DNA of 64,000 nucleotides, from positions 744,001 to 808,000 of the forward strand of contig JAHBTQ010000001.1 of NCBI GenBank assembly GCA_019638495.1. The letters run 5' to 3'. The notes beneath the pieces are model-generated. The model ran no database searches and was not told where the DNA came from. It saw only the letters and a list, made by a program, of their open reading frames with translations. The DNA comes from Taibaiella sp. (lineage in GTDB: Bacteria > Bacteroidota > Bacteroidia > Chitinophagales > Chitinophagaceae). The translations under genes were made by a program, and so were the position numbers. How positions within the stretch are numbered: the stretch's first letter is position 1; each line of letters opens with the position of its first letter. Of this stretch, positions 1 through 64,000 are shown one piece after another.

Positions 1-749
1 AGAGCATTACTGAGGAAGCGCTGTCTATTCTCAATGATGAGGAGATATATCATGGGCGTAAGTCTACAGTACTCTTCCGGCCACATTGGCACAAGGGCGT
101 TGTGGGCATCGTCGCTTCACGTCTTATAGACCACTACTACCGGCCAACGATTGTGCTTACATCTGCCAACGGGAAAGCCACAGGGTCTGCCCGTTCTGTT
201 TCCGGTTTCAACATTTATGAGGCCATACACGAGTGTCGTGAGTTGCTGGATAATTATGGTGGCCACTTTTTCGCTGCAGGCATGACGATGGACGAAACCA
301 AAGTAGAAGCGTTTATTACAAAGTTTGAAGACATCGTATCTTCTACCATCACAGTAGAACAGCAAACACCTGAGATAGAAATTGATGCGGAGATACCGTT
401 AACGCTGGTGAAGCCGGCATTCTACAACATTATCAAGCAATTTGAGCCGTTTGGCCCGGCTAATATGAAGCCGATTTTCCTGACGCGGAATGTTTACAAT
501 TACCAGGGCTCAACCCAGGTGGTGAAGGAACAGCACCTGCGCGTGGTGGCCCACCAGAAAAACGGCGCCGTTGTTGAGGGTATCGGGTTTGGTCTGGGCG
601 ACAAATACGACATCGTCACAGGCGGTCCGTTCGACATGCTTTACACTATTGAAGAGAATGAATACAATGGCAACACACGCCTTCAGATAAGGGTAGTAGA
701 TGTGAAGCGTGCCGGATCATGGTCGTCTCCTAAAACACCTTTAGCGTAA
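1..749 (+). CDS. recJ: Single-stranded-DNA-specific exonuclease RecJ (C-terminal part)
   Basis: The gene is cut by the window edge. The reading frame is open from base 3 (AGC ATT ACT) and ends in TAA at 747-749, leaving about 248 residues. RecJ degrades single-stranded DNA 5'-3' in recombination and mismatch repair. The visible part begins just before the family motif HWHKGVVGIVASRL, continues with YYRPTIVLT, and has the DHHA1 signature GGHFFAAGMT, which binds substrate or metal; the last ~110 residues fit the OB-fold. The N-terminal DHH catalytic motifs lie outside the window. An internal ATG at 102 is not the true start, because the conserved WHKGVVG segment precedes it. The 3' end overlaps the convergent downstream gene by 20 bases. 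Confidence 0.93.
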   Translation, partial: SITEEALSILNDEEIYHGRKSTVLFRPHWHKGVVGIVASRLIDHYYRPTIVLTSANGKATGSARSVSGFNIYEAIHECRELLDNYGGHFFAAGMTMDETKVEAFITKFEDIVSSTITVEQQTPEIEIDAEIPLTLVKPAFYNIIKQFEPFGPANMKPIFLTRNVYNYQGSTQVVKEQHLRVVAHQKNGAVVEGIGFGLGDKYDIVTGGPFDMLYTIEENEYNGNTRLQIRVVDVKRAGSWSSPKTPLA

Positions 750-1935
750 GTCCAGGGAAAAACTGGTTGAAGTTGTCGGTAGCGATAACCTCCGGCGAAA
801 GCGTCAGGCCTTTCTTTAACAGCTTAATATTCAGGAAAACCTTTGCTGTAGTTCCATTGAAGTAATTGCCGCTGCTCCAGTAGAGATACCCGGCGCCAAA
901 GGAGATGTCTTTCCCTTCGCCCATATATAGATTCACGAAGTTGTTTGGGTGCATGTCGTAATTCCCTGCGGCGTTTCGCTCAAAGAGGAAATAAGAGGAG
1001 ATAGATATTCCGAACTTCTTCTGATGATACTCCCCATCATACGGTCTGCGGTTTTTTCTTATCAAAGCAAAACCAAGTTCAGCATAGGGTGCCAGGTAGT
1101 TCCTTACGAGTCCCATTCCAAGGTTGGGGTCAAGCGCTAGCATATCCGTTCTGCTGATAGCATCCCAGTTTCGCGCATTGTCTGACGTTACCAGGCCGCT
1201 ATATTGCTTGAAGCGGACGTTAGAAAGAGATGCCCACCGTGGTTTCACGTCAGATTGTGTAGCATAAGGATTGTACCGCGAGGAGGAAGGGTTTATGTGT
1301 GGATTCAAAAGTGTACCGCGTTGCTTGGTCGCATAAAGTGTATCAAGAGCATGTCGCAGAGTTGTCGTGTCGGCAGCAATCTTTGCCATGTCGCCATAGT
1401 TGTTCACACAAAACGTGACCTGGTAAAAGTTGTAAGCGTACATGGGGTATCGCCTGCCATTGCCGTATTGTTGTTTCAAGGGTTTGTGGCGCACATAAAA
1501 GCGAACTGTATCCTGGTCCAGTTTAAGGTGTGATACTTCGTTGGACCGGGTCATGAAGATATCGCCATCGGCTGTGTGCCGTGCAAAACGGATCTTGTTG
1601 AAAGGATATTCCTCATCTACGGCATAGTCTATGCGAACCGAGCCAATGCCATTTTCGAGGGAGTCTTTGTAAAATGAGATCTCCTGCATCAACTTGAATA
1701 TAGTCTCGTTGATGTCTTTGATTTCTTTGTACTGGTCGGCATTCACCAGCTCCAGGATCATCTTTGCGTTGTTAGGCAGATAGGCATAGTCACGTATGTT
1801 CACAAACTCTGCCGGCATGTTGAAATTTGCCTCGGTAGGTGAGGGGCTTTTTCTTTTCTTTTCTTCGGCTGTTTCTTGTGCGAAGCAACTTATGGCTAGA
1901 ACGGCGAGAAGGACCAGAATTATTAGCTTTTTCAT
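730..1935 (-). CDS. Exported protein of unknown function, paralogue of the upstream gene
   Basis: This 401-residue protein has a clear N-terminal signal peptide (MKKLIILVLLAVLAISCFAQ, probably cut after the Ala before Gln). I recognise no catalytic family. It shares with the 407-residue product encoded immediately upstream the blocks FVNI-D--YL, FY-DSL-NG-G-VRIDY, LK---DTVR and a C-terminal stretch of the form GYL...G--F-G-T-KVF, ending in FPGLTLKV. The aromatic, alternating C-terminal half suggests beta strands, possibly an outer-membrane or surface barrel (inference). It is the last gene of a leftward operon: ECF sigma factor, anti-sigma-like protein, paralogue, this gene. The spacing to the paralogue is 28 bases. 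Its 3' end overlaps recJ by 20 bases. Confidence 0.8.
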   Translation of the reverse strand: MKKLIILVLLAVLAISCFAQETAEEKKRKSPSPTEANFNMPAEFVNIRDYAYLPNNAKMILELVNADQYKEIKDINETIFKLMQEISFYKDSLENGIGSVRIDYAVDEEYPFNKIRFARHTADGDIFMTRSNEVSHLKLDQDTVRFYVRHKPLKQQYGNGRRYPMYAYNFYQVTFCVNNYGDMAKIAADTTTLRHALDTLYATKQRGTLLNPHINPSSSRYNPYATQSDVKPRWASLSNVRFKQYSGLVTSDNARNWDAISRTDMLALDPNLGMGLVRNYLAPYAELGFALIRKNRRPYDGEYHQKKFGISISSYFLFERNAAGNYDMHPNNFVNLYMGEGKDISFGAGYLYWSSGNYFNGTTAKVFLNIKLLKKGLTLSPEVIATDNFNQFFPGLTLKVF

Positions 1936-1963
1936 TTCTTATATGTCTTAGTTTTTTTTGAGT

Positions 1964-3187
1964 TTAGATCACTTTTACCTTCATTGTTATTCCGGGGAAG
2001 ATCTGTTTAAACGTATTTGTAGCCAGTAATTCGGGGCAAAAGAATAGCCCGTTGGCAAGGCGCGCATTGAAAAACACTTTTGTTGTAATACCCTTGAACG
2101 TATCGCCATTTTGCAGCGCCAGATAACCGACACCCCATGAATAACTCTTTAGTTTCATGTCCAGCATATCATGGTCAAAAGTGCCACCGGCTTCAAGGTT
2201 CACAAACCAGCAGGTGCTCATATAGAAATTGCGGTCGCTGCCACGTTCAAAGAAGAAGTATGGAGAAGCAGACAAAGCCGTGATATAATGCCCCGCATCT
2301 TTCCTCCGCAGGTACCTGTTCCAGGCGATGCCAATGTCAGTAGTAGGAGATATCGAGTTTCTCACAACGCCGGCTCCTCCATTTACAAAGAAGGTAAGTC
2401 TCGGATGCCAATAGCTGAAGTTGCCGTCACGCGATATATCCAGGTTGCCGGATTTATAAAATCGGGTATAGCGAAAAGAGTCGCTGACATAAGGCCGGAA
2501 GCGGCACCACGTAGGGTAAAGAAAAGGCGCCACAATCTCTTTACCCGTGCGTACAGAAACAAAGGTGTCCATAGCGTGCCGTAGAATTTCTCTTTCTTCC
2601 AGTATTTTCTGAATGTCTGTGTATTTGTCAAGAATCAGTGTTGCCTGCACTTTATACATCATGACTTTACGTGGTGGACGAACAACCGTTACGCCATCGT
2701 TTTCTGTTGTGGCCTTCTTTTCGAACATGTCGGCAAAAAGGTGCCAAACGATACGCACAGTATCATTCTCAATTTTCAACCGTTGTGTTTCACCATCTTG
2801 CAACACAAAAGACTCGCCCCGATGCGGGTATTTTATAAATCGAAGCTCGCGGTGTGTCTTACCAACAGTGAGCGAGTAATCGATTCTCACATTGCCGGAT
2901 CCGTTGTCGAGCGAGTCCCGGTAAAATTGAATGTCGTTCAGCAGATTGCGCAACACTGTGTCAATACCCTTAATGCCCTCATAGTCCTTCACAGACTTTA
3001 AGTCGAAGTATACAATACCACCCTTCAGGTACACCCGGTCCTGGATGTTTACAAATTTGCTCGCATTGAAGCGCTCCTCAGTAGCATTTGCTTCTGTATT
3101 AGGCATTTCAAGAGCTATTGATTGTGCACAAACCTTTTCCAGGACGCCTGCAAGAGCTAGCGTCAGGAATAAAAAGCGTAGTCTCAT
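1964..3187 (-). CDS. Exported protein of unknown function (first of a paralogous pair)
   Basis: This 407-residue protein begins with a signal peptide ending near VCAQ. It is related along its whole length to the next gene: FVNIQD--YL near residue 46, FYRDSLDNGSGNVRIDY around 90-106, LKIENDTVR near 137, and a C-terminal part reading GYLALQNGDTFKGITTKVF and FPGITMKV. The sequence is rich in Tyr, Phe and Trp in its second half, consistent with beta structure exposed at the outer membrane, but no named domain is recognised. It starts only 3 bases after the stop of the anti-sigma-like gene, so it is very likely co-transcribed with the sigma factor, and may be its regulatory target or cargo (inference). 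Confidence 0.8.
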   Translation of the reverse strand: MRLRFLFLTLALAGVLEKVCAQSIALEMPNTEANATEERFNASKFVNIQDRVYLKGGIVYFDLKSVKDYEGIKGIDTVLRNLLNDIQFYRDSLDNGSGNVRIDYSLTVGKTHRELRFIKYPHRGESFVLQDGETQRLKIENDTVRIVWHLFADMFEKKATTENDGVTVVRPPRKVMMYKVQATLILDKYTDIQKILEEREILRHAMDTFVSVRTGKEIVAPFLYPTWCRFRPYVSDSFRYTRFYKSGNLDISRDGNFSYWHPRLTFFVNGGAGVVRNSISPTTDIGIAWNRYLRRKDAGHYITALSASPYFFFERGSDRNFYMSTCWFVNLEAGGTFDHDMLDMKLKSYSWGVGYLALQNGDTFKGITTKVFFNARLANGLFFCPELLATNTFKQIFPGITMKVKVI

Positions 3188-3190
3188 AAG

Positions 3191-3955
3191 TTAGTTATTT
3201 CTGTTCAGCCGAATTGAAAGCGGGTTTTGGGCGTAGGTTCGCTGAGAAATGTTTCCCCAACCTACAGTATTTGTAAAGCCAAGGAATCCTCCATGTGGCT
3301 TGTTGATACGGATCATTGTAATAATCTCTTCCTCTTGCTTGCGTAGGCTCTCTTCTCGTTGCACATCGTTCAGGCTCACTACCTTCATTTTAGCTATGTC
3401 CAGCGCCGGGCCGTTGTAAACATAAGTTGGTTCTGTCTCTTCTTCCGGTTTGCCAACGTCATTTATGTGTACCACGCGCATAGTTTTTAAGGACACTTTG
3501 GGTTTCTCGGGTTCGTTCACCGCTACGGGTTGTGGGTCAGGCATAATCGGCGCAATATGTACAGGTTCCTGCTCAATAACTTTCGTCTCTTTTGTTGGGA
3601 GTATTTCTTTTCTTACCGGTGTTATAGTACTTACTACTCTTACGGTTTCTGCAGTAATGGATGCAGGAGGTTGTTCAATAACTACAGGTTCTAAATTGAG
3701 GGGCGCCGGTACTACTGTTGTCGGTTGTTCGTTTAGGTCAATAGCAACTGGTTGCCGTAAATAATTGTAAGTCCCAATGCCAATTCCCAATAGTAAGATT
3801 GCCGCAACGCTCAGCCGAATTATTGGGATCTTACGTACAGGTTTCTTTTCCAGCCGTGCCTGCAGTTTATCCCAAGCTTCCTCCTTGCCGAAGACAACGC
3901 CACCGGCCAGGGGACTTAGTGATTCCATTTTCTCTTTTACCTCATGATCTTTCAT
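3191..3955 (-). CDS. Single-pass membrane protein, probable anti-sigma factor
   Basis: The 254-residue product has a short cytoplasmic N-terminus (about 43 residues, with a helix around residues 24-37), one membrane segment at about 44-64 (SVAAILLLGIGIGTYNYL) and a long periplasmic part rich in Pro, Val and Glu. Two copies of a motif M(R/K)VV(H/S)(I/L)NDV occur at about 159-167 and 190-198. There is no zinc-binding ASD motif. Topology and position directly downstream of an ECF sigma gene (7-base gap) are what is seen for anti-sigma factors in Bacteroidota; the function is therefore inferred from context. It lies between the sigma factor and two exported paralogues in one operon. Confidence 0.75.
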   Translation of the reverse strand: MKDHEVKEKMESLSPLAGGVVFGKEEAWDKLQARLEKKPVRKIPIIRLSVAAILLLGIGIGTYNYLRQPVAIDLNEQPTTVVPAPLNLEPVVIEQPPASITAETVRVVSTITPVRKEILPTKETKVIEQEPVHIAPIMPDPQPVAVNEPEKPKVSLKTMRVVHINDVGKPEEETEPTYVYNGPALDIAKMKVVSLNDVQREESLRKQEEEIITMIRINKPHGGFLGFTNTVGWGNISQRTYAQNPLSIRLNRNN

Positions 3956-3962
3956 ACACCAC

Positions 3963-4490
3963 TTACTTTTTATTCAGTACTACTTTTTGAAGCATCACCC
4001 GGGCTTTGTTCAATTGAGACCGGGATGTTCCTTCATTTATGTTCAGCATGGCGGCTATCTCTTTATGGCTATAGCCTTCCACCACAAAGAGGTTGAACAC
4101 GGTTCTATAACCTGAGGGCAATGCCAATATTTCTTTATAGATCTCCTCCGCATCCATACGCGACGAAAATGTCTCCTCTCCGGCTATATCCTGTGCAAAC
4201 TTGTCCTCTACTATCTTGAGCTCTCCCTTTTTTCTCAGGAACATCAGGCACTCATTCACCATTATTTTCTTCAGCCAGGCAGTGATGCCGGCGTCAGAGG
4301 TGTACTCGAACCTGTCTATGCTTCGGAAGAAGTTGTAGTAGCCGTTCAGCATCATTTCCTCAGCGTCGGCCAGATTTTTCACATAGCGCAAGCACAGCAT
4401 CAGCATCCCCTCAGACCATCGGTCGAAGATGTACTTCTGGCAGATCCTGTCCTGCCGCTTGCACCCCTCTATGGCTTTTTGCCCTGTCAT
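3963..4490 (-). CDS. RNA polymerase sigma factor, ECF (sigma-70) family
   Basis: The 175-residue protein has the two conserved parts of an ECF sigma factor: region 2 at about residues 20-90 (YIFDRWSEGMLMLCLRYVKN..ADAEEMM, then AWLKKIMVNECLMFLRKK) for core and -10 binding, and region 4 at about 120-172 (LPSGYRTVFNLFVVEGYSHKEIA, then a helix-turn-helix ending EGTSRSQLNKAR). Region 3 is absent, as usual for ECF factors. It would direct polymerase to a small regulon under control of the anti-sigma-like protein encoded next. It is the first gene of a four-gene leftward operon. No good TAnnTTTG box was found in front of it, so it may depend on itself or another sigma factor (inference). Confidence 0.9.
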   Translation of the reverse strand: MTGQKAIEGCKRQDRICQKYIFDRWSEGMLMLCLRYVKNLADAEEMMLNGYYNFFRSIDRFEYTSDAGITAWLKKIMVNECLMFLRKKGELKIVEDKFAQDIAGEETFSSRMDAEEIYKEILALPSGYRTVFNLFVVEGYSHKEIAAMLNINEGTSRSQLNKARVMLQKVVLNKK

Positions 4491-4630
4491 TTCCGCGGTT
4501 ATATCGCCTGTTTAGAAGAAATATATGCAGTTTAGGAGGAAAACGTTGTATAACGGGCGAAATTCTGTTGAATCTTTAGGGTAGAAGAGTCTGCCAGCAA
4601 ATTCTAACATATACCTAAGGCTATTAGATG

Positions 4631-4638
4631 TAATTTTG
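4631..4638 (+). promoter_or_regulatory. TAnnTTTG promoter box before the ABC exporter
   Basis: TAATTTTG matches the Bacteroidota sigma-A -7 consensus TAnnTTTG. Only 10 bases separate it from the ATG at 4649, so the mRNA leader would be very short or absent. No clear TTG -33 element was found. Confidence 0.45.
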
Positions 4639-4648
4639 GCCCTTACAC

Positions 4649-6454
4649 ATGAAGAAAATTTCGAGGCTGCTTACTTATATTTCTGAGTATAAGGGGAAAG
4701 TAGCGCTTTATTTCCTCACCAACGTTCTGGCTATTGTCTTTGGCCTGCTCACTATCGTGATGATAGGGCCAGTGCTACAAACACTCTTTGAAACCACCGC
4801 CCCGGTAGCTACCGGCAAGCCGGGCAACGGTGCCATGAAGGTGTTTACTGATGCGGTAAACAATTTCATAAGCAAGCAGGATAGGATGACGGGACTTGCC
4901 TACATATGTATCGCGGTTGTACTGTTCTCTATTCTGAAGAATCTGTTTTTGTACATTTCCCTTTACATCCTCAATCCGCTGCGCAATGCTGTGCTGCGCC
5001 GCCTGCGCAATGATATTTATGGTAAGACCCTTTCACTGCCTATAGGGTTCTTTACAGAGGAGCGAAAAGGAGACCTTATCTCCCGGATGACCAACGACAT
5101 CAATGAGGTAGAGCTCTCTATTATGAGCGTGCTGGAGGTCTTTATCAGGGAGCCTATTACAATTATAGCCTACATCACTGTGATGGTGGTAACGAATTAC
5201 AAGCTTACTCTCATCTTGTTTGTATTCCTGCCGATAGCTGGCCTTATAATAGGCAGAATCAGTAAATCGCTGCGCCGCCCGTCTAACAAGGCACAGGAGC
5301 TGCTTGGCAGTATGCTTGGCGTTATAGACGAAACGCTGGTGGGTATGCGCGTTATTAAAGCATTCGGGGCTGAGTCTCACCAGCGGTTGCGCTTTACGAA
5401 GGTGAACAATGAACTTTTCCGCACACGAAACCAGATAGCTGCCCGCCGCGAAATGGCCTCCCCTATGTCTGAGACAATGGGAATTATCGTTGCAAGCCTC
5501 ATATTGTGGTTTGGCGGCCGGATGGTTTTTGCCAACGAAGGCTTTACGGGGCCGATGTTCGTGATGTATATCGGATTGTTTGCGCAGATCATCGCCCCGT
5601 TTAAGAATCTGTCAAACGCATTCTCTAACGTGCAGAAAGGCACGGCCGCCCTTGACAGGATAGAGCATTTACTAGGCGTAGAAAATACGATTACAGATGC
5701 ACCAGATGCGAAGCCGCTGCCATCGTTCAATAGTGAGATAACCTTCAGGAATGTACACTTCGCCTATGGTGAGCGCCAGGTGCTTAACGGCGTGGACCTT
5801 ACGATAAGAAAAGGGACCACAGTTGCGTTGGTGGGAGCATCCGGGGCAGGAAAGTCTACAATGGTGGACCTTGTGCCGAGGTTTCATGATGTCACCGGTG
5901 GGCAGATACTCATAGACGGACTTGATATACGGCAGTGCAAGATCGAGGACTTGCGCAAGCTGATAGGCGTAGTGAGCCAGGACCCGGTATTATTCAACGA
6001 TACGCTCTACAATAACATTATCCTTGGCACCGGCGGGGCCACGCGTGAGCGGGTTGAAGAGGCCGCCCGTATAGCCCATGCCGAAAAATTCATTGCCCAG
6101 AAGCCCGATGGTTATGAAACGATGGCCGGAGACAGGGGGACTCGCCTCAGTGGAGGTGAGCGCCAGCGCATTACCATAGCGCGGGCCGTGTTGAAGAACC
6201 CGCCTATTCTGATACTGGACGAAGCAACATCTTCATTGGATACTGAAAGCGAGCGAATAGTTCAGGATGCAATAAATAAATTGATGGAGAACAGGACGTG
6301 TATCGTTATTGCGCACCGCCTGTCTACCGTGCAGCATGCCGATGAGATAATTGTGATGGACAAAGGCACCATCGTGGAGCGTGGAACGCATGCTGCGTTA
6401 ATGGTTCGCGAGGGTGTTTACTGTAAGTTGGTGGCCATGCAGCAGGTGAAATAG
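4649..6454 (+). CDS. ABC exporter with fused membrane and ATPase domains, MsbA-like
   Basis: The 601-residue half-transporter has an N-terminal six-helix membrane domain (about residues 15-330; first helices visible from residue 17) and a C-terminal ATPase. Walker A is GASGAGKS at 396-403, the ABC signature LSGGE at 500-504, Walker B ILILDE ending at 525, and the H-loop His at 556 (IAHRLSTVQ). It should act as a homodimer in the inner membrane, moving a lipid or hydrophobic compound outwards. The next gene encodes an LpxD-like acyltransferase, which supports a lipid A flippase (MsbA) role, but the family also holds multidrug exporters, so the substrate is inferred. The length is typical. The short gap of 32 bases to the next gene contains a separate promoter box. 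Confidence 0.92.
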   Translation: MKKISRLLTYISEYKGKVALYFLTNVLAIVFGLLTIVMIGPVLQTLFETTAPVATGKPGNGAMKVFTDAVNNFISKQDRMTGLAYICIAVVLFSILKNLFLYISLYILNPLRNAVLRRLRNDIYGKTLSLPIGFFTEERKGDLISRMTNDINEVELSIMSVLEVFIREPITIIAYITVMVVTNYKLTLILFVFLPIAGLIIGRISKSLRRPSNKAQELLGSMLGVIDETLVGMRVIKAFGAESHQRLRFTKVNNELFRTRNQIAARREMASPMSETMGIIVASLILWFGGRMVFANEGFTGPMFVMYIGLFAQIIAPFKNLSNAFSNVQKGTAALDRIEHLLGVENTITDAPDAKPLPSFNSEITFRNVHFAYGERQVLNGVDLTIRKGTTVALVGASGAGKSTMVDLVPRFHDVTGGQILIDGLDIRQCKIEDLRKLIGVVSQDPVLFNDTLYNNIILGTGGATRERVEEAARIAHAEKFIAQKPDGYETMAGDRGTRLSGGERQRITIARAVLKNPPILILDEATSSLDTESERIVQDAINKLMENRTCIVIAHRLSTVQHADEIIVMDKGTIVERGTHAALMVREGVYCKLVAMQQVK

Positions 6455-6462
6455 CATAATTG

Positions 6463-6470
6463 TATTTTTG
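6463..6470 (+). promoter_or_regulatory. TAnnTTTG promoter box before the LpxD-like gene
   Basis: TATTTTTG fits the -7 consensus; it lies 16 bases before the ATG at 6487 and gives this gene its own possible promoter. Confidence 0.4.
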
Positions 6471-6486
6471 TTTCAAATAGTTAGCA

Positions 6487-7440
6487 ATGAAGTTTGAGAA
6501 ACCGGTCCCGGTACAATGGCTTGCAGAGTTTACCGGTGCCAGGCTGCTGGGCAATACCATGCAGGAGGCAACAGGTATCAATGAGATACACAAGGTGACC
6601 ACAGGTGACATTTCGTTTGTAGATTTTGAGAAGTATTACAACGCATGTCTTAATTCTGCCGCCACCATCATCATCATAAATAAAGAAGTGGACTGCCCTG
6701 AAGGTAAAACGCTACTTGTAACACCCGATCCATTTTCAGCGTATGTCAAGATCGTGAAGCGCTTCCGCCCGTTTGAGCCCGCCAACAAAATGGTGAGTGA
6801 TAGTGCCTTCATTGGTGAGGGCACCTTACTGCAGCCCGGCGTGTTCGTGGGCAACCATGTGCGCATCGGCAACAACTGCCTTATTCATCCCAACGTTACT
6901 ATATACGACCATACAGAAATAGGTGACAATGTCATCATTCATGCAGGTTGTGTAATAGGTGCCGATGCGTTTTACTTTAAGCGCCGGCGCGACCAGGAAA
7001 TGCAGTATGACAAATTGGAAAGCTGCGGCCGGGTGATCATACAGAACGATGTAGAGATAGGCGCTGGCAGCACTATAGACAAGGGAGTGAGCGGTGATAC
7101 CATCATTGGTGCCGGCACAAAGCTTGATAACCATATCCACATTGGCCACGGTGCCGTAATTGGCAAGAATTGTCTGTTCGCTGCACAGGTGGGTATAGGC
7201 GGCAAAGCCATAATAGAGGACGAGGTGATATTGTGGGGCCAGGTAGGAGTGAGCAAAGACCTGACCATAGGTAAGGGTGCTGTGGTGATGGCACAGAGTG
7301 GAGTACCTGCAAGTATTGAGGGCGGTAGATCATATTTCGGTTCGCCGGTAGGAGAGGCAAAACCTAAAATGCGTGAGCTGGCCTGGATAAAACGCATTCC
7401 TGAGCTATGGGAGAAGGTATACGGTAATAAGAATCTGTAA
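6487..7440 (+). CDS. LpxD-like UDP-3-O-acylglucosamine N-acyltransferase family protein
   Basis: The 317-residue protein has an LpxD-type N-terminal uridine-binding domain (about residues 1-100, with GDISFVDFEKYYNA) followed by a left-handed beta helix of hexapeptide repeats (about 100-285; for example IGEGTLLQPGVFVG and IGDNVIIHAGCVIG). The segment LDNHIHIGHG places His221 where LpxD has its catalytic His. LpxD adds the 3-hydroxyacyl chain to the amino group of the lipid A precursor. The protein is somewhat shorter than typical LpxD (about 340), and the C-terminal helical tail is brief. Bacteroidota often carry a second, short LpxD homologue, so this may be either the main enzyme or that paralogue. 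It follows the MsbA-like exporter. Confidence 0.8.
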   Translation: MKFEKPVPVQWLAEFTGARLLGNTMQEATGINEIHKVTTGDISFVDFEKYYNACLNSAATIIIINKEVDCPEGKTLLVTPDPFSAYVKIVKRFRPFEPANKMVSDSAFIGEGTLLQPGVFVGNHVRIGNNCLIHPNVTIYDHTEIGDNVIIHAGCVIGADAFYFKRRRDQEMQYDKLESCGRVIIQNDVEIGAGSTIDKGVSGDTIIGAGTKLDNHIHIGHGAVIGKNCLFAAQVGIGGKAIIEDEVILWGQVGVSKDLTIGKGAVVMAQSGVPASIEGGRSYFGSPVGEAKPKMRELAWIKRIPELWEKVYGNKNL

Positions 7441-7452
7441 AACTTCACCTGC

Positions 7453-8004
7453 TTGGCAATTATTCAGATAGATGAACATTTAGTATTGCGCCCATATCGG
7501 TCAGCGGATGCGGATTTGCTCTTTGCGGCTATAGACAGGGAGCGAAAGCACCTGGGACCGTGGCTGGGTTGGGTGGCGCATACTACCAGGCCAAAGCACT
7601 CTTTGGATTTCATCGAGCTTTCCCAAAGGCAGATATTGGACCAGCAGGCCCTGCCCTTGGGTATATTCTACGACGAAGATATAATAGGCGGCATCGGCAT
7701 GCACGACTGGAACCGCGATACCAAATGCGCACAAGTGGGATACTGGATTGCCAAAGAGCATGAAGGGAAAGGCATAGTAGCAAGGTCGGTGGCAGCGCTA
7801 CTGGACTATCTTTTTGAGGCTGTAGGGATAAACAAAGCCGAGATAAGGTTTGTGGTGGCCAATAAGCGCAGTGCAGCGCTCGCTAATCGCCTTGGGTTCA
7901 AAACAGAAGGTATACTCAGGCAGTCATTCATTCGCAATGGCATGGTTGAAGACCTGGTAGTAACCGGAATCCTGAAATCGGAATGGATGCAGAGACAACA
8001 ATAA
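7453..8004 (+). CDS. GNAT family N-acetyltransferase, RimL-like
   Basis: This 183-residue enzyme is of the RimJ/RimL type, which moves an acetyl group from acetyl-CoA to an amino group, often the N-terminus of a protein. Typical pieces are LVLRPYRSADADLLF at the start, GGIGMHDWN in the middle of the sheet, VGYWIAKEHEGKGI (acetyl-CoA loop) and the C-terminal part ANKRSAALANRLGFKTEG. The start is TTG at 7453, 12 bases after the stop of the LpxD-like gene; no ATG exists near the conserved N-terminus. It is probably co-transcribed with that gene. The substrate cannot be read from the sequence. Confidence 0.85.
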   Translation: MAIIQIDEHLVLRPYRSADADLLFAAIDRERKHLGPWLGWVAHTTRPKHSLDFIELSQRQILDQQALPLGIFYDEDIIGGIGMHDWNRDTKCAQVGYWIAKEHEGKGIVARSVAALLDYLFEAVGINKAEIRFVVANKRSAALANRLGFKTEGILRQSFIRNGMVEDLVVTGILKSEWMQRQQ

Positions 8005-8062
8005 AAAATTTGCCATTAGCTACCGCAATTATCAATAAAAAAGTATTTTGCAAGTCAATAGT

Positions 8063-8248
8063 ATGAAAAACAGGATCTTTTTACTGCTTGTGGCCGTGAT
8101 GCTTACTGTACTAGCCAGTAGCTGCGGTAGGACTATTTACAGAGGCAAAGTATATAAAAGCAATAAGTACCTGAAAGCTAAACAACGATATCACTGGTGG
8201 CACAAGCACGGTGCGATGCCGCGTCAGCGTAACGGAGGCTACTGGTAG
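8063..8248 (+). CDS. Small lipoprotein of unknown function
   Basis: The ATG at 8063 opens a 61-residue product beginning MKNRIFLLLVAVMLTVLASSC, a lipoprotein signal peptide with the lipidated Cys at residue 21. The mature peptide of about 40 residues is basic and aromatic (YHWWHKHG, ending NGGYW). A TTG 15 bases earlier would add MQVNS and is less likely. I do not recognise a family. A strong bidirectional terminator follows. Confidence 0.6.
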   Translation: MKNRIFLLLVAVMLTVLASSCGRTIYRGKVYKSNKYLKAKQRYHWWHKHGAMPRQRNGGYW

Positions 8249-8270
8249 TCTCCAATATGAACCGAAATAA

Positions 8271-8299
8271 AAAAGCAACCGAATAGACGGTTGCTTTTT
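8271..8299. terminator. Bidirectional intrinsic terminator
   Basis: A perfect stem AAAAGCAACCG / CGGTTGCTTTT with a 6-base loop (8282-8287), T-rich on both sides, lies between the convergent small lipoprotein gene and the DUF4783 gene. Confidence 0.85.
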
Positions 8300-8320
8300 C
8301 ATTTATAAGAGAATCCTTTT

Positions 8321-8716
8321 TTATTCTTTGTTAAGGCGAATATCCTGCAGATAGTAGTTAGCGTCTTTCTGTTTCATAAGAATATAAACACTATACTTTG
8401 TGCCGGCCGGCGTAAGAAGTGAGCCAATTATAAACTTGGACGTTGTGTTCGGAGATCCATTGTCCATGATCAGGAAATCTTTGGGGAGATTTTTGTCAAA
8501 GAAATCCTTCAGCACAACCTCGGCCTGGTTGCGACTATAGATAGTCTGCGTATTATTGATGGTTACAGGTACGATATTGTCGAAGTATTTCGACATATCT
8601 TCAATACGGTTATTCTTTATGGCATTCACAACGTCCTCCATCGGAGAACGATTAGACTGCGCATAACCCGTAAGAAGAAAAAATGTACAAGTAACTAATA
8701 GAATAAAATTTTTCAT
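8321..8716 (-). CDS. Exported DUF4783-like protein
   Basis: The 131-residue protein has a signal peptide (MKNFILLVTCTFFLLTGYAQ) and a mature domain of about 110 residues. The order of its elements, VVNAIKNNRIEDMSKYFD, then VTINNTQTIYSRNQAEVVLKDFF, then a hydrophobic strand SVYILMKQK and LQDIRLNK at the end, fits the DUF4783 family of Bacteroidota, a small NTF2-like fold. No enzyme activity is known for the family. It stands alone, convergent to the small lipoprotein gene, with a shared terminator at its 3' end. Confidence 0.75.
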   Translation of the reverse strand: MKNFILLVTCTFFLLTGYAQSNRSPMEDVVNAIKNNRIEDMSKYFDNIVPVTINNTQTIYSRNQAEVVLKDFFDKNLPKDFLIMDNGSPNTTSKFIIGSLLTPAGTKYSVYILMKQKDANYYLQDIRLNKE

Positions 8717-9366
8717 ACCACAAAATGACCTCCGGCACTATTTCAATCAAAAAGCCACTGAATTAATACCGCAAATTTGAAGCCAAAGTTTTCAAAAATG
8801 TTATCGGGTCGTTGAATTAATAGGTATTTACCTGTTTTTCTTTCGAAAAGGCTTAACAGGGGTATCAAATATACGGAATAACTATTCACAAATTACTATC
8901 GGGATAAAATAGCATGGCCAAAAATCAAAAACACAAGTACCGCAGTACCTGTGTCAGGATATCATTAGCTGCCGGGCAACTAGACTCATTATGCAGAAAG
9001 CTTATACGCAGGAGCCTCCATTTGCATTAGCGTATTCTGGATGTGACGCTTAACGATACGGCTATGCGAAATGGCAAATGTGGCGCTAAGCAGTGTCTTA
9101 AGATCTGCTGATAGCGGGCTTTCAAGAATTTTCAATGCTTTGCTCTTGCTGAAGTAAGTGACAGACCTCTTTTTCATAATCTACAGGTTTTGTTATTTCC
9201 AGTGCAAAACTTGTGCCAAATCTTTCCCCTGGTTGTCGAAGTAAAAATTTCTTAACAAAAACCATTCTAATTAACAGCTGATAATCAATCAATTATAAAA
9301 CCACCTGCTCCATTCGCATTGGTTTTACGAATCGTTAAAAACATCGTTTTGGCAAAATGTTATGAT
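8717..9366. other. AT-rich intergenic stretch
   Basis: This 650-base stretch between two leftward genes is AT-rich. It holds one possible 62-codon frame (8989-9177, minus strand), listed separately. I see no tRNA, no long inverted repeat and no clear promoter box in the rest. Confidence 0.5.
8989..9177 (-). CDS. Possible small basic protein
   Basis: A 62-codon frame starting ATG (MKKRSVTYFSKSKALKILES) is the only sizeable frame in an otherwise gene-free 650-base stretch. The predicted peptide is basic (many Lys and Arg) and without signal peptide or membrane segment. I recognise no family. Coding is supported only by the start, the length and the absence of any competing frame, so it may be spurious. 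Confidence 0.35.
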   Translation of the reverse strand: MKKRSVTYFSKSKALKILESPLSADLKTLLSATFAISHSRIVKRHIQNTLMQMEAPAYKLSA

Positions 9367-10248
9367 TCAGTTTTTCCCCGCATTGGACAGAAAGTCCCGC
9401 TCCTCTTGTGAAAGGGATTTGTAGCCCTTTTGGTTGATCTTGTCCAGAAGCTCGTCAACTCGTTCTTGTCTCGATTTTCTCATTTCCCGTTGTGCGCTTG
9501 TTGGTCTTGCAGCCACCTTTGCTGCGTTCGGGGTCACACTATTCTGAAGCCAGTTGCTTACGGTATACATCCACCGGCCGGGTCGGTATCCGGCCCTCAG
9601 CAGCCGTATGTATAAGAAACCGGTGAGGCCACCCCCAGCTATTAGCAGAATGATGGGGAAGTAGTAGCCCGAGCTCATGATAGTGAGCACAACAAAGATG
9701 CCCGCCACCACCATCATGGGAATACTGAAGGTCTCAGTAAGATAGAATCGATACTTTGGCGAGATTGTTACAGCTGCTACGCACATACCCATTATAGCAG
9801 CCCTGGGGCCCAGCAGATATGGTGGGCATTTGGCAAACTCAGGCGGCAGCAATTGCGCCCCGTAATAAAAGGCCGCTCCCGCCAGCATGCTATAAACATA
9901 TAGCGGCACAACCTCGCGTTTTCCCACCAGCATCTGCGTCACCGAGCCAAAACAGTAAAGCCACAGCATATTACTGAGTAGCTCCATAAAGCTGTTGGGG
10001 TAGTGAAGCAACCCATAAGTAAGAGGTGTCCACCAGTGGGCTGTGAAATTATGGAGCTGCGGTAACGCAATGGCAGGCAGAAAATACATGTTGAAATTCT
10101 GGTCGGTCTTGTCTACCATCATCACCACAGCCCAGGAAATAGCCAGCATTATGTAGGCCCCTGAAATAAAAAAAACAAGCTTCAGAACAGCATTGTTGTC
10201 ATAACCGGGTATATAAGGTAGTATCGACTTTTTCCGCCCTTGTTTCAT
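9367..10248 (-). CDS. Rhomboid-family membrane protein, probably catalytically inactive
   Basis: The 293-residue protein has the six-helix rhomboid layout (membrane segments from about residue 25 to 225) and a soluble tail of the DUF6576 type at about 255-290 (RVDELLDKINQKGYKSLSQEERDFL). The helix-2 motif WWTPLTYGLLH...LLSNMLWLYCFG keeps the first His and the Asn but has Glu where the second His usually stands. The helix-4 motif, normally GASG, reads GPRAA, so the nucleophilic Ser is replaced by Arg. The helix-6 segment, normally HLGGALxGFLY, reads IAGGGLTGFLY, so the catalytic His is missing too. It is therefore most likely a pseudoprotease. It is divergent from glyS and has its own promoter box. 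Confidence 0.85.
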   Translation of the reverse strand: MKQGRKKSILPYIPGYDNNAVLKLVFFISGAYIMLAISWAVVMMVDKTDQNFNMYFLPAIALPQLHNFTAHWWTPLTYGLLHYPNSFMELLSNMLWLYCFGSVTQMLVGKREVVPLYVYSMLAGAAFYYGAQLLPPEFAKCPPYLLGPRAAIMGMCVAAVTISPKYRFYLTETFSIPMMVVAGIFVVLTIMSSGYYFPIILLIAGGGLTGFLYIRLLRAGYRPGRWMYTVSNWLQNSVTPNAAKVAARPTSAQREMRKSRQERVDELLDKINQKGYKSLSQEERDFLSNAGKN

Positions 10249-10254
10249 CTGCTA

Positions 10255-10262
10255 CAAAAGTA
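10255..10262 (-). promoter_or_regulatory. TAnnTTTG promoter box before the rhomboid gene
   Basis: On the minus strand TACTTTTG fits the -7 consensus. Only 6 bases separate it from the start codon at 10246-10248, suggesting a leaderless or nearly leaderless mRNA. Confidence 0.45.
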
Positions 10263-10339
10263 TCAATAAATAATCTAGCGCGCCTTGCTACTACGCTGCA
10301 TTCATCGTTAAAATATCTATAACTGTCAACTATTACAAC

Positions 10340-10347
10340 TATTTTTG
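10340..10347 (+). promoter_or_regulatory. TAnnTTTG promoter box before glyS
   Basis: TATTTTTG lies 8 bases before the ATG at 10356. With the oppositely oriented box at 10255-10262 it forms a compact divergent promoter region. Confidence 0.45.
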
Positions 10348-10355
10348 CGCGCGTT

Positions 10356-11786
10356 ATGGCGAACGATAACAAGCTACAAAACATAATAGGGCACTGCAAG
10401 GAATACGGCTACATTTTCCAATCCAGCGAGATATATGATGGTCTGGGAGCAGTATATGATTACGGCCAATACGGAGCCGAACTGAAGAAAAATATCCGCG
10501 ACTACTGGTGGAAGAGTATGACCCAGATGAATGATAACATCGTGGGCATTGATGCTGCCATCTTTATGCACCCCACGGTGTGGAAGGCAAGCGGGCACGT
10601 TGATAACTTCAGCGACCCGATGATAGACAATAAAGACAGCAAGAAGCGCTACCGGGTAGACCACCTGATAGAGGGATATGCGGAGACACTGGATAAGGAA
10701 AAGGGAGACGCACTCATTGCTCAAATGGAGCAACTTCTCGCCGCAAATGACTTTGCCGGACTGAAGCAGCTAATAGACGACAACAAAATAAAATGCAGCG
10801 TAAGTGATACCTGCAACTGGACAGAAGTGCGCCAGTTTAACCTGATGTTCGCTACACAACTCGGCTCTGTGGCAGACGAGGCCAACGAAATATACCTGCG
10901 TCCGGAAACGGCACAGGGGATATTCGTGAACTTCCTCAATGTGCAAAAGACCGGTCGAATGAAAATACCGTTTGGCATAGCGCAGACAGGTAAGGCATTC
11001 CGCAACGAGATAGTAGCTCGAGGTTTCATCTTCCGTATGCGCGAATTTGAGCAGATGGAGATGCAGTTCTTTGTGCGCCCCGGCACACAGAAGGAGTGGT
11101 ATGAGCACTGGAAAGAAGCGCGCATGAAATGGCACCTGAGCCTGGGCATACCTGCAGACCACTACCGCTTTCACGACCATGTGAAGCTGGCACATTATGC
11201 CGATGCTGCGTGCGATATAGAATATGACTTCCCGATGGGATTCAAAGAAGTAGAAGGTATTCACAGCCGCACCGACTTTGACCTGAAACAGCACCAGGAG
11301 TTCAGCGGAAAGAAACTCACCTACTTCGACACAGAAATAAACCAGCACTATGTGCCCTATGTGATAGAAACATCCATAGGCCTTGATCGTGCTGTGATGA
11401 TGGTATTAAGTGAGGCCTACAAAGAGGAAGACCTTTCAGCAGACGGAAAAGAAGATAGCCGTGTGGTGCTGAACATACCACCAATGCTGGCCCCAATAAA
11501 GCTGGCGGTATTACCACTTACCAAAAAGGATGGACTACCTGAGATAGCAAAGGAACTGATGGACCAATGCCGCCCACACTTCAGGTGCTTCTACGAAGAG
11601 AAGGATAGCATAGGTAAGCGCTACCGCCGCCAGGATGCGATAGGCACGCCGTTCTGCATTACCATTGACCACCAGACCAAGGAAGACCAGACTGTGACCA
11701 TTCGCTATCGCGACAGCATGACGCAGGAGCGCATCCCGCTGGCATCTGTAAAGGATATGATCTGCGATAAGATAAAGATGTTTTAA
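10356..11786 (+). CDS. glyS: Glycine--tRNA ligase, single-chain (GlyQS) type
   Basis: The 476-residue class II synthetase charges tRNA-Gly with glycine using ATP. It is the homodimeric type, recognisable from the N-terminal CKEYGYIFQSSEIYDGL and YDYGQYGAELKKNI, the LRPETAQGIFVNF block, motif 2 (FRNEIVARGFIFRMREFEQMEMQFF region) and motif 3 near the end of the catalytic domain (SIGLDRAVM). The C-terminal anticodon-binding domain starts around residue 375 (APIKLAVLPLTKKDGL). The length and order are normal. It is followed by an intrinsic terminator at 11792-11823. Confidence 0.97.
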   Translation: MANDNKLQNIIGHCKEYGYIFQSSEIYDGLGAVYDYGQYGAELKKNIRDYWWKSMTQMNDNIVGIDAAIFMHPTVWKASGHVDNFSDPMIDNKDSKKRYRVDHLIEGYAETLDKEKGDALIAQMEQLLAANDFAGLKQLIDDNKIKCSVSDTCNWTEVRQFNLMFATQLGSVADEANEIYLRPETAQGIFVNFLNVQKTGRMKIPFGIAQTGKAFRNEIVARGFIFRMREFEQMEMQFFVRPGTQKEWYEHWKEARMKWHLSLGIPADHYRFHDHVKLAHYADAACDIEYDFPMGFKEVEGIHSRTDFDLKQHQEFSGKKLTYFDTEINQHYVPYVIETSIGLDRAVMMVLSEAYKEEDLSADGKEDSRVVLNIPPMLAPIKLAVLPLTKKDGLPEIAKELMDQCRPHFRCFYEEKDSIGKRYRRQDAIGTPFCITIDHQTKEDQTVTIRYRDSMTQERIPLASVKDMICDKIKMF

Positions 11787-11791
11787 CAACG

Positions 11792-11823
11792 GATGCCACG
11801 CCCACAGCGTGGCATCTCTCTTT
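11792..11823 (+). terminator. Intrinsic terminator after glyS
   Basis: GATGCCACG at 11792-11800 pairs perfectly with CGTGGCATC at 11808-11816 around a 7-base loop, followed by TCTCTTT. It begins 6 bases after the glyS stop. Confidence 0.8.
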
Positions 11824-11833
11824 GACCTCAGTT

Positions 11834-13264
11834 ATGAAAAGACTGTTTGTAATACTCACATTGCTGATTGCACATGCTGTCGGTGCCACAGAGCGGGTAA
11901 ACATAAGGATCAGTAAGCCCTTTGCCCTCCTCACATTCATTCGGGCTGGTGCCGACGATCCTCACGTTTCCAAAACATTAGCCGTATATGTCCGGGGGCA
12001 TATACCAAAGCGCGATTCAGTAAGATTTTACAAAGCGGTTTTCGCTTTTGCACAACTTGAGCTGGAAAACAGCCTCGTGTTTTCTGAATATCCCGAGGCG
12101 CGCCAGAAACCACGATCGCTGGCAGGTATGCTCAATAATGCCGCTATCAGGGCAAATACGGTCGAGGAATTTCTAAGCAACATTGTAGGTATGATACCTA
12201 ATGAGCGATGGATGCGGCTAAAAGCGTCGTTGCAGGTGGTAGAACCGATGTATGACAAAATTATGCTGCCGTATGATGATGACCTTCGAAAACAACAACA
12301 GGCATTAGCGCAATATTCGGAAGCAACAGACGCCATTTTCTCAAAGCTGAAACGCTTTTATGGTAGTACCTGGAGCAATGCCATGCCGTTTACCATCAGC
12401 CTTTTCGCTATCCCAGGTGCAAAGGGCAACTCCACCGCCGCGCCCTACAGTAACACACTGGCCCTTGGCGTGCTTACCAAAGAAACAGAACACGAAATGA
12501 GAATGGGTGTGGCAATACATGAGATCTGTCACGTGCTATATGAAGAGCAACCGCTTCGGTTGCAATGGGCTCTCGACTCTGCTTTTGTGAAAAGCAAATC
12601 ACTGTATGCGCCCTATGCCTACGCTTACTTCGATGAGGCACTGGCAACAGCTTGTGGTAACGGCTGGGCCTACCGGCAACTCGCTGGACATGATGACACC
12701 GGCGAATGGTATAACGATGAATACATTAATGGCTTTGCAAAAGCAATCTATCCGCTCGTGCGAAGCTACATAGCTGAAGGTAGGGCGATAGATAGGAGTT
12801 TTGTGAAAAAGGCAATAGCCTTGTTTGAAAAGACGTTTCCGAAAGCACCATATGCCTACGCGAGCCTGTTTAACAGTATCAACTTCTATACCGATGCTGT
12901 AGACCACGTACAATACCGAACAATTTACAAGCCACTCGAAAGCAGATTTCGTATTACAAGTAGCTCTGGCTCGTATCCGATCACAGACAAGACGTCTTTG
13001 GAGCAGCTAGGCTCTTCAACGGGGCCGCAATTAATAGTGGTACACACCAACCACAAAGTAAACTGGGCAATGCTGAAAGAGCAATTTCCGGAAATGGTCG
13101 ACTTGAACGCTGCCGATGAAGGGATAATATCTTTTATTGACGGCAAAAAGCGTCCGGTAACGATCATAAATGTGCATTCGTTACCCCAACTGAATGAAGC
13201 ATTCGACCTGCTGCTGGAACTAAAAGAAATCAACCCATCCCGGAAATTCACTCCGTTGCGGTAA
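11834..13264 (+). CDS. Exported gluzincin-like metallopeptidase candidate
   Basis: Starting at the ATG at 11834 the product is 476 residues long with a signal peptide (MKRLFVILTLLIAHAVGA). About residue 230 it carries GVAIHEICHVLYEEQ, an HExxH zinc-binding motif, and about 40 residues later YFDEALATACGNG, a Glu in the place expected for the third zinc ligand of gluzincin peptidases. The C-terminal region of about 120 residues has no recognised domain. I recognise no exact family, so peptidase activity is inferred from the motif pair. It stands alone between the glyS terminator and prfA. An upstream TTG at 11822 would add four residues and is less likely. Confidence 0.7.
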   Translation: MKRLFVILTLLIAHAVGATERVNIRISKPFALLTFIRAGADDPHVSKTLAVYVRGHIPKRDSVRFYKAVFAFAQLELENSLVFSEYPEARQKPRSLAGMLNNAAIRANTVEEFLSNIVGMIPNERWMRLKASLQVVEPMYDKIMLPYDDDLRKQQQALAQYSEATDAIFSKLKRFYGSTWSNAMPFTISLFAIPGAKGNSTAAPYSNTLALGVLTKETEHEMRMGVAIHEICHVLYEEQPLRLQWALDSAFVKSKSLYAPYAYAYFDEALATACGNGWAYRQLAGHDDTGEWYNDEYINGFAKAIYPLVRSYIAEGRAIDRSFVKKAIALFEKTFPKAPYAYASLFNSINFYTDAVDHVQYRTIYKPLESRFRITSSSGSYPITDKTSLEQLGSSTGPQLIVVHTNHKVNWAMLKEQFPEMVDLNAADEGIISFIDGKKRPVTIINVHSLPQLNEAFDLLLELKEINPSRKFTPLR

Positions 13265-13305
13265 AGATTTCGATAATTTTTAATAATTCTTAGCCTATTG
13301 TGACT

Positions 13306-13313
13306 TACCTTTG
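13306..13313 (+). promoter_or_regulatory. TAnnTTTG promoter box before prfA
   Basis: TACCTTTG fits the -7 consensus and lies 22 bases before the ATG at 13336. No TTG at proper -33 spacing was found. Confidence 0.4.
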
Positions 13314-13335
13314 CGAACTTTTTTGAGGATAAATA

Positions 13336-14421
13336 ATGAGTTCCATAATAGATAAGCTGGAGGCTATAAATGCACGTTTCACCGATCTGGGTGTGGCGCT
13401 GACCAACCCGGAAGTGGTAAGCGATAACACGCGCTTTTCGCAAGTGAGTAAGGAATACCGAAAGCTGGAGAAAATAGTAATTGTTTACAAGACATACAGG
13501 ACATGCCTGGACAGTCTTGAGTTTGCCCGTGAAGTACTGGAAACCGAGAGCGATGAAGAACTGAGAGAGCTGGCTAAGGGCGACCTGGACAGCCTGGAAG
13601 AGCAAAAGGCAACCCTGGAGGAAGAAATAAGGAAACTACTGATACCAAAAGACCCGCAGGATGAAAAGAACGCCATAGTAGAGGTGCGTGCTGGTACAGG
13701 TGGGGACGAAGCAAGCATTTTTGCCGGCGACCTGCTACGCATGTATGTGCGCTACTGCGAGCGAAGGGGCTGGAAGGTAGCGGTGCTCTCTGAGACAGAA
13801 GGCACCGTAGGCGGCTATAAAGATGTGCAACTGGAGGTAGTAGGTGATGACGTATATGGCACACTGAAATTTGAAAGTGGTGTACACCGTGTGCAGCGTG
13901 TACCGGCAACGGAGGCAAGCGGCCGCGTGCATACATCGGCGGCAACAGTTGCTGTGCTGCCCGAAGCTGAAGAAGTAGATTTTGAGCTGAAGGAGAGTGA
14001 TGTGAAGATGGAGACCGCACGAAGCGGTGGTGCCGGCGGACAGAACGTGAACAAAGTGGAGACCAAGGTAATACTTACCCACGTGCCGACCGGTACAGTG
14101 GTAATGTGCCAGACAGAGCGCTCTCAGCTTGCCAACCGCGAAAAGGCAATGCATATGATGCGTACCCGCCTGTATGAAGAGCAGGTACGTAAACAGGAAG
14201 AGGAAATAGCCCGCACCCGTAAGAGCCTGGTGAGCACAGGGGACAGGTCGGCCAAGATACGTACCTACAACTATCCGCAGGGGCGCATCACAGACCACCG
14301 CATAAATATGACCATTTACAACCTGGACGCATTTATGAACGGCGAAATCCAGGAGATGCTGGATGCCCTGCAATTTGCAGAGAACGCAGAAAAAATGCAA
14401 TCCGGAGAATCAGTAATTTAG
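13336..14421 (+). CDS. prfA: Peptide chain release factor 1
   Basis: The 361-residue protein releases finished peptides at UAA and UAG codons. The catalytic GGQ sits in [15 protein letters not shown] around residue 235, and the recognition-loop motif PAT ([17 protein letters not shown]) identifies it as RF1 rather than RF2, which has SPF. The acidic helical N-terminal domain (about residues 1-110) is present. Length is normal. A DUF1569 gene follows 17 bases downstream and may share its transcript. Confidence 0.97.
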
Positions 14422-14438
14422 GAGCTAAATTCGACAAC

Positions 14439-14900
14439 ATGGCACTGCCTGATATCTTTACAAAAGAGGTCTCTGAGGGAATCATAGACCGTATCAACAA
14501 GTTGGACAACACCACCGCTGCAAAGTGGGGAAAGATGAATGTGAGCCAGATGCTGGCACACTGCAGTGTTACCTACGAATATATCTTCGATGAGGCTAAA
14601 TATCCAAAGCCAAAGGGAATGCGCAAGTTGTTGTTGAAGATGTTTGTAAAAGGTATTGTAACCAATGAAAAAGGGTACAAACCGGGCAGCCCTACTGCAC
14701 CTGATTTTATTATAACAGACCAGCGCGATTTTGATCGCGAAAAGTCAAAGCTTGTAGATTATATCCGAAAAACACAGTCTTTGGGAGGCAGCCATTTTGA
14801 TGGTAAGGAGTCTCATTCTTTTGGTGTGCTCAACAAGACCGAGTGGAATAATATGTTCTACAAACACCTCAATCACCACCTGAGCCAGTTTGGCGTTTAG
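14439..14900 (+). CDS. DUF1569 domain protein
   Basis: This 153-residue cytosolic protein matches the DUF1569 pattern, a DinB-like four-helix bundle: the helix WGKMNVSQMLAHCSVTYEY with a conserved His near residue 42, PGSPTAPDF in the middle, and HPxFG-like HSFGVLNKTEW and YKHLNHHLSQFGV at the end. DinB-like folds often bind a metal through three His residues, and His residues are present at the expected places. The reaction is not known. It lies 17 bases after prfA. Confidence 0.8.
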   Translation: MALPDIFTKEVSEGIIDRINKLDNTTAAKWGKMNVSQMLAHCSVTYEYIFDEAKYPKPKGMRKLLLKMFVKGIVTNEKGYKPGSPTAPDFIITDQRDFDREKSKLVDYIRKTQSLGGSHFDGKESHSFGVLNKTEWNNMFYKHLNHHLSQFGV

Positions 14901-14954
14901 CCACGTTTTTACATAACCCTAACATCCGCGACCGGATTTTTGCCGGTAGAAAGT

Positions 14955-14962
14955 TATTTTTG
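14955..14962 (+). promoter_or_regulatory. TAnnTTTG promoter box before the glucosaminidase gene
   Basis: TATTTTTG fits the -7 consensus and lies 38 bases before the ATG at 15001. Confidence 0.4.
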
Positions 14963-15000
14963 CCCTCGTCAGTGCAGAACGGTTTTTTAATTTTTGGAAT

Positions 15001-16512
15001 ATGACAAGAAGGATAGCTATTACGGTCTTATTGTTTTGCAGCTTGTGGGGAAAAGTTTCCGGCCAGGAATCCTATCCTGAACGGGCACGTAAGTACGTGC
15101 AGCAATATGCCCAATACGCTATCGCCGATCAGCGTTCTACAGGGGTTCCCGCCTCCATCACGCTTGGCCAGGGCATACTTGAAACCGAAGCCGGCATTAG
15201 TGAACTTGTTACGGAGGCAAATAACCACTTCGGTATTAAGTGTAAGAATGGCTGGCAAGGTGCTACTTTCCTTCATGATGATGACGCAAAAGGAGAGTGC
15301 TTCAAAAAATACAATAATGCGCTTGAGTCCTATCATGACCACTCAGCACATTTGCTCATCAATCAGCGGTATAAGATATTGTTTTCCTACTCCCCTACCG
15401 ACTACGCCCGCTGGGCGCATGGACTCAAGAAGTGCGGCTATGCCACCAACCCGAAATATGCCTACCAACTAATTAAGATAATTGAAGACTACCATCTGCA
15501 GGAGTATACATATGCAGCGCTGGATAGTAACTACAAATTAGATATGCCCGGAGGAGACACAGCCGCGCAAACAATGCTTGCTGCTACCCAGGTAAAAAAG
15601 CCGGACACGGTTGTAAAGACGACCGCAGCATCGGTACCCACAGTTGCGGCTACTACGGTAATGGCTACTACAACTGTTGCCGCCACTTCTGATTCAACGA
15701 TTGCAATTGCATCTGGAAGCAGCGATACTACAGCCACGGTTGACACGGCCGCCGGTGCAGAAGGTGCCATAATGATGGTGAATGGCCTGAAAGCCATTCG
15801 TGTGCACAAAGGTGAGGCATTGCTACCCTATGCTGTAAAACACAAGGTGCGTTATGGCCACCTGCTGGAGCTTAATGATATGCCTGAAGATCCGGTGATG
15901 AGCGACATGTATATCTACCTGGAGAAGAAACACGCCGCAGGGTTGAAAAGTAATCATAGTGTTCGTGAGGGTGAGACCCTGCATATGGTGGCTCAGGAAG
16001 AAGGTATGCAGTTGAAGAAGCTGGCCGCATTCAATTTGCTTAGGCCGGCCGAAGTGCCGGTAACCGGTACTGTGCTGAACCTGCAGGGGCAGGCATTGAC
16101 AAAGCCTGCAGTAAAAGAAGTGATGCTTGCCTATAGCGCAGACGTGCAGGAGGAACAATCGGCAGAGCCAGAGCCGCAAGCGGTCGCAGCGAACTCGTCT
16201 GAACAGGAAATAGGCTTTGGAATGGGATTTCAGAATCCCGCTCAGGCCCAGGCAGCACCAGCGCCAGAGCAGAAGGAGCCGGACGCAATGCCTGCACCGG
16301 CAGTGCGGCAGGATGAGCCTGTAAAGACAGAACAGCAGAAACCGGGGGAGGCAAAACGCGCCGGAGGCAATACCAAACACGTTGTAAAGAAGGGCGAGAC
16401 AGCTTTCTCCATCGCTAAGCGCTACAACGTTACCGTTGACGACATAGCCAGGTGGAATTCTGTGAAACCACAGAGCCTGAAAGTAGGCCAGACACTCCTC
16501 ATAAAACAATAA
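15001..16512 (+). CDS. Exported glucosaminidase with three LysM domains
   Basis: The 503-residue protein has a signal peptide (to about residue 21, ending KVSGQ) and a GH73-type glucosaminidase domain at about 25-175, with the catalytic Glu in LGQGILETEAG and the NNHFGIKCK motif. A Thr/Ala/Val-rich linker follows (about 190-250), then LysM units at about 262-305, 318-362 and 458-503; a Glu/Pro/Ala-rich linker (about 385-455) separates the last two. It should cut peptidoglycan glycan strands in the periplasm, with LysM units binding the glycan. This architecture is usual for cell-separation hydrolases of Bacteroidota. hpt starts 2 bases after its stop. Confidence 0.92.
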   Translation: MTRRIAITVLLFCSLWGKVSGQESYPERARKYVQQYAQYAIADQRSTGVPASITLGQGILETEAGISELVTEANNHFGIKCKNGWQGATFLHDDDAKGECFKKYNNALESYHDHSAHLLINQRYKILFSYSPTDYARWAHGLKKCGYATNPKYAYQLIKIIEDYHLQEYTYAALDSNYKLDMPGGDTAAQTMLAATQVKKPDTVVKTTAASVPTVAATTVMATTTVAATSDSTIAIASGSSDTTATVDTAAGAEGAIMMVNGLKAIRVHKGEALLPYAVKHKVRYGHLLELNDMPEDPVMSDMYIYLEKKHAAGLKSNHSVREGETLHMVAQEEGMQLKKLAAFNLLRPAEVPVTGTVLNLQGQALTKPAVKEVMLAYSADVQEEQSAEPEPQAVAANSSEQEIGFGMGFQNPAQAQAAPAPEQKEPDAMPAPAVRQDEPVKTEQQKPGEAKRAGGNTKHVVKKGETAFSIAKRYNVTVDDIARWNSVKPQSLKVGQTLLIKQ

Positions 16513-16514
16513 CC

Positions 16515-17054
16515 ATGCAGGCCCGTGTATCCGTAGCCGGACATAACTACATTCCCTTTTTATCTGAAGGACTTATTGCAGAGCGAATTGCAGAGCTGGG
16601 CGCACAACTCAATGCCGACTATGAGGACAAAAATCCGATACTCATAGCCGTGCTTAACGGCTCGTTTATTTTTGCTGCAGACCTGTTCAGGCAGTTATCC
16701 GTTCCGGCTTCCATATCATTTGTAAAGCTGGCTTCTTACAAAGGCACTACTTCAACGGGCAATGTAGTTACGGCTATTGGGCTAGAGGAAAACCTGAACG
16801 GCCGCCACGTGATCATTGTAGAAGACATTATTGATACCGGTAAAACCTTAAGTGCATTTCTCCCGGAGATCATGCAGCGCGGTCCGGCCTCTGTGAAAAT
16901 TGCTACGTTCCTTTCTAAGCCGGATGCGCGTACCCATCCCGTAAAGCCCGATTACTGTGGCTTTGAGATAGAAAACAAATTTGTGGTGGGCTACGGTCTG
17001 GACCATGACGGACAAGGCAGGAACCTGCCTGCCTTGTACATTCTTGAAGATTAA
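16515..17054 (+). CDS. hpt: Hypoxanthine phosphoribosyltransferase
   Basis: From the ATG at 16515 the product is 179 residues. It makes IMP or GMP from hypoxanthine or guanine and PRPP in purine salvage. The PRPP-binding motif VEDIIDTGKTL is at about 102-112, LNGSFIFAADL near 47-57 and the base-binding segment FVVGYGLDHDGQGRNLP near the end. The start 2 bases after the glucosaminidase stop indicates co-transcription; an in-frame extension upstream into that gene is not conserved. Confidence 0.95.
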   Translation: MQARVSVAGHNYIPFLSEGLIAERIAELGAQLNADYEDKNPILIAVLNGSFIFAADLFRQLSVPASISFVKLASYKGTTSTGNVVTAIGLEENLNGRHVIIVEDIIDTGKTLSAFLPEIMQRGPASVKIATFLSKPDARTHPVKPDYCGFEIENKFVVGYGLDHDGQGRNLPALYILED

Positions 17055-17061
17055 GGAGATC

Positions 17062-17577
17062 TTATTTCTGGTCCGGCTCAAAATCGAGCACGGCCGAGTT
17101 CATACAGAATCGTTTGTGCGTGGGCGGCGGGCCATCGTCGAATATGTGACCCAGGTGCGATTCACAGCGTCCGCACTGCACCTCTACCCGGTCCATCCCA
17201 TAGGAATCGTCCTGTAGATAGATAACACTATTCGGCCGTATGGTTTCAAAGAAGCTGGGCCATCCGCAAGAGCTGGCAAACTTCGCTGTGGAGCGGAACA
17301 AAGGATTACCACAAACGGCACAGTAATACATACCCTTTACATCGGTTTTCCAGTACTTGCCGGAGAAGGCATATTCAGTACCCTTTTCCCGGGCAATGTG
17401 ATAGACACTTGCAGGCAGTATCTTCTTCCATTCGTTGTCTGAGACATGCAGTTTTGTAGTGTCGGTTCTGGAATAATATGGATTGGTCGTGCTCATCTTC
17501 TTCGTGTTTTGAGCGTTGCTGCACTGTGCAAAAAAAAGCAGGCAGAGAACGGATGTAATGATATTGAAAGTACGCAT
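17062..17577 (-). CDS. msrB: Exported peptide-methionine (R)-S-oxide reductase
   Basis: The 171-residue enzyme reduces methionine-R-sulfoxide in damaged proteins. The catalytic Cys158 lies in KRFCMNSAVLDF, the structural zinc is held by Cys86-Cys89 (CAVC) and Cys135-Cys138 (CGRC), and Cys104 in SSCGWPSF is a possible resolving Cys. The N-terminus is a signal peptide (MRTFNIITSVLCLLFF...SNAQ), so this copy acts in the periplasm rather than the cytosol; Cys19 follows Gln and does not form a good lipobox. It converges on hpt with 7 bases between the stops. Confidence 0.93.
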   Translation of the reverse strand: MRTFNIITSVLCLLFFAQCSNAQNTKKMSTTNPYYSRTDTTKLHVSDNEWKKILPASVYHIAREKGTEYAFSGKYWKTDVKGMYYCAVCGNPLFRSTAKFASSCGWPSFFETIRPNSVIYLQDDSYGMDRVEVQCGRCESHLGHIFDDGPPPTHKRFCMNSAVLDFEPDQK

Positions 17578-17668
17578 AAAAGACGGTTATGTAAAGATAA
17601 ACGATTGCAATGTCTGTTTGGTTTTGTTAAAGGCTCGCCAAAAGCAGAATTGCCATAGATTTACAGGT

Positions 17669-18976
17669 ATGACAAACGTTCCCGTTTCTGTTTTTTGGTT
17701 TCGCCGCGATTTGCGTCTCAATGATAATGCGGGTTTGTATCGTGCGCTGAAGTCCGGCAATCCGGTGCTACCCATTTTCATCTTCGATACCAATATATTG
17801 GATGGTCTTACCGAGAAGAGAGACAAGCGTGTCCAGTTTATACATGATGCGCTCATGTCCATGCAGCAGAAACTTGTGGACCTTGGCTGCAGCCTGCATA
17901 TATATCATAGCACACCGGCAGAGGTGTTTCAACAGATAACGCAAGCGTATACGGTAGCGGCAGTATTTACCAATCACGATTACGAACCCTATGCAGAACA
18001 ACGCGACAAAGAAATACGAATCCTACTGGGTGAGAAGGGAATATCCTTTCATACCTATAAAGACCAGGTGATCTTTGAAAAGGACGAAGTGATGAAGGAC
18101 AACGGAGAACCCTACACCGTTTACACACCATATAGCAGAAAATGGAAGGAGCGGTTAAATGACTTCTATCTCTCCTCATACCCGGTAGAAAAGTATGTTC
18201 ACAACTTAGTGAAAGGCGACTCGCAGCCAATCCCATCACTTAATGAACTTGGCTTTCAGGAGGCAAAACATGGGGTTGTGGCGCCCATACTTGATAGGGG
18301 TATTGCTCGCACGTATGACCAGACGCGCGACATACCTGCAATTCACGGTACTACCCATATGGGTATTCACTTGCGCTTTGGCACTGTGAGTATCAGGGAG
18401 CTTGCCCGCGAAGTAATGCCACTTAATGGTACGCTGCTCAACGAGCTCATATGGCGCGAGTTTTTCATGATGATACTGTGGCATTTTCCGTACGTGGTGA
18501 ATGGCGCATTCAAGAAGGATTACAATAACATTAAGTGGAGAAACAACGAGAAGGAATTTGAGGCCTGGTGCGCCGGGCAAACGGGCTACCCAATAGTTGA
18601 CGCCGGCATGCGGGAGCTGAATGAAACGGGTTTTATGCACAATCGTGTGCGGATGATCGTTGCCAGTTTCCTAACCAAAGATTTACTGATAGACTGGCGG
18701 TGGGGCGAGGCCTACTTTGCAGAGAAGTTGCTTGACTATGACCTGTCTGCTAACAATGGCAACTGGCAGTGGGCCGCAGGTTGCGGGTGCGATGCAGCCC
18801 CCTATTTCCGCGTTTTTAACCCCACACTGCAAACTGAAAAGTTCGACCCAAAACTTGAATACATAAAGAAGTGGGTCCCTGAGTATGACCAACTCACATA
18901 CGCAAAGCCCATAGTAGCACACGACATGGCGCGGGACAGATGCCTGAAAGTGTATAAAGAGGCGCTTGGAAAGTGA
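17669..18976 (+). CDS. phrB: Deoxyribodipyrimidine photolyase (class I, FAD type)
   Basis: The 435-residue flavoprotein uses blue light to split cyclobutane pyrimidine dimers. The N-terminal antenna domain starts VSVFWFRRDLRLNDNAGL. The C-terminal FAD domain carries GIHLRFGTVSIRE, LIWREFFMM, GYPIVDAGMRELNETGFMHNR and the cluster NNGNWQWAAGCGCDAAPYF, ending in FRVFNP. All are typical of the PhrB class. The start is set at the ATG at 17669, because the antenna domain begins there; a TTG frame extending to 17516 would overlap msrB and add unrelated residues. Its stop codon directly abuts the stop of the convergent nitrilase-family gene. Confidence 0.94.
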   Translation: MTNVPVSVFWFRRDLRLNDNAGLYRALKSGNPVLPIFIFDTNILDGLTEKRDKRVQFIHDALMSMQQKLVDLGCSLHIYHSTPAEVFQQITQAYTVAAVFTNHDYEPYAEQRDKEIRILLGEKGISFHTYKDQVIFEKDEVMKDNGEPYTVYTPYSRKWKERLNDFYLSSYPVEKYVHNLVKGDSQPIPSLNELGFQEAKHGVVAPILDRGIARTYDQTRDIPAIHGTTHMGIHLRFGTVSIRELAREVMPLNGTLLNELIWREFFMMILWHFPYVVNGAFKKDYNNIKWRNNEKEFEAWCAGQTGYPIVDAGMRELNETGFMHNRVRMIVASFLTKDLLIDWRWGEAYFAEKLLDYDLSANNGNWQWAAGCGCDAAPYFRVFNPTLQTEKFDPKLEYIKKWVPEYDQLTYAKPIVAHDMARDRCLKVYKEALGK

Positions 18977-19756
18977 TTACAGCAGCATAAACTTATCCGC
19001 GTCCTTCAAAAACGGCAGCTTTGTTCGTGTTTCATCCACCCTAGTTTTTTCTAGTGTCACGGTATGCACTGCTACTTCATTCTGGCTATGCCATATAATT
19101 TCGCCCAGTGGGCCTATCACACTGCTGTCGCCTGAGTAGTTGTTGCCTTTGGGGTCTGCGCCTACCCGGTTCACACCCACCACATAGCTCTGGTTTTCTA
19201 TTGCCCTTGCCTGTAGCAGTGTGCGCCACGCAAGGCTTCGTGCCTCCGGCCAATTGGCCACATAGAGCAGTACATCGTACTCCGCCTCCCTGTTCCGCGC
19301 CCATACCGGGAAGCGCAGGTCATAGCACACCATCAGGTTTATACGCCAGCCATTCACCTGGGTTATGACGCGTGTTTCGCCCGGGGAGTAGTGTTTGTCT
19401 TCAGACGCATGTCCAAATAAGTGTCGCTTGTCGTAGTGGATAACCTGCCCATCCGGCTGCACCCACAGCAAGCGATTGTAATATTTGTCGTCCTCACCTA
19501 TCATCAGGCTGCCGGCAAGGATACAGCGGTGCTTCTGCGCCATCTCTTTCATCCAGTTTACAGACGGGCCGTCCATGGATTCTGCAAGGCGCTCCGGGCT
19601 CATGCTGAATCCAGTGCTGAACATTTCCGGAAGTACCACCAGGTGGCGGGGGCCTTTAATGGTATCCATCAGAGAGCTGTAATGCTCCAGGTTAGCACCC
19701 TTATTTTCCCATACTATATCGGGTTGAATCAGCGTTATGTGGAGTTGGGGAGTCAT
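18977..19756 (-). CDS. Nitrilase-family amidase, YafV/omega-amidase-like
   Basis: The 259-residue enzyme has the carbon-nitrogen hydrolase triad: Glu44 in LPEMFSTGF, Lys in YDKRHLF and Cys in VCYDLRFPVWAR. The segment order and length match YafV-type omega-amidases, which remove ammonia from alpha-ketoglutaramate or alpha-ketosuccinamate in the methionine and glutamine salvage routes. Substrate is inferred from family resemblance only. It stands as a single gene on the minus strand, its stop codon immediately adjoining the photolyase stop. Confidence 0.9.
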   Translation of the reverse strand: MTPQLHITLIQPDIVWENKGANLEHYSSLMDTIKGPRHLVVLPEMFSTGFSMSPERLAESMDGPSVNWMKEMAQKHRCILAGSLMIGEDDKYYNRLLWVQPDGQVIHYDKRHLFGHASEDKHYSPGETRVITQVNGWRINLMVCYDLRFPVWARNREAEYDVLLYVANWPEARSLAWRTLLQARAIENQSYVVGVNRVGADPKGNNYSGDSSVIGPLGEIIWHSQNEVAVHTVTLEKTRVDETRTKLPFLKDADKFMLL

Positions 19757-19788
19757 AGGCAGAAGGTAACTTAACGATTTGCTTCACA

Positions 19789-19816
19789 TTGCAATAAGTG
19801 TCTTTTCTTACATTTG
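19789..19816 (+). promoter_or_regulatory. Promoter (TTG-N17-TAnnTTTG)
   Basis: TTG at 19789-19791 and TACATTTG at 19809-19816 are 17 bases apart, a good match to the Bacteroidota consensus. The ATG at 19822 is only 5 bases further, so the mRNA may lack a leader. Confidence 0.55.
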
Positions 19817-19821
19817 TAACA

Positions 19822-20541
19822 ATGCTCAAAACAAAAATAGTCATTCTCTTAGTATTGCTGCTGCCTGTGCTGGCTCATGGCATCGACAAGAAAAAGAAGA
19901 AGATTATAGGGCCGGGCAGATGGCGGGAAATAGAGCGCAGATCTCCGGATAGTGTGGTCCATTCATTTATGGATACCCTCTTCATCCGTTTTCTACCCAA
20001 AGACTCATTCCAGTTCAGGCACAGGAATGGCTTTGTGTACGAAGGTGTGTATACCGTAAGTGAAGACAGTATTGTAGACCTCGGCTCCGTGAAGTACAAG
20101 ATACTGCTGAAGCGGCCTGATACATTACTGCTTACCAACCAAAAAGGGTATTTCCTGATGGGGGTCGATAATTCTGATACAGCTGAAGTGATCGTACTTC
20201 AGAAACAGGATACTGCCCGGCCTGTCACTGATATTGATATGATGATAGGCCGCTGGACGGTCTATCGCCGAAAGGCCGATGGGTTTGGCGCACTGGACCC
20301 GTCAGATAACATCAGGTCTGTTTACGTTACCGGACCATCAACCGATGGTAAACAAGGATTTGTATATAGCGGAAGTGATGCAGATAATGCGCCTTCCTGG
20401 TATATAAAAGAATTGGGGGGTGGCCAGTCGCTTGTGTGCGACGGCAAGCGCCCCAGAACTTTTAAAGTGTTACGTTGCCAGGATGGTGAGATGATATTAG
20501 AGGAGGAGGGCATGAAGTACTTTTTGAAGCAACCTAAATAG
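19822..20541 (+). CDS. Exported protein of unknown function
   Basis: From the ATG at 19822 the product is 239 residues, with a signal peptide (MLKTKIVILLVLLLPVLAHG) followed by a basic patch (DKKKKK). The mature part appears to hold two similar halves, each of the kind 'threshold expression' seen in lipocalin-like proteins: FRHRNGFVYEGVYTV... and GFVYSGSDADNAPSWYI..., both ending in short hydrophobic strands. I do not recognise a family. The promoter lies 5 bases upstream, which excludes the earlier in-frame start at 19798. ComF is encoded 8 bases downstream. Confidence 0.65.
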   Translation: MLKTKIVILLVLLLPVLAHGIDKKKKKIIGPGRWREIERRSPDSVVHSFMDTLFIRFLPKDSFQFRHRNGFVYEGVYTVSEDSIVDLGSVKYKILLKRPDTLLLTNQKGYFLMGVDNSDTAEVIVLQKQDTARPVTDIDMMIGRWTVYRRKADGFGALDPSDNIRSVYVTGPSTDGKQGFVYSGSDADNAPSWYIKELGGGQSLVCDGKRPRTFKVLRCQDGEMILEEEGMKYFLKQPK

Positions 20542-20549
20542 TTCGTTTT

Positions 20550-21266
20550 GTGGGACTAATACCTGGTGTAACTTTTACCGAGCTTAGAAAAGGGATTACA
20601 CATCTCTTTTACCCCGATTTGTGTGAGGGGTGCAACAGGCCATTGGTTGCCCACGAAGAGGTGCTCTGCATAGCGTGCGAGACCCTTGTTCCCGAAACAA
20701 ACTATGACTCCATAGCTGACAATGATACGGTAGTAAGATTTGCCGGTCGCGTCCCCTTTCAGCATGCTACCTCATTTGCCTATTTCACCGAAGATGGACT
20801 GCTGCAGCACATGCTACACGGGCTGAAGTATAGAGGCCGCAAGGAAATTGGTGAGTATTTCGGGCGCAGGTTTGCCAGGAGACTACTCGCAACAGACTGG
20901 ATATCAACGGTTGATGCCATAATTCCGGTTCCGTTGCACCTTACCCGCATGCAGAGGCGCGGCTATAATCAGAGCGAGGTCATTGCAGGGGCAATGAGCG
21001 AGACCCTCCATATACCATCGTTACCCAGCGTGCTGGCTCGTGTGCGCAATACCGAAAGCCAGGTAAACAAGACGCGGCATGAGCGAACCGAAAATATGCG
21101 CTCGGCATTTGCGGTGACAGATAACAATGCTATAGCCGGAAAACACATATTGATTTTAGACGACGTGTTGACGACCGGTGCCACAATTGAGGCTTGTGCG
21201 GCTGCCCTCTTAGCTGTAGAAGGGGTGAAAATAAGCATCGCTACCATTGGTATTGCCGTTTCCTAA
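20550..21266 (+). CDS. ComF family phosphoribosyltransferase-like protein
   Basis: The 238-residue protein has the ComF architecture: a zinc ribbon with Cys25, Cys28, Cys40 and Cys43 (YPDLCEGC and LCIAC), then a type I phosphoribosyltransferase domain with IPVPLHLTRMQRRGYNQSE and the PRPP loop ILILDDVLTTGATIEAC around residue 200. ComF is needed for uptake of transforming DNA in competent bacteria and is widespread in non-competent ones too; its reaction is unsettled. The start is GTG at 20550, 8 bases after the preceding gene, with which it may be co-transcribed. Confidence 0.9.
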   Translation: MGLIPGVTFTELRKGITHLFYPDLCEGCNRPLVAHEEVLCIACETLVPETNYDSIADNDTVVRFAGRVPFQHATSFAYFTEDGLLQHMLHGLKYRGRKEIGEYFGRRFARRLLATDWISTVDAIIPVPLHLTRMQRRGYNQSEVIAGAMSETLHIPSLPSVLARVRNTESQVNKTRHERTENMRSAFAVTDNNAIAGKHILILDDVLTTGATIEACAAALLAVEGVKISIATIGIAVS

Positions 21267-21278
21267 CGCTTATATTTG
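21253..21278 (+). promoter_or_regulatory. Promoter candidate (TTG-N15-TAnnTTTG)
   Basis: TTG at 21253-21255 and TATATTTG at 21271-21278. The ATG of the FadL-like gene is at 21386, giving a leader of about 100 bases, much longer than elsewhere in the window. Confidence 0.45.
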
Positions 21279-21385
21279 CACAGGTTTTTTGTGAAAAGGG
21301 TTTGTTTTTCAGGTATTTCATTATACCTTAATACCCGATTATATAAAACCGGTAACGGTAGCATTGATTATTTAACCAGCTAATT

Positions 21386-22630
21386 ATGAAGAAACACGTA
21401 ATTACGGCATCACTTGTATTGTCTGCAATGGCATCTTTTGGTGGCGGTTACCAGCTTAACCTTCAGGGGTTGAGGCAGATGGCAATGGGCGGCACGGGTG
21501 CAGCCTGGCCATGGGATGCTTCAACAATATTTTACAATCCAGGTGGACTATCGCGTCTGCACGGAGTGCAGGCATATGGCAGCATGGCAGTTGTTGTGCC
21601 CAGCACATCTTATGGCAATCGTGGAACTTCCGGGATCAACTCTGCAAGCGAAAACACGGTTAGTCAGAGCTTCACTCCGTTCAACCTTTATATTGGCGGC
21701 CCTGTTCACGAAGACGCTCGTGTGGCTGTTGGTCTTGGTGTGTACACGCCTTTCGGCTCTGGTGTAAAGTGGAATGACAACTGGCTGGGACGCTACATCG
21801 TTCAGTCGGTAGATCTGAAAACGGTATTCTTCCAACCTACTTTGAGCTTCAGGCTTACTGAAGGATTGTCAATAGGTGCCGGCCTCGTTGTGGGCGCCGG
21901 TAGTGTAGACTACACGCGCGCATTGCCTGTTCATGGTACGCAGGGTCCCGGCCTTGACGATGGCCAGGCAATATTGCATGGCAGCGCCAGTGGCATTGGT
22001 TTCAATGTAGGTATCAGCCGCAAATTCTCTGAGAACTTCTACCTTGGCCTCACTTATCGCTCACAGGTTAATATGGACGTAAGCGGTGGATCTGCCAAGT
22101 TCAAAGTGCCTGTAGCTCTTCGCGATTCATTCCCGAATACTTCATTCGATGCAAGGCTGCCAATGCCACAAGTACTTACACTTGGTCTTGGCTGGCGCAT
22201 CAATGACCTCACGCTGCAGCTTGACTGTAACTACACCGGTTGGAGTGCTTATGATTCTCTGCGTTTCGACTTCAAGCAAACTACATCTTCTCTCACCAAC
22301 GTTCGCGCTCCACGCAGGTATCGCAACACGTTTACGCCTCGTTTCGGTATGTCTTACAAGGTGAGCCGTGTGGTAGCACTCATGGGTGGTATCGCATATG
22401 ACCCTACCCCGGTGACGAATGATAATGTTTCTCCTGACCTTCCGGACGCAGACCGTATCAACCTTTCTTGTGGCGTCACAGTTAAGCCTCTTCCGGGCCT
22501 TACGCTGATGGCAGCATTTGAAGGTGCAAACGGGGTAAAGCGTGATGGCAATTATGCTTACGGTGGATTCAGTGGTGTGTATAAAACCAACGCAGCCGTG
22601 CCTGCATTCGGTGTTTATTATATATTCTAA
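21386..22630 (+). CDS. OmpP1/FadL family outer-membrane transport protein
   Basis: The 414-residue protein has a signal peptide and the FadL signature at the mature N-terminus (GYQLNLQGLRQMAMGGTGAAWPWDASTIFYNPGGL), the plug that fills a 14-strand barrel. It ends in an aromatic barrel C-terminus (GVYYIF). FadL proteins let long-chain fatty acids and other hydrophobic compounds cross the outer membrane. The next gene, 24 bases downstream, encodes an SGNH-type lipoprotein esterase, so the two may form a lipid or ester use unit. It has a leader of about 100 bases. Confidence 0.9.
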   Translation: MKKHVITASLVLSAMASFGGGYQLNLQGLRQMAMGGTGAAWPWDASTIFYNPGGLSRLHGVQAYGSMAVVVPSTSYGNRGTSGINSASENTVSQSFTPFNLYIGGPVHEDARVAVGLGVYTPFGSGVKWNDNWLGRYIVQSVDLKTVFFQPTLSFRLTEGLSIGAGLVVGAGSVDYTRALPVHGTQGPGLDDGQAILHGSASGIGFNVGISRKFSENFYLGLTYRSQVNMDVSGGSAKFKVPVALRDSFPNTSFDARLPMPQVLTLGLGWRINDLTLQLDCNYTGWSAYDSLRFDFKQTTSSLTNVRAPRRYRNTFTPRFGMSYKVSRVVALMGGIAYDPTPVTNDNVSPDLPDADRINLSCGVTVKPLPGLTLMAAFEGANGVKRDGNYAYGGFSGVYKTNAAVPAFGVYYIF

Positions 22631-22654
22631 GGTATCAGACAAACAGAACGACAA

Positions 22655-24031
22655 ATGAAAAGGATATATATTTTCGGTGCAGCGGTAGTATTATTTTCTG
22701 CCTGCAAGCCGAACACAAATGTGACAACACCGCCTACTTCGGGCGATGCGGTGTTCACAAACTATATGGCAGTAGGTGGCTCTTTTTCCTCAGGGTTCGG
22801 AGACAACTCGCTTACCGTTTCGGGCCAGCTCAACTCTTTTCCTCAGAGGTTGTTTGAACAATTTTCTGCGGTAAAGGATGGCAATGGCGCTGATGGGCCT
22901 TTTATTCAGCCGTTACTTACCGGCAACAATGGATATCCGAAACCCAAACTGGAACTAAGCACAATTGACTATTGTGATGGTACATCAAGAATGGGGCCTG
23001 TGACCATAAAACAGCCGCTTGATTCAAACGGCAGCTGGCACTATACCAGCAGTGTAAATAACGACCAGATCAACAACATTTCTGTTCCGGGTATCCGTGT
23101 GTCTGATTACGCTGTTCCGGGTTACGCAGCAGCAAACGTATATGCATCGCGTTTCTATTATGCGCCGGCAAAACGTCCGTTGGATGAATTGTATTCGCGT
23201 GTATATAATCTTCACCCTACCTTCTTCACTTTGTGGATGGGTATAAGTGATGTGTTGGGCTATGCACTGGCTGGCGGACAGGGTGACGGCACCGGTAATG
23301 CAACTCCTGCAGGCCCATTACCAAACCTTTATAACCGTCAGGACATCACTCCCGACCAGGTTTTCTTTGATTATTACGATAGCATCGCAACTGCATTGGC
23401 AAGCACCAGTGCCGGTGGCGCTGTGCTAAATATTCCCGATGTTTCTGCTTTGCCATACTTCAATGTGGTGCCGTCAAACGGCTTGGTGATCACACGCCAG
23501 AGTTTTGCAGACACGCTGATGGAGATATACAAGAATGACAATTTTGATAAAGTTTTCGTTGAGGGCAAAAACCAGTTTATCGTTGAGGCAACAGATGGTT
23601 CAGTACGTCAGTCTGTACCGGGTGAGTTAATTCTCATGACCATTCCTCGCGATTCAATAACATGTGCTGGCTGGGGTAGCATAAAGCCAATTCCTCGCCA
23701 GTATGTGCTTACTACAGACGAGTTGCAGAACATGCGTACTGCAGTAACACGCTATAACGACCACATCAGGCAGCTTTGCCAGCTTCGCGGTCTGGCATAT
23801 GTTGACATAAACTCGTTCTTCAAGACACTCGCTTCCGGCATGGCATACAATGGTATAGAATACTCGACTGAGTATATTTCCGGCGGCGCCTTCTCTCTTG
23901 ATGGAGTGCACATGAATGCTCGTGGCAATGCGTTGGTAGCAAACTTTGTGATCAATACGATCAACAACTACTACCATTCTACAGTGCCATTGACAGACGC
24001 AAACAAATATCCGGGTGTAAAATTCCCATAA
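22655..24031 (+). CDS. SGNH/GDSL-hydrolase-like lipoprotein
   Basis: The 458-residue protein starts with a lipoprotein signal peptide with Cys17 (VVLFSAC). The block I motif reads AVGGSFSSGFGDN where GDSL enzymes have GDS, so the Ser is kept but the Asp is Gly. Block III appears as WMGISD (usual GxND) and block V as DGVHMNARGNAL, with the Asp-x-x-His pair. It is thus probably an outer-membrane esterase or lipase, with a modified block I. It follows the FadL-like gene by 24 bases and ends just before a strong terminator. Confidence 0.82.
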   Translation: MKRIYIFGAAVVLFSACKPNTNVTTPPTSGDAVFTNYMAVGGSFSSGFGDNSLTVSGQLNSFPQRLFEQFSAVKDGNGADGPFIQPLLTGNNGYPKPKLELSTIDYCDGTSRMGPVTIKQPLDSNGSWHYTSSVNNDQINNISVPGIRVSDYAVPGYAAANVYASRFYYAPAKRPLDELYSRVYNLHPTFFTLWMGISDVLGYALAGGQGDGTGNATPAGPLPNLYNRQDITPDQVFFDYYDSIATALASTSAGGAVLNIPDVSALPYFNVVPSNGLVITRQSFADTLMEIYKNDNFDKVFVEGKNQFIVEATDGSVRQSVPGELILMTIPRDSITCAGWGSIKPIPRQYVLTTDELQNMRTAVTRYNDHIRQLCQLRGLAYVDINSFFKTLASGMAYNGIEYSTEYISGGAFSLDGVHMNARGNALVANFVINTINNYYHSTVPLTDANKYPGVKFP

Positions 24032-24049
24032 GTCTGAATAGAATTTAGT

Positions 24050-24083
24050 GAAGCCCCCGCAATAGTGGGGGCTTCCTCTTTTT
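24050..24083 (+). terminator. Intrinsic terminator of the FadL/SGNH operon
   Basis: GAAGCCCCC at 24050-24058 pairs with GGGGGCTTC at 24067-24075 (8-base loop), followed by CTCTTTTT. Confidence 0.9.
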
Positions 24084-24108
24084 GTGCCGGTCTTATCTAT
24101 TATTTTTG
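24082..24108 (+). promoter_or_regulatory. Promoter candidate of recG (TTG-N16-TAnnTTTG)
   Basis: TTG at 24082-24084 overlaps the end of the terminator T-tract, and TATTTTTG follows at 24101-24108. The recG protein start should therefore lie after about 24110. Confidence 0.55.
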
Positions 24109-24112
24109 TAGC

Positions 24113-26215
24113 ATCAGCAATTTTCAGAACATACTGGAGTCTCCCATTGAATTCCTGAAAGGCGTAGGCCCTCAGCGGGGTGAGCTGCTGCGCAAAGAGC
24201 TGGAGATAAGTACGTTTGAAGACTTGCTCTATCACTACCCTTACCGGTATGCAGATAGGTCACAGGTTACGCGAATCGGCTTCATAGACCCAAAGGCTGA
24301 ATTTGTGCAGATCGTGGGTACGCTCATTAATGTCATTGAGGAGGGAGATGGAAGAAAGAAGCGACTGGTTGCCACCCTGTATGATGACACAGGCCGCATT
24401 GAACTGCTTTGGTTTCAGCGGGCACAATGGATGAAGAAATCGCTGAAGGAGCATGAACGCTATATCGTGTATGGCAAACTCAACTACTTCAACGGTATTG
24501 TAAATATTGCCCACCCCGAGATAGAACTGCTTAACGCGGATACTTCTATTCCCGGCCGCCAACCGGTATACCCCACTACCGAGAAGTTGCGTGCTAAGGG
24601 TGTAACAAACAGGTCTTTTGCCAAACTCACACAGGCACTTTTTGAGAAGATAAAAGCGCATGATATACCGGAAATATTGCCGGACGATGTCCGGAATAAC
24701 TTTCGCCTTTGTGGTCGCTTCCAGGCACTAAGATGGATACACTTCCCTGATACAGAAGAGCATGAACAGGTAGCGCGTATCCGGCTGAAATGGGAAGAGT
24801 TATTTCTGTCACAGCTCAAAATAGGGCGCCTGCGATTGCAGCACACTGCGCAGGCGGGCTGGCACTTCGAAAAGGTGGGTGAGTTGTTCAACACGTTTTT
24901 CAGCGAGCATCTGCCATTTGCGCTCACAAATGCGCAGAAGCGCGTACTGAAGGAGATAAGGCAGGATACAGGTACAGGCAAGCAAATGAACCGTTTGCTG
25001 CAGGGAGATGTGGGTAGCGGAAAGACAATAGTTGCCCTTATGTCTATGTTGCTGGCGCTGGACAATGGCTTCCAGGCCTGCATCATGGCACCGACCGAGA
25101 TTCTCGCACAGCAGCATTTCTTTGGCATTTCAGACCTGTTGCAGAAGATGGGCATTCAGGTGGAGCTGCTCACCGGGAATGTGAAGGGCAAGCAGCGAAA
25201 GGAGATACTATCGCAACTTGCAGATGGCACATTGCGAATCGTCGTTGGCACACATGCGCTGCTTGAGGAGAATGTGCAATTTCAGAACCTGGGTCTTGCT
25301 GTGATAGATGAGCAGCATCGTTTCGGAGTAGGCCAGCGTGCGCGGTTGTGGCAAAAGAACACCATGCCACCACACATATTGGTAATGACGGCCACGCCCA
25401 TTCCGCGTACGTTGGCTATGACCATGTATGGCGACCTGGATGTATCCGTGATTGATGAGCTGCCACCGGGTCGACAACCGATAAAGACCATTTTTGCACG
25501 TGACAACCAGCGCGGCCGGGTGATGGAGTTTGTGCGTAACGAAGTGAACAAAGGACGGCAGGCATACATTGTTTACCCGCTCATAGAAGAGTCTGAAAAG
25601 ATGGACTACGAAAGCCTGATGGCAGGTTATGAGCAGGTGAAAATGTGGTTCAACGAAAACAAGTATCGTATTGCTATGGTTCATGGTCGCCAGGAGGCGG
25701 GTGAGCGGGAGCGCAACATGCAACGGTTCGTGAAAGGAGAGGCAAACGTGCTTGTGGCTACTACAGTGATAGAGGTAGGTGTAAACGTACCGAATGCCTC
25801 TGTAATGCTCATCGAAAGTGCAGAGCGATTCGGCCTTTCGCAAATGCACCAGTTACGCGGCCGTGTGGGGCGAGGTGCAGAGCAGTCCTATTGTATTTTG
25901 CTAGCTGGCAGCAAGGTGTCTGAGGAAAGCTATAAGCGATTGCAGATAATGGCATCAACGACCGACGGATTTAAAATAGCCGAAGAAGATCTTGCCATGC
26001 GCGGCCCCGGCGATATGTATGGTACGCGGCAAAGTGGTGTGTTGAAATTCAAGCTAGCAGATATAGTGCAGGACAGCGGCATCCTGGAGCAAACGAGAAC
26101 TGCTGCCATGCAGGTACTAACGAACGACCCGAAATTGTTGTTGCCACAGCACTATGCACTGCGCGAATTACTGGCTCAACAGGGCAAGCAATCACATTGG
26201 GGAAAGATCAGCTAG
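24113..26215 (+). CDS. recG: ATP-dependent DNA helicase RecG
   Basis: RecG remodels stalled replication forks and branch-migrates Holliday junctions. The product of about 700 residues has the wedge/OB domain (VGTLINVIEEGDG...), Walker A GDVGSGKT, the DEQHRFG Walker B motif, TATPIPRTLAMT and the C-terminal helicase motifs up to QLRGRVGRG. The N-terminal family motif SPIEFLKGVGPQR is at the start. There is no ATG, GTG or TTG between the promoter box and this motif; the only in-frame GTG (24065) lies inside the terminator stem. I set the start provisionally at ATC 24113; ATA 24131 and CTG 24134 are also possible. The identity is certain, the start is not. Confidence 0.93.
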   Translation: MSNFQNILESPIEFLKGVGPQRGELLRKELEISTFEDLLYHYPYRYADRSQVTRIGFIDPKAEFVQIVGTLINVIEEGDGRKKRLVATLYDDTGRIELLWFQRAQWMKKSLKEHERYIVYGKLNYFNGIVNIAHPEIELLNADTSIPGRQPVYPTTEKLRAKGVTNRSFAKLTQALFEKIKAHDIPEILPDDVRNNFRLCGRFQALRWIHFPDTEEHEQVARIRLKWEELFLSQLKIGRLRLQHTAQAGWHFEKVGELFNTFFSEHLPFALTNAQKRVLKEIRQDTGTGKQMNRLLQGDVGSGKTIVALMSMLLALDNGFQACIMAPTEILAQQHFFGISDLLQKMGIQVELLTGNVKGKQRKEILSQLADGTLRIVVGTHALLEENVQFQNLGLAVIDEQHRFGVGQRARLWQKNTMPPHILVMTATPIPRTLAMTMYGDLDVSVIDELPPGRQPIKTIFARDNQRGRVMEFVRNEVNKGRQAYIVYPLIEESEKMDYESLMAGYEQVKMWFNENKYRIAMVHGRQEAGERERNMQRFVKGEANVLVATTVIEVGVNVPNASVMLIESAERFGLSQMHQLRGRVGRGAEQSYCILLAGSKVSEESYKRLQIMASTTDGFKIAEEDLAMRGPGDMYGTRQSGVLKFKLADIVQDSGILEQTRTAAMQVLTNDPKLLLPQHYALRELLAQQGKQSHWGKIS

Positions 26216-26255
26216 CAGCACATTTTGAAAATGCCCTGCCGCCCGTTGAGTCGTG

Positions 26256-27053
26256 CTAAAATTCCTTTTCAAATATCCCATACACAGCAGATCCGGTGCC
26301 GGTCATGGAAGCATAAACGGCTCCCTTATCGTACATACCCTTCTTCAGGGCTGCTAATTCAGGATGACTCTTGAAGACTGTCTTTTCAAAGTCATTGCTG
26401 ATGAGTGCCTTCCACTCTGTTATTGGCAAAGCCGTCAGGTTGCGTAGATCATATGGCGCCGGTTGGGGAGCTATCTCTGAGAATGCATCTTTCGTAGACA
26501 CGTGTATTCCGGGACAAACCACTTCGATGCGATATTGAGATAGGTCTAGCTTCAAAGGCTCCATCAGCTCTCCACGGCCTCTCGCATACTGCGGTGTGTT
26601 GTAAATGAAAAACGGGCAGTCAGACCCCAGTTGTAATGCCATTTGAACCAACTCTTCATCGCTGGTTCCCAGGTCATAAAAATCGTTGATAAGTCTAAGC
26701 ATAAATGCACCATCGGCTGAGCCACCACCGAGGCCGGCGCCCATCGGAATTACTTTATGCAGGTAGATATCTAATGGCGTGATCTTTTCCGGGTTTCTAT
26801 TCTGAAATAGTTCGTATGCCTTCCACACCAGGTTGTTCGCAGAATCGCCATTCACGCCTAGCCCGGTCAGATGGAGTTTTGCAGTATTCTCCTTCGCCGG
26901 TACTATTTCCAGTACGTCGTTCAGCACACGGTTGGTCTCTATGCTATTAGTGCCAACGGGATAGAAAACCGTCTCCAGGTCATGGTAACCGTCACTACGC
27001 TTGTTTGTTACAAACAGCCCAATATTGATCTTGCAATTAGGAAAGCATACCAT
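26256..27053 (-). CDS. ispE: 4-diphosphocytidyl-2-C-methyl-D-erythritol kinase
   Basis: The 265-residue GHMP kinase phosphorylates CDP-methylerythritol in the non-mevalonate isoprenoid pathway. The substrate-binding N-terminus is [24 protein letters not shown] and the ATP-binding GHMP motif [14 protein letters not shown] is at about 103-116. The C-terminal [12 protein letters not shown] is also typical. The length is slightly short but complete. It converges with recG and diverges from the LolD-type ATPase gene. Confidence 0.95.
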
Positions 27054-27073
27054 AGCGAGGGTGAAATTATACG

Positions 27074-27081
27074 TATTTTTG
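27074..27081 (+). promoter_or_regulatory. TAnnTTTG promoter box before the LolD-like gene
   Basis: TATTTTTG fits the -7 consensus and lies 29 bases before the ATG at 27111. Confidence 0.4.
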
Positions 27082-27110
27082 AACTTGCACGGTTACAAAG
27101 TGCTCAAGGA

Positions 27111-27809
27111 ATGAACGAAGTTATCAGGCTTGTTGATATCAGGAAGAGTTATTACCTGGGAAAGCAGGAGCTACCCGTGCTCAAAGGCATTTCCTTGCTC
27201 ATTGAGGAAAACGAGTATGTAGCGCTGATGGGCCCTTCCGGCTCGGGTAAATCTACCCTCATGAACATTCTGGGTTGCCTTGATACGCCTTCTGGTGGTC
27301 AGTACATTCTGAATGGAAAGGACGTGAGCAATATGCAGGATGATCAGCTTGCCGATGTGCGCAACGTGGAAATTGGATTTGTGTTTCAGCAGTTCAATCT
27401 ATTGCCGCGCCTCACAGCCTGGGAGAACGTGGCGTTGCCCCTTATCTACTCCGGTGCCGGTAGAAAGGAGCGTGAAGAGAGGGCGCGTGCCATGTTGGGT
27501 AAAGTTGGCCTCAGTGACAGGGCTCATCACAAACCCAATGAGCTTTCGGGTGGGCAAAGTCAGCGTGTAGCTATAGCTCGTGCGCTCATAAACAACCCTT
27601 CAATACTATTGGCCGATGAACCAACAGGCAACCTCGATACCAAAACCTCTGTTGAGATCATGGAGTTGTTTGCCGACATTCATAAGAATGGTAACACGGT
27701 GGTATTAGTAACACACGAAGAGGACATTGCTAATTACACCCGACGAGTGATACGTATTCGCGATGGACTGGTAGAGTCCGACCTTGCCGTGAAACATTCT
27801 CTGGCATAG
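27111..27809 (+). CDS. ABC transporter ATP-binding protein, LolD/MacB type
   Basis: From the ATG at 27111 the product is 232 residues. It has Walker A GPSGSGKS at 41-48, the Q-loop [18 protein letters not shown], the signature [16 protein letters not shown], Walker [13 protein letters not shown] and the H-loop VTHEEDIA. This set, including the FVFQxxNLLPxLTxxENV stretch, is characteristic of LolD/MacB ATPases, which drive lipoprotein release or macrolide and peptide export. No permease is encoded next to it, so its partner must lie elsewhere. A frame extending upstream to 26871 overlaps ispE on the other strand and is not used. Confidence 0.9.
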
Positions 27810-27834
27810 CCAGCTAAACAAAAAAGCAATTACT

Positions 27835-28392
27835 GTGTTTAAGATCTATACAAAAACCGGCGACAAAGGGGGCACCAGCCTCATAGGTGGTGTTCGTGTT
27901 CCCAAGAGCCATATACGCATTGAAAGTTATGGTACGGTAGACGAGCTGAACTCTTTCATCGGCATGGTGAACGACATGGCTGCAAATGCAGAAATAACCG
28001 AGTGGCTACGTGAAATTCAGGACCGCCTGTTTACTGTTGGCTCCGTACTTGCTACCGACCCGGGAAAGGATGTAAAAATGAAATTGCCCGATTTGCATGA
28101 GACTGACGTAACCTGGCTGGAGGACCGAATTGACGCAATGAATGAAGTGCTGCCCGAGATGCGTTCATTTATACTTCCCGGTGGCAATCTTGCGTCATCC
28201 ACCTGCCATGTGGCCAGGTGTGTCTGCCGAAGGGCAGAGCGCATTTGTGTAGCAATGCAGGAGCAGCAAGAAGAGGTGCCGCCGATTGTAATTCGCTACC
28301 TGAATCGCCTGTCTGATTTTCTATTTGTACTTGCGCGATATATAGGGCATAAAAATAACGCGCCCGAAATTCCTTGGCGGGCGCGTTTATAA
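27835..28392 (+). CDS. Cob(I)alamin adenosyltransferase, PduO/MMAB type
   Basis: The 185-residue enzyme transfers the adenosyl group of ATP to cob(I)alamin, making the cofactor of methylmalonyl-CoA mutase. The ATP-binding N-terminus YTKTGDKGGTSLIGG and the motifs SYGTVDELNSFIG and FILPGGN..S...H.AR..CRRAER, followed by YLNRLSDFLFVLAR, identify the family. The GTG at 27835 starts 25 bases after the ATPase gene. Its last codons lie inside a terminator-like stem-loop. A B12-binding domain gene is 2 kb away, suggesting a functional link. Confidence 0.93.
   Translation: MFKIYTKTGDKGGTSLIGGVRVPKSHIRIESYGTVDELNSFIGMVNDMAANAEITEWLREIQDRLFTVGSVLATDPGKDVKMKLPDLHETDVTWLEDRIDAMNEVLPEMRSFILPGGNLASSTCHVARCVCRRAERICVAMQEQQEEVPPIVIRYLNRLSDFLFVLARYIGHKNNAPEIPWRARL
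28357..28387 (+). terminator. Stem-loop overlapping the 3' end of the adenosyltransferase gene
   Basis: AACGCGCCCG at 28357-28366 pairs perfectly with CGGGCGCGTT at 28378-28387 (11-base loop). The stem codes for the last residues of the protein, and TTATAAAT follows. Confidence 0.6.
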
Positions 28393-28414
28393 ATATGTCT
28401 ATTTGCTGTCTTGA

Positions 28415-29389
28415 TTAGAACTGGCGGTTGTGCCACCAGATGCGTGTACGTGTAGGCACTCTGAATGCAAGCAGGACGCTTATAGTAGAGTATGAGTCAT
28501 TGTTGCCCGGATTTCCGCGCAATGTACCCGGTTTGTTAGGGAGTGCGTTGTTATAATAAGCACTCTTGTCTGCGATTTGCTGTGCCAGCTTCGCTTCGCT
28601 AGGCCCCAGATTCTGGTTAAACTCGAAATTACTAACGTACTTCCCACTTACACCATCGAGGTAATCAGTGAAGGTCATACGGTACTTCCATTCAAATCCA
28701 AGATTGAGGTGGTCTCCAAGGTCCCATCTGTACCCAATTGCCAGCGGAATGGCAGGCTGCCAAAGAGAACCTTTTTTAGGGTAGCTTCCTCCCCAACCCT
28801 GACCTTCAAGGGACAGGTCATATGTTTTTTCAAACGTAGTACTATTACCTACAGTGCTATAAGGTGTATAATGGAAAATGGCAATTCCCGCAGCAATGTA
28901 GGGCTGGCTGCGCCTGAAGGCTTTACCCGTTGCTTTCAGATTAAAACGCCTTGGCGTGAATTCGAGCATACCATAGCTCTCAAATATGATCGACTTCGCA
29001 GTCTGCGCACGCTGATAGCGCTGCACATAATCATGTCCTTCTATCAGGTTGTCTCCCTTTACGCCATCATAGTTCCACTCGTCAGTAGCATAAAAGCTGC
29101 CAAAGTTTAATCCAAAGCGAGCCGCAAAGAATGGGTGGAAAGAATACCTGCCGAACATGCCTCCCATAAAGGATACTTTATCGAAGTACTTACTGTTCAG
29201 ATAGTGGTCTACTGGTCCCTTCGTTCCTACATCACCCCACAGGTCGGTCATGCCCACATTCGTACCTATAGACCAGCCATCCGGCTCGACATAAACACGA
29301 TTTGGCCTGAACTTTTGCGCCACCGCAGCATTGGTAATTGCCACGGCTACACAAACCACCGATAATATGCGGATAATCTTAGCCTGCAT
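28415..29389 (-). CDS. Outer-membrane beta-barrel protein, DUF6089-like
   Basis: The 324-residue protein has a signal peptide (to about residue 25) and a series of amphipathic strands: GWSIGTNVGMTDLWGDVGTKG, then FMGGMFGRYSFHPFFAARFGLNFG, PYIAAGIAIFHYTPYS and PLAIGYRWDL, with LNLGFEWKYRMTFTDYLDGVS. The form 'TDLWGDVG...' and '..TDYLDGVSGKY' is what DUF6089-type barrels of Bacteroidota show. Function is unknown. It is the last gene of a leftward group with the crotonase and B12-binding genes, 31 bases downstream of the crotonase stop, though its relation to them may be only positional. Confidence 0.75.
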   Translation of the reverse strand: MQAKIIRILSVVCVAVAITNAAVAQKFRPNRVYVEPDGWSIGTNVGMTDLWGDVGTKGPVDHYLNSKYFDKVSFMGGMFGRYSFHPFFAARFGLNFGSFYATDEWNYDGVKGDNLIEGHDYVQRYQRAQTAKSIIFESYGMLEFTPRRFNLKATGKAFRRSQPYIAAGIAIFHYTPYSTVGNSTTFEKTYDLSLEGQGWGGSYPKKGSLWQPAIPLAIGYRWDLGDHLNLGFEWKYRMTFTDYLDGVSGKYVSNFEFNQNLGPSEAKLAQQIADKSAYYNNALPNKPGTLRGNPGNNDSYSTISVLLAFRVPTRTRIWWHNRQF

Positions 29390-29420
29390 TCATTCAGAAT
29401 TTAAAGGTTGAAGATATAAA

Positions 29421-30200
29421 TTATTTTCCTTTAAACGCAGCTTTTCTTTTTTCAAGAAATGCGGTCGTCCCTTCCTTCATGTCTTCGGTAGCAAAGCTTT
29501 CACCAAAGCGTTTTATTTCCTTGTCAAAACCGTGATGGTCTCCGTCAGCACACTCATTCACGCAGGCAATGATCTTGGATATAGCCAGGGGTGCCTTTGT
29601 GTGTATCTTCTGCAGTATTTCCTTCGTCCTGGGCAGTAGCTCTTCCAGTGCAGTCACATGGTTTACCAGGCCCAGAGCCTTAGCTTCGTCTGCGCCAATC
29701 ATATCGGCGGTCATAAGCAGCTCCATGGCTTTGCCCTTGCCTATCAGGCGCGTAAGGCGTTGAGTGCCTCCGTAGCCGGGTATCAGGCCCAGGTTCACTT
29801 CCGGCTGGCCAAACTTAGCATTGGCAGAGGCCAATCTGAAATGGCATGCCATTGCCAGCTCGCATCCACCTCCCAGGGAAAACCCGTTCACAGCACCTAC
29901 GATCGGCTTCGGACAGTTCTCAATCTTGTCAAACACTAGGTTGCGGCCCTTGGTAGCCAGTGCGGCACCGCCGTCGGCTCCCAGTGACAGGAATTCCGTG
30001 ATATCTGCACCTGCCACGAAGGCTTTTTCGCCCGCACCGGTGATGATTGCTGATTTCACCTCTGGATTGTTATAAACCTCATCCAGCGCAGCCCCCAGCT
30101 CTTCTATCACGTCTTTGTTCAGCGCATTCATTTTGTCCGGCCTGTTGATCGTTATGATCATCGTTCCGGCCTCTATTGTCGTCAGCAGTGTCGTATACAT
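29421..30200 (-). CDS. Enoyl-CoA hydratase/isomerase (crotonase) family enzyme
   Basis: The 259-residue enzyme has both crotonase oxyanion-hole segments, KAFVAGADITEF near residue 60 and GFSLGGGCELAMAC near residue 107, and retains the two Glu residues used by true hydratases (GGGCE and QPEVNLGLIPGYGGTQRL). It probably hydrates enoyl-CoA in fatty acid or branched-chain breakdown. It lies 18 bases downstream of the B12-binding gene, so both are likely expressed together. The exact acyl substrate cannot be read. Confidence 0.93.
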   Translation of the reverse strand: MYTTLLTTIEAGTMIITINRPDKMNALNKDVIEELGAALDEVYNNPEVKSAIITGAGEKAFVAGADITEFLSLGADGGAALATKGRNLVFDKIENCPKPIVGAVNGFSLGGGCELAMACHFRLASANAKFGQPEVNLGLIPGYGGTQRLTRLIGKGKAMELLMTADMIGADEAKALGLVNHVTALEELLPRTKEILQKIHTKAPLAISKIIACVNECADGDHHGFDKEIKRFGESFATEDMKEGTTAFLEKRKAAFKGK

Positions 30201-30218
30201 AAATCGAATATTTTGATG

Positions 30219-30644
30219 TTACAGGAGTTCTGAGCGATGTTCCGCTACCCAGCTATTTATATACCCGGCTATGTCGTGCGTAGAAGTACCCGGCGGGAAA
30301 AGGTTGCCCACTCCCATTTTTTTCAGTTCAGCCATGTCTTCTTCCGGAATAATGCCACCACCGGTAAGGAGTACATTGTCCATGCCTTTTTCCTTCATCA
30401 GCTGCATTACACGGGGAAAAACAGTCATGTGTGCGCCGCTGAGAATACTGATGCCCAGGGCGTCAACGTCCTCTTGCAGGGCAGTATTTACCACCATTTC
30501 TGGTGTTTGCCTCAGCCCGGTGTATATCACTTCCATTCCTGCATCGCGCAGTGCTGTCGCAATTACCTTGGCTCCACGGTCATGGCCATCCAGCCCCACT
30601 TTGGCTACCAGCACGCGTACCGGGCGTTTCCTTTGCTCGCTCAT
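30219..30644 (-). CDS. Stand-alone cobalamin-binding domain of methylmalonyl-CoA mutase type
   Basis: From the ATG at 30642-30644 the product is 141 residues: only the B12-binding C-terminal domain of methylmalonyl-CoA mutase. It carries the base-off DxHxxG motif (Asp19, His21, Gly24 in VGLDGHDRG), [12 protein letters not shown] and GGGIIPEED. The catalytic TIM-barrel subunit must be encoded elsewhere. It would bind adenosylcobalamin, made by the PduO/MMAB enzyme encoded 2 kb away. An in-frame extension upstream to 30803 is not conserved and overlaps the divergent gene. Confidence 0.9.
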
Positions 30645-30785
30645 TACGGATAATTTGGGGTGTAAAAGTAAGTATTTAAGCGAGGTTGTATAGCATAAGG
30701 CATGCCTTTGAAACTGTTTTCGCACTTTGCCCAAGATTCCACGCGCCATATGCGTCTTACTAATGAACACCCAAAGAGAACCAAA

Positions 30786-32324
30786 ATGAAGAATCATATC
30801 CAATACTGCGCAACCCTTTTCTACCTACTACTCTCAACTACCGCGTTCTCCCAGGCTCCGGATGTACAATGGGAGAGGGGGATCGGCGGACAGCAAAATG
30901 ATTACGCTTACTGTGTGCGGGAAACAATGGAGGGTAACCTGGTAATGGTGGGTAGTAGCAATTCCAGTGGAGACATGCCCGGCGCTCACGGTGTGGGCTA
31001 TGATGTCTTCGTTGCGGTACTCTCCCCTCTCGGCGTTCCCCTTTGGGGCAAGGCATATGGCGGTGATAACGAAGACTATGCATATGCCATCAGGCAGACG
31101 CCGGACAGCGGCTTCATCATAGCGGGTGCAACCCGCTCCACTGATGGTGATGTAAGCGGCGGGCATGGCGATTTTGACATGTGGGTGCTGAAGATTTCCC
31201 GGCTGGGAGATGTACAATGGCAAAAGACACTTGGTGGCAGCGCGGCAGATTATGCCTATGACATTCAGGTTACTTCGGATACCGGCTTTATAGTAGCCGG
31301 GCGATCTGCTTCGAATGATGGAGACCTTACAGCAAACAAGGGCAGCTTTGACTTGTGGGTGGTGAAGCTGTCTTCTACTGGAGCGATACAGTGGCAACGA
31401 TCATTGGGTGGCACCGACGACGAGAACGCGGCATCTGTGGTCCAGCTCACAAACGGTGACTATCTGGTGGCCGGAGATACTTATTCTAACAATGGAGACG
31501 TGAGCGGTAACCATGGTGGGCAAGACTACTGGATCCTTAGATTTTCCGCAACAGGTTCACTGCTTTCTAAGAAATGTTACGGTGGCACGGGTAGCGACTA
31601 TGCACAGTGCATACGCCAGACACCGGATGGAGGCTATATTGTAACAGGAGGTAGTAATTCCATCGATGGCGACGTAGGCACCGGTATAGGCGGTGGAGAT
31701 GTATGGATGCTAAAATTATCGCCCACGCTGGGCATAGAGTGGGAGCGAAACGCTGGTAGCAACGCTGCCGACGTTGGTTATTCGGTTGAGGTAATGGCAG
31801 ACTCATCCTATCTTATCAGTGGTTACGTTTCAGCGGGTAACGGTGATGTGACCGAATTCCATGGCCAGGGCGACTACTGGGTGGTTAAAATGTCGCGCAC
31901 CGGCAATATTGTGTGGTCCAAGGCCATGGGTGGCCTGGGAAATGAAAATGCAAACTCCGCGCAACAATTGAGAGACGGATCATTTGTGATGGTAGGCAAT
32001 TCTACCATTGCATATACCGACTGGCCGGTATTAATTGGTGGGCGCATAGAGATGTATGTTATCAAACTCAATGTAGATAACGAGGTTGGCATGGTGAGTA
32101 GTCACGCGAATGTCTCAATTTACCCCAACCCCGTCACTGATAATCTTGTGGTGGATTGCTCTGAAGATGTGTATATTTCTGTACAGGATCTGACTGGTCG
32201 CGTAGTCGCGGACACAAAGGGAAAGATTATCCCTCTCGTCAATTGTCAGCCCGGTCTTTACATTGTTAGTGTGTTCGGAGAAGATGGCGTTTTGCTGAAG
32301 CGCAAAAAATTACTAAAGCTGTAA
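30786..32324 (+). CDS. T9SS-secreted repeat protein with type A sorting domain
   Basis: From the ATG at 30786 the product is 512 residues: signal peptide (ends AFSQ), six to seven repeats of about 55-60 residues from about residue 25 to 430, and a type A T9SS C-terminal domain from about 443 ([12 protein letters not shown] ... GLYIVSV ... KRKKLLKL). The repeat consensus is W.R.LGG...DYAY.IRQT.DGGYI.AG.S.S.DGDVSG.HG..D.WV.KLS..G, a beta-propeller-like unit. It should be exported through the outer membrane and anchored or released. Its 3' end overlaps the convergent gene by 12 bases. The ligand or role is unknown. Confidence 0.88.
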
Positions 32325-33116
32325 ACCCATAGCCAGAAGCCGATTCACAGAGACTATAAAAATCGTCGCGACTACCAATCCCCAATTTATCTTTTCCGCA
32401 AGCGTGCTATTACTATTGTAACCCCATGGACCGGCAGGAGAGGTCAGGTAGTATCTGTACACCCAGAATAGCGACATAGGTATGCATATGGGCGCTATAA
32501 GGCTAAGAGGTGTTGGTGACGGCAGGTTCAATAGTGTGGTGATTAGCGTGCCGAAAAGTACAGGTATCGAGATCATGGCGGCAACCACCGGGCGTCTTGT
32601 CTGCACGCTCTCCCCTTCTGTGAAGCTCATGAACGACACGAAGTACGGAGCGAGGGACTTAAGCACCAGGAATAGGATACCAATGGAGAGTAATGAAATA
32701 GCAAGGATGAGCCACACAGGAAAATCCAGCGCTCTGAAAACAAATCCGGTATCGCCATAGGTGAAGAAGGGTGCAACCATGGTATAGCCAAGCACGCCGA
32801 TGAATCCAAACACAGACATCTCAAGGTAGAAGAGGCCTATCGCATCCGCTTGCTTTCTGCTGCGCAACAGGAAGGCAAATAGCAGCCCTATTATCAGGCT
32901 CATAATGGGGCCGGCAGCAGCTATAATTATCCGGCCATTCTTGCTTATCAGTTCTGTTGCATGTCTCACCGCATTATGATACAGGATCGGCGTATCGCCA
33001 GTCAGTATTCCGGCTACAAAATGACCGCACTCGTGCAGTGTCATTTCGGTGATGTTAGTTAGCACAAATGCCAGGGTAAAATTGATGGCGAGATTCCTTT
33101 TTCTGCGTGCATCCAT
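32313..33116 (-). CDS. Integral-membrane M50-like (site-2 protease type) metalloprotease
   Basis: The 267-residue protein has several membrane segments and the zinc-binding HECGH in its first (TEMTLHECGHFVAGIL, about residues 24-40), as in the M50 family that cleaves substrates within the membrane. The typical second metal ligand motif (NxxPxPxxDG) was not seen; TLLNLPSPTPL near residue 200 may be its counterpart. It could therefore be a shortened or divergent member. It lies 6 bases downstream of a GNAT gene. Substrate unknown. Confidence 0.7.
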   Translation of the reverse strand: MDARRKRNLAINFTLAFVLTNITEMTLHECGHFVAGILTGDTPILYHNAVRHATELISKNGRIIIAAAGPIMSLIIGLLFAFLLRSRKQADAIGLFYLEMSVFGFIGVLGYTMVAPFFTYGDTGFVFRALDFPVWLILAISLLSIGILFLVLKSLAPYFVSFMSFTEGESVQTRRPVVAAMISIPVLFGTLITTLLNLPSPTPLSLIAPICIPMSLFWVYRYYLTSPAGPWGYNSNSTLAEKINWGLVVATIFIVSVNRLLAMGLQL

Positions 33117-33122
33117 ATCGTA

Positions 33123-33572
33123 TTATTTTGCATTTTGTGAGAAGTCCTTTGTGAACTTATAAGAAGTTCTGCTATAGCCGAGCGCTTCATAAAACGCATG
33201 CGCCTTTTCTCTACGCCTGTTCGACGCTACTTCCAGGGAAACACAGTTCTTTCCGTTCAGGGCGTTTTCTACAGCCATTACAAGGGAGGCACCAATTTTT
33301 TGGCTTCGATATTCAGTCAACACAAAGAGTTCCTGTATTTCGTAAACCCAACCACAGTGATGCAGCAATATTTGCCCGTGACAACTTATGTAACCAACTG
33401 CCTTACCACCGATCTCGGCAATGAGGTAGATATGGTTGTCAGCTTCAATACAGGATTCGAATAGTGGCAATAGTGTAGCCTTGTCAAATTCTTCCTCTTC
33501 CAGCCCGCATACGAACCGATGGATTGTATCGAAGTCGGCGAGTGCAACTTTCCGAATCTGAACGTCCAGCAT
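33123..33572 (-). CDS. GNAT family N-acetyltransferase
   Basis: The 149-residue enzyme has the GNAT fold: substrate part at the N-terminus, central strand AEIGGKAVGYISC, the strand YEIQELFVLTEYRSQKIGASLV containing the acetyl-CoA loop (a variant of Q/RxxGxG/A), and the C-terminal LEVASNRRREKAHAFYEALGYSRTSYKF. It should acetylate an amine with acetyl-CoA; the substrate is not known. It is the first gene of a pair with the M50-like protease gene (6-base gap). Confidence 0.85.
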   Translation of the reverse strand: MLDVQIRKVALADFDTIHRFVCGLEEEEFDKATLLPLFESCIEADNHIYLIAEIGGKAVGYISCHGQILLHHCGWVYEIQELFVLTEYRSQKIGASLVMAVENALNGKNCVSLEVASNRRREKAHAFYEALGYSRTSYKFTKDFSQNAK

Positions 33573-33590
33573 TTAGCCAAGATACATAAT

Positions 33591-33619
33591 AAAAAAATCC
33601 CCCGGAAAACTCCGGGGGA
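33591..33619 (-). terminator. Intrinsic terminator after atpA
   Basis: TCCCCCGGA at 33598-33606 pairs with TCCGGGGGA at 33611-33619 around a 4-base loop; on the minus strand seven T follow. It ends the atp operon directly after atpA. Confidence 0.9.
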
Positions 33620-33643
33620 CCCTTGTATAAAGACTATTTAATT

Positions 33644-35224
33644 TTAGTTCTGGAACTGAGGAATCAGGTCTTGTGCCAGTTTTGTGAGCTTAGCAATACC
33701 ATCCTCAGGCAATGCACCTTTCTTGAATTCCTTTAGTACATCAGGATGCTTCAGCTCCATCTGCTGCAGGAACATTTCTTCGAAAGCACGAACGTTCTTA
33801 ACCGGCACCTGGCGGATCAGGTTATTTGTACCCAGGTAGATGATAGCAACCTGCTTTTCTACTGAATATGGGTTGAACTGTGCCTGCTTCAGGATTTCCA
33901 CGTTACGGCTACCCTTGTCAATTACGTTCTTTGTAGCGGCATCGAGGTCACCACCAAATTTAGAGAACGCTTCCATCTCACGGTAAAGGGCCTGGTCAAG
34001 CTTCAGCGTACCTGCTACCTTCTTCATGGATTTGATCTGAGCGTTACCACCCACACGGCTCACGGAGATACCTACGTTGATCGCTGGACGGATACCGGCG
34101 TTAAACAGGTTTGATTCAAGGAATATCTGTCCGTCAGTGATCGAGATCACGTTCGTAGGGATATAAGCCGATACGTCACCAGCTTGTGTTTCGATAATTG
34201 GAAGGGCTGTCAATGAACCGCCACCTTTTACCAGGTGCTTAATGCTGTCCGGAAGGTCGTTCATGTTCTTAGCCACCTCATCGTTAGCTATCACCTTCGC
34301 GGCACGCTCCAGGAGACGGCTGTGCAGGTAGAATACGTCACCAGGATAAGCCTCGCGGCCCGGAGGGCGACGGAGCAGCAGGGACACCTCACGGTAAGCC
34401 ACCGCCTGCTTAGACAGGTCATCATAGATAACCAGTGCAGGACGTCCTGTATCGCGGAAATATTCACCTATCGCAGCACCCGCAAATGGAGCGTAGAACT
34501 GAAGTGGAGCCGGATCAGATGCAGAAGCTGCTACGATGGTAGTGTAAGCCATCGCGCCATTGTCTTCCAGCGTCTTCATTACTCCCGCTACGGTAGAAGC
34601 CTTCTGGCCTATCGCAACGTATATACAGTAAACAGGCTTGCCTGCTGCATGAAATTCTTTCTGGTTGATGATGGTATCAATACAGATAGCAGTTTTACCC
34701 GTCTGGCGGTCACCAATTACGAGCTCACGCTGGCCACGGCCGATAGGGATCATCGCGTCGATCGCCTTGATACCAGTCTGCAGTGGTTCCTTTACCGGCT
34801 CACGGTAGATAACGCCTGGTGCTTTACGCTCCAGTGGCATTTCATACAGGTCACCAGCTATAGGTCCTTTACCATCAATAGCTTCACCCAGTGTGTTTAC
34901 AACGCGGCCTACCATGCCGTCGCCCACCTTAATAGAAGCGATCTTGTTGGTACGGCGCACTTTGTCACCTTCGCGAATGCCTTTGTAGTCACCCATCAGT
35001 ACGACACCAACGTTGTCTTCTTCAAGGTTAAGCGCGATCGCTTTTACACCATTGGCAAACTCAACGAGTTCGCCCTGGCGAACACCGGTAAGTCCGTAAA
35101 CGCGTGCAATACCGTCGCCTATCTGCAACACGGTACCCACTTCTTCAAGGCTAGCGCCACCGTCTACCTGGGCCAGCTGCTGGCGGAGAATCGCCGATAT
35201 TTCATCCGGTTTGATATTAACCAT
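33644..35224 (-). CDS. atpA: ATP synthase F1 subunit alpha
   Basis: The 526-residue alpha subunit forms the F1 head with beta. The nucleotide loop [13 protein letters not shown] is near residue 170, and the segments [39 protein letters not shown] and [20 protein letters not shown] are all typical. The length is normal. It is the last gene of the operon; a terminator follows, and atpG, which follows atpA in most Bacteroidota, is not present here. It is separated from atpH by an 82-base spacer holding a small palindrome. Confidence 0.98.
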
Positions 35225-35274
35225 ATACTATTGAATTCAAAAAGTTAAGTACTAATTATCTCTACAACTCACAT

Positions 35275-35300
35275 CCTCTCCTTCAAGAGGCCGGGAGAGG
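35275..35300. repeat. GC-rich palindromic element, copy 1
   Basis: CCTCTCCTTCAAGAGG-CCGGGAGAGG between atpA and atpH; the same pattern recurs in the other atp spacers. Confidence 0.6.
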
Positions 35301-35306
35301 TGTTAT

Positions 35307-35870
35307 TTACATCTTTGCCTCGTACGAGTGATCAATGATCTTCGTGCGCACGTCGTTCAGTTTCTTCTTTACGCTTGCATCAAACAGCTTATCTCCCATT
35401 TCCAGTACGAAACCGCCTATAAGGCTTTCATCTACCGATGTTTCCAGTTTCAGCTTATTTGAAGGCATGAAACCGGCAACTTTTGCCAGGATATTATTCT
35501 TGATAGCATCATTCACTGTGGTAGCTGTAGTCAGCTTAACAGTTTTGATGTTTTTCAACTCATTGTATTGAGCAACGAAAGAAGTAGCAATTTCCGGTAG
35601 AAAATGCTCACGGCCCTTGCTCACCAACAGGGTGATGAAGCCCTTGGTCAACTCATTGAGCTGTTGTGATTTCAACACAGCAAAAAGGATCGACAACTTC
35701 TTGTCGCCTTTAATTACCGGGCTCTCCAGCATCAGTCTGAACTCATGGCTGGCAGCACATATAGCCTGCAGGGTCTGCATGTCTGTCAGTGCTGGCTCTA
35801 GGCTGTTTCTTTCAACCGCCAGGTCCAGTATTGACTTTGCATAGCGCGACGCAAGACGTGGGTTTTGCAT
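35307..35870 (-). CDS. atpH: ATP synthase F1 subunit delta
   Basis: The 187-residue delta subunit joins F1 to the peripheral stalk. The N-terminal helical bundle starts NPRLASRYAKSILDLA, and the C-terminal part contains VKLTTATTVND and the characteristic VDESLIGGFVLEMGDKLFDASVKKKLNDVR. Length and order are normal. It lies between atpF and atpA in the operon, flanked by spacers with palindromic repeats. Confidence 0.97.
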   Translation of the reverse strand: MQNPRLASRYAKSILDLAVERNSLEPALTDMQTLQAICAASHEFRLMLESPVIKGDKKLSILFAVLKSQQLNELTKGFITLLVSKGREHFLPEIATSFVAQYNELKNIKTVKLTTATTVNDAIKNNILAKVAGFMPSNKLKLETSVDESLIGGFVLEMGDKLFDASVKKKLNDVRTKIIDHSYEAKM

Positions 35871-35876
35871 ATTTTA

Positions 35877-35925
35877 CCTCTCCCTGACCCTCTCCAAAGC
35901 CTGCCTGTCGGCTGACAGGGAGAGG
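35877..35925. repeat. GC-rich palindromic element, copy 2
   Basis: Outer arms CCTCTCCCTG (35877-35886) and CAGGGAGAGG (35916-35925) are perfect inverted repeats enclosing a further 29 bases, between atpH and atpF. Confidence 0.65.
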
Positions 35926-35963
35926 GAAGTGTTATTTAATATTGTTTCAAACCGCTCGCCATC

Positions 35964-35990
35964 TCCTCCCTTCAGGGAGGCCGGGAGGGC
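35964..35990. repeat. GC-rich palindromic element, copy 3
   Basis: CTCCTCCCTTCAGGGAGG-CCGGGAGGGC just before the atpF stop; same pattern as copies 1 and 2. Confidence 0.55.
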
Positions 35991-35993
35991 TTA

Positions 35994-36488
35994 CTAATTC
36001 AGTTTAATATCCTCAGACAGCAGGCTCATGTACGCCTCCTGGCCTTTTGAGCTGCTCAGCTCCTGGCGCAGGATCTTTCCTGCTACTTCCACCGCCAGGT
36101 TACCAATTTCGTTCTTCACTTCGGTCAGTGCAGCATTTTTCTGTTGCTGAATCTGAATCTGGGCATCGCTTATGATCTTATTGGCTTCAGCTTTTGCTTG
36201 TTCTTTAGCCTCATTGATCATCTTATCCTTTATTTCTTTAGCTTCCTTCAGCATTGTGCTGCGCTCTTCGCGTGCCTGTGCCATCAGCTTTTCATTTTCA
36301 GCTTTCAGTTGGCCCATTTCAGACTTCACACGCTCAGCAGTAGCTATAGAGTCAGCGATGCCTTTTTCGCGCTCGCCAAGAGAGCTCAGGATTGGCCCCC
36401 ATGCAAACTTGCGAAGAATAAAGAAAACCAAGCCAAACGCTACCAGCGTCCAGAAAAATAAACCGAGTTCCGGGGTCAGCAGATCCAT
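35994..36488 (-). CDS. atpF: ATP synthase F0 subunit B
   Basis: The 164-residue subunit has one N-terminal membrane segment ([21 protein letters not shown], about residues 8-27) followed by a long charged coiled coil, the peripheral stalk. The C-terminal [19 protein letters not shown] is typical. It works with delta to hold F1 still while the c-ring turns. A 240-base spacer with palindromes and a hairpin separates it from atpE. Confidence 0.97.
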
Positions 36489-36503
36489 TGTTTGAATATT
36501 AAA

Positions 36504-36530
36504 CCCCCGACCCCTAAAGGGGAGTACAGG
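36504..36530. repeat. GC-rich palindromic element, copy 4
   Basis: CCCCCGACCCCTAAAGGGG-AGTACAGG between atpE and atpF; CCCCTAAAGGGG is a perfect small palindrome, but the copy is diverged. Confidence 0.45.
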
Positions 36531-36639
36531 AGTTGGTTAATTAAGCGCTCGCCAACCGATAAAGCGACAAGCTGTTTATTAGTTATTTAAAAAAGAACTT
36601 ACTTTTTAGCCTCACCTTTAGCTGCTTTTTTACCGGAAG

Positions 36640-36666
36640 CTCTCCCTTCAGGGAGCGGGGAGGGGT
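36640..36666. repeat. GC-rich palindromic element, copy 5
   Basis: CTCTCCCTTCAGGGAG-CGGGGAGGGG between atpE and atpF, next to the long hairpin at 36671-36711. Confidence 0.55.
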
Positions 36667-36670
36667 TTTA

Positions 36671-36711
36671 AATAACTGCATCTTCGGCCCTGTGCGTCAG
36701 ATGCAGTTATT
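36671..36711 (-). promoter_or_regulatory. Long stem-loop downstream of atpE
   Basis: Arms AATAACTGCATCT (36671-36683) and AGATGCAGTTATT (36699-36711) are a perfect 13-base inverted repeat with a 15-base loop, 17 bases after the atpE stop. It may stabilise the atpE end of the mRNA or partly stop transcription, raising c-subunit over b-subunit yield (inference). Confidence 0.6.
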
Positions 36712-36728
36712 AACTCTTTGCCTGGCTA

Positions 36729-36980
36729 CTATACGAAGATAGCGAGGATGCCTGCGATAACCGCAAACAGTGCCACACCTTCTACGAAGGCAGCAGTCAG
36801 GATCATGTTAGCGCGGATGTCGCCTGAAGCTTCCGGCTGGCGAGCGATAGATTCTACCGCGCCTTTACCGATCTGGCCGATACCAACGCCTGCACCAAGT
36901 GCAGCGATACCTGCGCCAATAGCACCGCCGGCCTTTGCCGTGTCGCCTGCTAACATAAGTGTGTCCATTAAAACTGACAT
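36729..36980 (-). CDS. atpE: ATP synthase F0 subunit C
   Basis: The 83-residue proteolipid has two membrane helices (about 18-40 and 60-82) joined by the polar loop GQIGKGAVESIARQPEASGDIR. Glu67 in AAFVEGVALF is the ion-carrying carboxylate. No extra Gln/Ser ligand pattern for sodium is obvious, so proton coupling is expected. Several copies form the rotor ring. It is followed by a 13-base-pair stem-loop. Confidence 0.97.
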   Translation of the reverse strand: MSVLMDTLMLAGDTAKAGGAIGAGIAALGAGVGIGQIGKGAVESIARQPEASGDIRANMILTAAFVEGVALFAVIAGILAIFV

Positions 36981-37046
36981 GTTACTATGGTTTTTATTGT
37001 TTAAAAAAACACTCTTTATAATATCCCTTTCGGGCGTCTTAAAATC

Positions 37047-38216
37047 TTACAGATGAATAGCTTCTCCGTGTGCCTCATCATGATGTCCTTCTTCAATCGC
37101 CTGGCCTATGAAAACAGCCGTAAGGTTAGTGAAGATGAACGCCTGGATAGCGGCAACCAGCAGTTCCAGCATAAACATGAACACAGAGAAAGCCAGTGAT
37201 ACCGGTACGAAGCCGATACCTGCAAACTTGCTCATAGCGCTGAATATGAATATCATGGAAACCACGCAGAGAATAACGATGTGACCTGCCAGCATGTTGG
37301 CGAAAAGACGAATTGTCAGTGCCACAGGCTTAATGAACAGGGAAATGATCTCGATAGGCACCAGCAGGAACTTAATACCTGTAGGCACGCCCGGAGGGTT
37401 CAGCAGGTGACCCCAGAAGTGCGAGTTAGCACGAACCAACAGCACAATAAAGGAAACCAGGGATAGGCAAAGCGTAACAGCGATGTTGCCCGTGAAGTTA
37501 GCACCACCAGGCAGCAGGCCCAGCAGGTTGTTTACCCAAATGAAGAAGAATACTGTAAGCAGCATCGGCATATACTTACCGTGTTTCTTACCCAGGTTTG
37601 GCTTGGCTACCTCGTCACGTATGAAGAAGATAACAACTTCAATGAAATTCTGGAAACCCTTAGGGGCTGCAATAACACCTTTCTTGTACTTCTTAGCGGC
37701 AGAAGTCATTAACCACAGGATAATGATGACGCTGAAGATCATAGAAAGTACATTCTTAGTTATAGAAAGGTCATATACAGGAGAGCCGTCATCAGCTTTT
37801 ATCTTCTCCTTCATATTCTTTTCTACGTAAAGTCCGTCAAAAGATGTCTCGCTGATCTTATTACCCGCAGAGTCAAGGTACCAGCCACCATGATGAAACT
37901 TACCGTATGAAAAAACCGAAAGACCCTTCCCCGGACGATAAACAATAACAGGCAGAGGCAGAGCTATCTCTTTTTCATGGCCATGTTCTCCCTCGAGGCT
38001 GAACAAGTGCCATTCGTGAGAATCCGAAACGTGACCAAACACCAACTCCGTGATGTTGATGCCTTTTTTTTCTTCGTGAGCAGCTTCTCCACCCTCAACC
38101 TGGGTATTTTCAGCATTTTCACCCTCTTGGGCAAATGTCGAAAAAGTGAACCCGAACAGCCCGAAAACCAATATCAATAAGGGAAAGAGACGTTTGAAAC
38201 TCATTACCGTTTCCAA
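37047..38216 (-). CDS. atpB: ATP synthase F0 subunit A
   Basis: The 389-residue subunit forms the ion channel next to the c-ring. It is longer than the E. coli protein because of a signal-peptide-like N-terminus (LFPLLILVFGLFGFTFSTFAQ) and a His/Glu-rich periplasmic region of about 120 residues, a known feature in Bacteroidota. The essential Arg lies in ALTIRLFANMLAGH near residue 325. The C-terminus is His-rich (EEGHHDEAHGEAIHL). It is the first gene of the operon, with a promoter box just upstream. Confidence 0.96.
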   Translation of the reverse strand: METVMSFKRLFPLLILVFGLFGFTFSTFAQEGENAENTQVEGGEAAHEEKKGINITELVFGHVSDSHEWHLFSLEGEHGHEKEIALPLPVIVYRPGKGLSVFSYGKFHHGGWYLDSAGNKISETSFDGLYVEKNMKEKIKADDGSPVYDLSITKNVLSMIFSVIIILWLMTSAAKKYKKGVIAAPKGFQNFIEVVIFFIRDEVAKPNLGKKHGKYMPMLLTVFFFIWVNNLLGLLPGGANFTGNIAVTLCLSLVSFIVLLVRANSHFWGHLLNPPGVPTGIKFLLVPIEIISLFIKPVALTIRLFANMLAGHIVILCVVSMIFIFSAMSKFAGIGFVPVSLAFSVFMFMLELLVAAIQAFIFTNLTAVFIGQAIEEGHHDEAHGEAIHL

Positions 38217-38224
38217 ATTTTGCG

Positions 38225-38253
38225 CAAAGATATGAGTTTTATGCTCAAAACAA
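38225..38253 (-). promoter_or_regulatory. Promoter of the atp operon (TTG-N18-TAnnTTTG)
   Basis: On the minus strand TTG (38251-38253) and TATCTTTG (38225-38232) are 18 bases apart, a good consensus match, 8 bases before the atpB ATG. Confidence 0.6.
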
Positions 38254-38424
38254 CATTTTCGCGTAACAAAAAATAAACACGGGAAAATCTATATGTAAGA
38301 GCATCAACTGGCAGGCTTTCCGGCGCTTTCGACATCTAAATTTAGCACCAAACTAAATCAGGGCCAACTGCCCTCCTGCTAAGGCTACCGTTTACCCACA
38401 AGTATAATGCATGTAATATGAACT

Positions 38425-38495
38425 GCTCCGTCGGGGCTACCTGTTTGTAGAAAACGATTTAAAAAGTAAGTACTTGCCCCGGAGCGGGCTACCCA
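38425..38495. repeat. Long imperfect palindrome with a TTTGTAGAAA core
   Basis: GCTCCGTCGGGGC at 38425-38437 is partly complementary to GCCCCGGAGC at 38476-38485, and GTTTGTAGAAAA lies between. I recall repeats with this kind of core from other Bacteroidota genomes, but could not check. It lies between the GT2 gene and atpB. Confidence 0.45.
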
Positions 38496-38511
38496 ACTGC
38501 GCTCATTCGCA

Positions 38512-38546
38512 ACCTCCCTCTCCTTCGGAGAGGGTCGGGGAGAGGT
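38512..38546. repeat. GC-rich palindromic element, copy 6
   Basis: CCTCCCTCTCCTTCGGAGAG-GGTCGGGGAGAGG immediately before the stop of the GT2 gene; the clearest copy of the family. Confidence 0.6.
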
Positions 38547-38548
38547 AT

Positions 38549-39262
38549 TTACCCAAACAAATTGTACTTGATAATACAGTACAGAGCACGGAAAGCGTCC
38601 TTCATCCCTATTTTCTTGCCTTCTTCATAGGTGCGGCCATAATAGGAGATACCCACCTCGTATATCCTGATCTTAGGTATGCGGGATATTTTAGCGGTGA
38701 CCTCGGGTTCAAATCCAAAACGCTTCTCTTTCAGCTTTATACCCTGAATTATCTCCCGGCGAAACAGCTTATAGCAGGTTTCCATATCCGTCAGGTTCAG
38801 GTTGGTAAACATATTCGAGGCCGTGGTAAGCCAGCGATTGCCAATGGAATGCCAGAAAAAGAGGATGCGATGTGGCCTGCCTCCCATAAAACGTGATCCA
38901 TACACAACATCCGCAAAGCCATTGATCATCGGTTTCAGCAGTACATTGTATTCTTCGGGGTCATATTCCAGGTCTGCGTCCTGTATTACTACATAGTCGC
39001 CGGTAGCTTTTTCAATGCCGGTATGCAACGCAGCGCCTTTTCCCTGGTTCACTTCATGCTTATAATAGCTAATTGGCAGCTCAGGGTTGGCATTTTTGTA
39101 ATTCAGGATCGACTCTTCGGTATTGTCGCGGGAGCAATCATTTACGATAATTACCTCCTTCATCATGCCGTCAGGCAAGGTCACCGCCTTAATCTTATCT
39201 AAGATACGATGGATGGTAGGCCCCTCATTATAGGCAGGTATGATAATGGATAGCGTGCTCAT
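38549..39262 (-). CDS. Family 2 glycosyltransferase, dolichol-phosphate-mannosyltransferase-like
   Basis: The 237-residue enzyme begins [20 protein letters not shown] and has the nucleotide-sugar motifs [13 protein letters not shown] and [13 protein letters not shown] (the DxD-type site) and the [31 protein letters not shown] stretch usual for DPM1-like GT2 enzymes. It probably moves a sugar from a nucleotide sugar onto a polyprenyl phosphate at the cytosolic membrane face. No C-terminal membrane helices are present, so it belongs to the short soluble type. Its stop lies next to palindromic element 6. Confidence 0.9.
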
Positions 39263-39272
39263 TTGCAGGGCT

Positions 39273-39303
39273 CAAAAGTAAACACGACACATTAGAAAGC
39301 CAA
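39273..39303 (-). promoter_or_regulatory. Promoter of the GT2 gene (TTG-N20-TAnnTTTG)
   Basis: Minus-strand TTG (39301-39303) and TACTTTTG (39273-39280) are 20 bases apart; the ATG lies 10 bases further. Confidence 0.5.
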
Positions 39304-39386
39304 AAATCCTCTGTAGGGCCATTCTGAACATCGATAATGTAGGTAGTCGTAGAATTGACTTTCGTATTTTTACACAAACACATCAC

Positions 39387-39899
39387 ATGCAACGCCCGCA
39401 ACCCGGGGAATACATCCCCTACTACCAGAAGTACATAGATATGATCCCGGAAGGCCCGTTTGAAGAATGCCTTAGTGAGAATACGCAAGAAGTGATTGCG
39501 TTATTCAGCAACATACCGGCCGATAAGCAACTTTACCGCTATGCTCCCGGCAAATGGACAATAAAAGATGTGCTGATGCACATTATCGATACAGAACGGG
39601 CAATTTCATTTAGGGCAGTTGTAGCGGCGCGGGGAGACAAGGAAATGCCGTTATTTACCATGGAAGAAAACATGTATGCAGATAATTCGGGCGCAAATGA
39701 TAGAACCATGGAAAGTATAGTGGATGAGTTTGCGGCCATCAGAAAAGCAAACGAACTTTTGTTGCTCAATCTGCCGGAGGAAAAGACAACCTTGTGTTGC
39801 AACCTTGCCGGCCACATGGTGTCCGTACGCTCACTTGCCTTCATGATGATGGGACACGCAAAACACCATGTAGTTCTTGTGAAGGAACGGTATCTGTAA
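39387..39899 (+). CDS. DinB family protein
   Basis: The 170-residue protein has the DinB_2 four-helix bundle pattern: GKWTIKDVLMHIIDTERAISFR in helix 2 with a conserved His, and MMMGHAKHHVVLVKERYL at the C-terminus, whose His residues complete a metal-binding triad. Members include thiol transferases using bacillithiol or mycothiol and proteins of unknown role. A near-consensus box (TATTTTTA, 39365-39372) lies 14 bases before the ATG. It stands alone on the plus strand. Confidence 0.88.
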   Translation: MQRPQPGEYIPYYQKYIDMIPEGPFEECLSENTQEVIALFSNIPADKQLYRYAPGKWTIKDVLMHIIDTERAISFRAVVAARGDKEMPLFTMEENMYADNSGANDRTMESIVDEFAAIRKANELLLLNLPEEKTTLCCNLAGHMVSVRSLAFMMMGHAKHHVVLVKERYL

Positions 39900-39913
39900 G
39901 CAGAGTGTGAATT

Positions 39914-39971
39914 GGAATTTGGAATTTTCCCTTTGTTATTTCCTCAATGGAATTTGGAATTTTTCCTTTTA
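39914..39971. repeat. Short direct repeat
   Basis: GGAATTTGGAATTTTCCCTT (from 39914) and GGAATTTGGAATTTTTCCTT (from 39949) form two near-identical copies 35 bases apart, in the spacer between convergent genes. Confidence 0.6.
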
Positions 39972-39984
39972 GAATTTGCTACAC

Positions 39985-40656
39985 TTAGTATTCCACAAAA
40001 ACCATCGGGTATTTGTGCATGATGCCCACAGTAAAGGCAAAATAATTTGTATTGAACGGGAAAGGTCCATTGCTTATGCCACCCGGCAAGCCACTATACT
40101 CTTGCGTCAGGGTTATGTTCCAGTAGCCACGCGTAGGTATTCGCTCTGTGAAGCCAAAACTATACTTCATGATCACGCCCGGAATATTGTAAGATGTATT
40201 GATGTCGGAGTTATGTACTAATAACTCTTTTGTAGTAGTGAAATAGTACTCTTTATTCTCGCTCCATTGTCCGCCGCCGGCATAGAAGCCTGCACCTGCT
40301 GATGCGAATACATGAAAATACTTTCTAGTACCGAATCCATAGTCGATCGTTGGAGACAGAAACAGGTAGGATGATTTCTGCCGCACGTTGTAAATCGTTC
40401 CAGTACCCGATGGTGCAGGGCCGGACACATCCTGATTTACAGAGTATCGTTGATGTCCTGCGGTGATACCTGCATACAAGCCTGGCAATGCTTTGAGCAT
40501 CCAATACCCTTCTACGACCGGTGTCTTTTTCGAATGATAGCCTCCTGTGTTGAACCCAAGGCCGCCACGGAAGCCATACATACCTTGTGCCACTGCATTT
40601 TTTGAGAAAATGAGTAAACAAAAGAGTAGCAAAAGTTTTCCTGGACGCATGTGCAC
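39985..40656 (-). CDS. Small outer-membrane beta-barrel protein, second of a pair
   Basis: The 223-residue protein has a signal peptide (ends NAVAQ) and a mature part with about eight aromatic amphipathic strands (for instance GLYAGITAGHQRYSV, SYLFLSPTIDYGFG, HVFASAGAGFYAGGG), ending FAFTVGIMHKYPMVFVEY. It resembles the product of the gene 14 bases upstream in size, start and strand layout. No specific family is recognised. It is the last gene of an operon with that gene and the 3-hydroxyacyl-CoA dehydrogenase. Confidence 0.7.
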   Translation of the reverse strand: MHMRPGKLLLLFCLLIFSKNAVAQGMYGFRGGLGFNTGGYHSKKTPVVEGYWMLKALPGLYAGITAGHQRYSVNQDVSGPAPSGTGTIYNVRQKSSYLFLSPTIDYGFGTRKYFHVFASAGAGFYAGGGQWSENKEYYFTTTKELLVHNSDINTSYNIPGVIMKYSFGFTERIPTRGYWNITLTQEYSGLPGGISNGPFPFNTNYFAFTVGIMHKYPMVFVEY

Positions 40657-40670
40657 CGGGTTTTGTTGCG

Positions 40671-41360
40671 CTATGGCAATTTGGTGTGCGAAATGCCTAT
40701 ACGAAGTGAGATGTAAGTAGGGTTAAGTTTGCCTACGCTATAAGGCCAGCGCGAAACATCGGCATAGCCACTCGTTTTGGTGAGGCTGCCCGGAAGAAAT
40801 CCCGCATCTTCACTCAGCGTAAACCGCCAGTGCCGGCCAAAGTACAGGTATTGTGTCGCAGCAAGGCCCAGTCGCAGCACCATGCCATTGATATTTTTTG
40901 ACTTGTCCAGCGTAGTGTCGTAGCGAACATAGCCATTCGGCGAGGAAGTTGTGTAGAACCTGCGCAGTGAATCATAGCCGCCCATATTCATTCCCAAACC
41001 GGCACTCACCTGGAAATAGTTGATGTGCCTGTCACCAAGACAGAACATAAATTTTGGAGTAATAAATGCATAGGCGGTTTTGTGCATGATGATCTCGCCT
41101 TCTGAGCCCAGGGCATGCCTGTTGCCGTTTATTTCCTTGTCGTATAGTAAAGAGAATTGCTGGTAAAAAACCTGTACACCCCAGAACGAACGGACGTTGA
41201 GGCCCTTAGAATAATCAAGGCCTCCGGATAAGGCTATATCATAGTTGTTAGTAGTGGCACAGCCACCTCCGGCAAACAAACCAATGATCGTATTCTTCTG
41301 TGAATAGCCCGTTATCGTAGATAGTGAAAGCAGGATAAGAGCCAGAAGTCTTGATTTCAT
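40671..41360 (-). CDS. Small outer-membrane beta-barrel protein, first of a pair
   Basis: The 229-residue protein begins with a signal peptide (MKSRLLALILLSLSTITGYSQ) and has beta strands such as FWGVQVFYQQFSLLYD, AYAFITPKFMFCLGD and YFQVSAGLGMNMGGYDS, ending with TYISLRIGISHTK. The C-terminus lacks a terminal Phe but the overall pattern is an outer-membrane barrel of about eight strands. Function unknown. It begins 9 bases after the dehydrogenase stop. Confidence 0.7.
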   Translation of the reverse strand: MKSRLLALILLSLSTITGYSQKNTIIGLFAGGGCATTNNYDIALSGGLDYSKGLNVRSFWGVQVFYQQFSLLYDKEINGNRHALGSEGEIIMHKTAYAFITPKFMFCLGDRHINYFQVSAGLGMNMGGYDSLRRFYTTSSPNGYVRYDTTLDKSKNINGMVLRLGLAATQYLYFGRHWRFTLSEDAGFLPGSLTKTSGYADVSRWPYSVGKLNPTYISLRIGISHTKLP

Positions 41361-41369
41361 CTGCGAAAA

Positions 41370-42524
41370 TTAAACAAAATTTTTATTTCCCATAGCCTGT
41401 TTACGCAATAAAACGCTCGCACGGTATCGGTCTTCATGATATTCTTCATACAACCCGTCTAGAATTGCCAGGCATTTAGCCGCAGTCCATTCGTCGCACC
41501 ACGCCAATAATCCCTTGGGATAGTTCACTCCTTTGGTCATTGCAACCTCAAGATCAGCAGCCGTTGCAACGTTCAGGTGCAGGGCATCCACGGCTTCGTT
41601 TATCAGCATGGCTACCACCCGCTCTACTATCTTTTTTCCTAATGCATCGTCTTTTGTTGGGGCTGTTGACTCCACGCCTTCAGCATAGTTATAAAACCCT
41701 CTTCCTGTCTTTCGTCCCAGCCACCCGGCTTCAAGCAGGCGTTTCTGAGAAAAAGATGGCTTGTAGCGGGGATCAAAAAAGAAGGATTGGAAAACAGTTT
41801 CAGTAACCACATAGTTCACATCGTGACCAATGTAATCTGTTAGTGTGAATGGCCCCATCTTAAATCCCCCCAATTCTGTCATTGCCCAGTCAATGGTAGG
41901 AATGTCGGCGATCCCCTCTTCATAGATCCGGATTGCCTCGCCATAAAATGGTCTTGCAACTCTGTTTACTATGAAACCCGGGGTGTCTTTTGCCACTACA
42001 GGCATTTTCCCCCATTTTTTCATCAGTTCAGTGGCTTCCACTATCAATGACGGTTCTGTCTGGATAGCCGGAATCACCTCTACCAGGGCCATAAGCGGGG
42101 CCGGATTGAAGAAGTGTAAGCCCAGAACACGGGATGGCTTTTTACAGGCTGCGGCTATAGAAGTAATTGATAGCGAAGAAGTATTACTTGAAATAATACA
42201 TGAATCTGATACCACAGCCTCTACTTCAGCGAAAACGGCTTTCTTTACCTCCAGTCGCTCTACTATTGCTTCTATAATAAGCGAGCAGTCAGCGAACGCG
42301 GAAACATTTGCCGCGAAGGAAAACCTGCCCATAATGGCCTCAGATGAAGCTATTTTTCCTTTTTCTTCCAGTTTTTGGAGCGTTTTGGAGAGGTTTGCTC
42401 TTGCCTTCTCCAGCGCCTGCTCATTATTATCATATATAACAACGGTGTGGCCGGCCATTGCTGCCACCTGGGCAATGCCCGACCCCATTGCTCCTGAACC
42501 TATTACTCCTACTATTTTCTCCAT
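41370..42524 (-). CDS. 3-hydroxyacyl-CoA dehydrogenase
   Basis: The 384-residue enzyme oxidises 3-hydroxyacyl-CoA with NAD. The Rossmann motif is VGVIGSGAMGSGIAQVAA at the N-terminus; catalytic His is in LGLHFFNPAPLMALVEV, and DTPGFIVNRVARP follows. Two 3HCDH C-terminal domains are present (about 185-280 and 295-380), as in PaaH/Hbd enzymes, with FDPRYKPS and GRGFYNY. It is the first gene of a leftward operon whose other two members are unrelated small barrels. Confidence 0.94.
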   Translation of the reverse strand: MEKIVGVIGSGAMGSGIAQVAAMAGHTVVIYDNNEQALEKARANLSKTLQKLEEKGKIASSEAIMGRFSFAANVSAFADCSLIIEAIVERLEVKKAVFAEVEAVVSDSCIISSNTSSLSITSIAAACKKPSRVLGLHFFNPAPLMALVEVIPAIQTEPSLIVEATELMKKWGKMPVVAKDTPGFIVNRVARPFYGEAIRIYEEGIADIPTIDWAMTELGGFKMGPFTLTDYIGHDVNYVVTETVFQSFFFDPRYKPSFSQKRLLEAGWLGRKTGRGFYNYAEGVESTAPTKDDALGKKIVERVVAMLINEAVDALHLNVATAADLEVAMTKGVNYPKGLLAWCDEWTAAKCLAILDGLYEEYHEDRYRASVLLRKQAMGNKNFV

Positions 42525-42863
42525 AAGTACAAAGGTCTCCTCCGCAAATACAAAGCGGGCAGTAAAGATAATAGCTATCCCGAACCTGTCCTACTCTCCG
42601 GGTTATCAACATATATGTGAACAACTTTGGTTGCATTTCCGGAATAATCGTCCGAAATTTGGATACATGGAGTGTCCTACCTTTTGTAAATGATTTATTT
42701 ACAATGAGTTAGGATTGTGGCACGAGGATTGATGTAAAGGTTTCGTTAATGTTGGTATTTCCAGCGAAATTCGGAATAGGAGTCAAAGATTGAAATACGG
42801 TCGAAACGGAGGAGTGAAGCGAAGAGAGGTCGGTGTTAACGATTTGAAAATCAATCAGTTCAC
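42525..42863. other. Intergenic region with a hairpin
   Basis: This 340-base stretch between divergent genes contains no convincing gene. TTGTAAAT at 42684-42691 and ATTTACAA at 42697-42704 form a perfect 8-base stem with a 5-base loop, which could be an operator. Nothing else recognisable. Confidence 0.45.
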
Positions 42864-42871
42864 TACAATTG
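42864..42871 (+). promoter_or_regulatory. Near-consensus promoter box
   Basis: TACAATTG differs from TAnnTTTG at one position and lies 8 bases before the ATG at 42880, the spacing seen at glyS. Confidence 0.3.
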
Positions 42872-42879
42872 GCTACATC

Positions 42880-44013
42880 ATGACAAACAAATTTCTGTTC
42901 AGCACAGCACTGGCCGCAACAATTCTGGCGCAGGCTGCCGAGGCAAAAACAGTCGTAACACCGATTGCGCGCTCGCTCAATCCGGTTACTTATTATTCTG
43001 CTTCCACATTGGTAGTAGGAAATAACGCAATCGGTTCATCAGGCGTTAGCTGGGTGATGTCGCCTGGCATACGGAATGTAGATATAAACAAAGTACAACC
43101 GCAACTATTCAGGGCATCGGGGCAATTTGCCCTCGGTTTTCGTGCCTTAGAACGAATTGCAACACCCGTAACCGGTGCCACAGCTAATGTCGCGCCAATA
43201 CCCCCGGCCTCGGTGGAGCGAACGCGGGTGAAGCCGGCGAGTAAAGAAGTCGCGGGCAAGCGCCAAATCACGTCGCTTGATGAATTGATCAGAAATCAAA
43301 GAGCAAACCACACTAAGCAACTTGCGAATGCAAAGAAGCATAGGCGATGGGGAAAACATTCAGTTATACCCATCGACAGGAACGCCGTGCGCGTTTGTAT
43401 CGCCGCTCGCCCTGCACGCGTGCCATTAGCCGTCCATCGGGCGATTCCACGACATGGAATAGTGACAAAATATGCGATGCCGCTCACAAAAGCGGACATT
43501 GAAAGGAAAAATGAGCATGCAAAAGAGTATAAGCTTGGCTACGCGCGCAAAAGCAAACACCTACGTAAACTCTCGCCGGAAAGGATCGCCAAGTTCAGAT
43601 TCTATCCTCCGCTGCGGAGGTTTGATACAGATGTGCTCGTAGTTGCCGCAGAGCCTACGCAACCAATAATTGCTTATGTACCTGTAGCCACAGAAGATGT
43701 GGTCCTGTATTCAGCTGCACCGGCATCCGGTGTGCAAAAGACAATTGCAGTCACCGCTACAGTGGGCGACGACATATTGGGGTTACCTACACATGAATTG
43801 TATGCCGCCGGCCTGTTCATGAAAGGAAACGTTCCGGCAAAGACCGGAATAAACAGCATTATTTATGCAGCGGCCGATATAGTAACGCCAAAGTCAAAAG
43901 CTAAACGCGGTTATATGGATGTGCCTGTAGCAATACGCAACGCGCCGCGAGGTGGTTTGCACCAGGTAACATATGACGAATTGGGGCATAGTCCGCCCGT
44001 GGGTTTGGCATAA
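42880..44013 (+). CDS. Exported basic protein of unknown function
   Basis: From the ATG at 42880 the product is 377 residues. The first 24 residues form a signal peptide (MTNKFLFSTALAATILAQAAEA). The middle, about 110-260, is strongly basic with Lys/Arg/His clusters (AKKHRRWGKH, YARKSKHLRKLSPERIAKF), while the last third is neutral and Ala/Val/Thr-rich. I recognise no domain. Absence of membrane segments after the signal suggests a periplasmic or secreted product. It starts where the near-consensus box and the signal peptide agree; a longer frame from 42790 is not supported. No neighbours on the same strand suggest a role. Confidence 0.6.
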   Translation: MTNKFLFSTALAATILAQAAEAKTVVTPIARSLNPVTYYSASTLVVGNNAIGSSGVSWVMSPGIRNVDINKVQPQLFRASGQFALGFRALERIATPVTGATANVAPIPPASVERTRVKPASKEVAGKRQITSLDELIRNQRANHTKQLANAKKHRRWGKHSVIPIDRNAVRVCIAARPARVPLAVHRAIPRHGIVTKYAMPLTKADIERKNEHAKEYKLGYARKSKHLRKLSPERIAKFRFYPPLRRFDTDVLVVAAEPTQPIIAYVPVATEDVVLYSAAPASGVQKTIAVTATVGDDILGLPTHELYAAGLFMKGNVPAKTGINSIIYAAADIVTPKSKAKRGYMDVPVAIRNAPRGGLHQVTYDELGHSPPVGLA

Positions 44014-44032
44014 TAAAATGCCCTTCCCGCAA

Positions 44033-45040
44033 CTAACCCATTTTTTTCTCAGCCAGAATACTCCAGTCAGTTTTTTCAGCAACTATCGTGTTGCTCAGGT
44101 GCCCCAGCCCATCTATTTCCATCTCCACTACATCGCCATCCTGAAGCCACTGCTCTTTATAATCAGGATTGTTCAATTTTCCGGTTCCGTTCAGCTCCAG
44201 GAAACAGCCGGTTCCCACAGTTCCACTACCAATCACATCGCCGGGAAGAATGTCCGCACCATATGCGCAACGTTCCAGTATCTCTGCAAACGTCCAGTCC
44301 ATATCTCCCATATTACCTTCGCTCACCTGTATTCCGTTTACCTTACAAGTCATCTTCAGGTTGTAGTTATTTCCTACGTGGCCGGGCTTAGCAGGAATCT
44401 TGTAGCCTTCCAGTTCATCAGGTGTCACCAGCATAGGTCCTATTACGGTGCTGAAATCCTTTCCTTTTGCAGGTCCCAGGTTCAGCAGCATTTCCTCCAT
44501 CTGCAGTCGGCGCGCGCTCATGTCATTCATGATCATGTATCCGCCTATATAACTATCTGCTTCTGATGCCTTTATGTTCCTTCCTTTCTTGCAAACTACG
44601 ATTGCCGCCTCGAGCTCAAAGTCCAGTTTCTGGAAATGGTCGGGCATGCAGGCGATATCGCCGGGACCTTGAATCGCGTTATGATTGGTGAAATAGAAAA
44701 TAGGATACTGGTCAAACTCGGCAATCATATCCACTTTCCGGTTGCGGCGTGCTGCCGCCACATGTTGCCTGAAGGCATATCCGTCTCTGCAAGAAGTAGG
44801 ATTAGGCACCGGTGCCAACAAATGCGCAGCGTTGTACTCGATACCGTTTGCTGAAGTATTTCCGTTTTTGATGTCGCTTTCAGCCCCTTTGAGCTGCGCT
44901 ATTCCGCTTTCCCAGTTTTCCAACAGCGCTTTCATCGTTGCCGGAAGGTTGGCGTTCACCGAAGTGGTTGCATAAATCTTGCCGTTTACAAGAAGGCCCA
45001 ATTGCTCGCGGCCGCTATCGGAAATTGTAACTAGTTTCAT
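44033..45040 (-). CDS. Fumarylacetoacetate hydrolase family protein
   Basis: From the ATG at 45038-45040 the product is 335 residues. The fold and motifs are of the FAH family, which cut carbon-carbon bonds of acylpyruvates: IQGPGDIACMP, the metal-binding FELEAAIVV, YIGGYMIMNDMSARRLQ, and VIGSGTVGTGCFLEL near the C-terminus. It probably acts in aromatic acid or tyrosine breakdown; the exact substrate is not decided by the sequence. Frames extending further upstream pass through the promoter box and are rejected. It is divergent from the carbonic anhydrase gene. Confidence 0.9.
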   Translation of the reverse strand: MKLVTISDSGREQLGLLVNGKIYATTSVNANLPATMKALLENWESGIAQLKGAESDIKNGNTSANGIEYNAAHLLAPVPNPTSCRDGYAFRQHVAAARRNRKVDMIAEFDQYPIFYFTNHNAIQGPGDIACMPDHFQKLDFELEAAIVVCKKGRNIKASEADSYIGGYMIMNDMSARRLQMEEMLLNLGPAKGKDFSTVIGPMLVTPDELEGYKIPAKPGHVGNNYNLKMTCKVNGIQVSEGNMGDMDWTFAEILERCAYGADILPGDVIGSGTVGTGCFLELNGTGKLNNPDYKEQWLQDGDVVEMEIDGLGHLSNTIVAEKTDWSILAEKKMG

Positions 45041-45061
45041 CTGGCAGAAATTTTCAGGCAG

Positions 45062-45069
45062 CAAAAGTA
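45062..45069 (-). promoter_or_regulatory. TAnnTTTG promoter box before the FAH-family gene
   Basis: Minus-strand TACTTTTG, 21 bases before the ATG at 45040. It supports the shorter start of this gene. Confidence 0.45.
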
Positions 45070-45139
45070 ACCTATCTCCCGTTTTTAGAAAATGATAATT
45101 GCAAGATGTGCACTTATTATGTAATATTGACCCAATTCT

Positions 45140-45781
45140 ATGACCAGGTATAACAGGATATTCGACAACAACAAGCAATGGGTAGCGTCCATGAAAGAAA
45201 AGGACGCCGATTTTTTTGAAAAACTGGCAAAAGACCAGACACCGGATTTTCTGTACATAGGCTGCTCAGATAGCCGTGTACCGGCCAATGAAATAATGGG
45301 CCTGGAGCCTGGTGATGTATTTGTGCACCGGAATGTTGCAAACGTTGTCGCTAGTATTGACCTCAACGTAATGTCTGTGATTAACTATGCTGTTGCCCAC
45401 CTGAAGGTAAAGCACATTATTGTTTGTGGTCACTACAACTGCGGTGGCGTTCGCGCAGCAATGCTTCCGAGAGATATGGGCATTCTGAATCCGTGGCTGC
45501 GCAACATACGCGATGTGTACCGTCTTCACCAGGAAGAACTGGATGGGATCACCGACGAACATGCACGCTACAACCGACTGGTAGAGCTGAATGTGCAGGA
45601 GCAGGCGGTGAATGTGATAAAGACCGCTGTGGTGCAGAAGAGCTATCTCAATAATCAGTATCCTACGGTACATGGCTGGGTTTTCGACCTCAAGACCGGC
45701 CTGTTAAAGGACCTGAACCTTGATTTCGCTGAAATTCTCAAGAACATACAGAAGATCTACGACCTTACCGGGGACGCATAA
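45140..45781 (+). CDS. can: Beta-class carbonic anhydrase
   Basis: The 213-residue enzyme interconverts carbon dioxide and bicarbonate. The zinc ligands are Cys42, His98 and Cys101 with Asp44 (IGCSDSRVP and CGHYNCGGV). The segments VFVHRNVANVV and NVMSVINYAVAHL are typical of the Can type. The length is normal. A near-consensus box TAATATTG (45122-45129) is 10 bases before the ATG. It may supply bicarbonate to carboxylases; the cytochrome gene follows 20 bases downstream. Confidence 0.96.
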   Translation: MTRYNRIFDNNKQWVASMKEKDADFFEKLAKDQTPDFLYIGCSDSRVPANEIMGLEPGDVFVHRNVANVVASIDLNVMSVINYAVAHLKVKHIIVCGHYNCGGVRAAMLPRDMGILNPWLRNIRDVYRLHQEELDGITDEHARYNRLVELNVQEQAVNVIKTAVVQKSYLNNQYPTVHGWVFDLKTGLLKDLNLDFAEILKNIQKIYDLTGDA

Positions 45782-45801
45782 CACTCAAAAAAGAATCTGA
45801 A

Positions 45802-46785
45802 ATGAAAAAACTGCTGAAGATAGTCGGCATACTTCTAGTCGTAATATTGGTTGGAGTAGGGTGTCTAATTGGATACGCGACCGTTATGCTACCAGACGTG
45901 GGTCCGGCACCTGACCTTAAAGTGGAGGCAACTCCGGCACGTGTTCAGTATGGGGAATACCTCGCTTACAGCGTATGTGGTTGCATGGACTGCCACAGTA
46001 AACGCGACTGGACCAAATACTCAGGTCCGCTTATGTCGGGCACACTTGGTAGGGGTGGAGAAACCTTCGACCAGAAGTTTGGCTTTCCTGGCGCGTATTA
46101 TTCGCGCAACATCACGCCAATGGGTATAGGCCGCTACACTGACGGTGAGCTGTACCGTGTAATAACAACCGGAGTAACAAAAGAAGGGAAAGCTATGTTC
46201 CCGGTGATGCCCTACACGCACTATGGCGCCATGGATCCTGAAGATATCTACAGCATCATTGCTTATCTACGTACCATTCCATCAATCGAGAATGAGGTGA
46301 AGGAGTCGAAGTCCGACTTTCCGATGAACATCATTATCAATACCATTCCAAAGAAGGCTGTGCCTGGCAAAAAGCCTTCCATCAGCGATAGGGTAGCATA
46401 TGGCGCATACCTGGTTAATGCGAGTGGTTGTAACGAATGCCACACACGTGACAAGATGGGGCAGATAATCAAAGAGCTGGAGTTTAGCGGTGGACGCGAA
46501 TTTAAGATGCCCGATGGTTCCATTGTGCGTTCATCAAACATCACGCCAGACAAGGCTACCGGTATTGGAAACTGGACGGAAGAAATGTTTGTGAACCGTT
46601 TCAGGGCTTATGCTGATTCTGCTTACGTACCACCATCCGTTGGCAAGGGAGAGTTCAATACGCTGATGCCATGGACCATGTATGGTAAGATGACTAAGGA
46701 AGATCTCGGCGCTATTTACGCTTACCTGCAGTCGGTAAAACCAATGGCCAACCAGGTCAACAAATTCTCGCCGGCAGGGCAATAG
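45802..46785 (+). CDS. Diheme c-type cytochrome, membrane-anchored
   Basis: The 327-residue protein has an N-terminal membrane anchor (about residues 5-30) and two heme c sites, CMDCH at 61-65 and CNECH at 210-214. Each lies in a domain of about 150 residues with the same layout (GEYLAYSVCGCMDCH and GAYLVNASGCNECH), and each has SSNITP-like and MPW/MPY segments with a Met as likely sixth ligand. It probably carries electrons in the periplasm; the partners are unknown. It starts 20 bases after the carbonic anhydrase gene. Confidence 0.9.
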   Translation: MKKLLKIVGILLVVILVGVGCLIGYATVMLPDVGPAPDLKVEATPARVQYGEYLAYSVCGCMDCHSKRDWTKYSGPLMSGTLGRGGETFDQKFGFPGAYYSRNITPMGIGRYTDGELYRVITTGVTKEGKAMFPVMPYTHYGAMDPEDIYSIIAYLRTIPSIENEVKESKSDFPMNIIINTIPKKAVPGKKPSISDRVAYGAYLVNASGCNECHTRDKMGQIIKELEFSGGREFKMPDGSIVRSSNITPDKATGIGNWTEEMFVNRFRAYADSAYVPPSVGKGEFNTLMPWTMYGKMTKEDLGAIYAYLQSVKPMANQVNKFSPAGQ

Positions 46786-46786
46786 C

Positions 46787-49204
46787 CTACTTGTGAGTCT
46801 CTAAATAGTCCTGCAGATAAGAGCAACTGCCCACTACCTGCTTATAAAAGATTGTTGTATTGTAGTCTTCCTGTAGCTGTTTGAAGTAAGGACTTTCAAG
46901 GGAGTATTGGTAGTAGGCTTTCTCGTCTCCCATGAAATACTTTTCGTGCGTGTTTACGGGACAACTCTTTTGCCGGCACTTCGCCGCAAGGAAAACGCAG
47001 CGCGCCTTCATTTCTGGGTCTGTAGCGTTCTCAAAAGCCTTCTGGTAGTATTTCTCAGCCATCGCAATGCCGTAGTACTGTTGAAGTTGAGTGCCAGAAT
47101 TTCGTCGGGCGTCTGACCGGTAATACGCAGCATAGTCGCCACCGCTTCGATAGTATTCGCCCGCTTGCCATCCTTTGCCGTAGTAGCTCATACTATACAG
47201 CCCGTTTGCATACTGGTAGGCAGAGCGCACATCTGTCGGGTCTTCTGTCAGCTTACGCTGCAGTTCATACATACGCAGTGCAAAGCTTAGCTTGTTATAA
47301 GTAACAGCGCTGTCCGATCTGTTCCAGCCCATTTTGTCTGTCAGATGGCTTACAAACATATCGGGAAGCAAAGTACGGTTCAGCATTATCTCCGGCACTT
47401 TTTTAAGCGCAATTGCTGCCTGCCCGAATTGAAGGTTCTCCATGTGTCGCGTTCCTTCAAGCTCAAATAGATTTTCAGCGGAGTAGGTTGAGTTGCCCGC
47501 TATAAGCCATTCGTCAAAAGGCGTTTTTTCCTTCTGCTGCATAAACGCCTGCATCTCGTGCATTTTCTTTATGCTCATGCCCTCTAGTATTGAGCCTGCG
47601 TTGCTGCCGAAGCCTGCAGCAAAATAACTCATGTCACGAATACCATGAACACTACGGGACTTTGCAAATGCCAGAAGTGCCCGGATGGTGTCACCTTGTT
47701 GAAGGTACATAGGCTCCATCACAGACTCTGTAACAGTGCTGAAGAGTGTTCGCTGAACGGGATTCTCTGCTGCTTTTTGCTCCAGGTCTTTCATGTTGGG
47801 CAGCAATTCCTCCTCGGTCAGTTTTGTTATGGTTCCATTCCTGCGCAATGCATAGAGCGTAGAGAGCGTATAGTAACCGTTTTCCTCAGCTATTGTTTTT
47901 TTCTTTCCCTTAGCGAGTTCCAGTTTTTTGCCTGCAGCAGCCCAATCCCCGTCAAGCATATATAGGTATGCAGATGCTAAATGCCAGTAAGCAACACTGC
48001 TACGGTTACCCTCTGCTGCAACTTTGCTCGAAAAGTCAATGAGCTTGTTTACACTAATATTTCCTGCATTGTGCCTCGCCAGTGCAGGAATGCGACTGCG
48101 CTCCAGCTTGTTTATATATCGTGTCATCAGCACTTCAAGCCCGTATACTTTTGAGTCATAAGCATATGCAGTGCTAATCGTAGAGTACATATTATCTATC
48201 TCGGCCTTAGCTCCTGCCTCCTCCTCAGCCGGTGTTTTGTAGTAGTAACGCGCGCCATAGTCATACATGCCGCGCATTACATACAGCACTGCACGCTCAT
48301 GATCGTTCTTGCAATAGATCAATACGTTACTTAGATTGCCATCAACAGACCAGCGAAAGCCTTGATAGGCTTGTGTTTTCAGCTCGTCACTACTGTCAAA
48401 GACATGGCTGTATAGATATGCGGCCTCACTTTTTTTGCCTGTTCGGTAAAGTGCGCCGGCCTTCAATGAAAGGCACCTGTAGTAGAGGAAGTGAGTGCTG
48501 TGTTGAGGAAGCAGAGTGTTGAATAACATCAAAGTCTGCGGGTACTCACCGCTATAGAATGCCATGCGCATTACCTGGTAGGCATAACGTAGTTTTAGCT
48601 CGGCATTACTCGTCTCTTTATAAAGATTTATACCATCGTGCACTAACTGTTGCATGGCAGCAGAATCGCGCTTCACGCGGGCATAATCATTTTTGTTGTC
48701 GTCCCAGTAGGCCTCAGTAGCCATGGCATGTGGTTCGCACTTCTTTGCGAAAGAAAGATAAAGAGGAATTTCGGCCTGCTTATTCTTAATAAGCCAGTTG
48801 GTGAACGCATTCTTGGATACCCTGGGTGAAATAGTCAGTGAATACCCTTTTTTTATGTGCTCAAAAACATTGAGCATATCGGCTGCGCTAAATTTGTATA
48901 CGAAACTGTCAATCTCGGCTTCACGCACCGAGCCGCCTGTGATCTTTTTCCACGATGCTATGTTCACATCAGAGAGGTAGTAGTTATACCATGAACTGTC
49001 CAGTCCGTAACAATCTGTAAGAAACGTGAAATCCGGTGTGTAAAAGAAGGGGGTATAGACAGGCTCTGAAGTAATGGTGTTAAAGAAGAAAGTAGGCTCC
49101 TCTTGCGGGTCTGGGTCATCTCCGGCGCAGGCAATTACGAATTTAACTGCACCTGCAGCAAGCAGCAAACTAACGGTAGCAATCAAGAACCTCTTCCAGG
49201 TCAT
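46787..49204 (-). CDS. Large lipoprotein with helical (TPR-like) repeats, unknown function
   Basis: The 805-residue protein has a lipoprotein signal with a perfect lipobox (VIAC, Cys26). The mature part is all-helical in character, with repeated units that look like tetratricopeptide repeats (for instance YRCLSLKAGALYRTGKKSEAAYLYSHVF and SVAYWHLASAYLYMLDGDWAAAGKKLELAKG), ending with a segment AEKYYQKAFENATDPEMKARCVFLAAKC. It is expected to be anchored in a membrane facing the periplasm, and to act as a scaffold. Its start overlaps the preceding lipoprotein gene by 35 bases. The family is not named to me. Confidence 0.8.
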   Translation of the reverse strand: MTWKRFLIATVSLLLAAGAVKFVIACAGDDPDPQEEPTFFFNTITSEPVYTPFFYTPDFTFLTDCYGLDSSWYNYYLSDVNIASWKKITGGSVREAEIDSFVYKFSAADMLNVFEHIKKGYSLTISPRVSKNAFTNWLIKNKQAEIPLYLSFAKKCEPHAMATEAYWDDNKNDYARVKRDSAAMQQLVHDGINLYKETSNAELKLRYAYQVMRMAFYSGEYPQTLMLFNTLLPQHSTHFLYYRCLSLKAGALYRTGKKSEAAYLYSHVFDSSDELKTQAYQGFRWSVDGNLSNVLIYCKNDHERAVLYVMRGMYDYGARYYYKTPAEEEAGAKAEIDNMYSTISTAYAYDSKVYGLEVLMTRYINKLERSRIPALARHNAGNISVNKLIDFSSKVAAEGNRSSVAYWHLASAYLYMLDGDWAAAGKKLELAKGKKKTIAEENGYYTLSTLYALRRNGTITKLTEEELLPNMKDLEQKAAENPVQRTLFSTVTESVMEPMYLQQGDTIRALLAFAKSRSVHGIRDMSYFAAGFGSNAGSILEGMSIKKMHEMQAFMQQKEKTPFDEWLIAGNSTYSAENLFELEGTRHMENLQFGQAAIALKKVPEIMLNRTLLPDMFVSHLTDKMGWNRSDSAVTYNKLSFALRMYELQRKLTEDPTDVRSAYQYANGLYSMSYYGKGWQAGEYYRSGGDYAAYYRSDARRNSGTQLQQYYGIAMAEKYYQKAFENATDPEMKARCVFLAAKCRQKSCPVNTHEKYFMGDEKAYYQYSLESPYFKQLQEDYNTTIFYKQVVGSCSYLQDYLETHK

Positions 49205-50210
49205 GCACAGAATGTTTGGATAAAGTTATACTATCGCAAGAAAAGAAGATAACCCTCAATGAATCATTGTGAACATGTTGTGCAGTATGTCGCGCCACTT
49301 TCATCAGGTCCGCTTGTTCTGACGCTTCGAATCGTACTATATCGTCCAGGAAAAATTGCTGTCCACGCCACATGGTATCCAGCTTGCAGGCCCATCGCCC
49401 ATCGCCCGTTTTCCTGAACAGTTTGCTCTGCCGGATATCCGCCACGTCTACATCTCTGAGTATACCCACAAACTGCCCTCCGCGAAATAAGAGGCTCCAC
49501 GAAAACAGCGGCAAGGCAATGTCGAATGGCAACGGATAGCTATCCATGTGCGATAAGTACTTTTCAGCCAGCTCCGCTTCAAGTATAGAGTTCTGAGTAC
49601 CCGGCTTTTTCAGGTTGCCCACGTTATAGCACATTACAGCGCCCCTGTCCACTGGCGGTATGCCGCTACTCGTTGTGTACTTTACCTGGTGCAGGCGTAT
49701 GGTACAAGACAACAGCTTGTCTGCGAAGTAGGGCTCTTTCTTCAGAAAAGAAAGTAATCGGAAATATTTTTCGCGCGTTGTTGCAGTCCAGTCGCAGTCT
49801 ATTTGTATTTCACGGGGCTTTATCCCGGCATCGCTACACGTCACCTCGGCAAGATTGGCCATTTTGTGTGCCAATGCCGTCATGCGTTGCAAAGACAGTT
49901 TGTTCAGTGTGCGTTGCGTTACAAAGATCACCGGTATGTACTGTATCGTACTGTCCACCGGTTCGTTCACCCGTACCAGCCCTACCGGATACGCATCAGT
50001 TGCCCTTGGGTCGGTATCTACGTCAAACAGCCGCAGGTACATTTGTTTTACACCAAGCTGAGCGATGTTTTTTTTCTCGTAAGCTGTTAATTCGTAAGTA
50101 GTCTTCCAGTAATAAAAGGAAGGCGAAATCACATGATGTCTTTGCTTACACCCAATAAGGGATGCGCAGAGCAGTACCGCTAAAAGAATCTTCGGAAGTT
50201 CGCGCAGCAT
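49170..50210 (-). CDS. Lipoprotein of unknown function, partner of the TPR-like lipoprotein
   Basis: The 346-residue protein has a lipoprotein signal peptide with LIGC and Cys21. The mature part shows alternating strands and helices; IQIDCDWTATTREKYFRLLSFLKK, LLSCTIRLHQVKY, GAVMCYNVGN and YPLPFDIALPLFSW look like a TIM-barrel-like layout and somewhat like DUF3142-type glycosidase relatives, but that is weak. It overlaps the start of the 805-residue lipoprotein gene by 35 bases (probable translational coupling) and follows the lipid kinase gene by 9 bases. The two lipoproteins probably work together. Confidence 0.75.
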   Translation of the reverse strand: MLRELPKILLAVLLCASLIGCKQRHHVISPSFYYWKTTYELTAYEKKNIAQLGVKQMYLRLFDVDTDPRATDAYPVGLVRVNEPVDSTIQYIPVIFVTQRTLNKLSLQRMTALAHKMANLAEVTCSDAGIKPREIQIDCDWTATTREKYFRLLSFLKKEPYFADKLLSCTIRLHQVKYTTSSGIPPVDRGAVMCYNVGNLKKPGTQNSILEAELAEKYLSHMDSYPLPFDIALPLFSWSLLFRGGQFVGILRDVDVADIRQSKLFRKTGDGRWACKLDTMWRGQQFFLDDIVRFEASEQADLMKVARHTAQHVHNDSLRVIFFSCDSITLSKHSVHDLEEVLDCYR

Positions 50211-50219
50211 GCTGCAATG

Positions 50220-51098
50220 TTACGGAACAAACACGCGCTGTGCAGCATGCTTTATGCTGAACCTGATAAGGTTGGCACACTCATGCGCATCGCCGTCAGT
50301 CTGCATCAGCCGGAGGTCTGGATGGGTGATTGTCACTTCCTTTCCTTTATAGTGCCGCACAAACGGACTATTAGCGATTGTGCCTGTCATGGCACGCAGA
50401 GCAATTACGCCACCAAGTATTTTGGGAAACTTCCTGATCACTATTACGTCCAGTAACCCATCGGTATAATCGGCCATCGGTGCAATATGAAAGTTATAGC
50501 CAAACTGTTTCCCATTCGCTACGTTTACCATAAAGGCTTTCTCTTTCAGCTGCTTACCATCCACGGTTATGCTGAAGTCCCATTCTTTATACAGCCACAT
50601 GTATTTTGTCACCAACCAGCTATATACCGCCAGCCCGCGCCGCTCGCTCTTTGCAAATTTTTTGGAGATGAGTGCATCAAAAGCTACACCGGCATTGCTG
50701 ATAAAGAGCCTGTCATTTGCATAGGCCACGTCAATAGCTTGTACGTGCTCGCGGTTTATAACTTTCAATGCTTCTTCCACTGGGAGCGGTATCCCCATGG
50801 TTCGTGCCATACCGTTGCCCGAACCTTTTGGTATTATGCCGAGAATAGTATCACTACCTTCAAGTCCGGTTGCTACGTCATTCACAGAGCCGTCCCCGCC
50901 CACTGCCACCACAGCATAGGCGCCTTTTTCAGCAGCCTCTTTTGCCAGTTGTGTTCCGTGTTTGGCAAACTGGGTTTCCTGTATTTCGTAAGTGAATCTT
51001 GTCTTGTCCAGATTGTTACGGACAGCAGCCTCTATTTCCTTTCGGCGCTCGGTGCCCGATTTAGGATTTACAATGAAGACAATATGTTTTTGGCTCAT
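50220..51098 (-). CDS. Diacylglycerol/sphingosine-kinase-like lipid kinase
   Basis: The 292-residue enzyme has the lipid-kinase pattern: HIVFIVNPKSGT at the start, the ATP-binding GGDGSVNDVATGL near residue 67, PKGSGNGMARTMGIP near 91, and DGLLDVIVI and DGDAHE in the second domain. It phosphorylates diacylglycerol or a related lipid, presumably to recycle membrane lipids. It overlaps nadC by 4 bases and precedes the lipoprotein pair, in one operon. Confidence 0.92.
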   Translation of the reverse strand: MSQKHIVFIVNPKSGTERRKEIEAAVRNNLDKTRFTYEIQETQFAKHGTQLAKEAAEKGAYAVVAVGGDGSVNDVATGLEGSDTILGIIPKGSGNGMARTMGIPLPVEEALKVINREHVQAIDVAYANDRLFISNAGVAFDALISKKFAKSERRGLAVYSWLVTKYMWLYKEWDFSITVDGKQLKEKAFMVNVANGKQFGYNFHIAPMADYTDGLLDVIVIRKFPKILGGVIALRAMTGTIANSPFVRHYKGKEVTITHPDLRLMQTDGDAHECANLIRFSIKHAAQRVFVP

Positions 51099-51934
51099 GA
51101 AAGCTGCGCTTTGAGGCTTAGGTCCAGGCTCACTGCATGGTGCGTTATGGCGCCGATGGATATGTAATCCACTCCGGTAGCAGCATATTCGCGAACATTC
51201 TCCAGTGTTATGCCGCCGGACGCTTCTGTTTCATACTTACCGGCTATCAGCGCCAGCGCTTCTGAAATCATTGCAGGCTCGTAGTTGTCCAGCATTATCC
51301 TGTGCACGTTGCCGGTAGCTATCACCCGCTTCACATCATCTATGGTGCGTGTTTCTACTTCTATCTGCAGGTCCAGGTTATTGGACCTTATATACTCGTT
51401 TGCCTTCTCAATTGCTTTCTCTATTCCCCCGCAGAAGTCAATATGGTTGTCCTTCAGCATGATCATGTCGTAGAGACCCATGCGGTGATTGCATCCGCCG
51501 CCTATACGCACCGCTTCCTTCTCATGTATGCGAAAAAGAGGAGTAGTCTTGCGCGTATCTAAGATCTCAGACCTGAATTCCCCAACTGCATCAACATACT
51601 GCCGGGTTAGTGTAGCAATGCCGCTCATGCGCTGCATACAGTTTAGCGCCAGTCGTTCAGCTTTAAGAATGGTGTGTACGCTCGCAGTCACCTCAAAAGC
51701 CACCTCGCCGGGAACAATACTATCACCATCGGCCTTATAAAGTGTAAACGATGCATCAGGTTCCAGGTAGTGAAATATCGCTTGCGCCATATTCACGCCC
51801 GCAAGTATTCCTGCCTCCTTTATTTTCAGAATTGCCTTACCGTGCGCATTAGCAGGTATACAGGAAAGGGTGGAATGGTCGCCGCTTCCCACGTCCTCAC
51901 TCAATGCGGCCTCAATAAACTCAAGCGTATTCAA
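51095..51934 (-). CDS. nadC: Nicotinate-nucleotide diphosphorylase (carboxylating)
   Basis: The 279-residue enzyme turns quinolinate and PRPP into nicotinate mononucleotide, a step of NAD synthesis. Typical motifs are EDVGSGDHSTL at the N-terminus, LNCMQRMSGIATLT, LDTRKTTPLFR, VRIGGGCNHRMGLYDMIMLKDNHI and SGGITLENVREYA followed by GVDYISIGAITH. The start is TTG at 51934, which lies 23 bases after a promoter box, with no ATG close by. It is the first gene of a four-gene operon and overlaps the lipid kinase gene by 4 bases. Confidence 0.96.
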   Translation of the reverse strand: MNTLEFIEAALSEDVGSGDHSTLSCIPANAHGKAILKIKEAGILAGVNMAQAIFHYLEPDASFTLYKADGDSIVPGEVAFEVTASVHTILKAERLALNCMQRMSGIATLTRQYVDAVGEFRSEILDTRKTTPLFRIHEKEAVRIGGGCNHRMGLYDMIMLKDNHIDFCGGIEKAIEKANEYIRSNNLDLQIEVETRTIDDVKRVIATGNVHRIMLDNYEPAMISEALALIAGKYETEASGGITLENVREYAATGVDYISIGAITHHAVSLDLSLKAQLS

Positions 51935-51957
51935 CGGTTAGGCTGTTTGGTCGCGGG

Positions 51958-51965
51958 CAAAATTA
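51958..51965 (-). promoter_or_regulatory. TAnnTTTG promoter box before nadC
   Basis: Minus-strand TAATTTTG, 23 bases before the TTG start at 51934; supports that start. Confidence 0.45.
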
Positions 51966-52053
51966 TGAAATGTGACTATAGGGAATGATAAATTATTATT
52001 AACCCGGTGCGCTTCAGCATCTTTCGGGTTCTGTTCGGCAAGGCGTCATTTGT

Positions 52054-52061
52054 TACCTTTG
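52054..52061 (+). promoter_or_regulatory. TAnnTTTG promoter box before mutL
   Basis: TACCTTTG lies 17 bases before the GTG start at 52079; it makes an upstream ATG start impossible for this transcript. Confidence 0.5.
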
Positions 52062-52078
52062 CACCCAATCAGGATACA

Positions 52079-53920
52079 GTGGCAGACGTAATACAGTTAT
52101 TATCAGAGCATATAGCCAACCAGATAGCGGCAGGAGAGGTGGTGCAACGCCCGGCGTCTGCTGTGAAAGAACTGCTGGAAAATGCAATTGATGCAGGCGC
52201 CACTGAAGTGCAACTGATAATAAAGGACGCAGGAAAAGAACTGATTCAAGTTACGGATAACGGAAAGGGCATGAGCCCCACCGACGCACGTATGAGCTTT
52301 GAGCGCCATGCCACATCCAAGATCAGCAGTATTGAAGACCTGTTCCGCATTCGCACCATGGGTTTCCGTGGCGAGGCTCTTGCATCCATAGCTGCCGTGG
52401 CCCAGGTGGAAATGAAAACACGGCAGCACACCGCCGAAACCGGCACGCGCATCTGCATAGAAGCCACGGAGGTTAAGCTACAGGAAGCCTGTGCAGTGAA
52501 CCCCGGTACCACCATCATGGTGAAGAACCTCTTTTACAACGTACCCGCGCGTCGCAACTTTCTGAAGAGTAATACCACTGAGCTGCGCAATATCCTGGAT
52601 GAATTCACCCGCGTAGCCCTGGCAAATCCTTCCATCGCATTCAGGTTGTGGAACAATGGTACGGAGCAATATCGCCTGGACAGTGATACGCTAAAGGCGC
52701 GTGTTGTAGGCCTGCTGGGTAACAACTATGAGAAAAACCTTGTACCTGTAGAGCAGGATACAGATGTATTGAAGATAAATGGATTTGTAGGCAAGCCGCA
52801 GGCCGCCACCCGTACCCGTGGCATGCAGTTTTTCTTTATTAATGGCCGCTTCATCCGCAATGCCTATCTCAACCATGCAGTTGTCCAGGCATATGAGGGA
52901 CTTATAGAAAAAGATTCTTTCCCCTTCTATGTGCTCTTTCTGGAGGTAGATCCTGCGCGTGTGGACGTAAACGTGCATCCTACCAAGCAGGAGGTGAAAT
53001 TTGAGGACGACAAGCTAATGTACTCTTACCTGTCGGCCGCAGTAAAGCACTCGCTGGCGCGCTACAACATAGCTCCTTCTTTGGATTTTACGCTGAACGC
53101 AGAGATTCAGCAGATGCCTGCTGTCCGCATGCCGTTTACGCAGCGCGAACAGGAGGAGACCAAAAAGGGATACCTGTTTAATACATTCAGCCAGGGTGGA
53201 CAGGCACATCTCGTGGAGAAAAACGACAGCCTTCGCCACTGGAAAGAACTTTACGAGATAGCGAGCACTCCCGCAGCTTCAAATGTTGCATCTGCGCCTG
53301 AACCGGCCATGCCAGAGCAGGCTACCATCCTTACAGGCTCGCAGAGCGAGGGTAAGGGCAAGGGGAGTATGATGCTGATACAGGGCAGCTTACTCGCCAC
53401 CACTGTGAAGTCAGGGGTTATGCTCATACATTTGCGCCGGGCCCAGGAGCGCATTTGCTATGAGCGCTTGCTGCGTGAGTGGAATAACGAAACGGCGCCC
53501 TCGCAGCGAATTTTATTCCCATCATCTTACGAGTTATCTCCCCAGGATGCAGCATTGCTGGAAGAAGTGATCCCGGACCTGCTGCGTATGGGCTTTGACA
53601 TAAGCCCCTTCGGCAAAAACTCATTTGCAGTTCAGGGGCTTCCTCCGGGTCTGCAAGCCGGCGACGAGAAGAATGTCCTTGACGAAGTAATAGAACAACT
53701 AAAGCACGAATCACCGGACGCAGTGAGTCGACGCAGCGACATGCTGCTGGCTGGTATGGCGCGGCGACTGTCACAAAACATACAAGCTATCTTTCAGCCC
53801 GAAGGACAGGAAGCCCTGGTTGATGAGCTTTTTGCCTGTTCCCAGCCTGAGTTCACTCCGGACGGGAAAAAGACATTTGTAATGCTCAGGAAGGAGGAAC
53901 TTGATGCAATGCTCGGCTAG
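52079..53920 (+). CDS. mutL: DNA mismatch repair protein MutL
   Basis: The product is 613 residues from the GTG at 52079 (VADVIQLLSEHIANQIAAGEVV). The N-terminal GHKL ATPase has all motifs: ENAIDAGATE, DNGKGM, RHATSKI and GFRGEALASI, with HPTKQEVKFED around residue 300. The C-terminal dimerisation domain begins near 430. The usual endonuclease motif DQHxAxxRxxYE reads HLRRAQERICYE here, so the metal-binding Asp, Gln and His are replaced while the end of the motif is kept. The C-terminal FACSQPEFTPDGKKTF is family-like. MutL couples mismatch recognition by MutS to strand cutting. It is divergent from nadC. A longer frame starting at 52007 is not needed. Confidence 0.95.
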   Translation: MADVIQLLSEHIANQIAAGEVVQRPASAVKELLENAIDAGATEVQLIIKDAGKELIQVTDNGKGMSPTDARMSFERHATSKISSIEDLFRIRTMGFRGEALASIAAVAQVEMKTRQHTAETGTRICIEATEVKLQEACAVNPGTTIMVKNLFYNVPARRNFLKSNTTELRNILDEFTRVALANPSIAFRLWNNGTEQYRLDSDTLKARVVGLLGNNYEKNLVPVEQDTDVLKINGFVGKPQAATRTRGMQFFFINGRFIRNAYLNHAVVQAYEGLIEKDSFPFYVLFLEVDPARVDVNVHPTKQEVKFEDDKLMYSYLSAAVKHSLARYNIAPSLDFTLNAEIQQMPAVRMPFTQREQEETKKGYLFNTFSQGGQAHLVEKNDSLRHWKELYEIASTPAASNVASAPEPAMPEQATILTGSQSEGKGKGSMMLIQGSLLATTVKSGVMLIHLRRAQERICYERLLREWNNETAPSQRILFPSSYELSPQDAALLEEVIPDLLRMGFDISPFGKNSFAVQGLPPGLQAGDEKNVLDEVIEQLKHESPDAVSRRSDMLLAGMARRLSQNIQAIFQPEGQEALVDELFACSQPEFTPDGKKTFVMLRKEELDAMLG

Positions 53921-54148
53921 CACAGATCGCTCTCTTTTTTATTTGCTGGTTTCTTAACATGTTCGGACGTAAACGCGCCTTTGCTAATAAGGTGCTTATA
54001 ACCGCGGACATAATGAAGTGGTTCTATTAACTATTGGTAAATATTTATTGCAATGGATATAGATTTCAGAATTCTTATCAGAAAAAACCATCCGTTTCTG
54101 AAAACATTATCTATCTTTAAATTCACCCGTACCTAAGAAATATGCTCT

Positions 54149-57100
54149 ATGCGTTACCTATACGCAATATTATTATTCTTCATTTCTAGTATCACCGCAC
54201 GCGCGGTCACTGCAAATTTTACTGCTGATTATAGCTCTGGTTGCTCACCACTGGTGGTCCATTTCACAAATACCTCCACAGGTGCCACGAGTTACATGTG
54301 GAATCTTGGAAACAGTGTCACCACTACAAGTACAAACGCATCTACCAGTTATCTGACGGTAGGCACTTATACCGTCACGCTCACAGCAACCGGCCCCGGT
54401 GGCTCGGATGTGAAAACGATGGTGATCACGGTATTTCCCAATCCTGTTGTGGCTTTTGCTGCAAGCGACACCACGGTTTGCCCTGGTGCCACAGTTTTTT
54501 TCAGTAACAGTAGCACCAGTGGCGGCACTCCGGGTCCGCTTACATATTTATGGAATTTTGGTGACGGTGGTTCGTCAACATCCGCAACACCCAGCCATGC
54601 ATATGCAGCACCGGGATTCTATAATGTAAGCCTTCTGGTAACAAATGCACAGGGGTGTACCAGGCTACTGACAAAGACGGCCTACATGCAGATTTACAAC
54701 CCACCCGTAGCGAATTTCTATGGCAGCCCGTTGAACATTTGTACGCCTCCGGGTTCGGTCACATTTACAAATACCTCAATGGGGCCGTTGCCCATGTCCT
54801 ACACCTGGAGTTTCGGCACTGGCTCGCCCAGTACGGCGTACTCGCCCTCTGTGACCTATGCTACACCTGGCGTGTACACGGTTAAGTTGTCTGTGACAGA
54901 TGGATTCGGTTGCAAAGACAGTATCACAAGGCCAGCCTATATTTTTGTAAGTTCGCTGGTTCCGTCATTTACTGGTCCGGCAAGCGCTTGCGAGCACGCC
55001 GCGCTGAGTTTCGCTAACACCAGTAGCCCGCATGCTACGCGAGTATGGGATTATGGGGACGGTAGTGCTTCCGACACTGCTTACAACGGCAGTCATTCAT
55101 ACATTCTGGCAGGCACATATGTCGTCTCCCTAACTATTCATAACGGACCTTGCTCGGCGGTTGTTACGCATACAGTCACGGTAACACCACCACCCACAGG
55201 CACATTCGATATCTCTCCATCGTTCCCCTGTCCGCCTCCCGTTACGCTCACGTACACATCTACAGCGCCTCCGGGTACTTCGATAACATGGCTATACGAA
55301 GGTGGCGCAACGGGTACAGGTACCATTGGTACGCATGCATATACATGGGATGGAATAAAGGTGGTGAAGATGGTGGTGACTGATGCAGCCGGTTGCGCAG
55401 ATACCGTGGCTCGTGTTGATACCATTTATGACCTGCATTTTGATGCCTCCGCTGACCCCAATGAAGGTTGCGCACCGCTTAATGTTGTCTTTTCAACATT
55501 CCTCACGAGCAGGTGGCCGGATACAACCGCATCTCCACAACCATATCCCTTTCCTATCAGTGCATGTTCCTGGGATTTTGGCGACGGCTCCGGACCGGGT
55601 TCGGGACCAACACCAAGTCATACTTACACAGCCGCCGGCGTGTATGTAGCAACAGTAACTGCCACTACAGCAAACGGATGCACAATAGCAGATACCGTTT
55701 TGGTTCGCGTTGGTACGCCGCCTGTTGTGACCTTTAGTGTCACGGCAACACATGTGTGTTATGGCGGAACGGTTACATTTGTAGCAACCGTGATATCCGG
55801 CCCCGTCACAAAATTTGAATGGGCTACAGGTGATGGTTTGTATGCAACTTCCACAGGTACTTTCACGCATACTTACACAATGCCGGGTACATTTGTCGCT
55901 ACCCTCACACCCTATTATAATGGTTGTCCAGGTGCACCTGTCACAGTGGGGACCGCAGTCGTCATTGACTCCCCCAAGGCGATCATAGGCTTCGACTTCA
56001 TGTGCTCGCCGGAAACGGGCATCCAATTTTACGATCGCTCGCTTGGTGCCAATAGTCGGCTATGGATGTTTGGTGACGGCAGTACCTCTACTGCGCCCAA
56101 TCCCATGCATGTCTATTCCGCTTTAGGCACATATACGGTCACGCTCGCCACTCACAATGTTGCCAGCGGCTGCCGGGATACGGCTGTGGCAGTGATACAT
56201 GTCGCCAATGTCCCGATCGATTTCGGGGCCACGGACACGACAATATGTAGGCTTGATACGGTCCGGTTTTCGGCTATTTACCCGGCCGGGGCCAAACCCG
56301 ACACTTTGCAGTGGTACGTAAATGGGGTCACGAAGCCGTGGTGGAATGATACCGCAATGACGGACACATTTATTACCGGCGGATTCTATACTGTAATGCT
56401 GGCTATAGTTAACAACCGAAACTGCAGAGACACCGTCATAAAAACCAATTACGTATCGGTTGGTGACCCTGATGCGCATTTTGCGGTAGGGCCGGTTTCC
56501 GGCTGCGCTGCGCTGCTGGCAACATTTACAGACTCCAGCACCGACGTACCGGGTATTCCAATACCCACACATCTCTGGGATTTTGGTGACGGCAGCCCCC
56601 CCGTCATTGCGGCCTCGCCTGCCACCCACACCTATACTGCGGCGGGCACCTATCCCGTAAAGCTGTTTGTAACCGATGCTAATGGATGCGTAGATTCGGC
56701 GGGCCCCACCGTTGTCACCGCATTCCGTCCCGCGGCAAGTTTCACAGCTTCTAATACGCATCCGTGTATCAACTCGATCGTCAATTTTAGCAACACCTCT
56801 ACCAGCTATGCTACCAGTTTCTGGACATTTGGCGACGGCACCACTTCTACCGGCACCACACCTACGCATACTTACTCGGATACCGGCACCTACACCGTAA
56901 GGTTGGTAGTTACGGATAGTCACGGCTGCAGCGATACGCTTACAAGGACGGCTTATATTAACGTAACAAAGCCACATGCTGCGTTTACCATGAGCGATAC
57001 GTTTTCTGTGTGCCCGCCAGTGCTCGTCACGTTCACAAATGCAAGCACCGGCGCCACATCGTATAACTGGACATTCGGCGATGGGAATACTTCAGTTTTA

Positions 57101-58699
57101 GTATCGCCGGTAAACCTGTACAACACCCCTGGCGCCTATCCCGTAACCCTGATAGCTACGAATACCTGGGGATGTAAGGATACTGCCAATAGCCATCTCA
57201 CGCTTTTCGGATACGCAGGTGCACTGTCTTACGATCCGCTCCACGGCTGCGCACCACACCTGGTTCATTTTACCGCTGCAATCAGCAATGTGCCTACCAT
57301 TATCTGGGACTTCGGCGACGGCAGCACCAGCCTTATGTCAATGGTAGATACTGCGTCCCATCTGTATACCCAGCCGGGAACGTATCTCCCTAAGCTGATA
57401 CTCAGCGATTTCACCGGGTGTCAGAACTCCGTAGTAGGGCCATTCACTATTAAAGTAGATGAGCTTAAGGCTAAGATCGATGTGTTCCCCGCCGCATGTA
57501 TTGGCTCTCCTTTCAATTTAGTGGATTCTACGTCCTGGTATTTCAACGCGCCCGTGTCATGGTATTGGCGTTTCGGCAGCGACACCAGCACCCTGGCTTC
57601 TCCTGTTCACCCGGCAGTAAATTCCCTTGGTACGGTGCCGGTGACGCTCGTGGTCACGAATGCATGGGGTTGCATGGATAGTGTTACCCAGGATATATCG
57701 ATAAGACCGCTTCCAACTGTCACCGCAAGTGGCGATACCGTGGTCTGTGTCACAGATGCGGCTACGCTATTCGGTTATGGGGCCAGCACCTATACCTGGA
57801 GCGGGCCTACAGGCACCCTGGCCTGCACTGAATGCAACCCCGCAAATGCGACGCCGGTAGTGCCTTCCACCTACACGGTCATTGGTACAGATGAGTTCGG
57901 ATGCAAGGATACGACTACTGTAGATGTGGGCTTGCGAACGCACACATTTGCCGCCACTTCCGGCGATACAGCTATATGTAACGGTATGGAGGTGCCTATT
58001 CTGGATACGGGAGGCACAAAGTATCTATGGTTGCCACCGGGTGGTCTTAGCAGCAATACAGTCGGAAACCCTGGTGCGTCTCCCGGCACAACTGTGACCT
58101 ATACGGTGGTCGCTCAGATCGGTAGCTGCATTCCGGATACGGATTATGTGAAGATTACGGTTTACCCTAAACCTACTGTTAATGCCGGCCCCGACCAGGA
58201 AGCCCTTGCGGGAACTGCTGTTCAGCTGGAAGCTACAGGCACCAATATCGCTTCCTTTAGCTGGAGCCCCGCAAAGTATCTTGACTGCTTTGACTGCGCC
58301 GCTCCGGAAGCCATTGTTGATGTAGATACCCGTTTCGTGGTTACTGTGTATAGCAAATTCGGTTGCAAGGCGTCAGATACCGTGGCTTTGTATTTATACT
58401 GCAACGGACGCCAGCTATTCCACCCCAATGTGTTTACGCCAAATGGAGACGGGCAAAATGATGTGTTCTATCCGCGCGGTTCAGGTATCAATATCGTTAA
58501 GTCTTTCCGCATTTATAACCGATGGGGCGAGCTACTTCACGAACGTAATGACTTCCAGATCAACGACATAAACAGTGCATGGGACGGTATGTACCAGGGC
58601 GAGAAATGCCGGCCGGATGTGTATGTTTACGTCACGGAGGCGGTTTGTTCTACCGGTAAGCCTATTCTCGTAAAGGGGGATGTAACATTGATCCGGTAA
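54149..58699 (+). CDS. Giant surface protein with PKD-type repeats and gliding-type T9SS tail (first copy)
   Basis: The 1516-residue protein has a signal peptide (MRYLYAILLFFISSITARA), about 14 PKD-like units of roughly 85 residues (residues 20-1190; typical cores YLWNFGDGGSST and HLWDFGDGSPP), three further Ig-like domains (about 1190-1420, each with a closely spaced Cys pair such as CTEC or CFDC), and a C-terminal sorting domain from about 1424 (FTPNGDGQNDVFYPRG ... NRWGELL). The tail is the gliding-motility-associated type B, so it should leave by T9SS and act as a long surface adhesin. Units 5 and 9 lack the GDG core. A near-consensus box (TATCTTTA, 54112-54119) precedes it. Confidence 0.93.
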   Translation: MRYLYAILLFFISSITARAVTANFTADYSSGCSPLVVHFTNTSTGATSYMWNLGNSVTTTSTNASTSYLTVGTYTVTLTATGPGGSDVKTMVITVFPNPVVAFAASDTTVCPGATVFFSNSSTSGGTPGPLTYLWNFGDGGSSTSATPSHAYAAPGFYNVSLLVTNAQGCTRLLTKTAYMQIYNPPVANFYGSPLNICTPPGSVTFTNTSMGPLPMSYTWSFGTGSPSTAYSPSVTYATPGVYTVKLSVTDGFGCKDSITRPAYIFVSSLVPSFTGPASACEHAALSFANTSSPHATRVWDYGDGSASDTAYNGSHSYILAGTYVVSLTIHNGPCSAVVTHTVTVTPPPTGTFDISPSFPCPPPVTLTYTSTAPPGTSITWLYEGGATGTGTIGTHAYTWDGIKVVKMVVTDAAGCADTVARVDTIYDLHFDASADPNEGCAPLNVVFSTFLTSRWPDTTASPQPYPFPISACSWDFGDGSGPGSGPTPSHTYTAAGVYVATVTATTANGCTIADTVLVRVGTPPVVTFSVTATHVCYGGTVTFVATVISGPVTKFEWATGDGLYATSTGTFTHTYTMPGTFVATLTPYYNGCPGAPVTVGTAVVIDSPKAIIGFDFMCSPETGIQFYDRSLGANSRLWMFGDGSTSTAPNPMHVYSALGTYTVTLATHNVASGCRDTAVAVIHVANVPIDFGATDTTICRLDTVRFSAIYPAGAKPDTLQWYVNGVTKPWWNDTAMTDTFITGGFYTVMLAIVNNRNCRDTVIKTNYVSVGDPDAHFAVGPVSGCAALLATFTDSSTDVPGIPIPTHLWDFGDGSPPVIAASPATHTYTAAGTYPVKLFVTDANGCVDSAGPTVVTAFRPAASFTASNTHPCINSIVNFSNTSTSYATSFWTFGDGTTSTGTTPTHTYSDTGTYTVRLVVTDSHGCSDTLTRTAYINVTKPHAAFTMSDTFSVCPPVLVTFTNASTGATSYNWTFGDGNTSVLVSPVNLYNTPGAYPVTLIATNTWGCKDTANSHLTLFGYAGALSYDPLHGCAPHLVHFTAAISNVPTIIWDFGDGSTSLMSMVDTASHLYTQPGTYLPKLILSDFTGCQNSVVGPFTIKVDELKAKIDVFPAACIGSPFNLVDSTSWYFNAPVSWYWRFGSDTSTLASPVHPAVNSLGTVPVTLVVTNAWGCMDSVTQDISIRPLPTVTASGDTVVCVTDAATLFGYGASTYTWSGPTGTLACTECNPANATPVVPSTYTVIGTDEFGCKDTTTVDVGLRTHTFAATSGDTAICNGMEVPILDTGGTKYLWLPPGGLSSNTVGNPGASPGTTVTYTVVAQIGSCIPDTDYVKITVYPKPTVNAGPDQEALAGTAVQLEATGTNIASFSWSPAKYLDCFDCAAPEAIVDVDTRFVVTVYSKFGCKASDTVALYLYCNGRQLFHPNVFTPNGDGQNDVFYPRGSGINIVKSFRIYNRWGELLHERNDFQINDINSAWDGMYQGEKCRPDVYVYVTEAVCSTGKPILVKGDVTLIR

Positions 58700-58829
58700 A
58701 AACAACGCTCAAAATATCTTGGAAACACACTTCCCAACCCAACGTTATTCACACACTATGCGTCTTTTAACAAAAGATTATTTATCATTAGGGCATCTCA
58801 TGCCCATTTGAAAAGAGATAAATTTTAAT

Positions 58830-61800
58830 ATGAAGCATTTCAAACTGCTGCTTGCGTTCCTGTCCGTATTGTTAACGGGTACTACAGCACATGCACTTAC
58901 CGCTGGTTTCACAGCCAGCCCCGCTTCAGGCTGCGCACCCTTGCTGGTAAGCTTCACAAATACTACGTCACCCTCTACCGGCACCAGCTACGTCTGGTCG
59001 TTTGGCCCATCCAGCTCGTCAACGCTTACAAATCCATCTACCAGCTTCACCACACCCGGCACACACGTAGTTACGCTTACAGCAACAAATGGCGCATCTG
59101 TAAGTACTTATACACTTTCCGTCACCGTATACCCCAATCCTGTGGTAAGCTTCACGGCCGATGACACTTCGGTCTGCCCATGTACTCCCATTCATTTCAC
59201 TAGTACATCCACGGGTGGGGTGCCCGGGCCAATGACCTATTCCTGGAACTGGGGAGACGGATCGCCAACAAGTTCCGGTGCTACCCCTACGCATACATAT
59301 TGTACTCCGGGAGATTATTCGGTAACGCTTTTTGTCACCAATGCATCGGGCTGTGTTGCCTCCCTCGTCAGGACAAATTATATTCATATCTATAATCCGC
59401 CTATCGCCAACTTTACCTGGGCGCCATTTGCTATCTGCAATCCGCCGGGAACGGTCAATTTTACCAGCACCAGTACAGGTGCGGGCCCACTTACATATGC
59501 CTGGAATTTCGATCCCGGCACTGGTACGGGTGCTACCCCAACCGCTACCTATGCGACAGTTGGCACCCACAATCCTTCCCTTATTGTTACAGACGCCAAT
59601 GGCTGCAAGGATACCGTAACGCTCGGCCCGGTAATTGTTGACACCATCCGGGCAGAATTTACTTATACTTCTACGGTTTGTCTGTATTCTTATGTAACAT
59701 TTACAAACACCAGTTCACCACACGTAACGCGCACCTGGAACTATGGTGATGGTAGCCCCACCACTACGGGGGTAAATGGTGGCCATGCATATTCCAGCCC
59801 CGGAACTTACACTGTAACGCTCACGATCAGTAATCCGCCTTGCACTAAAACAGTTACCCACGTTATCAACGTCGTTACCGGGCCGGCAGCAACCTTTACG
59901 TCGTCTCCGGCACAGCCGTGCCCGGCACCGGTATCAATAACATATACTGCTACAGGTCCGGCGGGTACGCTCTATAATTGGGTTTTCGAGACGGGTGCAG
60001 GTACCGGAAATCCCGTTTCACATACCTACTCATCAAACGGTGTGAAAACTGTAAAGATGATCACGATCGACCCGGTGACAGGGTGCCGCGATACCGTCAC
60101 TAATACTACGGTCATTTATAACCTCTTATTTGATGTACATGCAACGCCGGATGCCGGGTGCAAGCCGCTTACTGTTGGCTTTTCTACCGTTGCTACTACT
60201 TCTGTACCCGGCCCGGGCTCGTCGCCTTACCCATATGGATTCAGCTCTTATACCTGGACATGGGGAGATGGCACCCCCGGTGGCACGGGCCCCACACCCT
60301 CACATACATACACCGAGGTGGGTAGCTACTGGGCCGTATGTGACGCCGTCACGTCAAATGGTTGTCCCGTTAGAGATTCGGTCCTGATTCTCGTAGGTGC
60401 GCCGCCCGTGGTTACATTCAGCGCTACACCTACTCATTTATGCTATGGCGATACCACCGTTACTTTCTATCCTACTATTGTAACCGGACCCGTAGACCAC
60501 TGGGTATGGTACTTTGGTGACGACGGAACTACGATAGACGACACCAGCGCGCATCCGGTAACACACAACTACACCATCCCTGGCATTTTCACCGTTACAG
60601 TTACGCCTTACTATCATGGTTGCCCGGGCGTACCCTTTGTCCGCACCAATTATATCACGGTTGATTCGCCAAAGGCTATGATTGACATTCGCCCCATTTG
60701 CGTTCCGCGAACGAGTGTTCAATTCGGCGATAGCTCTTTGGGAGATGATACACACCTTTGGATGTTTGGCGATGGGTTCACATCAACGGTGGACAACCCT
60801 TTACACAACTATCCGGCTATCGGAGTTTATACCGTCACGCTTGCCACGTATAATGCCGCCAGTGGTTGCCGAGACACCACCTCGGCTGTTATTGATCTTA
60901 CACCTCCTGTCTTCGATATACATGTAGACGACAGTACGGTCTGCAAATATGATTCCGTCACCATCTGGCCTACATTCTCCGTAGGGGGTGCAATGGAATA
61001 TGGTTGGAGTATCTGGAATCCTTACCCGGGCACCTATGCCGGCCCGCTGGTCGGGTCGACAGCTACGCCTATTTCTGGAATGAGATTTGTAGCAACAACA
61101 GGCCAACATACGGTTCGCCTGATAATAAGAGACTACCTGGGATGTTATGACTCGGTCGTACGAATAAATCTCATCACGGTAGGTAAACCTGTTCCGGCAT
61201 TCACAGCACTTCCGGTTTCGGGCTGTGTCCCGCTTGCGGTGATTTTCTCGGATGCAAGTACTCCGGCCGCCGGAACCTCGCTCGCCTCATACGAATGGAC
61301 TTTCGGTGATGGCGGAACATCAACTGTTACCACCCCTATGACGTCACACACCTACACTGCTGCGGGCACGTATGACATAACAGAGATCGTCACAGATAAT
61401 ATCGGATGTAAGGATACCGCCTACCACCCCGCATATATTACCGCCTGGGACCCTACGGCTTCCTTTACTGCTAGCAATACACACCCATGCCTCAATGGTC
61501 CTGTTTCGTTCACCAGCACGTCTACGGGTGGCATTGTTGCCTATAGCTGGGACTTTGGCGATGGAGTTACCTCCACATTGGCTACACCATCTCATAGCTA
61601 CACTGCAGCAGGTACCTACAACGTTACACTTATGGTCACCGACTCGCATGGATGCACAGATGCAGTCATGATGTCTTCATTGATTACTGTGGCAGACCCG
61701 GTTGCTGCCTTCCATATGAGCGACTCGGTGTCGGTCTGCCCACCACTTTTTGTCAACTTTATAAATACCAGTTCGGGTGCCATTTCATATGAGTGGGACC

Positions 61801-63422
61801 TGGGAGGGGTAGGCACATCGCTGGTGGCTTCGCCGAGCAACATGTTTATCTCCTCGGGCTTCTATCCCATCCGCCTTATCGCGACAAATACGTACGGTTG
61901 CAAGGACACCGTAATTCATCCGGTCAACATCTTCGGTTATGCGGGCGCATTTACCTACGGTCCCTTGCAAGGTTGCGCTCCGTTTTCTGTTACGTTCAAT
62001 GCTGCCCTCAGCAACGTACCTGACATAGTCTGGGACTTCTCCGACGGTGTTACATACAGCACTGCTTTTGAGGACACGATCGTCCACGTCTATACAACAC
62101 CGGGGGCATATGTGCCAAAGCTATTACTTACAGATAATACAGGATGCCAGACGTCAAGCACAGGTCTCGACACTATTAAGGTAGAGGCGATCTATCCTAA
62201 AATGTCAACCGACCCCAATCCGGTATGTATCGGCATTCCGTTTACAATGATAGATTCGTCCACCGCATACTGGTCGGCACCCAACGAATGGGAGTGGACA
62301 TACGATGGCAACACGAGCACGCTGCAGTCGCCCACATATACCATTACCACACCGGGTACATATCCTATTACGCTCAAGGTGAAGAATGCCTGGGGCTGCG
62401 AGGCCACGCTTACCACTAATATGGTCATTAACCCTCCGCCGGATGTTACTGCCAGCCCTGATACGGTTGTGTGTCTCACCGATCCTGCCACGCTCACAGG
62501 CTATGGAGCTGTTTCCTATACCTGGGCCGGCGCAGGAACGCTGAGTTGCACCACCTGCAACCCCGTACTTGCTACACCTACAGATGTAACAACGTACACC
62601 GTAGTAGGTACAGATGCCAGTGGTTGTGTGGATTCCGCTACCGTGACAGTTGGGCTCAGAACGCATACTATCAGCAGAGCCTGGGGCGACACAGCAGTGT
62701 GCCAGGGCGTATCTGTGCAGTTATTTGACACCGGTGGCACCACTTACCTGTGGCTACCCCCGCTGGGTCTAAATGACAATACGGTGTTCAATCCTATCGC
62801 TACACCACCATACACTACCATTTACACGGTAATAGCAAGGTTGGGTAGTTGCATACCGGACACTAACCAGGTCACACTTACCATCTGGCCGCTGCCATCT
62901 ATTTATGCCGGGCCTGACCAGAAAGTACTGGCAGGAAGCACGGCCCAGTTACAAGCTACTGGCAAGGACATTGCGAAACTGACGTGGTGGCCGGGAGAAA
63001 CACTTAGTTGCACGGATTGCTTCAATCCGGTTGCGAGTATGACGGTCAACACTACATATACCGCCGACGCTGTTTCCGACAGAGGTTGCAAGGCCTCAGA
63101 CTCGGTCAAGATCCTGCTATATTGCGACAACAGCATGGTATTTATCCCTAATGCCTTTACGCCTAATGGCGACGGGCAGAATGATGTATTCTATCCGCGT
63201 GGTGCAGGACTGAAGGTGATCAAAACATTCCGTGTGTATAACCGATGGGGAGAATTGATCTATTCGCAGGAGGGCATACAACTGAATGATGCCAGCGTAG
63301 GTTGGGATGGGTCATACAAAGGTTCAGAACCCCGACCGGACGTCTATGTCTACATCATGGAGGCAGTATGCTTCACAGGAGAGGACGTCAACATTAAAGG
63401 GGACGTGACGATATTGAAATAG
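58830..63422 (+). CDS. Giant surface protein with PKD-type repeats and gliding-type T9SS tail (second copy)
   Basis: The 1530-residue protein is a full-length paralogue of the preceding one: signal peptide, about 14 PKD-like units in the same order, three Ig-like domains with Cys pairs (CTTC, CTDC), and the same type B tail from about residue 1438 (FTPNGDGQNDVFYPRGAG ... NRWGELI). Degenerate units 5 and 9 are in the same places as in the first copy. The 130-base spacer shows no terminator; the two genes may be co-transcribed. It ends before an intrinsic terminator at 63445-63471. Ligand and role unknown. Confidence 0.93.
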   Translation: MKHFKLLLAFLSVLLTGTTAHALTAGFTASPASGCAPLLVSFTNTTSPSTGTSYVWSFGPSSSSTLTNPSTSFTTPGTHVVTLTATNGASVSTYTLSVTVYPNPVVSFTADDTSVCPCTPIHFTSTSTGGVPGPMTYSWNWGDGSPTSSGATPTHTYCTPGDYSVTLFVTNASGCVASLVRTNYIHIYNPPIANFTWAPFAICNPPGTVNFTSTSTGAGPLTYAWNFDPGTGTGATPTATYATVGTHNPSLIVTDANGCKDTVTLGPVIVDTIRAEFTYTSTVCLYSYVTFTNTSSPHVTRTWNYGDGSPTTTGVNGGHAYSSPGTYTVTLTISNPPCTKTVTHVINVVTGPAATFTSSPAQPCPAPVSITYTATGPAGTLYNWVFETGAGTGNPVSHTYSSNGVKTVKMITIDPVTGCRDTVTNTTVIYNLLFDVHATPDAGCKPLTVGFSTVATTSVPGPGSSPYPYGFSSYTWTWGDGTPGGTGPTPSHTYTEVGSYWAVCDAVTSNGCPVRDSVLILVGAPPVVTFSATPTHLCYGDTTVTFYPTIVTGPVDHWVWYFGDDGTTIDDTSAHPVTHNYTIPGIFTVTVTPYYHGCPGVPFVRTNYITVDSPKAMIDIRPICVPRTSVQFGDSSLGDDTHLWMFGDGFTSTVDNPLHNYPAIGVYTVTLATYNAASGCRDTTSAVIDLTPPVFDIHVDDSTVCKYDSVTIWPTFSVGGAMEYGWSIWNPYPGTYAGPLVGSTATPISGMRFVATTGQHTVRLIIRDYLGCYDSVVRINLITVGKPVPAFTALPVSGCVPLAVIFSDASTPAAGTSLASYEWTFGDGGTSTVTTPMTSHTYTAAGTYDITEIVTDNIGCKDTAYHPAYITAWDPTASFTASNTHPCLNGPVSFTSTSTGGIVAYSWDFGDGVTSTLATPSHSYTAAGTYNVTLMVTDSHGCTDAVMMSSLITVADPVAAFHMSDSVSVCPPLFVNFINTSSGAISYEWDLGGVGTSLVASPSNMFISSGFYPIRLIATNTYGCKDTVIHPVNIFGYAGAFTYGPLQGCAPFSVTFNAALSNVPDIVWDFSDGVTYSTAFEDTIVHVYTTPGAYVPKLLLTDNTGCQTSSTGLDTIKVEAIYPKMSTDPNPVCIGIPFTMIDSSTAYWSAPNEWEWTYDGNTSTLQSPTYTITTPGTYPITLKVKNAWGCEATLTTNMVINPPPDVTASPDTVVCLTDPATLTGYGAVSYTWAGAGTLSCTTCNPVLATPTDVTTYTVVGTDASGCVDSATVTVGLRTHTISRAWGDTAVCQGVSVQLFDTGGTTYLWLPPLGLNDNTVFNPIATPPYTTIYTVIARLGSCIPDTNQVTLTIWPLPSIYAGPDQKVLAGSTAQLQATGKDIAKLTWWPGETLSCTDCFNPVASMTVNTTYTADAVSDRGCKASDSVKILLYCDNSMVFIPNAFTPNGDGQNDVFYPRGAGLKVIKTFRVYNRWGELIYSQEGIQLNDASVGWDGSYKGSEPRPDVYVYIMEAVCFTGEDVNIKGDVTILK

Positions 63423-63444
63423 TTATTGAGGAATTGCAAGCCTG

Positions 63445-63471
63445 GATGCCGGCCTATTGGTCGGCATCTTT
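63445..63471 (+). terminator. Intrinsic terminator after the second PKD gene
   Basis: GATGCCG at 63445-63451 and CGGCATC at 63462-63468 form a perfect stem with a 10-base loop, followed by TTT. Confidence 0.7.
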
Positions 63472-63525
63472 CATTATGCATGTTTGGAGAATATTAGCCG
63501 GCAGAACACGAAATTCCTGCTGCGT

Positions 63526-64000
63526 TTATTGTGCAGTATTCGTGCCATTCATTGTAAACACATACTGCACCAGGTTAGCCCCCATCTGCAATGCAGCCAT
63601 ACGTTTCTCCGGTGCGTCATGGTGAACATCGGGATCCTCCCAGCCATCGCCAAGGTCTGTTTCAAAGCTATAAAAGCATACTACCCTGCCCTTGTATATC
63701 AGACCATATCCCCTTGGCGGTTTTTCGTCATGCTCATGCACTTTGGGCAGGCCGGTGCTGAAGTTGAATTTCTGATGGTAGATAGGGTGGCTGAAAGGAA
63801 GCTCCACAAGCTCCAGTTCAGGAAATATCTTTTTAAGCGCCGGCCGCACATAAGGGTCCAGGCCATAGTTGTCGTCAATATGCAGGAAACCGCCGCTTTC
63901 CAGGTATTTACGCAGATTTTTGGCATCTGCATCGGTCACAGTCCACCGCCCATGGCCGGTCATGTGCACAAAAGGGTAATTAAAAATATCCGGGCTGGCT
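63526..64000 (-). CDS. DUF4159 domain protein (C-terminal part)
   Basis: The gene runs off the right edge; the frame is open from 64000 (reading ASPDIFNYPFVHMTGHG) to the stop at 63526, about 157 residues. It matches DUF4159: PFVHMTGHGRW, LRKYLESGGFLHIDDNYG, LPFSHPIYHQ, and the C-terminal ALQMGANLVQYVF. This is a common Bacteroidota protein family with a glutamine-amidotransferase-like fold; its job is unknown. The GTG at 63969 is internal, since conserved residues come before it. Confidence 0.88.
   Translation of the reverse strand, partial: ASPDIFNYPFVHMTGHGRWTVTDADAKNLRKYLESGGFLHIDDNYGLDPYVRPALKKIFPELELVELPFSHPIYHQKFNFSTGLPKVHEHDEKPPRGYGLIYKGRVVCFYSFETDLGDGWEDPDVHHDAPEKRMAALQMGANLVQYVFTMNGTNTAQ

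Follow-up and report, generated by a model that had tools for sequence, protein, structure and literature searches.

The window analysed here, a stretch of 64,000 nucleotides from a member of the Chitinophagales that seems to belong to the genus Flavipsychrobacter, carries two very large neighbouring genes on its forward strand. Gene A (54149..58699) encodes a protein of 1516 aa and gene B (58830..63422) one of 1530 aa, with the same architecture in the same order; the gap between them is 130 bp, and both open reading frames run exactly as first given. Upstream of A lies mutL (52007..53920, forward strand), a landmark outside the system, and downstream of B, on the reverse strand, is the start (63526..63999, DUF4159 first) of a block of genes that separates B from a third copy, C.

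For comparison, each protein was divided into 17 units and a C-terminal domain (CTD). Fourteen PKD-type units occupy 54206..57706 of gene A (A residues 20-1186) and are followed by three Ig-like units, 15 to 17 (57707..58402; residues 1187-1418), with extra cysteines in 15 and 17, and by a type B sorting domain of the type IX secretion system (T9SS) at 58403..58696 (residues 1419-1516; TIGR04131 and PF13585). The equivalent domain of B lies at 63126..63419 (B residues 1433-1530), while unit 9 is found at 56204..56461 in A (residues 686-771) and at 60900..61181 in B (residues 691-784), all on the forward strand. At the very C-terminus, TIGR04131/CHU_C scores 44.9 bits in A and 40.9 in B against a cut-off of 35, and PF13585 scores 44 and 49.8 against 27. 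Judged by eye, the N-terminus of A resembles a signal peptide.

An earlier note had called the two proteins PKD adhesins. The PKD part of that description is well founded, with Pfam matches to PF18911 in 12 stretches of A and 11 of B and to PF00801 in 10 and 7; as to the adhesin part, neither Pfam nor NCBIfam named a binding domain in A or B, and adhesion is a putative role for both. Nor did these databases name a separate N-terminal tip domain. Units 5 and 9, described in the note as degenerate, do deviate from the PKD core motif, and so, by eye, do units 1, 3 and 14. A conserved cysteine pair, mentioned there for the three Ig-like domains, turned out not to be special to them: each of units 2 to 17 has one, and no fewer than 35 of the 36 full-length proteins of the family carry it. 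Judging from their domains, A and B are probably surface rods of 17 domains, in which the cysteine pairs may form disulfides.

Correspondence of the units and age of the duplication

Cognate units of A and B have a mean identity of 51%, as against 31% for non-cognate A-B pairs, 30% within A and 31% within B, and 16 of the 17 cognate pairs outscore all non-cognate pairs. The exception is unit 9, whose A-B pair (29% identity, score 62) falls behind the best non-cognate one (34%, score 104); by identity only, unit 10 is slightly under its best within-protein match (44 vs 46). Profiles derived from 22 proteins of the family, with the A and B clades excluded, label segments 1 to 18 of both proteins in strict order, unit 9 included. 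The unit-by-unit correspondence noted earlier is thus borne out, and the contrary pattern, in which units are closer within one protein than to their counterparts in the other, was found for unit 9 alone and not for the whole protein. Cognate identity, profiles in register and the tree all agree with the proposal that the whole gene was duplicated and then drifted without change of unit order. That this stability is unusual, as had also been proposed, did not hold: unit sequences agree by only about 30% at the protein level and have no long near-identical DNA in common, so a fixed order is to be expected. No near-identical DNA repeats were found among the A and B units; the longest A-B DNA repeat found was 136 nt at 74%, spanning the sorting domain, and the sole tandem array scoring at least 40 consisted of two copies of a 15-base unit.

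A clade of A plus B was rejected in a tree test (p-AU 1.3e-10; trees from quick searches without a mixture model), and a recent duplication of A into B is thereby ruled out. The trees indicate that the A and B lineages parted before their species did, and other lineages of the genus carry tandem copies of their own making. For each of the 18 segments, mean A-B unit identity differs by no more than 3 points between pairs from one genome and pairs from different genomes, and these means, taken across genomes and not per genome, gave no sign of gene conversion between neighbours. A point on the other side is unit 6, in which A orthologs are mutually 55% identical and A vs B is also 55%. Silent sites are saturated between A and B (pS 0.751, dS infinite), and likewise between each and its ortholog in the sister genome G021. 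Closer pairs were therefore taken for dN/dS, and three such pairs of the family gave 0.049, 0.063 and 0.095, values that point to strong purifying selection in them.

It is conceivable that A and B are redundant duplicates with no separate role, retained by chance, in a family where tandem copying is frequent and copy number variable. This is highly improbable, since the A and B/C genes of A-clade genomes are still open as far as the contigs reach, despite the saturation of silent sites, and since the close pairs are under strong purifying selection. Another possibility, alternative use having been raised in the earlier note as well, is that the two proteins stand in for one another at the cell surface, each with its own binding target and with a regulated choice between them, unit 9 (and 7) providing a changing contact surface. 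Unit 9 is indeed the least conserved (39% mean in 36 members, besides its low A-B identity) and the most length-variable, with unit 7 next; its dN/dS in the three close pairs, however, is 0.12-0.14, with no sign of positive selection, and such alternative use seems distinctly unlikely.

The family in the genus and beyond

The genome of the window (G000) has five full arrays, namely A, B, the third full copy C, which lies 17 kb past B and outside the window, and two longer paralogs that begin with the same 14 units as A, B and C. A search for the family returned 72 matches, of which 55 proteins were analysed; the other 17 are longer paralogs and fragments in G001, G002, G007, G014, G015, G016, G017, G022, G023 and G024. 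The closest named-species record, on which the genus name is based, is from Flavipsychrobacter stenotrophus (50% identity); in the locus retrieved from strain RB1R16 of this culturable species, a single copy has PorP behind it. Member length is 1504-1541 aa in 36 members, with zero length variation in units 16, 17 and the CTD, and unit order is fixed in the genus. Of 16 longer paralogs, which have other tails, 15 open with units 1-14 in unchanged order. In other families of the bacterial order, unit position is still recognisable (z 4.6-6.6), in a test on the 21 of 35 proteins that have exactly 18 segments, the 14 with other counts being excluded; L089 apparently lies on the same contig as the protein of G051, which makes 20 distinct proteins. 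Family f8 includes six proteins that share this fixed architecture but showed no neighbouring PorP, which counts against the export model below, although the PorP profile used, like the unit profiles, was built from the genus and may let distant relatives escape. On these comparisons the domain order of the old gene copies appears fixed across a bacterial order, and a repeat string whose units have drifted apart can preserve both its order and its length through several families.

Tandem pairs and triples, which the earlier note had proposed to look for in related genomes, were found repeatedly in the genus and beyond. Given this recurrence, and lineages older than the species, the A/B duplication is neither recent and private nor rare.

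Such regularity could also mean that the rod is a length ruler or spacer, which holds a tip or a distance from the surface and in which the identity of each unit is kept by its fit to the neighbours. The near-constant length, the invariant length of the last two units and CTD, the conserved front of the longer paralogs and the positional identity of units across families would all suit this role, whereas the lack of a separately named N-terminal tip domain in A or B does not, and the proposal is considered unlikely. It is compatible with the explanation given below, in which rods share a shuttle.

The export partner and the broken cluster

SprA, the pore of the T9SS, is encoded at one locus of the genome (TIGR04189, 2458 bits), and ten loci with PorP/SprF genes exceed the TIGR03519 cut-off. 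According to PMC12618676, type B substrates require PorP/SprF, a single shuttle may serve several of them, and in Flavobacterium johnsoniae a PorP/SprF-like gene lies directly downstream for 9 of 12 type B substrates; SprF is described as binding SprB in PMC9143113. In the genus, 28 clusters were fetched and 26 could be read; in 19 of these a PorP/SprF gene lies within 270 bp behind the final copy, L050, where PorP overlaps by one base, being counted among the 19. The window's cluster belongs to the seven of 26 without an adjacent one: directly downstream of B there is no PorP/SprF-like gene, a neighbour that is usual for type B proteins and does not define them. The gene sits instead behind C, since 17 kb of other genes part B from C. 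Copy C and its PorP/SprF gene occupy C1:824783-830480, outside the window, and the PorP/SprF gene itself (C1:829419-830480) is about 22 thousand bases from the A/B pair.

Relatives indicate how the cluster was once arranged. mutL lies upstream of A in five of six A-clade genomes, and a B/C-clade gene follows A in five of six, the sixth being cut by a contig end. The arrangement mutL-A-B-C-PorP is intact in G009, while G000 and its sister G021 have the same gene block behind B, with C apart from A-B. No mobile element was named among nine proteins examined between B and C.

The CTDs of B and C are 80% identical, those of A and B 57% and those of A and C 55%; none of 24 further type B CTDs compared exceeds 54% identity to any one of these. 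The CTD of A is 51% identical to L159, a type B protein of the same genome that adjoins its own PorP, and with A nearly as close to this protein, its partner is less certain than that of B. For the PorP behind C, identity is 66-77% to its counterparts in the six relatives that carry A or B/C genes, and no higher than 39% to the nine further PorPs of G000. Judged by CTD identity and by the gene order of relatives, it is most likely that A and B share one export-partner gene, now some distance away.

With C and its PorP/SprF gene, which lie outside the window, taken into account, the likely mechanism changes to one of several passengers with one export partner. The probable explanation is that these are paralogous surface rods, exported and anchored via one shared PorP/SprF protein. 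A and B would be exported to the periplasm by Sec and pass through the SprA pore, guided by the type B C-terminal signal; the PorP/SprF barrel would take up both and hold them on the outer face, and the 17 beta-sandwich units, which abut one another and of which 16 carry the conserved cysteine pair, would form a rod of set length. In AlphaFold models of A, relative unit placement is uncertain both for units 7-11 (pLDDT 92, pTM 0.61) and from unit 13 to the CTD (pLDDT 89, pTM 0.44). Tandem copying of the gene in front of one PorP/SprF gene would have enlarged the family, with two or three passengers coming to share a shuttle. In the window's lineage, the mutL-A-B-C-PorP cluster was split when the 17 kb of other genes came to lie between B and C, leaving A and B as type B orphans that would depend in trans on the PorP/SprF behind C.

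A, B and C could instead assemble into one heteromeric fibre or bundle, as the earlier note suggested for the pair, seated on PorP/SprF barrels that are shared or adjacent, and stay together because the complex requires all of them, comparable with the heptameric grappling hook of Aureispira. The B/C-clade gene that follows A in nearly every A-clade genome would fit this arrangement, as would the equal, in-register lengths of the three proteins and the nearest solved chain by sequence and fold, GhpA, described as a heptamer in PMC11205867. However, the nearly complete genomes G003, G012 and G020 have one family match each, so that one paralog is enough there; C is apart from A-B in G000 and G021, and the GhpA match may merely mirror PKD strings generally. 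A fibre of this kind is decidedly improbable. A more sweeping proposal, in which order-wide, disulfide-stapled 17-unit rods of set length keep their unit positions by neighbour contact and their paralogs co-assemble on one shared PorP/SprF type into a mixed fibre whose variable contact would be unit 9, is very improbable.

The family provides a natural test of T9SS shuttle sharing, since its clusters combine one PorP/SprF gene with one, two or three close passengers, and since in one lineage two passengers lost contact with the shuttle gene. Type A tails, too, can carry the 14-unit block, there with no PorP next to it, an arrangement suggesting that the shuttle accompanies the sorting tail and not the cargo.

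Comparison with known systems

A search by title and abstract start, in which subscription papers were sparsely covered, found no paper describing tandem type B clusters like these. The SprB/SprF system of F. johnsoniae is alike in having a large surface protein with a type B CTD, in the PorP/SprF-like gene that most clusters of the rod family have immediately behind them, and in the presence of SprA in the genome. Unlike it, the rod family combines 17 fixed-order units with several passengers to one shuttle gene, a gene that A and B no longer adjoin; SprB is also far larger than either rod. The system in which one shuttle serves several substrates is similar in its type B substrates with similar CTDs and in a shuttle gene located elsewhere, but sharing there was demonstrated by pull-down, whereas here it is suggested by gene order in relatives and CTD identity. 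A third comparison is with GhpA, the Aureispira grappling hook protein (PDB 9flp and related entries). GhpA differs in its length, 5898 aa vs about 1520, and fold-alignment identity is about 17-21%; it is the best solved-chain sequence match of A (E 2e-19) and the top fold match of the predicted model of A units 7-11 (Z 15.9, 388 residues, rmsd 6.6), and its end also matches A residues 1392-1498, which comprise the end of the last Ig-like unit and the CTD.

Correspondence and age of the A and B pair

The mutL gene (52007–53920) precedes two neighbouring plus-strand ORFs, gene A (54149–58699, 1516 aa) and gene B (58830–63422, 1530 aa). PKD domains cover most of each protein, and both terminate in a type IX secretion system (T9SS) type B sorting domain; when cut at unit starts, each resolves into 17 units, of which 14 are PKD-type and 3 Ig-like, followed by the sorting domain. 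An earlier note had proposed whole-gene tandem duplication from a unit-by-unit colinearity, and that colinearity was borne out: cognate A–B units average 51% identity, against 31% for other A–B pairs and 30–31% for pairs within A or within B. The cognate is also the top-scoring partner for 16 of 17 units. The exception is unit 9 (56204–56461 in A, 60900–61181 in B; 29%), where the cognates lose by score and neither is closer to its counterpart than to other units. Unit 9 is the family's least conserved and most length-variable unit, and every unit of the two proteins, including unit 9, is labelled in strict sequence by profiles built without the A and B clades.

The same genome (G000) encodes a third full-length copy, C, 17 kb past B (contig positions 824783–829405), as well as two longer paralogs, of 2458 and 1892 aa, with the same first 14 units; 63 of 68 family matches in the genome search were partial. 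A phylogeny of 55 family members places A in a clade (support 100) together with five further A proteins; B falls, also with support 100, in a clade with nine B/C proteins, and both clades were recovered again with the 39 short rows. With those rows, forcing A and B into a single clade lowered the log-likelihood by 450 (p-AU 1.3e-10). A B/C-clade gene comes after A in five of six A-clade genomes, the contig of the sixth (G021) ending 82 bp past A, and mutL precedes A in all but G018 of the six. Tandem copies that group by genome occur in G007 (three in a row, support 99), G016 (two, 100) and G011 (two, 93–96), and further tandem pairs lie beyond the genus (locus L091, genomes G056 and G069). 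Such pairs in related genomes were thus found within the genus and outside it.

The proposed comparison of silent and amino acid changes failed for A and B themselves, where silent sites are saturated, and gave low values for closer pairs: dN/dS was 0.049, 0.063 and 0.095 in three close pairs and 0.138 in a G007 tandem pair. Unit 9, at 0.12–0.14 in three close pairs, is among the higher units and far below 1. Overall, the original observation is confirmed and its interpretation widened: A and B are probably best read as T9SS surface proteins of a known kind whose family history is unusually regular.

Fixed order and length

Across the 36 full-length members, size ranges from 1504 to 1541 aa, with no length change in units 16 and 17 or the sorting domain. 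Unit order is strict in 38 of 39 short members, truncated ones being ordered from their first unit onward; in the remaining one (G004), label 11 was assigned to unit 7. Units 1–14 are also in order in 15 of 16 longer paralogs. Outside the genus, 21 proteins with 18 segments (17 units and the sorting domain) were compared with 5000 shuffles of units 1–14, and the position-to-profile match exceeded every shuffle in all 21. Values of z were 9.3 to 10.4 for seven proteins of other genera in the same family and 4.6 to 6.6 for the remainder, where a unit's own profile was best for just 5–7 of 14 units.

Copy number did change in some relatives, with about 30 unit-3-like copies at L095 (1–11748), about ten unit-15-like copies at L094 (6001–13248) and five at L085 (5995–11889). 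The fixed order is therefore a rule for this family and not for all of its kin.

The stable order despite drift had been called unusual; the order is indeed fixed, but its cause is an ordinary one. Shuffling of repeats requires near-identical DNA, and the longest repeat found across A and B pairs their sorting-domain regions, over 136 nt at 74%; a search of A and B for tandem repeats gave only one 15-base unit, present twice. Mean A–B identity within one genome lies no more than 3 points from that between genomes in all 18 segments, so neighbouring copies show no visible homogenisation. Orthologs are closer than A–B pairs in most segments; one exception, unit 6 (A–A 55%, A–B 55%), counts against the overall reading. 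The retention of order over such distance, even though a unit could easily be lost, is probably better explained by selection acting on the entire rod.

The probable PorP/SprF partner and a split locus

G000 encodes the pore SprA and ten PorP/SprF proteins, the shuttle barrels for type B substrates. A survey of the genus covered 28 clusters with members of the 1.5 kaa type, 39 proteins in all, and two of the clusters end at contig edges; in 19 of the 26 readable clusters a PorP/SprF gene stands at most 270 bp behind the last copy. The seven clusters lacking such a gene are A–B in the window, the G021 counterpart of that pair, and type B array genes in G002 (L060), G007 (L058 and L059), G016 (L054) and G019 (L057). 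PorP-bearing multi-copy clusters (G006, G007, G008, G009, G011 and G018) have a single PorP, behind the last copy, and abutting PorP genes occur at L050 and L071.

Of 23 array proteins from outside the genus, 13 are followed by PorP. Of the ten without it, two open a tandem pair, one lies at a contig end, another belongs to G253 and six come from a single family (f8); these f8 proteins count against the overall reading. G253 (L197, 2990–12999) also has two adjacent array genes with a PorP/SprF gene apiece, which may reflect joint copying of passenger and shuttle.

Among longer paralogs, PorP is adjacent in four of four with a type B end and in none of the 11 readable ones without it (L069 is cut); ten of these eleven scored above the cut-off for type A, and L079 below it. 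This amounts to few independent events, because a single clade comprises the 12 proteins that lack a type B end. No PorP/SprF neighbour was found for the 14-unit PKD blocks on type A tails (L010, 1828–9201; L066, L067, L068, L070, L072, L073, L075, L076 and L077), and array and sorting route have thus been exchanged.

In G009, mutL, A, B, C and PorP are contiguous. In G000, B is followed by a block (contig 807526–824783; window 63526 onward) with genes for DUF4159, an RNA methyltransferase, an ECF sigma factor and a cytochrome peroxidase, and its first four genes come after B in G021 too; in this lineage, therefore, B and C lie about 17 kb apart, with other genes between them. In G000 the gene at contig 833227–834000, about 3 kb past PorP, matches one about 1.5 kb past PorP in G009. 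A and B no longer adjoin the PorP located behind their kin. The PorP behind C has at most 39% identity to the other nine of G000, and the sorting domains of A, B and C share 55–80% with one another and at most 54% with 24 others examined. PMC12618676 reports three orphan substrates served by one shuttle, with cross-talk between similar sorting domains; sharing of one PorP shuttle by A, B and C would fit this description, most firmly for B.

Structure and closest solved matches

A Cys pair occurs in every one of units 2–17, each conserved in at least 35 of the 36 full-length members; the pairs may form disulfides. Units 7–11 are predicted with high confidence (pLDDT 92) to be beta-strand domains. 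Among solved proteins, the best matches in both fold and sequence are pieces of GhpA, the grappling hook protein of Aureispira, alongside single PKD domains from collagenases and other proteins.
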